35,393 bases of DNA. It comes from Paracoccaceae bacterium. GTDB taxonomy: Bacteria > Pseudomonadota > Alphaproteobacteria > Rhodobacterales > Rhodobacteraceae. The stretch is from assembly GCA_027484915.1 (NCBI GenBank), contig JAIXSA010000118.1, positions 1 through 35,393 on the forward strand, written 5' to 3'. Positions 1-35,393 of this stretch are shown one piece after another (position 1 is the first letter of the stretch; each line of letters opens with the position of its first letter). Both the position numbers and the translations under genes were made by a program. The notes under the pieces are model-generated. The model saw only the letters and a list, made by a program, of their open reading frames with translations. It was not told where the DNA came from and ran no database searches.

Positions 1-1722
1 CAGCGCGCGCAGGACCTGCAACGCCATCGAATCGTCCGACCGGATCAGCCCGGTGCCGTGGCAATGCGGGCAGGGCTGTGTCGTCGATTCCAGCATCCCC
101 GGCCGCAACCGCTGCCGGCTCATCTCCAACAGGCCAAATCCCGAGATGCGCCCGATCTGGATGCGCGCCCGGTCCGTCTTCAGCTTTTCCTTCAGCCGCT
201 TCTCGACCGTGGCGTTGTTGCGCCGCTCTTCCATGTCGATGAAGTCGATGACGATCAGACCCGCAAGGTCGCGCAGGCGAAGCTGCCGCGCGATCTCTTC
301 GGCCGCCTCGACGTTGGTCTTCAGCGCGGTTTCCTCGATGGACCCTTCCTTCGTGGCCCGGCCCGAGTTCACGTCGATCGCCACCAGCGCCTCGGTGACA
401 CCAATCACGATGTAGCCACCGGATTTCAACTGCACCACCGGGTTGAACATGCCCGCAAGGTAGCCTTCGACCTGGTACTTGGCGAAAAGCGGGGTCTGCT
501 CGGTATAGCGCACCACCTGCTTGGCGTGGCTCGGCATGATCATCCGCATGAAGGCCGTGGCGGTCCGGTACCCGGCGGCGCCCTCGACCAGAACCTCGTC
601 GATCTCGCGGCTGTACAGATCGCGGATCGACCGTTTGATCAGGTCGCCTTCCTCATAGATCTTGGCGGGGGCGATCGACTTCATCGTCAGTTCGCGGATC
701 TGCTCCCACAGCCGCATCAGGTATTCATAGTCGCGCTTGATTTCAGGCTTCGTGCGTTTTGCACCGGCCGTCCGGACGATCAGGCCCGCACCTTCCGGCA
801 CCTCCAGCTCGCCCGCTATTTCCTTCAGCTTCTTGCGGTCAACGGCGTTGGTGATCTTGCGAGAGATCCCGCCGCCCCGGGCCGTGTTCGGCATCAGCAC
901 ACAGTAGCGGCCCGCCAGCGACAGGTAGGTGGTCAGCGCCGCACCCTTGTTGCCACGCTCTTCCTTGACGACCTGGACAAGCATGATCTGCCGGACCTTG
1001 ACCACTTCCTGGATCTTGTAGCGCCGGGCGCGCGGGCGACGCGGCTGGGCGATTTCCTCGGCCACGTCCTCTTCGGCGATGGATTCGATCTCTTCGTCGG
1101 TGTCCGAGGCATGGTCCACGGCGCGGTAGCGTCCGCCATTGCCGATGTCGGTGGATTCGTTGTGGTGGTCATGGTCATGGTCATGATCATGCCCGTGTTC
1201 ATGATCCTCGCCGTGGTCATGATCGCCGTGGTCATGATCGGCGTGGTCCTGCTCCGCTTCCGGTTCGGCAACCAGCGGCGCTTCGTTCGCTTCGTCGTCG
1301 TCCAGATCGACGACATCCATGCCAGAGGGGCCCTCGGCGACCGCGTCGTCCGATTTCACCGCCTCGGCCTTGCCCTGCGGCCGGGGACCGCGGCGGCGCG
1401 AGCGGCGGTTGTCTTCCTCTTCCTCAGCGCGGGCCATCGCCCGCTCTTCCTCGATCAGCGCCTTACGGTCGGCGACGGGGATCTGGTAGTAGTCCGGGTG
1501 GATTTCGGCAAAGGCCAGGAACCCGTGCCGGTTCCCGCCGTATTCCACAAAGGCCGCCTGCAACGACGGCTCGACGCGCGTCACCTTGGCAAGGTAGATG
1601 TTTCCGGCAAGCTGGCGTTTGTTTACGGTCTCGAAGTCGAACTCTTCGACCTTGTTTCCGTCGACCACGACCACCCGGGTTTCCTCGGGGTGGGTGGCGT
1701 CGATAAGCATTTTCTTTGACAT
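1..1722 (-). CDS. rne: Ribonuclease E, N-terminal part (runs off left edge)
   Basis: Single-strand endoribonuclease that starts mRNA decay and processes rRNA and tRNA precursors; scaffold of the degradosome. 574 codons are visible from an ATG at 1722 and the frame is still open at base 1. Seen: an S1 RNA-binding domain split by a long insertion (about residues 78-225), the KEERGNKGAALTT segment, the catalytic IDVNSGR motif with Asp450, a second catalytic Asp493 in IDFIDM, and the Zn-link CPHC (Cys551, Cys554). The Asp spacing of 43 equals that of E. coli Asp303/Asp346, so about 147 extra residues lie upstream of the active site, matching the insertion. The insertion is acidic and contains a His/Asp-rich run at 158-187. 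The C-terminal degradosome arm is outside the window. A long structured leader precedes it. Confidence 0.96.
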   Translation of the reverse strand, partial: MSKKMLIDATHPEETRVVVVDGNKVEEFDFETVNKRQLAGNIYLAKVTRVEPSLQAAFVEYGGNRHGFLAFAEIHPDYYQIPVADRKALIEEERAMARAEEEEDNRRSRRRGPRPQGKAEAVKSDDAVAEGPSGMDVVDLDDDEANEAPLVAEPEAEQDHADHDHGDHDHGEDHEHGHDHDHDHDHHNESTDIGNGGRYRAVDHASDTDEEIESIAEEDVAEEIAQPRRPRARRYKIQEVVKVRQIMLVQVVKEERGNKGAALTTYLSLAGRYCVLMPNTARGGGISRKITNAVDRKKLKEIAGELEVPEGAGLIVRTAGAKRTKPEIKRDYEYLMRLWEQIRELTMKSIAPAKIYEEGDLIKRSIRDLYSREIDEVLVEGAAGYRTATAFMRMIMPSHAKQVVRYTEQTPLFAKYQVEGYLAGMFNPVVQLKSGGYIVIGVTEALVAIDVNSGRATKEGSIEETALKTNVEAAEEIARQLRLRDLAGLIVIDFIDMEERRNNATVEKRLKEKLKTDRARIQIGRISGFGLLEMSRQRLRPGMLESTTQPCPHCHGTGLIRSDDSMALQVLRAL

Positions 1723-2118
1723 GTTGGTCCACTGCGCCCCAAGCGCAACGGGTCGTCTGGCGGACCAGACGGGGAAACGGAACGGACGGGGCGGCTTGTC
1801 TGGGCGCGGGCAGCGGGCACATGCAGCGGTCCTCGACCCTGTGGGTCGACTGGTCCGTTGCTTAAAATACCTGCACGCCTCATCGCGGTTACAATTGAAG
1901 GGCCTTTCGGGCCCTCCACCTAATCTAGCCAACAAATCCAGGGACTTGCCGGCAATGTGCACGGCCTTGCGGCCGATCCGGCTCCTTTGAAGGGACACGA
2001 ATTTCACGCGCCCGGCTACAAAGGAGAGAATTCCTCGGGCAGACAGACTGCCTCCCCGCAACCCTATGGGGAAGCGGCGTGAAGGGCAATGGCGAATTTC
2101 GTTGGCCCGGCCGGCGGC
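1723..2118 (-). other. Gene-free leader region upstream of rne with several hairpins
   Basis: 396 bases between the upstream gene's stop and the rne ATG, with no convincing coding frame. Seen inverted repeats: CTCCTTTG/CAAAGGAG at 1982-1989 and 2019-2026; CGGCC-GCAA-GGCCG (read on minus) at 1962-1975; AGGGCC/GGCCCT at 1899-1915; and a 7-pair stem at 2051-2057/2068-2074. None is followed by a T run on the minus strand, so they are not typical terminators. In E. coli the rne 5' leader hairpins mediate autoregulation by RNase E; a similar role here is inference only. I found no clear promoter. Confidence 0.5.
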
Positions 2119-3009
2119 TTATCGCTCCAGCAAGGACAGGCAATTGCCGCTGGGATCATCCGCCGGGCAGATCGCGGCTGCGGCGGCGGCCATGTCGACC
2201 GACAAGTTTCCCGCGCCCTGAAGGTTGCGTGGCGCCAACGGTATCGCCAATGCGCGGTCCAAAAGGCACAGGTCCAGAAGGTCGGGGGTCAGCCCGGCAA
2301 AGGCAATGGCACCCTGCGCCGGGTCCAGCGGGGCCATCAGGAACCGTACCACCTCACGCGAGCCCATGCCCGTCACGGCGGGGTTTGCCCGCAGACCCGC
2401 TTCGATGGGCCCCGGCTCGGCCGGATGGTAGGGCCAGGCGGTCACCACCAGATAGTCGATCCGGGTCGCCGCTGCCTGCCGTTCCGCAGCCGTCAGGACC
2501 CGACGCTGGATTTCCCCGCCAACCGTCGCTAGCGCCCAGATCCCGATGGGCAGGTCCGCGATGGTCACCGGACGCGTCAGGTCCATCCCCTCCAGCGCCG
2601 AGGTCAGCAGAACATAAACACCCGATGGGCCGCGCCCCCGCACCACCGCCTCGCAGGCACTGTCGCTGCAATACTCGTCCGGCGTCAGCAGAAGCGGCGT
2701 CCGCCCGGCCAAGGGCGGGGGCGTCGCCACGATCTCGCGCCCTTCGACCGCCTGCAATTTCCAGCCTGTCCATACCTGACTGACCATCGGCACCCCGACC
2801 GCAAGCACCGTGACAACGCCCAGCGACCAAAGCCCCGCTCGCCGCCACTTGGCGCGGAGGAGCATCACCAGAAGCGTGACCCCGATCACAAGATAGACCA
2901 CCAGCGACAGAAGCGCCGCCTCCAGGTCCTTCGCGCAGGCCCCCAGACACTCCGCCCGTGCCGGAGCCGCCGTCAGAAGAAGACCCGCTCCAAGCCACCC
3001 GTTCCGCAA
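2119..3009 (-). CDS. Unrecognised exported/membrane protein, two N-terminal TM segments
   Basis: I do not recognise this family. The chosen start is TTG at 3009, because GGAGG lies 7 bases upstream (3017-3021) and the start gives a clean signal-like N-terminus ending APARA (residues 15-19). A longer frame to 3096 also begins with TTG but lacks this logic. 296 residues: signal-like segment 1-19, a CLGAC cysteine pair (Cys21, Cys25), hydrophobic segments at about 31-52 and 58-79, then a soluble domain of about 210 residues with further cysteine pairs. If the first segment is cleaved, the protein has two TM helices and a large soluble domain. It follows dctD on the same strand after a 196-base gap, so co-transcription is uncertain. 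Confidence 0.72.
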   Translation of the reverse strand: MRNGWLGAGLLLTAAPARAECLGACAKDLEAALLSLVVYLVIGVTLLVMLLRAKWRRAGLWSLGVVTVLAVGVPMVSQVWTGWKLQAVEGREIVATPPPLAGRTPLLLTPDEYCSDSACEAVVRGRGPSGVYVLLTSALEGMDLTRPVTIADLPIGIWALATVGGEIQRRVLTAAERQAAATRIDYLVVTAWPYHPAEPGPIEAGLRANPAVTGMGSREVVRFLMAPLDPAQGAIAFAGLTPDLLDLCLLDRALAIPLAPRNLQGAGNLSVDMAAAAAAICPADDPSGNCLSLLER

Positions 3010-3152
3010 TCGGCCACCTCCGCGCTTCGTCCGAGCAGAAAGCCACGGGATGCGGGAAGCTGGCAAGTCCGGTATCCAGTGTCCCCGGACAGACAAGGGG
3101 CACCCGTCAGGCGCGGACTGTTCCTAACAGGACCCTAACGGCCGCTGCCAAG

Positions 3153-3195
3153 CCATTGATTCCCAAAGGCGCCAATTCCTGCCCACGCGCGGACA
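3153..3195. repeat. Two-box dispersed repeat, copy 1 (after dctD)
   Basis: CCATTGATT (3153-3161), 16 unrelated bases, then CCTGCCCACGCGCGGACA (3178-3195). The same two boxes with identical 16-base spacing recur at 26990-27032, where the second box differs at one base. This copy lies 10 bases beyond the dctD stop codon. Function unknown. Confidence 0.55.
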
Positions 3196-3205
3196 CCCCG
3201 CAGGG

Positions 3206-4534
3206 TCAGACATAGTCCCCCCGGCTGAGGCCATACTTCGCCATCTTCTCGTTCAGCGTCCGGCGCGGGAGGCAAAGCTCCTCCATCACCGCCACGATCG
3301 ACCCCTTGTGCCGCCGCATCGTGTTGTCGATCAGCATTCGCTCGAAGGCCTCCACATAGTCCTTCAACGGCTTGCCTTCCGTCGTCAGCGCCGGCCCCGA
3401 AGCCTCGTTCTCGGCCATCAGCAGGCTCGCAATCGACCCCGACCCCCGCCGGTTCTGAAGAACCGCCCGCTCGGCGATGTTGACCAGCTGCCGCACGTTC
3501 CCCGGCCACGGCGCCTGCAGAAGCTGCGCCGCCTCTTGCGCTGTCACCTGCGGAGCGTCGCAGCCGTATTCCTCGGCGAACTGCTCGCTGAGGCGGGTGA
3601 ACAGCTGCAGGATATCCTCGCCCCGCGTCCGCAGGGGCGGCAGTAGGATCGTCATCGCCCCAAGCCGGTAGAACAGATCCGGTCGCAGCGTCTGCTCCAG
3701 CGTGGTGTCCGGCGCGTGGCTGTTGCAGATCGCGATGATCCGGGTTTCGGGGGGCATTCCCTGGTCGTTGATGAAGGTCAGAAGCCGCGCCTGCAGCGCC
3801 CCCGGCATCGCCTCGATATCCTCCAGGCACAGCGTCCCGCCCCGCGCCTCCTCGACCAGCGGCAGCGCGCCGTCCTCACCCGGGCCAAAGAGCCGACCGG
3901 CCAGCTTGTCCTCGGACCAGGCCGCGCAAGAGATCGCCACGAACTTCTTCGACGCCCGCGGCCCCACCGCGTGAAGGGCATGGGCGACCAGCGTCTTCCC
4001 CGTCCCCGTCTCGCCATCGATCAGCACGTGGCTGTCCGCTTGGCCGAGATCCAGGATATCCTCCCGCAACCGCTCCATCGCCGGGCTGGTGCCGATCAAC
4101 TTCTTGATGATCGTCGACCCGTCCGAAAGCTCTTTCCGCAGCGCCCGGTTGTCCAGCGTCATCCGCCGGGCCTGGGTCGCGCGCTTGGCAAGCTCGGTCA
4201 TCCGGTCGGGGTTGAAAGGCTTCTCCAGGAAGTCGAAGGCCCCCACCCGCATCGCCTCGACCGCCATCGGCACGTCGCCGTGGCCGGTGATCATGATCAC
4301 GGGCAGCCCGCTGTCCTGCCCCATCAACCGCTTGAGGAAGGACATCCCGTCCATCCCCGGCATCTTGATGTCGCTGACCACGACTCCTTGGAAATCCGGC
4401 CCGATCACCTTCAACGCGTCTTCGGCGCTGGCAAAGGTTTCCGTGTCGAACCCCGACAAGGCCAGCCACTGGCTGATCGATTGCCGCATGTCGGCCTCGT
4501 CATCGACGATTGCCACTTTCATTGCGCGGGCCAT
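3206..4534 (-). CDS. dctD: DctD-like response regulator with AAA+ domain, lacking GAFTGA
   Basis: Response regulator of the NtrC/DctD class, paired with the DctB-like kinase upstream and classically linked to C4-dicarboxylate uptake control. 442 residues: receiver domain (acidic pocket Asp11-Asp12, phosphoacceptor Asp55, Lys105), AAA+ domain with Walker A GETGTGKT at 174-181, arginine-containing LFYRLG at 287-292, PWPGNVRQL at 342-350, and a C-terminal Fis-type helix-turn-helix (about 396-436). Odd features: the GAFTGA loop expected near residues 220-228 is absent (DGALPLVEEA instead), and Walker B reads CLEDI (236-240) instead of the usual LDE order. It therefore may not activate sigma-54. 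ATG at 4534 has AGAGG five bases upstream. The kinase stop lies 10 bases upstream. No dicarboxylate transporter is in the window. Confidence 0.88.
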   Translation of the reverse strand: MARAMKVAIVDDEADMRQSISQWLALSGFDTETFASAEDALKVIGPDFQGVVVSDIKMPGMDGMSFLKRLMGQDSGLPVIMITGHGDVPMAVEAMRVGAFDFLEKPFNPDRMTELAKRATQARRMTLDNRALRKELSDGSTIIKKLIGTSPAMERLREDILDLGQADSHVLIDGETGTGKTLVAHALHAVGPRASKKFVAISCAAWSEDKLAGRLFGPGEDGALPLVEEARGGTLCLEDIEAMPGALQARLLTFINDQGMPPETRIIAICNSHAPDTTLEQTLRPDLFYRLGAMTILLPPLRTRGEDILQLFTRLSEQFAEEYGCDAPQVTAQEAAQLLQAPWPGNVRQLVNIAERAVLQNRRGSGSIASLLMAENEASGPALTTEGKPLKDYVEAFERMLIDNTMRRHKGSIVAVMEELCLPRRTLNEKMAKYGLSRGDYV

Positions 4535-4544
4535 TGGGACCTCT

Positions 4545-6305
4545 TCATTCTGCTGCTTCCTGTTTGTTGCCCAGGATCGGCAACTGCATCTCGAAAACGG
4601 CGCCGCCCCCGTCCCCGTTCCGCGCGGTCAGACGCCCGCCCAGATCGGTGACGATCCCGGACGAGATCGCAAGGCCAAGCCCCACGCCCTCTCCCGGTTT
4701 CTTCGTCGTGTAGAAGGGTTCGAACAGGTTCTCGAGATCGGTGATCCCGTGGCCATTGTCGCGCACCGTGAGGGTCGCGGTTTCGCCCGCCGACAAAAGG
4801 ATGTCGATCTGCGGGTCCTTGGTGTCTTTCGTGGCGTCCAGCGCATTGCGCAGAAGGTTGATGATGACCTGCTCCAGACGCAGCCGGTCGGCCATCACCA
4901 TCACCGCCTGCCGCGGCATGCCCCGGCTGATCTTCACGACACGCGCCTTCAGCTGTGGCTCCATCATTGCCAGTGCCGAGGAGATGCAGGCGCGAAGATC
5001 AACCTCTTCAAAGGCTTCTCCGCCTTTCCTCGCGTAAGACTTTAACTGTCGGGTGATCGCGCCCATCCGTTCGATCAGGTCGTCCACGCGTTGGAACGAC
5101 GACAAGGCCTCATCCAGCCGCTTGCGCTGCAACAACAGCCGCGCACCCGCCAGATAGGTCTTCATTGCCGCCAGGGGCTGGTTCAACTCGTGGCTCACCG
5201 CCGCTGACATCTCGCCCAATGCGGCCAGCTTCGACGACTGTGCCAGCGTCAGTTCCGCGACTTCCAGGTCCTTCTTCACCTTCTCGCGTTCCGCGATCGC
5301 CCGCTGCAGCCGCGCGTTCAAGAGCCGAAGTTCCGCCGATTCCCGCTGGAACGACACCGACCGCGACCAGGCCCGGCGCGACAGCAAGTAGAAGGTGAAG
5401 GCCATCAGGATGGCGAACCCCATGATCTCCAGCGCCAGGATGCCGTTCACTTGCTCGCGCACGGAATCGTAGGCCGTGAAGGTGGCGATCTTCCAGCCCC
5501 GGAACGGAACCCGCGCCTCGGTCTTCATCACCGCCTCGCCGCGGACATAGGCGTCGGGGGCGTTCTGCGCCCATTCCGTCGTCGCCTGCAACGCCCGCGA
5601 AATCGCTGACGGAGGATCGCGCAACGCCAGCGCATCGGCCATCGGCAGACCACGCCAGCGCGGCTCGGTCGACAGCATGACGATGCCCTCGCTGTCGGTG
5701 ACCATGATCGCGTCCTGCAACCCCGCCCAGGCGCGTTCGTATTTCATCAGGTCGACCGAGACGATGATCACCCCCATCACCTTGGACTCGGCCATGACTG
5801 CGCGCGAATAGACGAAGTCGAACCCCCCTGCATCGCGCATCACCGGGGTAAAGACCGTCTCTTTCGCGCGCTGCGCATCGACGAAGTAGGTCTCGTTGCG
5901 ATGGCTTGTGCCCAGCACATTGCGGTTCGTGGCTCCGACCACTCGCCCGTCGGAATCCACCAACCGGATCGAGGCCACCCCCAACTGGCTTTGCAGCGAG
6001 ATCAGCTTGGCCGACGTGCCCGAAAAGTTGCCGTCCTTCAGCGCCGTGATCAGGTCCGGGTCCCCTGCCAGCAGCAGCGGCACGACCGAAGTCCGCTGCA
6101 GTTCGGCCATCAGGTTACCGGTGTACAGCGCCAGCCGCACTTCTGCCCGGCTGCGGGTGTCCGCCGTGTAGCGGTCGGTGAGAAGGCGGTTCGACACCAG
6201 CACCACGACCACCGCCAGAATCACCAGCAGGACCACAGCCAGCTTGGCGCGCCAGGGCAAGCCCGGCGTCGTGGGTGAAGCGGCGGCTAGATCGGTTGCG
6301 GTCAT
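4545..6305 (-). CDS. dctB: DctB-like membrane sensor histidine kinase
   Basis: Sensor kinase expected to phosphorylate the adjacent DctD-like regulator in response to external C4-dicarboxylates (established for DctB; ligand here inferred). 586 residues from the ATG at 6305: TM helix at about 21-38, a periplasmic double-PAS-like sensor (about 40-285), second TM at 289-309, a coiled linker (315-358), the H-box with His372 in SHELNQPLAA, N-box around Asn488, DNGHG at 516-520 and GLGLA at 542-546. The same frame can start at TTG 6344, with GAGGG eight bases upstream and 13 extra residues; both starts remain possible. It lies just after purQ on the same strand, but function suggests no link. Confidence 0.9.
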   Translation of the reverse strand: MTATDLAAASPTTPGLPWRAKLAVVLLVILAVVVVLVSNRLLTDRYTADTRSRAEVRLALYTGNLMAELQRTSVVPLLLAGDPDLITALKDGNFSGTSAKLISLQSQLGVASIRLVDSDGRVVGATNRNVLGTSHRNETYFVDAQRAKETVFTPVMRDAGGFDFVYSRAVMAESKVMGVIIVSVDLMKYERAWAGLQDAIMVTDSEGIVMLSTEPRWRGLPMADALALRDPPSAISRALQATTEWAQNAPDAYVRGEAVMKTEARVPFRGWKIATFTAYDSVREQVNGILALEIMGFAILMAFTFYLLSRRAWSRSVSFQRESAELRLLNARLQRAIAEREKVKKDLEVAELTLAQSSKLAALGEMSAAVSHELNQPLAAMKTYLAGARLLLQRKRLDEALSSFQRVDDLIERMGAITRQLKSYARKGGEAFEEVDLRACISSALAMMEPQLKARVVKISRGMPRQAVMVMADRLRLEQVIINLLRNALDATKDTKDPQIDILLSAGETATLTVRDNGHGITDLENLFEPFYTTKKPGEGVGLGLAISSGIVTDLGGRLTARNGDGGGAVFEMQLPILGNKQEAAE

Positions 6306-6351
6306 GGCGGGAGAGTAGGGCCGCGCCGGAAGGGCCTCAAGCAAAAGGCCC

Positions 6352-7020
6352 TCAGGCCAGCGCCATCCCGCCCATCAGCGAGGCAAAGACGCCCTTGCCG
6401 TCAGAACTGCCCAAGGCGGGCTCGGTGGCGCGTTCCGGGTGCGGCATCATCCCCAGCACGCGGCGATTTTCCGACAGCACGCCCGCGATGTCGGCCATGC
6501 TGCCATTCGGGTTCTGCGCATAGGTGAAGGCGATCCGGTCCTCACCCTGCAGCCGCGCCAGGCCGTCGGGGTCGATGGTATAGTTGCCGTCATGGTGCGC
6601 GATCGGGACGCGGATCAGCTGGCCGGCATTGTAGGCACCGGTAAAGCCCGAATCCGTCGTCGCCACCTTCAGCGTGACCGTCCGGCAGACAAACTTCAGC
6701 GTCGCATTGCGCATCAGGACGCCGGGCAGAAGGCCCATCTCGGTGATGACCTGAAAGCCGTTGCAGATGCCAAGGACGTAGCCGCCCTTTTCGGCATGGG
6801 CGCGGATGGCGGCGCTGATCGGCGACTGGGCCGCAATCGCCCCGCAACGCAGGTAGTCGCCAAAGCTGAAGCCCCCCGGCACGCCCACCACATCCACGCC
6901 CTTGGGCAGCTCGGTGTCCTTGTGCCAGACTCGGTCGACCTTGAACCCGGCGCCTTCGAAGGCGACGGCAAGGTCGCGGTCGCAGTTCGAACCCGGGAAG
7001 GTGACGACGGCGGCTTTCAT
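6352..7020 (-). CDS. purQ: Phosphoribosylformylglycinamidine synthase, glutaminase subunit PurQ
   Basis: Class I glutamine amidotransferase that supplies ammonia to PurL (with PurS) for FGAR to FGAM conversion in purine synthesis; cytoplasmic. 222 residues, the usual length for the stand-alone subunit. Seen: the nucleophile Cys86 in GICNGF and the His194/Glu196 pair in MMPHPERATEP completing the catalytic triad. Start is the ATG at 7020, with AGGAG eight bases upstream; the frame stays open further upstream but those residues overlap the divergent gene and show no homology. purL and purS are not in the window. Confidence 0.95.
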   Translation of the reverse strand: MKAAVVTFPGSNCDRDLAVAFEGAGFKVDRVWHKDTELPKGVDVVGVPGGFSFGDYLRCGAIAAQSPISAAIRAHAEKGGYVLGICNGFQVITEMGLLPGVLMRNATLKFVCRTVTLKVATTDSGFTGAYNAGQLIRVPIAHHDGNYTIDPDGLARLQGEDRIAFTYAQNPNGSMADIAGVLSENRRVLGMMPHPERATEPALGSSDGKGVFASLMGGMALA

Positions 7021-7082
7021 CGGGACGACTCCTGTTTGGGATTGAGCGCCTGATAGCCCAAAGCGCCGGAAAGCTCCAGTGC

Positions 7083-7110
7083 TTGCGCCGCGCCTTGCAG
7101 TCGCTACGTT
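7083..7110 (+). promoter_or_regulatory. Candidate promoter for the GlcD-type oxidase
   Basis: TTGCGC (7083-7088), 16-base spacer, TACGTT (7105-7110). The next gene's ATG begins at 7117, seven bases after the -10 hexamer, so transcription would start at or very near the start codon, suggesting a leaderless mRNA. Both hexamers match the consensus only partly. Confidence 0.35.
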
Positions 7111-7116
7111 GGGCGG

Positions 7117-8493
7117 ATGCTGACCAAACCTGCCCTCTCCGCACTGCACTCCATCCTTGGTGACCGGGTCTCGGTCGCTGCCGCCATCCTGTCCGAACAT
7201 GCGCAAAGCGAAAGCCTGGTGTCCGGCGGCAGTCCCGACGCCGTGGCCTTCCCCCGCACCACGGCCGAGGTCGCCGCTCTGGCCGCCTGGTCGACGGCCC
7301 ATCGCGTGCCGCTGATCGGCTGGGGTGCAGGCACCTCGCTGGAAGGCCACGCGCTAGCCGTGGCTGGCGGCGTCGTCGTCGACTTCCGCGACATGGCCGC
7401 CGTAATCGAGGTCCGCCCCGAAGACCGCCTCGTCCGCGTCCAGCCAGGGCTCACGCGTGAGGCCCTGAACCGCGAGTTGCGGACCACCGGACTGATGTTC
7501 TCGGTCGACCCGGGCGCCAACGCCTCGCTCGGCGGTATGGCCGCGACCCGCGCCTCGGGAACTACCGCTGTCCGCTACGGCACGATGCGCGACAATGTCC
7601 GGGGGCTGGAGGTGGTTCTGGCGGGTGGCGAGGTCATCCACACCGGCACCGGCGCGCCGAAGACGGCAGCGGGTTACGACCTGACCGCGCTTTTCGTTGG
7701 CTCCGAGGGCACGCTGGGGCTGATCACCGAACTGACGCTGAAACTGCATGGCCAGCCCGAGGCGGTGATGACCGCCGTCGCGGCTTTCCCCACGGTCGGC
7801 GCGGCGGTGGATTGCGTCATCGCCACCATGCAGATGGGCCTGACCCCTGCCAGGATCGAGTTTCTGGACATCGACACCGTCGCCGCCTGCAACGCCTATT
7901 CCCAGCTTTCTCTGCCGCTTGCCCCGCAGCTTCTGGTCGAATTCCATGGCCACCCGGAAGGTCTGGCCGAAGACGTGGCACGTTTCCGCACCCTAGCCGC
8001 CGACTTCGGGGCCGAGGGGCTGGACTGGGCCGAAAGACAGGAAGACCGCACCCGCCTCTGGGCCGCCCGCCACGCAGCCTACCGCGCGATCCTGGCCTCA
8101 CGACCGGGGGCGAAGGCTGTGGTGACGGATGTCTGCGTGCCGATCTCGGCTCTGGCCCAGGCGGTGGAGGAGACGCGGGCCGATATCGCGGCTTCGGGCA
8201 TCCCCGGCCCGATCCTCGGCCATGTGGGCGACGGAAACTTCCACGCAATCCTCATGGTGGACCCTGCGCGGCCCGAGGAAGCGGTGACCGCCAAGGCGCT
8301 GGCGACACGGATGGCCCAGCGTTCGCTGCGTCTCGGCGGCACGATCACCGGCGAACATGGCGTCGGCTTCGGCAAGCTTGGCCTCATGCAGGCCGAACAC
8401 GGGGCGGGCTGGCAGGTCATGGGCGCCGTGAAAGCCGCGCTTGACCCGCTCAACCTCATGAACCCGGGGAAAGTGGTCCCCGGTCAGGGTTGA
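7117..8493 (+). CDS. FAD-binding 2-hydroxyacid oxidoreductase (GlcD / D-lactate dehydrogenase family)
   Basis: Flavoprotein of the VAO/PCMH superfamily, likely oxidising a D-2-hydroxyacid such as D-lactate, glycolate or D-2-hydroxyglutarate to the 2-oxoacid. 458 residues. Seen: the PCMH FAD fold with GWGAGTSLEG (68-77) and DPGANASLGGMAA (131-143), then the C-terminal substrate domain with GHVGDGNFH (368-376) and TGEHGVG (411-417), which carry the metal- and substrate-binding histidines of the family. ATG 7117 is directly downstream of a candidate promoter and has only a weak GGGCGG in front. It is divergent from purQ. Its stop at 8493 abuts the stop of the convergent small gene. The exact substrate cannot be read from sequence. 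Confidence 0.88.
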   Translation: MLTKPALSALHSILGDRVSVAAAILSEHAQSESLVSGGSPDAVAFPRTTAEVAALAAWSTAHRVPLIGWGAGTSLEGHALAVAGGVVVDFRDMAAVIEVRPEDRLVRVQPGLTREALNRELRTTGLMFSVDPGANASLGGMAATRASGTTAVRYGTMRDNVRGLEVVLAGGEVIHTGTGAPKTAAGYDLTALFVGSEGTLGLITELTLKLHGQPEAVMTAVAAFPTVGAAVDCVIATMQMGLTPARIEFLDIDTVAACNAYSQLSLPLAPQLLVEFHGHPEGLAEDVARFRTLAADFGAEGLDWAERQEDRTRLWAARHAAYRAILASRPGAKAVVTDVCVPISALAQAVEETRADIAASGIPGPILGHVGDGNFHAILMVDPARPEEAVTAKALATRMAQRSLRLGGTITGEHGVGFGKLGLMQAEHGAGWQVMGAVKAALDPLNLMNPGKVVPGQG

Positions 8494-8655
8494 TCAAAGG
8501 TCAAAGCTCGACCGGCGGAACAGGCCGTTCTCGACCTCGCGCTGGCGGCGTTCCAGGTCGATCCGGCTGACCGAGGCATTCAGATAGGCACGCTCCAGAT
8601 CCGCGACGCGGGGGAAGGCGCTGCCGTTCACCAGGGATTTGAACAGGTTGAACAT
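8494..8655 (-). CDS. Small DUF3563-like protein, 53 residues
   Basis: ATG at 8655 with AAGGA seven bases upstream; TGA at 8496-8494. The product has a basic-hydrophobic start (MFNLFKSLVNG) and a central AYLNASVSRIDLERRQREVE (24-42 region) resembling the small DUF3563 family pattern 'YLaxSvDxxDLErRxRe'. That family has no assigned function. A TACAAT hexamer lies about 48 bases upstream on the minus strand (8704-8709), a possible -10 with no good -35. The stop codon abuts the stop of the convergent oxidase gene with no base between. Family assignment is from memory of the motif and moderately sure; coding status rests on the ribosome-binding site and the motif. Confidence 0.62.
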   Translation of the reverse strand: MFNLFKSLVNGSAFPRVADLERAYLNASVSRIDLERRQREVENGLFRRSSFDL

Positions 8656-8785
8656 GATGATGTCCTTTCTTCTAGCCCTGAAGATAGGACGCTGCGGCGC
8701 AGCATTGTAGAGTCACATCAGACGTGCCGCCATGCGCCAGACGCATGGGTCGACGCAATCCTGCCGAAAAATCCAGCAGTGGAGT

Positions 8786-10429
8786 CTAGCCTTGCAGCAA
8801 GGCCCGCGCCGCAGCGCGCGCGGCCTCGGTCACCGTATCGCCCGCCAGCATCCGCGCGATTTCTTCGACCCGTTCGGCTTCGTCCAACCCGGTGACGGTC
8901 GACAGCGTCTGCCCATTCGCCACCCGCTTCTCGACCCGCCAGTGCCGCGCGCCAAACGCCGCCACTTGCGGCGAGTGCGTCACGACGAGCACCTGCGCGC
9001 CCTGGGCCAGCGCCTTCAGCCGCCGTCCCACCGCATCGGCCGTGGCCCCACCGACGCCCCGGTCGATCTCGTCGAAGATCAGCGTCAGGCCGGAGCTGTC
9101 GCCCGTCAGGCAGACCTTCAGCGCCAGCAGGAACCGCGACAGTTCCCCGCCCGAGGCGATCCGGTTCAAGGGTCCAGAAGGCGCGCCAGGGTTCGTGGCC
9201 ACCGTGAAGGTCACCGCATCCACCCCCTCTGGCCCCGGCTCCCCTGCCGTCACCTCGGTCGCAAAGACTGCCCGCTCCATCTTCAGCGGTGCCAGCTCTG
9301 ACGCCATCGCCGCATCCAGCTTCTTCGCCGCCACGACCCTGGCCTGCGTGACCCGAGCCGCCTCGGCGGCATAGGCACCCTCGGCCTCGGCCACAGCCAT
9401 CCCCAGCTTCGCCAATCCTGCCGCGCCGCCGTCGATGGCCGCCAGCCGCGCCCGAAGCCCGTCGGCAAACCCACCAAGGTCATCCGCCAGCACGCCATGC
9501 TTCCGTGCCAGCGCGCGGATCGCGAAGAGCCGCTCTTCGACCCGCTCCAGCTCTCCGGGATCGAAGTCCAGCGCGTCCAGCGCGCGCTCCACCCCGTCCT
9601 GCGCCTCACCCAGCTCGATCAGGGCTCGGTTCAAGGCCTCCATCGGCGCGTCGAGCCGCCCTTCGGCCTTTTCCGCCGCGCCATCCAGCCAGCGCAGCGC
9701 ATCGCGCATCCGGCCCTCGGCGCCCTCGTCCGACAGGGCCACAAGCGCCTTCGCCACATCCTCGCGGATCCGCCCCGCGCCCTGCATCAGCCGACGACGG
9801 GCGTCCAGCGCCTCGTCCTCACCCGGCTTGGGGTCCAGCTTGTCCAGTTCGGTCACCGCATGGCGCAGAAACTCTTCTTCGGCCGACGCCCGCGCCAGTG
9901 CCCCCTCCGCCTCGGCCAAGCGGGCGCGCGCCTCGCGCTGTGCAGCCCAGGCCGCGCGCAAGGGTCCAAGATCCAGCCCCGCGAAAGCATCCAGCAGCGC
10001 CCGATGTCCGCGTGGGTTCAAAAGGCCCCGGTCGTCGTGCTGCCCATGCAGCTCCACCAAGGTATCCGACAGGTCCCGCAAGACCTCGCCCGACACCCGC
10101 CGGTCATTCACAAAAGCCGTCTTGCGCCCGTCCGAGGCATTGACCCGCCGCAGGATCAGCTCGTCCTCGGCTTCGATCCCCGCTTCCTCCAGCACCACGC
10201 GCGCCGCATGGGCCGGGGCCAGATCGAACACCGCCGTCACCTCGCCCTGCGCGGCCCCCTGCCGGACCAGTTCCGCCCGGCCGCGCCACCCCAGCACGAA
10301 GCCCAGCGCATCAAGAAGGATCGACTTCCCCGCCCCCGTCTCGCCGGTCAGCACATTGAGGCCCGGCTGCAGCTCCAGGCTCAGCCGGTCGATGATCAGC
10401 ACATCGCGGATATCCAGGCTACGCAGCAT
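8786..10429 (-). CDS. recN: DNA repair protein RecN
   Basis: SMC-like ATPase acting early in double-strand break repair by recombination. 547 residues, usual family length. Seen: N-terminal MLRSLDIRDVLIIDRL, Walker A GETGAGKS at 29-36, a long Ala/Glu/Arg-rich coiled-coil middle (about 150-370), and the C-terminal ABC half with LNRIASGGELSRFLLALK (signature) followed by LIFDEIDRGVGG (Walker B) and a VVTHSPQVAA histidine switch. ATG start at 10429. It is the last gene of the lpxC-bamD-recN stretch; a small palindrome lies between it and bamD. Confidence 0.96.
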   Translation of the reverse strand: MLRSLDIRDVLIIDRLSLELQPGLNVLTGETGAGKSILLDALGFVLGWRGRAELVRQGAAQGEVTAVFDLAPAHAARVVLEEAGIEAEDELILRRVNASDGRKTAFVNDRRVSGEVLRDLSDTLVELHGQHDDRGLLNPRGHRALLDAFAGLDLGPLRAAWAAQREARARLAEAEGALARASAEEEFLRHAVTELDKLDPKPGEDEALDARRRLMQGAGRIREDVAKALVALSDEGAEGRMRDALRWLDGAAEKAEGRLDAPMEALNRALIELGEAQDGVERALDALDFDPGELERVEERLFAIRALARKHGVLADDLGGFADGLRARLAAIDGGAAGLAKLGMAVAEAEGAYAAEAARVTQARVVAAKKLDAAMASELAPLKMERAVFATEVTAGEPGPEGVDAVTFTVATNPGAPSGPLNRIASGGELSRFLLALKVCLTGDSSGLTLIFDEIDRGVGGATADAVGRRLKALAQGAQVLVVTHSPQVAAFGARHWRVEKRVANGQTLSTVTGLDEAERVEEIARMLAGDTVTEAARAAARALLQG

Positions 10430-10437
10430 CGTCAGGC

Positions 10438-10459
10438 GTAGGGTGCGCTACAGCGCACC
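10438..10459. repeat. GTAGGGTGCGC-type intergenic palindrome
   Basis: GTAGG followed by the stem GGTGCGC-TACA-GCGCACC (10442-10459) between bamD and recN. It resembles the larger GTAGGGTGGGCGA palindrome after pyc (33058-33085). No T run follows, so a terminator role is unsupported. Confidence 0.4.
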
Positions 10460-10463
10460 ATCC

Positions 10464-11306
10464 TCACAACCACTCACCCTTTACCATCTGGCGATAGATG
10501 GAACGCAGCCAACCTTCGCCCTTGGCTTCCGGCGACAGGCCCCTGCCCTTCAACAGGCGGAACGTGTCGTCGTAGAACGGCGAGGCCTGGTAGTTGTACC
10601 CCAGAATCGCCCCGGCCGTTTGCGCCTCATCGGTCAGGCCAAGCGCCAGATAGCATTCCACCAACCGGTGCAGGGCCTCGGCCGTATGCGAGGTGGTCTG
10701 GTAATCTGCCACGACGGTCCGGAACCGGTTGATCGCCGCCGTGTAATGCCCGCGCTTCAGGTAATAGCGCCCGACTTCCATCTCCTTCGCCGCCAACTGG
10801 TCGAAGGCAAGGTCGAACTTCAGCATGGCAGACCGTGCGTATTCGCTGTCGGGATAGGTCTCGATCACGTCGCGCATGCCCTGCAGAGCCTGGAAGGTGA
10901 TGCCCTGGTCGCGGCCCACGTCGTCGATCTGGTCGTAGTAGGACAGCGCCATCAGATAAAGCGCATAGGGCGCGTCCTCGTCCCCCGGATAGAAGTCGAG
11001 GTAGCGCTGCGCCGCATCGCGGGCCTCGGGGTATTCCTTGACCTTGTGATGGGTGAAGGCCTGCATGATCAAGGCACGCTTGGCAAATTCGGTGTAGGGA
11101 TACAGCCGCTCGACTTCCTCGAAGTAGATCAGCGCATCCTTCGGGCGGCGGCTGGTTTCCAGCTCCAGCTCGCCCTTCTTGTAGATCTCTTCCGCCGTAT
11201 AGCTGTCCAACGGGCGCTCGTTGGATCCCAATACTCCGCACCCGGCGAGCATCGACGCCAAAAGCGCCGCCTTGAGGAACCCTGCGCCGGGCTGTCTGCC
11301 TGACAT
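10464..11306 (-). CDS. bamD: Outer membrane assembly lipoprotein BamD
   Basis: Essential lipoprotein of the BAM complex that folds beta-barrel proteins into the outer membrane. 280 residues from the ATG at 11306. Seen: a lipoprotein signal with lipobox LAGC and acceptor Cys23, then helical TPR-type repeats including RPLDSYTAEEIYKKG, YFEEVERLYPYTEFA, YLDFYPGDEDAPYALY and IETYPDSEYARSA, the diagnostic BamD/ComL pattern. A TTG five codons upstream (11321) is possible but unnecessary. It follows lpxC after a 126-base gap, in keeping with a shared outer-membrane role. Confidence 0.95.
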   Translation of the reverse strand: MSGRQPGAGFLKAALLASMLAGCGVLGSNERPLDSYTAEEIYKKGELELETSRRPKDALIYFEEVERLYPYTEFAKRALIMQAFTHHKVKEYPEARDAAQRYLDFYPGDEDAPYALYLMALSYYDQIDDVGRDQGITFQALQGMRDVIETYPDSEYARSAMLKFDLAFDQLAAKEMEVGRYYLKRGHYTAAINRFRTVVADYQTTSHTAEALHRLVECYLALGLTDEAQTAGAILGYNYQASPFYDDTFRLLKGRGLSPEAKGEGWLRSIYRQMVKGEWL

Positions 11307-11432
11307 TCTTTGCCTATCCAACCTGCAGCCCGGATGGTTGCCCCACCCTTGGCTCGTCTCGTTGTGCCTGTCCTAGCACAGAAAAATCCGGGGCGCAAAA
11401 CGCCTTTCGTGACTTTTCAGGCCAGTGTGAAG

Positions 11433-12386
11433 TCAGGTGCGCACCGGCAGGTCCCCGGCATGGACACCCACGCCCGGCAACTTGCCCAGCGTGCGCGGGC
11501 CGCAGTCGACGATTTCGAAAGCCGAGCGATCGGCAAAAAGCTTGCGCAGCAGGCGGTTCGTCAGCGCGTGGCCCGCCCGCTCGCCCACGTAGCGTCCCAG
11601 AATCGGCCCCCCCGCCAGCGCCAGGTCGCCCACGGCGTCCAGCATCTTGTGTCGCACTGGTTCGTCCGCATGGCGCAGGCCGCCGGGCGAAAGTACCTGG
11701 TCGCCATCGAAGACCACCGCGTTTTCCAGCGTGCCACCCAGGGCCAGACCCTTGGCGCGCATGGCGTCGACATCCGATTGGCGGCAGAAGGTCCGGCTGT
11801 CCGACAGCTCGCGCACGAAGGCGCCGTTGGCCATGTTCAGCCGCCGCGCCTGCACGCCGATCGCCTCGTCGGCAAAATCGATCCGGAAGTCGATCTCCAG
11901 CATCTCGGCCGGCTCCAGCCGCGCGACGGCATCACCCTCGCGCACTTCGACGCCTTTCAGTACCCGAACCGCCCGGACCGGCAGGTCCTGCTCCTCGATC
12001 CCTGCAGCCAGGAAACTCTCGACGAAAGACACAGCCGAGCCGTCAAGGATCGGCACTTCCGGCCCGTCGATCTCGATCAGGGCGTTGTGGATGGCGAAAC
12101 CGGCCAGCGCGGCCATGATGTGCTCGATGGTGGACACCGACACGCCGTCGGCATTCTCGATCACCGTGCACAGGCGCGAGGGCGTCACCGCATCCCAGCG
12201 GGCCGGGACCATCGGGTCCAGATCCGCCACGTCAGACCGGCGGAACCAGACCCCGTGATCGGCCGGTGCCGGACGCACGACCATCCGCACCGCAGCGCCG
12301 CCATGCAGGCCGACACCGGTGAATGCGGCAGGGGATTTCAGGGTGTTCTGCACGTCTCGCTCGCCCTCATGTGGAACGGGTTCCAT
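11433..12386 (-). CDS. lpxC: UDP-3-O-acyl-N-acetylglucosamine deacetylase LpxC
   Basis: Zn-dependent enzyme performing the committed step of lipid A synthesis. 317 residues, slightly longer than E. coli LpxC (305) because of a short N-terminal extension. Seen: TIEHIMAAL with Glu88-His89, HKMLDAVGD with His246 and Asp250 as the other zinc ligands, and a catalytic His273 in the GHALTNRLL segment. ATG 12386 is preceded by a purine-rich GGAAGGGG. It lies downstream of ftsZ beyond a strong terminator, so it probably has its own promoter in the 12387-12490 gap, although none is obvious. Confidence 0.96.
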   Translation of the reverse strand: MEPVPHEGERDVQNTLKSPAAFTGVGLHGGAAVRMVVRPAPADHGVWFRRSDVADLDPMVPARWDAVTPSRLCTVIENADGVSVSTIEHIMAALAGFAIHNALIEIDGPEVPILDGSAVSFVESFLAAGIEEQDLPVRAVRVLKGVEVREGDAVARLEPAEMLEIDFRIDFADEAIGVQARRLNMANGAFVRELSDSRTFCRQSDVDAMRAKGLALGGTLENAVVFDGDQVLSPGGLRHADEPVRHKMLDAVGDLALAGGPILGRYVGERAGHALTNRLLRKLFADRSAFEIVDCGPRTLGKLPGVGVHAGDLPVRT

Positions 12387-12490
12387 GCCCCTTCCGGTTG
12401 CATGTTAGGTATTCGTTAGGGGTTTGAAGCTCAACTCACTCTTTGTGACGGTATGTGTCAGCTTTGAAACACGGCGCAACACCTTGAAAC

Positions 12491-12522
12491 AAAAAAGAAA
12501 AGGCCCGGTCGCCCGAGCCTTT
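12491..12522 (-). terminator. Rho-independent terminator after ftsZ
   Basis: On the minus strand: stem AAAGGCTCGG / CCGGGCCTTT (10 pairs, one G-T) closed by a GCGA tetraloop of the GNRA type, followed by TCTTTTTT. Arms on plus coordinates are 12513-12522 and 12499-12508, T tract 12491-12496. It separates the murein/division cluster from lpxC. Confidence 0.92.
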
Positions 12523-12547
12523 CCGAAAGGTTGATGCCGCGTTCTTT

Positions 12548-14188
12548 TCAGTTTGCCTGGCGGCGCAGGAAGGCAGGAATCTCGATCCGATCCTGGTCCG
12601 AGCCCATGTCGTGGTCGTCGTCGTAGGCGGTGACAGGGGGCTGGGTCCGGACAGCCGGGCTTGCCTGGTTGGCGTCCGCGTGACCGGCCATCCGGTTGAT
12701 GAGCGTGCCAATCCCAAAGCGCGGTTTGGCGCTGGCGGCCGCAGCTGGTTGCGGGGCCGCCACGGCGGCCGGGGCCGTGCGGTTGAACTTCGCCGGAGCG
12801 GCACCCGGACGGCTGACGGCGGCTTGAAGACGGGCCAGCGCCTCGGGCGTCGGTTGACCGGGCACACGCGGACGCGGGGCGACGAACTGGGACGCATCCG
12901 CTTCGATGGCCGAAGCGGCCGACCGAACCGGCATCGACTGCGGCGCGGGCTGCGGACGGTAGGCCGGGGGCGGCAGAACGTCGGCGATGGCGAAGTCGTC
13001 GGCGTCCATGTCGGCCTTCGATGCAACGGCGTCAAACGCCGCATCGGCGACCGAGTCCACTTCTTCCTGGAAGGGCGCGCGCTCTTCCACCACTGGTGCC
13101 GGAGCCGGAGCGTAGGCCGGGGCCGCAGCCCGTGCCGGCTCACGAGGGGCTTCTTGCGACAGGGTCAGCGGTGCGCCCATCGAACGGCGGGCGACAGGTG
13201 GTTCCGCCTTGTTCGCGGCCGACGCATCGATGCCCGTGGCCACGACCGACACGCGGATACGACCTTCCATCGCGGTGTCCAGCGTCGATCCGACGATGAT
13301 GTTGGCTTCGGGGTCCACCTTCTCGCGGATGATGTTCGCGGCCTCGTCCAGCTCGAACAACGTCAGGTCATGGCCACCAGTGATGTTGATCAGCACACCC
13401 TTGGCGCCGTTCAGGCTGATTTCGTCCAGAAGCGGGTTGGCGATCGCCTTCTCGGCGGCCTGCACGGCGCGGTCGTCGCCCTGCGCTTCGCCGGTGCCCA
13501 TCATCGCCTTGCCCATCTCGTCCATCACCGAGCGGACGTCGGCGAAATCAAGGTTGATCAGGCCCGGCCGCACCATCAGGTCGGTCACGCCCTTCACGCC
13601 CTGATACAGAACATCGTCCGCCATCGCGAAAGCTTCGGTAAAGGTGGTGCGTTCGTTCGCCAGACGGAACAGGTTCTGGTTCGGAATGATGATCAGCGTG
13701 TCGACGACCTTCTGCAGGGACTCGATGCCCTCTTCGGCCTGCCGCATCCGCTTGGCGCCTTCGAACTGGAAGGGCTTCGTCACGACGCCCACGGTCAGCA
13801 CGCCCAGCTCCCGCGCGGCCTGCGCGATGATCGGCGCCGCACCCGTCCCGGTGCCGCCGCCCATTCCGGCGGTGATGAAGCACATATGCGCGCCTGCCAG
13901 GTGGTCGACGATTTCTTCGATCGTCTCTTCCGCCGCAGCGGCACCCACCGTTGGCTTCGCCCCTGCCCCAAGTCCTTCCGTCGCCTTGACACCCATCTGG
14001 ATGCGCGCGCCCGCCCGGCTTTGCTGGAGGGCCTGCGCATCGGTGTTCGCCACGACGAACTCGACGCCTTCCAGCATCTTGTCGATCATGTTGTTCACCG
14101 CGTTGCCGCCCGCACCGCCCACACCGAACACGGTGATGCGCGGCCGCAGCTCTTCACGCTGCGAAGTCATCGTCAAATTGAGTGCCAT
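12548..14188 (-). CDS. ftsZ: Cell division GTPase FtsZ
   Basis: Tubulin-like GTPase forming the division ring. 546 residues. Seen: [10 protein letters not shown] (22-31), the tubulin signature GGGTGTG at 110-116, the T7 loop NLDFADV at 212-218, a long Ala/Pro-rich disordered linker (about 325-530), and a conserved C-terminal peptide [12 protein letters not shown] that binds FtsA and other partners. The linker of roughly 200 residues is long compared with E. coli and typical of alphaproteobacteria. ATG at 14188 with a weak ribosome-binding site. It lies 194 bases after ftsA with a candidate promoter of its own and ends in a strong terminator. Confidence 0.97.
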
Positions 14189-14268
14189 GGGTTTGCCTGT
14201 CCCTATATCCGCCGCCTGTTTACCACCTTTCCGCTACTGAACCCCCGCGGAAGGCCGACTTATCCCCG

Positions 14269-14297
14269 ATTCTATCCACAACACTTGCAAAGGTCAC
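14269..14297 (-). promoter_or_regulatory. Candidate ftsZ promoter
   Basis: On the minus strand: GTGACC (14292-14297), a 17-base spacer, then TAGAAT (14269-14274). Four and five of six bases match the sigma-70 consensus. Transcription would start near 14262, about 74 bases before the ftsZ ATG. It would allow ftsZ to be expressed separately from ftsQA. Confidence 0.42.
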
Positions 14298-14382
14298 GCA
14301 AAAACTCTTGCTGAACCACGAAATCTGGGGGGCAACCCTCCGAAATCAGCGGTATTTCGCACTTTCCTCTGCGATATTGTGG

Positions 14383-15717
14383 TCACCAGTTATCCTTGAA
14401 CCATTTGACGGCCCGCCGCAGCGAGCGTGCGGGGTAGCGCTCCGCCGGAATCTCGAAATCCCACCATTCGTCCTGCGGATGCGCCGCGAAAAGGCACAGG
14501 CCCACGGCGCTGGCGAATGCCGCCCCGGTCGCAGCCTGCGGCAACCCTTGCACCCGCAGGGGTCGACCCAGTCGCACCCTCTGTCCCAGCACCCGCGTGG
14601 CGATGCCGTCGAGACCGGGGATCTGGCTGCCGCCACCGGTCAGAACGATCTGCTGGCTGGGCAGCGTGTCGAAACCCGCCGCATCCAGCGTTGCGCGCAC
14701 TTCCTCCAGAATCTCCTCGACACGCGGCCGCATGATCCCGATCAGCTCGGTCCGGGTGATCTGCCGGCGGTCCTTTTCCCAGTCGCCGCTGTCTCCGCCG
14801 ATATCGATCATCTCGCGGTCGTCCATGCCCGTGGCATAAAGCCCGCCGTGCCGCGTCTTGATCTTCTCGGCCGTCGCCATTGGGATCTGCAGACCCTTGG
14901 AGATGTCCGAGGTCACATGGTCCCCGCCCATGCGGACCGAATCCGCATAGATCATGTGCTTCTTCATGAAGATCGAGATGCCGGTGGCCCCGCCGCCCAT
15001 GTCGATGCAGGCCGCGCCCAGCTCCTGCTCGTCCTCAACCAGCGACGAAATCGCCGAGACATAGGCCGAGGACGCAATTCCCGCCAATTCCAGATCGCAG
15101 CGCTTGATGCAGTAGAGCAGGTTCTGCACCACGTCGCCGTCCACCGACAGAAGGTGCATGTCCACCGCCAGCCGATGCCCGATCTGCCCGCGCGGATCGC
15201 CAAGCCCCGACCGATGGTCCAACGCGAAATTCACCGGCTGGGCGTGCAACACCTCACGCCCCTGCCCCAGGTCCGGCACATCGCACGAGGCCAGCACACG
15301 GCTCACGTCCTGTTCCGTCACCACGCTGTCTTGCAGGTCCAGCTCGCCCTCCAGACCGTAGCTGCGCGGCTCGGCTCCCGCGAAGCATGCGATCACATGG
15401 TCGACCCGTACGTTCGCCATCTTCTGCGCCGCCTGCACCGCCGTGCGAATGGCCCGCTCCGTCTCGTTCATCACCGCGATCTCGCCGAAGCGCACCCCGC
15501 GCGAGCGGGTGGTGGCCGCCCCGATCACCCGGAACTGGCTTTGCCCCGCCATCGGCCCGACCCCGTCCTGCTCACGCAGGCGGTCCGGCCCGTCAAAGCG
15601 CAGGATCAGGCAGGCGATCTTCGAGGTGCCCACGTCCAGAATGGCGATCACGCCGCGCTGCATGGCAGCCTTCCGCATGTTCCGCATGGCGCGCTGGGAA
15701 GTATAGAGATCGGTCAC
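14383..15717 (-). CDS. ftsA: Cell division protein FtsA
   Basis: Actin-like ATPase tethering FtsZ to the membrane. 444 residues from a GTG at 15717. Seen: phosphate-1 motif LDVGTSKIACL (Asp28), the 1C domain insertion, phosphate-2 ACIDMGGGATGISIF, adenosine motif VLTGGGSQIPGL, and a C-terminal amphipathic helix RRAVKWFKDNW for membrane binding. The GTG overlaps the ftsQ TGA as GTGA, indicating translational coupling. A weak hairpin (CGAAAT/ATTTCG) follows the stop without a T tract. Confidence 0.96.
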   Translation of the reverse strand: MTDLYTSQRAMRNMRKAAMQRGVIAILDVGTSKIACLILRFDGPDRLREQDGVGPMAGQSQFRVIGAATTRSRGVRFGEIAVMNETERAIRTAVQAAQKMANVRVDHVIACFAGAEPRSYGLEGELDLQDSVVTEQDVSRVLASCDVPDLGQGREVLHAQPVNFALDHRSGLGDPRGQIGHRLAVDMHLLSVDGDVVQNLLYCIKRCDLELAGIASSAYVSAISSLVEDEQELGAACIDMGGGATGISIFMKKHMIYADSVRMGGDHVTSDISKGLQIPMATAEKIKTRHGGLYATGMDDREMIDIGGDSGDWEKDRRQITRTELIGIMRPRVEEILEEVRATLDAAGFDTLPSQQIVLTGGGSQIPGLDGIATRVLGQRVRLGRPLRVQGLPQAATGAAFASAVGLCLFAAHPQDEWWDFEIPAERYPARSLRRAVKWFKDNW

Positions 15718-16610
15718 AGTTCGTTCTCCACGGTTTCTAGGCCTTGCGCGCGACGGATATCGGCAAGGGCATTGGGGGTAAGGCGAAGGGTCGGGCGGTG
15801 ATCGGACCGAAGGTCCACGGTCAGGATGTCGCGGTTCATCAAGTCCTGGGCATGGTCAAGCGCGAGCAGGCGTTCAAGGGCCTGGACGGGATTCTTCTCG
15901 GGCAGCAGGATGCGCTGGTTGCGGTCAAGCACGATGTCCCAGCGACGCTCGCCCATCCGGACCAGACCCCGGACGCGGGGGGTCAACGGCCCTGCGGCAG
16001 CGATCAGGTCCAGCGCCTCGGGCGTGGCCGTGTCGGCCCCTTCCCCCGCGATCAGCGGCAGGTCGGCACGGTCGGACCGCGACAGAAGGCCCGCGACGCG
16101 GTGCCCGGTCTCGTCCACCAGTGTCAGCCCGTCCTCGGTGCGCCATACGGCCACGGGGACCCGCTCGGTGATCAGCACCTGCAGGACCCCGCCCGACCGG
16201 ACGCGCAGGTCGGCCTTCTGCACCGCATCCAGCGTCTCGATCCGGTCGCGCGCGGCATCAAGGTCGATGTCGAAGGACGACATGGGCAGGGGCAGCGCCA
16301 GCTTGGCCCGCACTGCCTCGGCCAGATCGTCCGAAGCCCCCTCGACCCGCGCCAGCGACACTCGGAACTCCGGCCGCGCCTCAAACTCGTCCCGCAGGTG
16401 GGTCAGCTGCCCGACCACCGCCTGCCGGTTCGGCTCTTGTCCCAGCCAAAGGGCACCCGCGCCCAGCAGGATCAGGGTCGGCAAGCCCTTCATCACAAAG
16501 CCGCGCACGTAAGGCGTCAGCATCCAGCGCTGGACCCGGTAGGCCCATCTTGATGGCGCGGGGTCGCGGCGGACACGGGACGCGGGGCGACGGGCGGTCA
16601 ACGATTGCAT
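15714..16610 (-). CDS. ftsQ: Cell division protein FtsQ
   Basis: Bitopic divisome protein linking early and late division proteins. 298 residues: basic cytoplasmic N-terminus, one TM helix (about 41-57), a POTRA-like region (about 82-152, containing RVSLARVEGAS and VQKADLRVR...ITERVPVAVW) and a beta domain ending before a short C-terminal tail. ATG at 16610 lies inside the end of ddl, a 13-base overlap, and its stop overlaps the ftsA start by four bases. Confidence 0.94.
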   Translation of the reverse strand: MQSLTARRPASRVRRDPAPSRWAYRVQRWMLTPYVRGFVMKGLPTLILLGAGALWLGQEPNRQAVVGQLTHLRDEFEARPEFRVSLARVEGASDDLAEAVRAKLALPLPMSSFDIDLDAARDRIETLDAVQKADLRVRSGGVLQVLITERVPVAVWRTEDGLTLVDETGHRVAGLLSRSDRADLPLIAGEGADTATPEALDLIAAAGPLTPRVRGLVRMGERRWDIVLDRNQRILLPEKNPVQALERLLALDHAQDLMNRDILTVDLRSDHRPTLRLTPNALADIRRAQGLETVENEL

Positions 16611-17518
16611 GACGCGTCCCTCACCATCCAGGCGCAGAATTCCGGAAAGCCGATCCCTTGCATCGCCGCCTGTTCGGGGGCCAGCGACGTCGGAGTCATC
16701 CCCGGCTGGGTATTCGTCTCCAGCAGGATCAGCCCGGCAAGTCCCCGCGCCTCATCCCAGCGAAAGTCCGTGCGCGACACGCCCCGGCAGCCCAAAGCCT
16801 TGTGCGCCCGCAGCGCGTACTCCAGACAGGCCGCCTCGATGTCCTTGGGCAGCTGCGCCGGGCACTCATGCCGACTGCCGCCCGGCTTGTACTTGGCGTC
16901 ATAGTCGTACCACCCGTCGGTGATGATGTCCGTGACGCCCAGCGACCGGTCGCCCATCACCGTCGTGGTCAACTCACGGCCAGGGGCATAGGTCTCCACC
17001 ATCACCACATCCGGCATCGACGCCGCCAGACGCGGGGCGTTGGACCCTTCGCGGACGATATAGACTCCGACCGAAGACCCTTCGTTGTAAGGCTTAACCA
17101 CGTAAGGCGCGGGCAGGACATGCCCTGCCTCCACGTCCTCGCGGCTGGCCAGGACGCTGTCGACCACCGGCAGACCGGCGGCCTTGTAGACTTCCTTGGT
17201 CTTGACCTTGTCCATCGCCAGGGCCGAGGCAAGCACCCCGGAATGCGTATAGGGAATGCCCAGCCATTCCAGCAGACCCTGGACGCAACCATCCTCGCCC
17301 CAGCGGCCATGGAGCGCGTTGAAGCAGACGTCGGGTTTCAGCTCGGTCAGGCGCGCAGGCAGATCGGGGCCGCAATCGACCTCCGTCACCTGGTATCCAG
17401 CCTCCCGCAGGGCCTTGGCGCATTCGCGCCCAGAGACAAGCGACACTTCCCGCTCTGCGGAAAGCCCACCCATCAGTACCGCCACTTCGGGGGACATCCT
17501 GCTCGATGCGCCCGCCAT
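16598..17518 (-). CDS. ddl: D-alanine-D-alanine ligase
   Basis: ATP-grasp enzyme making D-Ala-D-Ala for the peptidoglycan stem peptide; cytoplasmic. 306 residues from the ATG at 17518, chosen because GAGG lies six bases upstream; an ATG at 17530 and another at 17497 are in frame. Seen: VAVLMGGLSAEREVSLVSG at the N-terminus, HGRWGEDGCVQGLLE, PYVVKPYNEGSSVGVY (ATP-grasp Lys and loop), and the C-terminal RTDFRWDE...LLETNTQPGMTPTSL with metal-binding Glu and Asn. It sits between murB and ftsQ. Confidence 0.95.
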   Translation of the reverse strand: MAGASSRMSPEVAVLMGGLSAEREVSLVSGRECAKALREAGYQVTEVDCGPDLPARLTELKPDVCFNALHGRWGEDGCVQGLLEWLGIPYTHSGVLASALAMDKVKTKEVYKAAGLPVVDSVLASREDVEAGHVLPAPYVVKPYNEGSSVGVYIVREGSNAPRLAASMPDVVMVETYAPGRELTTTVMGDRSLGVTDIITDGWYDYDAKYKPGGSRHECPAQLPKDIEAACLEYALRAHKALGCRGVSRTDFRWDEARGLAGLILLETNTQPGMTPTSLAPEQAAMQGIGFPEFCAWMVRDASCNR

Positions 17519-17558
17519 ACACTGCCTCATCCGAGCCTTTTGCGGCCCGTGATATTTG

Positions 17559-18485
17559 TTAGTCCTGTGGGTATTCTCCGACCCGCATGATTTCCCACTC
17601 TAGCGTGATACCGCTTGATTGGTAAACCTTTTTCCTGACCTCTTCGCCCAGATTTTCCAGGTCCGCCGCCGTCGCCCCGCCCGCATTGATCAGGAAGTTG
17701 GAATGCATGGTGGACATCTGCGCCCCGCCCAACCGCGCGCCGCGCATCCCGGCGTCGTCGATCACCTTCCAGGCCTTCAATTCGTGCGTGTCATCGGCCG
17801 TCCCGGTCGAGGACCGCCCGGCCGGATTGCGAAAGGTCGACCCCGCCGACCGCTCCTTTGTGGGCTGGGACGCGTCGCGCTTGGCGATCTGGTCGGCCAT
17901 CCGCGCCTCCAGCGCCGCAGGATCACCCCTGCCCGGCCGGAACGTCGCCGCGACGACGACCGCCCCCTCGGGCAGATCGCTTTGCCGATAGCACAAATGC
18001 AGCGCAGACGCAGGCAAAGTGACGATCTCGCCCGACCGGGTGACCATCCGCACCTCGTCCAGCACGTCCGCCACGTAGGCCCCGTAGCATCCCGCATTCA
18101 TCCGCACCGCGCCGCCGATGCTGCCGGGAATGGTCCGCAGGAAGGTCAGGTCCAGCCCCGCCTCGGCCGCGCGCCGCGCGACATGAGCGTCCAGTGCCGC
18201 CGCCCCGGCGATCACCCGGTCGCCCTGAACCTCGATCCCGTTGAAGCCGCGCCCCAGCCGGATCACCACCGCCCGGATGCCGCCATCGCGCACGATCAGG
18301 TTCGACCCCACGCCCATCGGAAAGACTGCAACCGAAGGGTCCAGAGCCGCAAGGAAGGCCGCAAGGTCCGCCTCGTCCGCCGGCTGATACAGCCAATCCG
18401 CCGGCCCGCCCACGCGCAACCAGGTCAGATCGGCCAAGGCTCGGTTCGGCGTCAGCACGCCACGCGTCTGGGGAAGCTCGGTCAT
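17559..18485 (-). CDS. murB: UDP-N-acetylenolpyruvoylglucosamine reductase MurB
   Basis: FAD- and NADPH-dependent enzyme producing UDP-MurNAc. 308 residues from the ATG at 18485; the frame continues upstream to 19028, but that part is an Ala/Gly/Arg-rich antisense-like reading and overlaps two better genes. Seen: [10 protein letters not shown] (23-32), [13 protein letters not shown] (57-69), [21 protein letters not shown] (115-135), GSTFRNP with proton donor Ser216, and the terminal LEWEIMRVG (295-303). Its length and the AGSTFRNP form fit the type II MurB group. It lies 40 bases from ddl and 41 bases from the small membrane protein upstream. Confidence 0.96.
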
Positions 18486-18526
18486 GGGCCGGTTCTGCGG
18501 CGCTTTTTCCCGCGTTGCAAGGCCTC

Positions 18527-18784
18527 TCAGCCGCGCCTCAACCGGGCCACGGCGATCCCCGCCGCCGCGCCCAGCAGGACCGGCGCGGCGAAGATCAGCG
18601 TGTCCCAGCCCAGCACGAAGCCGGTCGTCGCCCGCTCCTGCCACTGCATCGCCACCAGGGCCGCCAGCGACAGGACCGGCAGCGCCAGCGCCTGGCCCCA
18701 GCCATAGCGGCGGGTCAACACATAGGACAGGACGGCAACCAGCAGGACCATCCCGCCGCCAATCGCCCAGAAGACCCCGGACAT
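18527..18784 (-). CDS. Small three-helix membrane protein between murB and the DUF2484-like genes
   Basis: I do not recognise the family. 85 residues, almost wholly hydrophobic: helices at about 5-23, 31-46 and 60-80, ending in a basic ARLRRG tail. ATG at 18784 begins three bases after the stop of the upstream small membrane gene, so the two are surely co-transcribed; the ribosome-binding site is weak. Its place between murB and murC suggests a membrane-associated role in envelope synthesis, but this is inference from position only. Confidence 0.75.
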
Positions 18785-18787
18785 CGC

Positions 18788-19060
18788 CTAGCCCAGCTGG
18801 CGGCGCAGCCAGCGCCACAGAAACACCACCGGCCAGCGCAGGACCGAGGCGCCGGCGGCCAGCAGCACCAGTCCGACGACCGGTCCCGCCACCCAGGTCA
18901 CCCATCCAAGAAGCGGCACCCCCGCGACGATCAGCACATAGGCCGCCCGCCAATGCTTGTCCTTCGACGGGAACATCGCGATCACATTGGCCACGACCAG
19001 CCACAGCAGGCTCAGGACCAGCGGCCAATAGTCGGGATCGGCACCGAAATTCCCCATCAT
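18788..19060 (-). CDS. DUF2484-like small membrane protein, copy 1
   Basis: 90 residues with hydrophobic helices at about 11-30, 37-52 and 54-74. Motifs [20 protein letters not shown] and the terminal WRWLRRQ match the layout of the neighbouring copy (LWILLAAIVAMLPMKRQ; YFVRRALGK). Both resemble DUF2484, a small family found in Rhodobacterales with unknown function, commonly seen in the mur cluster. ATG at 19060 has GGAG seven bases upstream. Likely an ancient tandem duplicate of the gene at 19113-19391. Confidence 0.78.
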
Positions 19061-19112
19061 CCGCGCTCTCCCGGCCCAGTTGCCCCGACCGACCTGCTGG
19101 ATCCTGTCTGCA

Positions 19113-19391
19113 TCACTTCTCCAGATCCTTCGGCAGGGGCGCGGGTTTGCCCAGCGCGCGGCGGACGAAATAGATCAGCGGATTGCGGAACATCGAGGCA
19201 AAGCCGATGATCCCCGCCAGCATCCAGCCCCAGCCGTGATACCAGCCGATCCAGGCCAGAAGGAAGGGCGCGATCACCAGCAGGATCAGCCCCGGAACCA
19301 TCTGCCGCTTCATCGGCAGCATGGCCACGATGGCGGCCAACAGGATCCAGAGGCAACCGAAGAACAGCGGAGTGACGACCCCCCAGATCAT
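19113..19391 (-). CDS. DUF2484-like small membrane protein, copy 2
   Basis: 92 residues: helices at about 8-24, 31-49 and 53-66, then a cytoplasmic basic tail ending PKDLEK. The run GWMLAGIIGFASMFRNPLIYF followed by VRRALGKP is typical of DUF2484 as I recall the family. ATG at 19391 has GAGG seven bases upstream. It is 25 bases after murC and 52 bases before copy 1. No enzymatic motif is visible; a role in murein precursor synthesis is suggested only by location. Confidence 0.82.
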   Translation of the reverse strand: MIWGVVTPLFFGCLWILLAAIVAMLPMKRQMVPGLILLVIAPFLLAWIGWYHGWGWMLAGIIGFASMFRNPLIYFVRRALGKPAPLPKDLEK

Positions 19392-19416
19392 GCTGCAACC
19401 TCTGCAAGGGGCGCGT

Positions 19417-20826
19417 TCATGCCGCCTTGCCCATCAGCCTGGCGGGCAGCGCATTAGCCCAGGCGCTGATCGTGCCTGCCCCCAGGCACACGACCATGTC
19501 CCCCGGCTGCGCCTGTTCCTTCACAAGGCGGGCAAGTTCGGATTCATCCGCCAGCGCCCGCGCGTGCCGATGCCCGTGGGCGATCAGCCCGGCCACCAGA
19601 TCGTCACGGCTCGCGCCCGGGATCGGGTCCTCCCCGGCCGAGTAGACATCCGCGATCGCAACGACATCCGCCTCGTTGAAGCAGGTGCAGAATTCCTCGA
19701 ACAGGCTCGACAGCCGCGTATAGCGGTGAGGCTGGTGGATCGCGATGATCCGGCCTTTCGTGGCCTGCCGCGCGGCCTTCAGGACGGCGGCGATCTCCAC
19801 CGGGTGGTGGCCGTAATCGTCGATGATGGTGACACCGTTCACCTCGGCCACCTTGGTGAAACGCCGGTTCACCCCGGCAAACCCCGCCAAGGCCTCACGG
19901 ATCTCGTCCCGCTTCATGCCCAGATGCCGCGCCACCGCCACCGCCGCCAAGGCGTTGCTGACATTGTGATCCCCCGGCATCGGCAGAGTGCAGCCCTCGA
20001 TCATCCCGCCCTCGCCCTGCAAGGCGATGTCGAAATGCGCCACGCCGTTTTCGTACCGCAGGTTCAGCGCGCGCACATCGGCCTGGGCGTTGAAGCCGAA
20101 GGTTACCACGCGGCGATCCGTGACCCGTCCGACCAGCGCCTGCACCTCGGGATGGTCGGTGCAGCAGACCGCAAGGCCATAGAAGGGAATGTTCGACACG
20201 AAATCCAGAAACCCCTTCCGCAGCGCGTCGAAGGTCCCCCAATGCTCCATGTGCTCGGGGTCGATGTTGGTCACGATGGCGATGGTCGCAGGCAGCCGGT
20301 TGAAGCTGCCGTCGGACTCGTCCGCCTCCACGACCATCCATTCCCCAGCCCCGGCCCGTGCGTTGGACCCATAGGCATGGATCACCCCACCGTTGATGAC
20401 CGTGGGGTCAAACCCGCCCTTGTCCAGCAGCGTCGCCACCATCGTCGTCGTCGTCGTTTTCCCATGCGTTCCGGCAATGGCGATGTTCGACTTCAACCGC
20501 ATCAATTCGGCCAGCATCTCGGCCCGCCGCACCACCGGCAGCTTCCGGCGCCGCGCCTCTTCCAGCTCCGGGTTGCCCTTCTTGATGGCGGACGAGATCA
20601 CCACCACCGACACCCCGTCCCCGATGTTCTCGGCCTTCTGTCCCTCGAAGAACGTCGCCCCAAGCTTCACCAGACGCTCGGTGATCTTCGAGGCCTTCGC
20701 ATCCGACCCCTGCACCGCATAGCCCAGCGTCATCAGGACCTCGGCGATGCCCGACATGCCGATGCCGCCGATGCCCACGAAATGGATCGGGCCCAGCTCC
20801 AGCGGAAGCTTGGTTGCTGCGTTCAT
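19417..20826 (-). CDS. murC: UDP-N-acetylmuramate-L-alanine ligase MurC
   Basis: ATP-dependent amide ligase adding L-Ala to UDP-MurNAc. 469 residues. Seen: N-terminal Rossmann motif [17 protein letters not shown] (15-31), P-loop GTHGKTTTT (119-127), [34 protein letters not shown], and [10 protein letters not shown] in the C-terminal domain. Its ATG overlaps the murG TGA as ATGA, a four-base coupling overlap. Confidence 0.97.
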
Positions 20827-21914
20827 TGCGTCTCTCCGCCCAAGTCTTCGACCAGCGCCACCAACCGCGCCGTCGCATCCGGTTTGCCTTCGCCCAGCGC
20901 CGCACGCGCCATGCCCTCGGCCTTGTGGGGGTCTTCCAGGATCGCGGCGATGTGGCCCGCAAGTGCGGCCGCGTCAAGCGCCTTCTCCTGGACCACCACC
21001 GCTGCCCCGGCGTCAACCAGCCCCTTCGCGTTGGCCGTCTGGTGATCTCCCGTCGCCGCAGCAAACGGGATCAGGATCGCCGGCCGCCCGATCACGCTGA
21101 TATCCGCGACGGATGATGCCCCCGACCGACTGACCACCAGTTGCGCTTCGGACAGCCTGCGCGGAATGTCGGCAAAGAACGGCGCGATCTCGGCCCTGAC
21201 CCCCGCCGCCTCATACCCCGCCGCCGCTCGCGCCGCATCCTCGTCCCGCGCCTGATGCGACACCCGAATATTCGCTCGCAGCCCTTCCGGCAGCAGCGCG
21301 ACCGCCGCCGGAACCATATCCGACAGGATCCGAGCGCCCTGACTGCCGCCGATCACCACCATCGCCATCGGGTAGTCCCCCGGCGGGATATAGGGCGCCG
21401 AGGCCCGGTCCAGGACCGCCTGCCGCACCGGATTGCCCGTCGGCTCTCCCGTCACGCCCTGCGGCAGGACCGTGGGCCATGTGCCGCAGGCCACCTTGTC
21501 CACCTTGCGCGCAAAGACCCGGTTCACCCGGCCCAGCACACCGTTCTGCTCATGGATCATCCGAGGCCGCCGCAGCAGCCAGGCCGCCGACAGCGCCGGG
21601 ATCGAGGGATATCCCCCGAACCCCACCACCACCGCCGGCTTGTCGCGCATCTGCGACACCACCGCCCCCAAGACCCCGCCAAAGATGCGGAACGGCACCA
21701 TGAGCTTCGCCGCCACCCCGCCCCGCGCAAAGGTTGCCGAGGCCACCTTCTCCACCGTCACCGCCTCGGGAAACCCGCCGGCATATCGCGCACCCCGATC
21801 ATCGGTCGACAGCTTCACCCGCCAGCCCCGCGCCAGCATCGCCTCTGCCAGCGCCTGGGCCGGGAACATATGCCCGCCCGTGCCCCCAGCGGCGATGAGC
21901 AGCAGCTTCGCCAT
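20823..21914 (-). CDS. murG: Lipid II synthase MurG
   Basis: GT-B glycosyltransferase transferring GlcNAc to lipid I at the inner face of the cytoplasmic membrane. 363 residues from the ATG at 21914; a GTG one codon upstream is equally close to the ftsW stop. Seen: [10 protein letters not shown] (10-19), [21 protein letters not shown], and [11 protein letters not shown] with the UDP-sugar-binding region followed by [13 protein letters not shown]. The ATG shares one base with the ftsW stop (TGATG). Confidence 0.97.
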
Positions 21915-23077
21915 CACCGACCCCGCCGGAAGACGTCGCTCATCTGGCCCCGCGGCCGCTCCCGCGTCAGGGCCAGAAGCATGCCCAGCGTGATCCCCGC
22001 CGCGATGACCGACGACCCTCCATAGCTCACGAACGGCAGCGTCATCCCCTTCGCCGGCAGCAAGCGCACGGCCACGCCCATATTGATCATCGCCTGGACC
22101 CCGAAGATGCAGGCCAGACCTGCACCCGCAAGCCGCGCGAAGGGGTCACGCTCGGGCAGAAGCCGCCACAGTGACCGCACCACGATCAGCCCGTAGACCG
22201 CCAGGATCAGCAGGACCAGAATCAACCCGTATTCCTCGGCCGCGACGGCGATGATGAAGTCGGTATGCGCGTCCGGCAGCGACCACTTCACCTGCCCCTC
22301 GCCCACGCCCACCCCGAAGAACCCGCCCTCCTGGATCGCGTTCGCCGCATAACCAAGCTGCGTCCGGGGGTCCACGTCCGGCGACAGGAACCCGTCGATC
22401 CGCCGCGCGAAGTGCTCCGAGCTTTCATAGAACACCAGCCCCGCCGCCGCAACGATCCCGCCCACGCAGCCGATCAGCAGCATCGGAGCGCCGCCGACGA
22501 AATACACCACGCCCCAGGCGAACAGGATCAGCGCCGACTGGCCGAAGTCCGGCTGCATCGCCAGGAACGCCACCACCACCAGCGTCAGCGCAAAACTGAT
22601 CGTCTTGCCCGGCGGCCCCGCCAGATCCTGACTGGCCGCGATCAGCCAGGCCACCACGATCACGAACCCCGGCTTCAGGAACTCGGACGGCTGGACGGAC
22701 GCAAAACCGAACGAGAACCACCGCACCGCGCCCTTGCCGAAATCCGTCCCCGCGACCGGCAGCAGCATCAGCGCCACCATCGACACCGCGAACCCCAGCA
22801 CGCCCAGCCGCCGCACCATGTCCGGCGGCATCATCGAGATCCCGATCATCACCACCAGCGCGATCCCGCCAAAGAAGGCCTGGCGCTGGACATAGTAGAA
22901 CGGCTCCAGCCCGTTGCGCGACGCCAGCGGCACCGAGGCCGCCAGCCCCAAAAGCAGCCCGATCCCGAACAGGACAAAGACGCTTGTCAGCACCCATTTG
23001 TCTATCGTGCGCCACCACCGGGGGATGACCGGCTCCGACACCCGTACGGGATTGGAGCCATAGACCATTTCAGTCAT
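21914..23077 (-). CDS. ftsW: SEDS peptidoglycan glycosyltransferase FtsW
   Basis: Septal peptidoglycan polymerase of the SEDS family, a polytopic inner membrane protein. 387 residues from the ATG at 23077. Seen: about ten hydrophobic segments, [25 protein letters not shown] (first signature), [16 protein letters not shown] with the catalytic Asp, and the C-terminal signature [29 protein letters not shown] at 23140 would add 21 residues of unlikely composition. It heads the long murein/division block in this window. Confidence 0.96.
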
Positions 23078-23145
23078 GGAAAACCGCCTGTTACGCCTGC
23101 TCTGCCTTTGGAAGCCCGGGTGTGTCCCCCAGGTCTTCACGGGTC

Positions 23146-23174
23146 AGAGTAGCGCCATTCGTGCAGCATGGCCA
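23146..23174 (-). promoter_or_regulatory. Weak candidate promoter upstream of ftsW
   Basis: On the minus strand: TGGCCA (23169-23174), a 17-base spacer and TACTCT (23146-23151). Located in the 144-base gap between the kinase gene and ftsW; transcription would begin about 60 bases before the ftsW ATG. Matches to consensus are partial. Confidence 0.28.
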
Positions 23175-23221
23175 GCGCGAATAGGACGGGGCGAATCGGT
23201 TTTTGCGGGCTGGTCGCGACG

Positions 23222-23860
23222 TCAGCCGTTGCGGATCACGTGGTCCGCCGTGACCGACCCGTCCCGGACCAGCCGCCCGTTCGGCAGGTCGTTCTCCTCC
23301 AGCTTCGCGACGATCTCCGCCTCGGACAGCCCCAGCCGTTCCCACCGCCCCCGCAGCCGGGCGCGCAGCACGTGTTCCGGGACCTCGACCATCACCGTCA
23401 CGTCGAACAGCGGCCGCAACCGGTCCCAGGGGGCCTGGTTCAGCAGAAGCCAGTTCCCCTCGACCACGATCACCGGCACGTCCTTAGGGATCAGCCGGGC
23501 CCCCGCCCGCGCGATCTCGATCTTGCGGTCGAAGACCGGCACCGAGACCTCCTCCTCGTCCCGCGCCCGCAGCCGCTGCAGCGTATGGAAAAGCCCCCCC
23601 ACATCAAAGGTCATCGGAGCCCCCTTCCGGGGCCGCAACCCCGCCGGGACAAGGTACAGGTCGTCGTAATGATACCCGTCCATCGGCAGCACTGCCGCCA
23701 TCCCCGGCTGTCGCGCGTTCAGCTTGCCGACCAGCTTTTCCGCCAGCGTCGACTTTCCCGAGCCCGGCGCGCCGGCGATGGCCGCGATCACCCGCCCGGC
23801 CGCCGTGCGGGCCTCCAACACGTCCGCCAGCCCCTTGAGCTCGATCCCCTGCCCCGTCAT
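23222..23860 (-). CDS. P-loop sugar/nucleoside kinase (uridine kinase-like, FrcK/YggC type)
   Basis: Small cytoplasmic phosphotransferase of the uridine kinase/pantothenate kinase fold. 212 residues. Seen: Walker A GAPGSGKS (30-37), LPMDGYHYDDLYL (59-70) typical of this group, RKGAPMTFDVGG, PVFDRKIE (108-115) and VVEGNWLLLN (132-141). The closest groups I recall are FrcK (fructose kinase of rhizobia) and E. coli YggC; substrate cannot be decided. ATG at 23860 has GGAGG five bases upstream, which settles the start although the frame is open to 24028. No sugar transporter lies nearby. Confidence 0.87.
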   Translation of the reverse strand: MTGQGIELKGLADVLEARTAAGRVIAAIAGAPGSGKSTLAEKLVGKLNARQPGMAAVLPMDGYHYDDLYLVPAGLRPRKGAPMTFDVGGLFHTLQRLRARDEEEVSVPVFDRKIEIARAGARLIPKDVPVIVVEGNWLLLNQAPWDRLRPLFDVTVMVEVPEHVLRARLRGRWERLGLSEAEIVAKLEENDLPNGRLVRDGSVTADHVIRNG

Positions 23861-24042
23861 CCGCGCCTCCCGACTTCCCCGAACCATGCGCAACCCGGCC
23901 CGCCCGCGCAAGGCGGCGATTGCGCGGCGTTCAATCCTTCCCGCTGCAGCAGAAGGACCTGCCCCGCGCCTTGACCGTGCTTTGTTCAGCGGCGCGTGAA
24001 TTGCCCGGTTCGTTCGTGCCGGGTCCATCCCACGTGATGGGG

Positions 24043-25176
24043 TCAGAACCTCATCGAGTAGCTGGCCGAAACACCACCAGCTCTGGTGTCCTCGAAAATG
24101 TCACCTCCAGAAACTTCAACCGTAAGCGTCCCCGAACCCAGCGAACCGGTCAGTCCCAGCGAACCCCGGCTTGTGCCAAGATAGCTCTCTCCATCAATGG
24201 CGGAACTCCGTCCAGATCGAGCAAACGCGACTTCCGCATACGGACGCAAGTCACTCCCGTTCAGCCCTGTCCTGGGTGCGGCACGAATGCTGGCGGCTGT
24301 CGACCAAAACCGCCGCTTGTCATCGTCGAAGGTACTGGCGCCTTCGGAATGGGCGGGCACAGTCTCGGCGTACCCACTTACCCTGATCCCGGGGGACCAG
24401 ACTATCGAGCCTGTTTCCAATGATCCTGTCAGGCCGACCGAGCCCATCACTCGACGACTTTGGAAATTAGAACCAGCCACGGTGTATTCAGGCGCCGCAA
24501 AACCAAGGTGTGCATCAAGCAGGATGCGCTCAGCAAGCTTTGCCCCCACGTAGCCCCCGGCTGCCGGGGCGCGTGCGGCACTGTCTTGCTCTTCTTCAGA
24601 CACCCTGGACCAGTCGTAGGCCAAGTAGAAGCCCCCGATAACATCGCGTCCAATGCCCGTATCCGCGCCTACCGTAAGGTTGCCGCCGTAGCCGTCATCG
24701 CTTTCAGAGAACTGAAGCGTTGACGAGCTTGCCCAGACAGTCCATTCCCGATCAGCTCCGGGAGTGGAGACCCAATCAGGGCTCACCGTCGGCGTTCCGC
24801 CAAGTTGCGCGCGCACCCTGGCCCCAACCGCATCCGTAACGGACAAGAGCTGTGTCGCAGCATTTGTGTCGGAAACACCATTCGCGCTTACTGCAACACA
24901 CACAACCAGATGCAGAGTGCTTTCCTTCTGGATGTTGTAGTCGGACAACGTCCGACTATCTTCCAGCTCCGTACCCGCAAAGATCAATCTTTGCTGATCC
25001 GGAGGAATGCCTTCCTTGTCCTGAATCTTGGCCTTTACATTCTCGATCGTGTCCGACGGCTCGACATCCAAGGTTATGGTCGTGATGGTCAGAGTCGTGA
25101 CGAAGATCTGCATCGCGTGGGCCGGGGCGACCAAGGCAAAGGCGAAGGCGGCACTGACGAGGATCGTACGAAACAT
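24043..25176 (-). CDS. Exported ubiquitin-autotransporter fusion
   Basis: 377 residues in three parts. Residues 1-21 form a Sec signal peptide ending AHA. Residues 22-92 are a ubiquitin domain identical to eukaryotic ubiquitin at 63 of the first 70 positions; changes there are K6T, G10I, K11T, E16D, K48T, Q49E and G53S, and the LRLRGG tail is replaced (VCVAVS). Lys27, Lys29, Lys33, Lys63 and the Leu8/Ile44/His68/Val70 patch remain. After a linker with one helix (about 103-126), residues 144-377 show alternating strands and end in SYSMRF with a terminal Phe, as in autotransporter outer-membrane barrels. Inferred: ubiquitin displayed on, or released from, the cell surface. ATG at 25176 with weak ribosome-binding site (GGA). 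Divergent from the ion-channel gene. A longer upstream frame would disrupt the signal peptide. Confidence 0.92.
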
Positions 25177-25723
25177 AAGGACAGTCCGTTTAGCATGCCA
25201 GACCTTGTTGCCCTTGTTCAGTACGGATTGGCAAAACATCTAAAGTTCAGCACTTGATCGCATTGGTTCTGCAAGACGCTTCTGCCGCGGCACGGCGTCG
25301 CCACAGCAGGCCGTTGCCCGATTGCCGATCCAAGGACATCAGAAGAAGACCTCACGCTTCTCAAAACAGGTGCGATACCCCAGCGGAGGGGGCCAAGACC
25401 ACCACCCAACGGTTCGTCATGCCAATAACAACGCGAGGGTTCTCCTGCTTTCTTACATAGCCGGTCTCTTCAAGCAGGGGCGCATGATATCACGCATGAT
25501 GGGCCTCGATGGGGCGGACACCTAAACGAAATTGAAAACGCAAAACTTTCGCGCGGATGCGGTGTCGAAAGACGGGATTGAGCGGCGCATCAAACAGAGT
25601 GAACGTCCCGCCGCTGTGCCGGGGACAAGATCGCGCGGCCGCCACAATCGAAAAACAGTTGGAGAAGGTCCAGAAGCGGTCCTATCGCCAGCCTTGCGCC
25701 AGAACCGGGAGCATCGGACCAAA
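25177..25723. other. 547-base divergent intergenic region of the accessory patch
   Basis: Separates the ubiquitin-autotransporter gene (minus) and the ion-channel gene (plus). Open frames here show no recognisable protein. It has a direct repeat CGCATGAT at 25481-25488 and 25493-25500 (12-base period) overlapping the palindrome TGATATCA (25485-25492), which is operator-like. No promoter on either side matches consensus well. No transposase, terminal repeats or integrase were found. Confidence 0.5.
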
Positions 25724-26761
25724 ATGAACCATATCAACCGACTAATTCGGATAACGGCATTTGCCGCCATGACATTTGCTGCCTTGTGGCTCGGCGCTGC
25801 CACCAAGTCATCCGCGCAGGCGGAAGCGGCTGGCACCATTTCCCCGATGGGCGAGCAAGCCGCATCAGCTCAGATCGTCAATGTCGGGATGTACGTCAAC
25901 ACGGTTTATCAACTGGAAGTGGCAAGCTCCACCTACTACCTTGATGCCTACCTGTGGTTCAAATGGAAGGGCGACATCGATCCAACCGCGACGATGGAAA
26001 TCACCAATCTGGTGGAAGAATGGGGCGCGATGGTTACGGCTTTGAACGAAGAGCCGATTTTGATGCCTGACGGATCAAAGTATAAACTGCTGAAACTGGA
26101 AGGGCGTTTCATGCAGCCTTTCGTTTTGGCGGATTATCCGTTGGATAAGCAGAAACTGTCTGTCTACCTTGAAGACAATACATATGGGTCAGATCAGCTT
26201 GTCTACGTGATGGATACCGAGGGCAGCGGCTATGGCCACATGTTGGCTATTCCCGGATGGCAGATCAACAATTGGTCTTCACAGCAACTCATTCATGACT
26301 ACGGAAGCTTCTTTGGGGCCGAAAACGCTGGCAGTGCATCGACCTATTCGACGCTCCGCTTCGATCTTGAGATTTCTCGCCCGGTAAACTTCTTTATCTG
26401 GAAGTTGATGCTCCCGCTGCTCATCCTGCTGTTGGCCTCGTGGATGGTCCTGTTCCTCAACCCGAAACAGATCGACGTCCGCACTGCATTGCCTGCAACG
26501 GGCCTGCTGACCGCCGTGTTCCTGCAGCAATCCTATTCGGATGGCTTGCCAGAGGTCGGTTACCTGGTGCTGATCGACAAGATCTATGCAGTTGCCTATG
26601 CGTTGGTCCTTTTGACGCTCCTTCGCGCGATCTGGACTGCAAGAGCGGAATTGGACAGCGCGGCGTCCTTGGCGGCAGCACGGAGTACGGACCGCAAGCT
26701 GCTCGTGGGTCAGGTTGCGCTCTTTGTCGTCGCAGTGGCCGTCATCGTAGTTGCACGTTGA
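25724..26761 (+). CDS. Pentameric ligand-gated ion channel homologue (Cys-loop superfamily)
   Basis: 345 residues, close to GLIC and ELIC. Residues 1-33 are a signal peptide ending SAQA. The extracellular beta-sandwich (about 48-218) has GMYVNTVYQLEV, YYLDAYLWFKWKGD and FVLADYPLDKQKLSVYLED (133-151), matching the 'Cys-loop' region without cysteines as in other prokaryotic members. M1 lies at about 221-245, M2 at 252-270 (VRTALPATGLLTAVFLQQ), M2-M3 loop SDGLPEVGYL, M3 at 283-306 and M4 at 327-343. Inferred: an inner-membrane channel opened by a periplasmic ligand; the ligand and ion selectivity are unknown. ATG 25724 was chosen for the signal peptide; the frame opens at 25532. G+C is lower than in neighbours (26 of 60 in 26161-26220). 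A terminator follows. Confidence 0.9.
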   Translation: MNHINRLIRITAFAAMTFAALWLGAATKSSAQAEAAGTISPMGEQAASAQIVNVGMYVNTVYQLEVASSTYYLDAYLWFKWKGDIDPTATMEITNLVEEWGAMVTALNEEPILMPDGSKYKLLKLEGRFMQPFVLADYPLDKQKLSVYLEDNTYGSDQLVYVMDTEGSGYGHMLAIPGWQINNWSSQQLIHDYGSFFGAENAGSASTYSTLRFDLEISRPVNFFIWKLMLPLLILLLASWMVLFLNPKQIDVRTALPATGLLTAVFLQQSYSDGLPEVGYLVLIDKIYAVAYALVLLTLLRAIWTARAELDSAASLAAARSTDRKLLVGQVALFVVAVAVIVVAR

Positions 26762-26772
26762 CTTGAACGTCG

Positions 26773-26805
26773 GGGCGCCCGGTCTTCCGGGCGTCCTTCC
26801 TTTCC
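26773..26805 (+). terminator. Rho-independent terminator after the ion-channel gene
   Basis: Stem GGGCGCCCGG / CCGGGCGTCC (10 pairs including one G-T) with a TCTT loop, followed by TTCCTTTCC. It begins 12 bases after the stop codon. Confidence 0.8.
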
Positions 26806-26989
26806 GGCGACAAGCCGTCTTGATGTGACGCACCGTTGCCTGTCACCAGCCTGGCAGGCTGTGTGGTAGATGCTACCCCACACCGTCATCATATGATTGA
26901 TCCAGTCTGGTCGGCATCGTTGTCCCGGCGGCAGAGGGGCGGGTAGCGCCAGCCCTCGGGTTACCAATCCGTAAATGCCCACAGACAAC

Positions 26990-27032
26990 CCATTGATTTC
27001 ATTGTCCCTGGGAACCTGCCCACGCGTGGACA
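26990..27032. repeat. Two-box dispersed repeat, copy 2 (after uvrD)
   Basis: CCATTGATT (26990-26998), 16 bases, CCTGCCCACGCGTGGACA (27015-27032). It matches copy 1 at 3153-3195 in both boxes and spacing, and lies 8 bases past the uvrD stop. The second box contains the palindrome CCACGCGTGG. Confidence 0.55.
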
Positions 27033-27040
27033 GCCGCGGC

Positions 27041-29413
27041 TTAGAACGGCACGTCGTCCACCTGATCCGCCGGGATCACCCAGCGCGCGACGACCTTCTT
27101 CGACCCGGCATGGTCGAACTCCACGTCCAGCTTGTCCCCCTCGATCCCCATGATCTCGCCGTAGCCGAACTTCTGGTGGAAGACCCGGTCCCCCAGCACG
27201 TAAGGCGAGGCTGCCTCCATATCGATCACCACATGCCGCGCCTCCTGCGGCTGCCGAATGGGGCGGACGTTGGAATTGTCCTGCATTCGCCGCCAACCGG
27301 GTGAGTTGTAGACGTCCGCCTTCGAAACCCGCTCCTCCAGCGCCGAGCCGAACCCGACCTGCGCCGCCGCCCCATACCCGCCGCCATACAGGCCGGGTGC
27401 AGTCAGCACCTCGACATGCTCGCCCGGCAGTTCGTCGATGAAACGGCTGGGCAGCTGCGACTGCCACTGCCCGTAGACCCGCCGGTTCGACGCGAAGCTG
27501 ATCGTGCAGACTTCCTCCGCCCGGGTGATGCCGACATAGGCGAGGCGCCGTTCTTCCTCCAGCCCCTTCAGCCCGCTCTCGTCCATGCTTCGCTGGCTGG
27601 GAAACAGCCCGTCCTCCCACCCCGGCAAGAAGACCACCGGGAACTCCAGCCCTTTCGCGGCGTGAAGGGTCATGATCGTGACCTTCTCCTCCGCGCCCTC
27701 GGTCTCGTTGTCCATGATGAGGGAGACGTGTTCCAGGAACCCCTGCAGGTTGTCGAACTGCTCCAGCGCCTTGATCAGTTCCTTGAGGTTGTCCAGCCGC
27801 CCCGGAGCCTCCGGCGTCTTGTCGTTCAGCCACATCTCGGTGTAGCCGGATTCATCTAGGATCGTTTCGGCCAGCCGGATATGGTCGTATTCCGGGTGCA
27901 GCGTCGCCAAGTGCCAGCGATCAACCCCGTCCACGAAGGCCCGCAGCTGCGACGCCCCTTTCCCAGGGATCACACCCTTCGCCAAAGCCTCCCGCGCTCC
28001 GTCGAGAAGCGAGACCCCTGCCCCCCGGGCCAGCACGTTGATTTTCGCCTGCGCCGTGTCGCCCAGGCCCCGCTTCGGCAGGTTCACCACCCGTTCGAAC
28101 GCCAGATCATCCTCCGGAGACACCGCCAGCCGGAAATAGGCCATCGCATCACGGATTTCCTGGCGTTCGTAGAAGCGGGGGCCGCCGATCACCCGGTACG
28201 GCAGACCAATCGTCAGGAAGCGGTCCTCGAAGGCCCGCATCTGGTGGGAGGCGCGAACCAAAATCGCCTGGTGGTTCAGGTCGACCGGGTCCATACCCCG
28301 TGTGCCGCGCTGGATCGCCTCGATCTCCTCGCCGATCCAGCGCGCCTCTTCCTCACCGTCCCAGTGACCGATCAGGCGAACCTTCTCACCCAGGGCCCCC
28401 GCCGTCCACAGCGTCTTGCCCAAGCGGCCTGCGTTCTTCGCGATGATCCCAGACGCCGCCGCCAGGATATGCCCGGTCGAGCGATAGTTCTGCTCCAGCC
28501 GGATCACCGTGGCACCCGGGAAGTCCTTCTCGAACCGCAGGATGTTGCCGACCTCGGCACCCCGCCAGCCGTAGATCGACTGATCGTCGTCGCCAACGCA
28601 GCAGATGTTCTTGTGCGCCTGCGCGAGAAGCCGCAGCCAGAGATACTGGCAGACGTTGGTGTCCTGATACTCGTCGACAAGGATGTAGCGGAACCAGCGT
28701 TGGTACTGCTCCAGCACGTCTTGATGCGTCTGGAAGATCGTGACGCAATGCAGAAGAAGGTCGCCGAAATCGGTGGCGTTCAGGGTCTTCAGCCGGTCCT
28801 GATAGGCCGCGTAAAGCTCGGTCCCGCGGTTGTTGTAGGCCCCTGCTTCGGAGGACGGGACCTTCTCGGGCGTCCAGGCGCGGTTCTTCCAGCCGTCGAT
28901 CAGCCCCGCCAGCATCCGCGCGGGCCAGCGCTTTTCATCGATGTTCGCGGCAAGGATCAGCTGTTTCAGAAGGCGGATCTGATCGTCCGTGTCCAGAATG
29001 GTGAAGTTCGGTTTCAGCCCCACCAATTCAGCATGCCGCCGCAGGATCTTCACCGAAAGCGAGTGGAAAGTGCCCATCCAGGGCATCCCCTCGGCCACCT
29101 CGCCCAGAAGCCGCCCGACCCGATCCTTCATCTCGCGCGCGGCCTTGTTGGTGAAGGTCACCGCCAAAATCTCGTTCGGACGCGCCCGCCGCTGGTGCAG
29201 AAGATGCACGATCCGCGCGGTCAGCGCCTTGGTCTTGCCCGTCCCCGCTCCCGCAAGCATCAGTACCGGGCCGTCCAAAGCCTCCACCGCCGCGCGTTGT
29301 GCGGGGTTCAGGTCATCCAGATAGGGCATCGGCCGCGCCGCCATCGCGCGCTGCGACAGCGGAACGGGCGCGGCGGCGGCCTCGAAGGCCTGGTCTTCGT
29401 CCCAGGAGTTCAT
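27041..29413 (-). CDS. uvrD: UvrD/PcrA-type ATP-dependent DNA helicase
   Basis: Superfamily 1A 3'-5' helicase for excision repair, mismatch repair and removal of RecA filaments. 790 residues. Seen: Q-motif LNPAQRAAV (35-43), Walker A AGAGTGKT (54-61), motif Ia VTFTNKAAREM, TFHSLSVKILRR, motif II ILVDEYQDTN, motif III GDDDQSIYGWRGA, motif IV RLEQNYRS, motif V VTIMTLHAAKGLEFPVVFLPGWEDGLFP, and motif VI EEERRLAYVGITRAEE. The C-terminal part (about 735-790) is a PcrA-like tail (GDRVFHQKFGYG...VEFDHAGSKKVV). ATG at 29413; divergent from pyc. Confidence 0.95.
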   Translation of the reverse strand: MNSWDEDQAFEAAAAPVPLSQRAMAARPMPYLDDLNPAQRAAVEALDGPVLMLAGAGTGKTKALTARIVHLLHQRRARPNEILAVTFTNKAAREMKDRVGRLLGEVAEGMPWMGTFHSLSVKILRRHAELVGLKPNFTILDTDDQIRLLKQLILAANIDEKRWPARMLAGLIDGWKNRAWTPEKVPSSEAGAYNNRGTELYAAYQDRLKTLNATDFGDLLLHCVTIFQTHQDVLEQYQRWFRYILVDEYQDTNVCQYLWLRLLAQAHKNICCVGDDDQSIYGWRGAEVGNILRFEKDFPGATVIRLEQNYRSTGHILAAASGIIAKNAGRLGKTLWTAGALGEKVRLIGHWDGEEEARWIGEEIEAIQRGTRGMDPVDLNHQAILVRASHQMRAFEDRFLTIGLPYRVIGGPRFYERQEIRDAMAYFRLAVSPEDDLAFERVVNLPKRGLGDTAQAKINVLARGAGVSLLDGAREALAKGVIPGKGASQLRAFVDGVDRWHLATLHPEYDHIRLAETILDESGYTEMWLNDKTPEAPGRLDNLKELIKALEQFDNLQGFLEHVSLIMDNETEGAEEKVTIMTLHAAKGLEFPVVFLPGWEDGLFPSQRSMDESGLKGLEEERRLAYVGITRAEEVCTISFASNRRVYGQWQSQLPSRFIDELPGEHVEVLTAPGLYGGGYGAAAQVGFGSALEERVSKADVYNSPGWRRMQDNSNVRPIRQPQEARHVVIDMEAASPYVLGDRVFHQKFGYGEIMGIEGDKLDVEFDHAGSKKVVARWVIPADQVDDVPF

Positions 29414-29554
29414 CGCCGCAGTATATCCTGTTCGGCGCGGGGGGAAAGTCCCGCGTTCTAGGAATGTTCAGGGGCCGCCCAAGTCGGATGTTTGCGCTAA
29501 CGGCGAGCTGCGCCCTCCTGTCGCGATTCTGTTGGAAAAGGGCGTCAAAGTCTC

Positions 29555-29582
29555 TTGCGCTGCAGCGCAGCACCCCTAATGT
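29555..29582 (+). promoter_or_regulatory. Candidate pyc promoter with an embedded palindrome
   Basis: TTGCGC (29555-29560), 16-base spacer, TAATGT (29577-29582). The perfect palindrome GCGCTGCAGCGC (29557-29568) overlaps the -35 and spacer, a position suited to a repressor. Transcription would start near 29589, 24 bases before the ATG. Confidence 0.35.
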
Positions 29583-29612
29583 GCATCCGTCCTGCTGCCG
29601 GGGGAGCCGCAA

Positions 29613-32600
29613 ATGCCCGAGTTCAAGAAAATCCTTGTCGCCAACCGTGGCGAGATCGCGATCCGCGTCATGCGGGCGGCCAACGAGATGGGCAAGAAGA
29701 CCGTCGCCGTCTATGCCGAAGAGGACAAGCTTTCGCTTCACCGCTTCAAGGCGGATGAGGCCTACCGGATCGGCGAGGGGATGACCCCCGTGGGCGCTTA
29801 CCTCTCGATCTCCGAGATCATCCGGGTCGCGCGGATGGCCGGGGCGGATGCGATCCACCCGGGCTATGGGCTTCTGTCCGAGAACCCCGATTTCGTCGAT
29901 GCCTGCGACCAGGCCGGTATCACCTTCATCGGGCCGCGCGCCGAAACGATGCGAGCCTTGGGCGACAAGGCCTCGGCCCGCCGCGTGGCTATGGAGGCGG
30001 GCGTTCCAGTGATCCCCGCGACCGAGGTCCTGGGCGAGGATATGGCCCTCATCAAGAAGCAGGCGGCCGAAGTGGGCTACCCCTTGATGCTCAAGGCCTC
30101 TTGGGGCGGGGGCGGACGCGGAATGCGGCCTATCCTGAACGAGGAAGAGCTGGAGGGCAAAGTCCGCGAGGGCCGGCGCGAGGCGGAAGCCGCCTTCGGC
30201 AACGGCGAGGGGTATCTGGAAAAGATGATCCTGCGCGCCCGGCACGTCGAGGTGCAGATCCTGGGCGACAAGCAGGGCAACTGCTGGCACCTGTGGGAGC
30301 GGGACTGCACCGTCCAGCGCCGCAACCAGAAGGTCGTCGAACGCGCCCCCGCGCCGTACCTCACGCAAAAGCAGCGCGAGGACGTCTGCGAGATGGCCAA
30401 GCGCATCTGTTCCCACGTGAACTACGAATGCGCGGGGACGGTCGAGTTCCTGATGGATATGGACACCGAGAAGTTCTACTTCATCGAGGTGAACCCCCGC
30501 GTCCAGGTCGAACATACGGTGACCGAGGAAGTCACCGGGATCGACATCGTCCAGGCCCAGATCCTGATCGAAGAAGGCAAGTCCCTGCCCGAAGCGACCG
30601 GCGTGCCAAGCCAGGCCGACGTGAAGCTGAACGGACACGCCCTGCAGTGCCGGGTGACGACGGAAGACCCGCTGAACAACTTCATCCCGGACTATGGCCG
30701 CCTGACCGCCTACCGGTCCGCCACCGGGAACGGCATTCGCCTCGATGGCGGGACGGCCTATGCGGGGTCGGTCATCACGCGGTATTACGACTCGCTGCTG
30801 GTGAAGGTCACGGCGCACGCCCAGACCCCCGAAAAGGCCATTGCCCGGATGGACCGGGCCCTGCGCGAATTCCGCATCCGGGGCGTGGCCACGAACATCG
30901 AGTTCGTGATCAACCTCCTCAAGCACCCGACCTTCCTGAACGACACCTACACGACCAAGTTCATCGACACGACGCCCGAGCTTTTCGCCTTCAAGAAGCG
31001 GCGCGACCGGGCGACAAAGATCCTTCTCTACATCGCCGACATCACGGTGAACGGCCACCCCGAGACGGCAGGCCGTCCGAAGCCCCCGGCAGAGGCAAAG
31101 GCTCCGAAGCCGCCCGCACTGAAGGGCTCGCCCGCGATGGGCACGCGGAACCTCTTGGAGCAGAAGGGTCCGCAAGCCGTCGCGGATTGGATGAAGGAAC
31201 AGAAGAAGGTCCTCCTGACCGACACGACGATGCGCGACGGGCACCAGTCATTGCTGGCGACTCGGATGCGGTCGATCGACATGATCAAGGTGGCACCCGC
31301 CTATGCGGCCAACCTGCCGCAGCTGTTCAGCGTCGAATGCTGGGGCGGGGCGACCTTCGACGTGGCCTACCGTTTCCTGCAGGAATGCCCGTGGCAGCGG
31401 CTTCGCGACCTGCGGGCGGCGATGCCGAACCTGATGACGCAGATGCTGCTGCGGGCGTCCAACGGCGTGGGGTACACCAACTACCCCGACAACGTGGTGC
31501 GCAGCTTCGTCCTGCAGGCCGCCAAGACCGGCGTCGACGTCTTCCGCGTCTTCGACAGCCTGAACTGGGTCGAGAACATGCGCGTGGCGATGGACGCGGT
31601 GATCGAGGCGAACAAGGTTTGCGAAGGCACGATCTGCTACACGGGCGACCTTCTGGACCCGGCGCGGTCGAAATACGACCTGAAGTACTACCTCGACCGC
31701 GCCAAGGAATTGAAGGCCGCCGGGGCGCATGTGCTGGGGCTGAAGGACATGGCGGGGCTGATGAAACCCGCCTCTTCCAAGGTGCTGATCAAGGCGCTGA
31801 AACAGGAGATCGGTCTGCCGGTCCATTTCCACACCCATGACACGTCGGGCGCGGGGGCGGCGACGATCCTTGCGGCTTGCGATGCGGGCGTGGATGCGGT
31901 GGACGCGGCGATGGACGCGTTCTCGGGCGGGACCTCGCAGCCTTGTCTGGGGTCGATCGTCGAGGCGCTGCGGAACACCGACCGCGATACTGGCATCGAC
32001 ATCGCGGCCGTCCGGCAGATTTCCGATTACTGGGAAGGCGTCCGCAAGCAGTATGCGGCGTTTGAAAGCGGCATCCCCGCCCCGGCCTCGGAAGTCTACC
32101 TGCACGAAATGCCGGGAGGGCAGTTCACCAACCTCAAGGCCCAGGCGCGGTCCCTGGGGCTGGAGGAGCGCTGGCACGAAGTCGCCCAAGCCTATGCCGA
32201 CGCGAACCAGATGTTCGGCGATATCGTGAAGGTCACGCCGTCGTCGAAAGTCGTGGGCGACATGGCGCTGATGATGGTGGCGCAGGGGCTGACACGCGCG
32301 CAGGTCGAGGACCCGAATGTCGACGTGGCCTTCCCGGACAGCGTCGTGGACATGCTGAAGGGCAACCTCGGGCAACCGCATGGCGGCTGGCCGCAGGGCA
32401 TCCTGAAGAAGGTCCTGAAGGGTGAGGCTCCGCTGACCGAGCGCCCCGGCAAGACCCTGCCGCCCGTGGATCTGGAAGTGGTGCGCAAGAAGGTGTCCGA
32501 GGAGATGAACGGGATCACCGTCGATGACGAGGACCTGAACGGCTACCTCATGTATCCCAAGGTCTTCCTCGACTACATGGGCCGCCACAAGACCTATGGC

Positions 32601-33053
32601 CCGGTCCGCACCCTGCCGACGCCCGTGTTCTTCTATGGCATGCAGCCGGGCGACGAAGTCTCCTTGGAGATCGATCCCGGCAAGACGCTGGAGATCCGGC
32701 TGCAGGCGGTCGGAGAGACGACCGAGGATGGGGAAGTGAAGGTCTTCTTCGAGCTGAACGGCCAGCCCCGCGTCATCCGGGTGCCGAACCGGGCGATCAA
32801 GGCGAAGACCGCAGCGCGGCCAAAAGCGCAGGAGGGCAACCCCTCCCATGTCGGCGCGCCGATGCCGGGGGCGGTCGCCTCCATCGCCGTGACGCTGGGC
32901 CAGAAGGTCCGGGCGGGCGACCTCCTCCTGAATATCGAGGCGATGAAGATGGAGACGGGCCTGCACTGCGACCGCGAGGCGGTTGTCAAGGCAATCCATG
33001 TCCATCCGGGCAGCCAGATCGAAGCCAAGGACCTGCTGATCGAGCTGGAGTGA
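29613..33053 (+). CDS. pyc: Pyruvate carboxylase
   Basis: Biotin enzyme making oxaloacetate from pyruvate, bicarbonate and ATP to refill the TCA cycle. 1146 residues, full single-chain length. Domains: biotin carboxylase (1 to about 455; KILVANRGEIAIRVMRA, ASWGGGGRGMR, FIEVNPRVQVEHTVTEEVTG), carboxyltransferase (about 530-800; DTTMRDGHQSLLATRMR, KDMAGLMKP, HFHTHDTSG), PC tetramerisation/conserved domain, and a biotinyl domain with the lipoyl-like EAMKM carrying biotin on Lys1112. ATG 29613 has GGGAG six bases upstream. It is divergent from uvrD by 199 bases and followed by a long palindrome. Confidence 0.98.
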   Translation: MPEFKKILVANRGEIAIRVMRAANEMGKKTVAVYAEEDKLSLHRFKADEAYRIGEGMTPVGAYLSISEIIRVARMAGADAIHPGYGLLSENPDFVDACDQAGITFIGPRAETMRALGDKASARRVAMEAGVPVIPATEVLGEDMALIKKQAAEVGYPLMLKASWGGGGRGMRPILNEEELEGKVREGRREAEAAFGNGEGYLEKMILRARHVEVQILGDKQGNCWHLWERDCTVQRRNQKVVERAPAPYLTQKQREDVCEMAKRICSHVNYECAGTVEFLMDMDTEKFYFIEVNPRVQVEHTVTEEVTGIDIVQAQILIEEGKSLPEATGVPSQADVKLNGHALQCRVTTEDPLNNFIPDYGRLTAYRSATGNGIRLDGGTAYAGSVITRYYDSLLVKVTAHAQTPEKAIARMDRALREFRIRGVATNIEFVINLLKHPTFLNDTYTTKFIDTTPELFAFKKRRDRATKILLYIADITVNGHPETAGRPKPPAEAKAPKPPALKGSPAMGTRNLLEQKGPQAVADWMKEQKKVLLTDTTMRDGHQSLLATRMRSIDMIKVAPAYAANLPQLFSVECWGGATFDVAYRFLQECPWQRLRDLRAAMPNLMTQMLLRASNGVGYTNYPDNVVRSFVLQAAKTGVDVFRVFDSLNWVENMRVAMDAVIEANKVCEGTICYTGDLLDPARSKYDLKYYLDRAKELKAAGAHVLGLKDMAGLMKPASSKVLIKALKQEIGLPVHFHTHDTSGAGAATILAACDAGVDAVDAAMDAFSGGTSQPCLGSIVEALRNTDRDTGIDIAAVRQISDYWEGVRKQYAAFESGIPAPASEVYLHEMPGGQFTNLKAQARSLGLEERWHEVAQAYADANQMFGDIVKVTPSSKVVGDMALMMVAQGLTRAQVEDPNVDVAFPDSVVDMLKGNLGQPHGGWPQGILKKVLKGEAPLTERPGKTLPPVDLEVVRKKVSEEMNGITVDDEDLNGYLMYPKVFLDYMGRHKTYGPVRTLPTPVFFYGMQPGDEVSLEIDPGKTLEIRLQAVGETTEDGEVKVFFELNGQPRVIRVPNRAIKAKTAARPKAQEGNPSHVGAPMPGAVASIAVTLGQKVRAGDLLLNIEAMKMETGLHCDREAVVKAIHVHPGSQIEAKDLLIELE

Positions 33054-33057
33054 TTGC

Positions 33058-33085
33058 GTAGGGTGGGCGATCTCGCCCACCCTAC
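33058..33085. repeat. Long GTAGGGTGGGCGA palindrome between pyc and the CsbD-like gene
   Basis: GTAGGGTGGGCGA and its exact complement TCGCCCACCCTAC flank a TC centre, 13 bases per arm. It starts five bases after the pyc stop and ends 10 bases before the convergent gene's stop. It could end transcription from both sides, but no T tract follows; it may instead be a dispersed intergenic palindrome (compare 10438-10459). Confidence 0.7.
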
Positions 33086-33094
33086 CCTTGCCAC

Positions 33095-33292
33095 CTAGTA
33101 CCGCGAGAAGAAGTCGTCGACTTCGCGCTGCGCGGCTTCCTTGGTGTGGCCGTAGCGCTCCTGGAGCTTGCCGGTCAGGCGGTCTTTGTGGCCGTCGGCG
33201 ATGTCGAGGTCGTCGTCGGTCAGCTTGCCCCAGGCAACCTTGGCGTCACCCTTCAACTGCTTCCACATGCCTGCGATCTGGTCGTTGTTCAT
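33095..33292 (-). CDS. CsbD-like stress protein
   Basis: 65 residues of the CsbD family, small hydrophilic helical proteins often raised under general stress; molecular role unknown. Seen: MNNDQIAGMWKQLKGDAK, WGKLTDDDLDIADGHKDRL and GKLQERYGHTKEAAQREVD, the standard CsbD layout. ATG at 33292 has AGGAG seven bases upstream, which decides against the longer open frame to 33331. Convergent with pyc. Confidence 0.92.
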   Translation of the reverse strand: MNNDQIAGMWKQLKGDAKVAWGKLTDDDLDIADGHKDRLTGKLQERYGHTKEAAQREVDDFFSRY

Positions 33293-33400
33293 CGCGATTC
33301 TCCTGTCTCCGGATGGCGCGAGAGACGCCATCTACATGAGAGAACGACGCGCGATCACCGCTCACGGTTCCCGCCCGGATGCCGCGGCGGCGGAGGTTCG

Positions 33401-33433
33401 CCAAAAGCAAAGGGCCGCCCCGAAGGACGGCCC
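33401..33433 (-). terminator. Rho-independent terminator after the EF-hand gene
   Basis: On the minus strand: GGGCCGTCC-TTCG-GGGCGGCCC, a 9-pair stem (one T-G) with a stable TTCG tetraloop, followed by TTTGCTTTTGG. Arms on plus coordinates are 33425-33433 and 33412-33420. Confidence 0.88.
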
Positions 33434-33455
33434 CGACTGCACGGAGTGCGGTCTA

Positions 33456-33704
33456 TCACTCGGCCTTGAACGAGCCAGCGTCGACAGCGGCCTGCAGTTC
33501 TTCAGCCGACAGTTCGCCCGAGGCATCGGTGTCGGCGGCCTTGAAGGCCTCTTCGGTCACGGCGGCGTAGGCGGCCTGCACTTCTGCCAGCGAGAAGGTG
33601 CCGTTCGCATCGGTGTCGGCGACGACCGGAGCCGCGGCGTCTTCAGCGAAGACAGCGGTGGCAGACAGAGCCGAAGCGGCCAGAACGAGTGCGATTTTCT
33701 TCAT
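33456..33704 (-). CDS. Secreted EF-hand calcium-binding protein
   Basis: 82 residues: a signal peptide (1-20, ending AVFA) then an acidic domain with two EF-hand loops, DTDANGTFSLAE (30-41) and DTDASGELSAEE (58-69), each with oxygen ligands at positions 1, 3, 5 and a glutamate at 12. Likely a periplasmic Ca2+-binding protein; partner unknown. ATG at 33704 has GGAG seven bases upstream; an open frame to 33785 has no signal-like start. A strong terminator follows, so it is probably monocistronic. Confidence 0.92.
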   Translation of the reverse strand: MKKIALVLAASALSATAVFAEDAAAPVVADTDANGTFSLAEVQAAYAAVTEEAFKAADTDASGELSAEELQAAVDAGSFKAE

Positions 33705-33774
33705 AGTTACTCTCCAGTTTGCGGCGACGCAGCATGCGCAACCGCGCAAGAAGGCGACTGTGCCTTCGCCGCAC

Positions 33775-33802
33775 AACCTATTCAAAACAAAAATGAATCC
33801 AA
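33775..33802 (-). promoter_or_regulatory. Weak candidate promoter for the EF-hand gene
   Basis: On the minus strand: TTGGAT (33797-33802), a 16-base spacer, TAGGTT (33775-33780), giving a leader of about 65 bases. Confidence 0.3.
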
Positions 33803-33965
33803 GCCCATTCCCAGTGTGGTTGCGCCAACCTCACAGCGATTTTACTGCGCCGCAACACAGATTGACGCTGCATCTGCATTGGGGCTGTCTGACCTGTTTC
33901 GCTTGGGCCGGTTCCATCAAAACCGGGGTCTGGAAAGAATTTTTTGCGCCCCTGTCACTTTCCCT

Positions 33966-33993
33966 CTTGCGGCCCCCCGCCGGTCTTTATAAA
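33966..33993 (+). promoter_or_regulatory. Candidate tRNA-Gly promoter
   Basis: CTTGCG (33966-33971) with a 16-base spacer to TATAAA (33988-33993). The tRNA begins 20 bases after the -10, consistent with a short 5' leader. Confidence 0.5.
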
Positions 33994-34013
33994 TCCTCGC
34001 TCGTCCAGACGGT

Positions 34014-34088
34014 GCGGGCGTAGCTCAGGGGTAGAGCATAACCTTGCCAAGGTTAGGGTCGTGAGTTCGAATCTCATCGCCCGCTCCA
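34014..34088 (+). tRNA. tRNA-Gly (anticodon GCC)
   Basis: 75 bases including an encoded CCA. The acceptor stem GCGGGCG pairs with CGCCCGC (34078-34084) with discriminator T85; D arm GCTC...GAGC; anticodon stem TAACC/GGTTA with loop TTGCCAA and anticodon GCC at 34046-34048; T arm GTGAGTTCGAATCTCAT with the GTTCGAAT loop. Reads GGC and GGT codons. Confidence 0.97.
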
Positions 34089-34101
34089 TCCGGACCAGAC
34101 G

Positions 34102-34130
34102 AGGGGCCCCTTGCGGGCCCCTTTGTCGTT
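34102..34130 (+). terminator. Terminator after tRNA-Gly
   Basis: Stem AGGGGCCC / GGGCCCCT (8 pairs) with loop CTTGC, then TTGTCGTT. It starts 13 bases after the tRNA CCA and also lies just past the stop of the convergent kinase-like gene. Confidence 0.75.
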
Positions 34131-34140
34131 CTGGGACCAC

Positions 34141-34947
34141 CTATTCGGGGTAGTTCAGCGACTCTTCCTGCTCCATGTGGCGGCACTTGTTCAGCACCAC
34201 GCCCAGCACCTGTGTCCGGGTGGCCAGGTCCTTGCCGCACTTGTCGATCTCGGAAACCCTGCTTTCATCTGCACCTGCCACCATCAGCGCGCAGTCGACC
34301 TGGTCAAGGAACGCGATCGCATCATCGCTGACAAGGACAGGCGAAAGGTCGACCAGAACCACGTCCGGGCGAAGCTGGGCCTCGATCTCGTCGATGATGT
34401 CGGCGGTTCGGGCGGCGGACAGCAGTTCGGCCGGATTCTCCATCGGATGCGCATTCAGCGCGAAGGCAAGGTTCGGCCCGGCACGGCGGATCTGGCTGTA
34501 GTCGATCTTCCCTTCGGCCAGCATGCCGGCAAAGTTCTGATCGGCCCCGGCACCCAGCATGCGGATCAGCGAGGGGTGCCGCAGATCAAGCTCGATCACC
34601 AGCACCCGCGTGTCTGCCAGCCGCGCCAGGCTGAAGGCCAGGTTGGCCGCGAGGGTCGACTTGCCACAGCCCGGCGTGGGTGAGGTGATCGCGACGCGCG
34701 TCCAGCCGTTCGCGCGCAGAGTCCGCAAAAGGTTTGTCCGCATCATGTCAAAGCTGGACGCGTTCGGCCCGGGATGCATCGCGACGATCCGGTTGCTCTC
34801 CAGGTGCCCAGGGTTGAGCTTCATCTCGGTCAGGCCGGGCCAGGGACCGGATTCGGTCGTCTTCTTGCCAGTGCCAGGGTTAGCCCCCTGCAGCTTTCGG
34901 TCACGCGCGGCGCGCGCCTTGGCGAGGGCGGATTGGATCCGTTCCAT
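34141..34947 (-). CDS. CpsD/CapB-type P-loop protein of polysaccharide export (BY-kinase-like)
   Basis: Cytoplasmic ATPase domain of the bacterial tyrosine kinase family, working with the polysaccharide co-polymerase encoded just upstream. 268 residues. Seen: Walker A SPTPGCGKST (89-98), Walker A' VLVIELDLRHPSL (116-128), Walker B VVLVDLSP (197-203, Asp200), and a late VLGVVLNKC. The C-terminal tyrosine cluster normally autophosphorylated is missing; the tail has a single Tyr266 in NYPE. ATG at 34947 starts six bases after the stop of the upstream gene, so the two are coupled. Whether it still acts as a tyrosine kinase or only as an ATPase regulating chain length cannot be told. Confidence 0.85.
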   Translation of the reverse strand: MERIQSALAKARAARDRKLQGANPGTGKKTTESGPWPGLTEMKLNPGHLESNRIVAMHPGPNASSFDMMRTNLLRTLRANGWTRVAITSPTPGCGKSTLAANLAFSLARLADTRVLVIELDLRHPSLIRMLGAGADQNFAGMLAEGKIDYSQIRRAGPNLAFALNAHPMENPAELLSAARTADIIDEIEAQLRPDVVLVDLSPVLVSDDAIAFLDQVDCALMVAGADESRVSEIDKCGKDLATRTQVLGVVLNKCRHMEQEESLNYPE

Positions 34948-34953
34948 GTCAGT

Positions 34954-35393
34954 CTACTCGGTAGGGGCGGAGGCAGGAGCCTCGGCGGACGCATCGGGCG
35001 AAAGGCCCAGGAGGGTTCCCAGCGGGGCATAGTGCAGGTGTACCGCCAAGAGGATCATCGGGATGTTGATCAGGATCATCGCCGCGACGGCGATCCGGTT
35101 CAGCGTCACGCCCGTGCGTTGTTTGGGACCGGGCAGGTAGCCGATCGTGCCGAATGGCGGGACGCCCAGCGCCTTCGTCACCTCCGAGGGGCGGCGCACA
35201 GTCTGGTTCAGGATTTCCAGTAGCACAAGCAGGGCCGCAGAAAGGGCCAACCCTGCGCCCAGGCCCGCGGTCGCTATGCGCTTGCGGTTCGGCTCGGCAC
35301 GGACCGGTGGCGGCACCGCCTTTTCGATCACGGTGATCCGCTGGCCGCGGTCGGTGACCTCGATCCTGTCACCCATCCGGGCTTCGGACAGGC
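34954..35393 (-). CDS. Wzz/ExoP-type polysaccharide co-polymerase, C-terminal part (runs off right edge)
   Basis: Inner-membrane protein controlling exopolysaccharide chain length and export. Only the last 145 residues are visible, still open at 35393. Seen: a periplasmic segment ending LSEARMGDRIEVTDRGQRI and VIEKAVPPPVRAEPNRKR, typical of the region just before the final TM helix in this family, a TM segment, a cytoplasmic stretch LNQTVRRPSEVTKALGVPPFGTIGYL, then an additional TM segment (LNRIAVAAMILINIPMILLAV) and an Ala/Pro-rich tail. The kinase domain that ExoP carries in the same chain is encoded separately by the next gene. Confidence 0.85.
   Translation of the reverse strand, partial: LSEARMGDRIEVTDRGQRITVIEKAVPPPVRAEPNRKRIATAGLGAGLALSAALLVLLEILNQTVRRPSEVTKALGVPPFGTIGYLPGPKQRTGVTLNRIAVAAMILINIPMILLAVHLHYAPLGTLLGLSPDASAEAPASAPTE

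Follow-up and report, generated by a model that had tools for sequence, protein, structure and literature searches.

The gene described here runs from 24043 to 25176 on the minus strand of a 35,393-nucleotide contig of a Paracoccaceae bacterium, the whole of which we call the window. It lies between a mur/ftsW cluster and uvrD and encodes 377 amino acids plus a stop, with an in-frame ATG at 25239 as an alternative start. The initial annotation had seen a signal peptide, a near-eukaryotic ubiquitin and a barrel in this one gene, an observation that our analysis confirms. Residues 1-21 (25114 to 25176, minus strand) form a putative Sec signal peptide, as had been proposed, with a hydrophobic core and the motif AHA followed by ubiquitin Met1; the call was made by direct reading and a hydrophobic core score, and the cleavage site was placed by motif rather than by a dedicated predictor. 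The ubiquitin domain follows at residues 22-92 (24901 to 25113, minus strand). It belongs to the ubiquitin family by both sequence and fold (PF00240) and is 90% identical to human ubiquitin across 70 residues, with K6, K11, K48 and R72 replaced. Ubiquitin residues 71-76 read VCVAVS and the chain runs on for about 285 more residues, so that the C-terminal diglycine used for activation is absent. In the linker (residues 93-144; 24745 to 24900, minus strand) a helix is predicted at residues 104-125 with low confidence (block-mean pLDDT 44-51); it occupies the place of the pore helix in autotransporters, and the alignment with NalP starts at residue 105. The remainder (residues 145-377; 24046 to 24744, minus strand), judged from a structure model and comparison, is a predicted 12-strand outer-membrane barrel whose last residue is F, so structure prediction returned both of the folds that had been anticipated. 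This barrel is homologous to those of two relatives, L082 and L083, which match PF03797 at 8.8e-12 and 2.3e-18, respectively; the window protein itself has no direct match at E <= 0.1, and a third relative, L139, scores 25.4 bits where the cut-off is 26.

The window protein thus combines a signal-like N-terminus, a ubiquitin fold at the very start of the mature protein, a translocator-type barrel and the loss of the conjugation tail. An N-terminal Sec signal and a C-terminal 12-strand translocator barrel are the marks of classical (type Va) autotransporters, and the best explanation of the gene is that it encodes such a protein with ubiquitin as its passenger. The layout is that of NalP (1uyn), EspP and EstA (3kvn), in which a signal peptide, an N-terminal passenger, a pore-helix region and a C-terminal 12-strand barrel ending in F follow one another, the pore helix being only tentatively assigned in the window protein. 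Unlike other type Va autotransporters, the passengers of which are typically beta-helices or enzymes, it carries a 71-residue ubiquitin, and its barrel has diverged too far for a direct Pfam match. The Bil operons for bacterial ubiquitin-like conjugation also include ubiquitin-fold proteins, which are cytosolic and come with E1, E2 and protease partners; in contrast, the window protein is predicted to be exported and has no diglycine, and a scan of the nine other window proteins turned up none of these partners. An E2 family search of the window's own genome gave no match, but the controls were silent too and the search is hence uninformative. A closer comparison is BfUbb of Bacteroides fragilis, described as having its signal peptide cut exactly before Met1 and its C-terminal glycine lost (PMC5705921). 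The window protein likewise has its cleavage site, by motif, at ubiquitin residue 1 and has lost the C-terminal glycine. However, BfUbb is described as a free, antibacterial protein of 76 residues, 63% identical to human ubiquitin (PMC3352274), whereas the more canonical ubiquitin of the window is fused to an outer-membrane barrel. A secreted effector of the cyst nematode Globodera rostochiensis also consists of a signal peptide, ubiquitin and a C-terminal extension, but it is eukaryotic, and as described (PMC5705921) its extension of 12 amino acids is cleaved in the plant and includes no barrel.

The gene sits on an island of about 3.1 kb (23818 to 26960) with a GC content of 0.577, against 0.660 for the rest of the contig. 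In two congeners (G155 and G171) collinearity with the window stops after 23817 and is restored at 26974 or 26961, with about 130-145 bp in place of the island, which is therefore an insertion in the window. Horizontal acquisition, as the initial annotation had suggested, is therefore upheld by the low GC content and by the site being empty in two congeners. Both island genes are absent from all four congeners sampled, and the empty site was shown in two of them because the genes beside uvrD differ in the other two. In one congener (G175, locus L127) uvrD has about 75 extra in-frame codons between residues 370 and 373. GC3 is 0.69 in the ubiquitin part and 0.61 in the barrel, compared with 0.84-0.89 in the flanking genes, and the low values in both parts suggest that ubiquitin and barrel came in together. 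No convincing repeats were found at the island ends, a promoter scan found none, and no phage gene was seen on the island or, with Pfam, among the nine other proteins scanned beyond the first 19 kb of the window.

The second island gene (25532 to 26761, plus strand, likely start ATG 25724) is divergent to the ubiquitin gene and encodes a homologue of the pentameric ligand-gated ion channels, with matches to NCBIfam LIC (1.0e-15) and LGIC_1 (6.8e-14) that both fall under the curated cut-offs and a Pfam Neur_chan_LBD match of only 0.048. It was matched in 18 of 292 genomes of the order, the window's own included, and in none of the four congeners. The pentameric ligand-gated family, too, has eukaryotic counterparts. 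A second ion channel adjoins a ubiquitin autotransporter elsewhere in the family: at L131 (genome G271) an Ion_trans gene of polycystin-like type (8994 to 9839, minus strand) lies about 180 bp away.

It had been proposed that ubiquitin was fused to the barrel after a recent acquisition of its gene, and here our results disagree. The same ubiquitin-barrel fusion is found in two other genera of the family (L082 and L083) at 33-37% identity, and on a contig with phage genes (L139) at 67% identity across residues 21-283 in the frame of 398 residues. The ubiquitin part shows a pS of 0.64-0.78 across the three comparisons that involve the window gene. Between the window and L139 the ubiquitin part has a pS of 0.64 and an omega of 0.10, and omega is 0.14 for the barrel and 0.50 for the linker, which changes faster than either. 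Among 21 pairs chosen by hand, as were the 18 rows of alignment A2 (complete non-window rows of alignments A1 and A2 being one C-terminal residue short), omega could be computed for 19. It was 0-0.20 for ubiquitin in 18 of these, and lower for ubiquitin than for the fused tail in 18 (in L009/L053 by a hair), the exception being L006/L053, with few changes. L009 and L053 are ubiquitin autotransporters from a single MAG (bin-499), each on a contig of its own, with ubiquitin parts identical at 63 of 70 positions. Ubiquitin is thus under strong purifying selection where this is measurable, and the barrel is under purifying selection as well. Given the pS and omega values, near-identity to eukaryotic ubiquitin reflects constraint rather than recency, at least in these pairs; the island is new to the genus and the fusion is old. 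In the 292 genomes of the order, three (own included) have the ubiquitin fusion and nine more have the barrel family without ubiquitin, seven of the nine with a different N-terminal part in the frames shown. Ubiquitin therefore seems to have taken another passenger's seat.

The fusion is not a one-off either. An exact search with the seed KAKIQDKE found 159 stretches that encode relatives in 84,980 species genomes, and the best 80 were kept as loci, a procedure that favours similarity to the window and by which ubiquitin residues 27-34 are conserved partly by construction. In 76 of these best 80 of 159, ubiquitin Met1 directly follows the end of a signal-like stretch. Of the remaining four, L050, L062 and L077 lack a signal peptide, retain LRGG and are possibly of eukaryotic origin; the frame of L009 begins too late for a signal to be recognised. 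Among 79 ORFs with this signal-then-ubiquitin start, only 3 have GG at residues 75-76, a number that rises to four if L068, whose C-terminus reads LRLRGG behind an insertion, is included. A domain scan covered 78 proteins, namely 75 encoded at 72 of the 80 loci (L065 supplies four; L048, L050, L062 and L077-L081 are absent) together with those of the window, L082 and L083. Pfam ubiquitin was matched in 78/78, Autotransporter in 21, SLH in 4 and NCBIfam IPTL-CTERM in 3. The 70 C-terminal regions fall into 24 groups, the largest of 24 members (window included; Autotransporter matched in six of the seven members scanned singly) and the 23 others small. Bare exported ubiquitins of the BfUbb type also occur (L036, L045, L065, L068 and L073). 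In Pedobacter cryoconitis (L065, 8001 to 9400) four exported ubiquitin genes stand in tandem, each of which stops near ubiquitin residue 72-73.

Among the 87 rows compared with human ubiquitin are those of the window, L082 and L083 as well as L050 (four repeats), L062 and L077, which lack a signal; L064 and L068 were excluded because of an indel. Identity has a median of 64/70 over these rows and falls sharply at residues 73-76. The window retains L8, I44, H68 and V70, as do 81-94% of the rows, and R42, Q49 and R72 are down to 64-76%; we take all seven to have roles in ubiquitin recognition. Most surface positions are kept, and since almost all of the ubiquitin surface is conserved, no one binding face stands out. 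The rows of a tree of 80 ubiquitin domains (70 columns) come from records labelled with 13 bacterial phyla, many of them MAGs with labels that are unverified; for example, 347 of 370 tail residues of L010, a 'cyanobacterium', are common to a Methylophilaceae record. Only one of 76 inner branches is well supported, so that neither the number of captures from eukaryotes nor the order of fusions can be read from this tree, and the autotransporter label is not clustered on it (69 of 500 shuffles were as low). The class is rare, since of 398 genomes of the window's phylum only the window's own matches the Pfam ubiquitin model. Plasmids gave two matches. Individual genes of the class carry an annotation, for example 'ubiquitin family protein' in a Ruminococcus albus 7 plasmid record. 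In the open-access literature, searched by titles and the starts of abstracts among the matches listed, with few subscription journals, there was no autotransporter ubiquitin and no phage-borne exported ubiquitin.

The neighbours of these genes are lineage-specific, with no immunity or partner gene common to the ubiquitin family, and the largest neighbour cluster comprises 12 loci at varied distances from the ubiquitin gene. At L002, L003, L010, L014 and L032 a conserved protein of about 330 amino acids (Pfam match in none of four tested) lies 12-75 bp from the ubiquitin autotransporter frame. At the Firmicute-type loci L007 (7549 to 7971), L025, L031 (5119 to 5739) and L064 (plus strand) a small lipoprotein-like or membrane protein is encoded at most about 30 bp upstream of the exported ubiquitin; neither of two tested had a Pfam match, and a homologue lies 2-3 kb away in L026 and L038.

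By analogy with established autotransporter biology, the window protein would be exported by Sec, its barrel would insert in the outer membrane, and the ubiquitin would be carried outside, to be held at the cell surface or released from it. A concern about display is that a fast-folding passenger could stall translocation. Once outside, a ubiquitin that cannot be conjugated may serve as a ligand for ubiquitin-recognising proteins of grazing or hosting eukaryotic cells, acting as an adhesin or a decoy, and the module may spread among bacteria on mobile elements, phages included. This eukaryote-facing role, which the initial annotation had also raised, is the hypothesis that we favour, with a probability near but not quite at even, and we place it ahead of an antibacterial one by a small margin. 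Two points decide the preference: the canonical surface is retained almost in full, much more so than in BfUbb, and numerous members have a fused tail that is long or provides a surface anchor. The SLH (4/78) and IPTL-CTERM (3/78) anchors also count in its favour, as do the fold, the breadth of the family, the low omega of ubiquitin and the retention of L8, I44, H68 and V70. Against it are the changes at K6, K48, Q49, L71 and R72 of the window ubiquitin, positions which presumably form the rim of the recognition face.

The main alternative is that competing bacteria are the target of the ubiquitin, whether it is displayed or released. BfUbb, the sole exported bacterial ubiquitin that we found with a tested function, has the same layout and is described as antibacterial within B. 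fragilis, the synthetic mature form being active (PMC5705921), and this speaks against a ligand for eukaryotes. Oyster ubiquitin without its two glycines is bacteriostatic according to a review (PMC10892293). The distribution of the class is patchy and mobile, as a weapon's could be, and bare exported ubiquitins occur among the relatives. A target of BfUbb has reportedly been identified in a later study. However, most complete relatives have a long tail (at least 60 amino acids after ubiquitin in 60 of 73 ORFs), some with a recognised surface anchor, and the median of 64/70 matches to human ubiquitin contrasts with the 63% identity given for BfUbb (PMC3352274). The lack of a neighbour gene common to the family would also argue against a weapon, yet BfUbb itself appears to need no immunity gene (PMC5705921). 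We regard an antibacterial role as a serious possibility, although a less probable one than a ligand for eukaryotic proteins.

In principle, ubiquitin could be no more than a stable, fast-folding N-terminal domain that aids export or shields the protein fused to it, with a surface that has no partner. That ubiquitin heads mature proteins with widely differing tails (24 groups for 70 C-terminal regions), and that the same barrel family occurs without it in nine further genomes, is consistent with such a cap. The surface of a scaffold would be expected to drift, yet the low omega values and the retention of most surface positions indicate otherwise, and we consider this explanation improbable.

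Another possibility is that the gene is a phage-carried accessory gene which alters the lysogen surface, for example to exclude other phages, and that the copy in the window was left behind by such traffic. Of seven relatives on viral contigs, five have a signal peptide and two, without one, resemble ordinary or repeated ubiquitin. In L139 the ubiquitin autotransporter is about 470 bp from a phage methyltransferase gene, which is followed by terminase and portal genes. In L140 and L141 a signal-peptide ubiquitin lies 0.4-0.5 kb upstream of terminase genes; the two contigs are 99.5% identical over 2.7 kb (the first 2.7-3.1 kb) and then continue into two different packaging modules, and along that region L142 and L140 are collinear at 92%. 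L140 and L142, both scanned, have an IPTL-CTERM tail, and in L143 the exported ubiquitin is at least 1.7 kb from tail, tail-fibre and baseplate genes. Exported ubiquitin is thus phage cargo in at least some cases. However, the barrel homology of L139 breaks off about 100 nt before the contig end, the window island shows no phage gene, and 50,697 annotated phage records gave no match. Among 100 neighbours of other loci, picked by hand from 174 (150 displayed) that are part of 702, no terminase, portal or tail family was present in the 25 of 51 PHROG families shown, 17 of these 25 being without description. A phage function at the lysogen surface thus seems as unlikely to us as a structural cap. 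A chimeric assembly or eukaryotic contamination might be suspected in a draft genome of 173 contigs, the more so as three of the 80 loci may be eukaryotic DNA, but it is hardly credible with the in-frame fusion conserved in L139, L082 and L083, island ends that are clean against two congeners, and signal-peptide ubiquitins in records not marked as MAGs (Saccharibacillus, Ruminococcus albus, Dyella and Iodobacter, for example).

Textbook ubiquitin is an intracellular modifier of eukaryotes with one well-studied bacterial exception. Here, to judge from the sequence, is a bacterium built to show ubiquitin on its surface, and exported, mostly diglycine-less ubiquitin recurs in records labelled with 13 bacterial phyla and on phage contigs. 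Returning to a ligand for eukaryotic proteins, it is plausible, although somewhat less likely than not, that the export of near-canonical ubiquitin that cannot be conjugated is a widespread bacterial strategy, in which a mobile and partly phage-borne surface module, carried by autotransporters in Gram-negatives and by other anchors elsewhere, would act as a trans-kingdom ligand towards eukaryotic grazers or hosts. What extracellular ubiquitin recognises now becomes a testable question, and these proteins may offer a natural surface-display system for ubiquitin.
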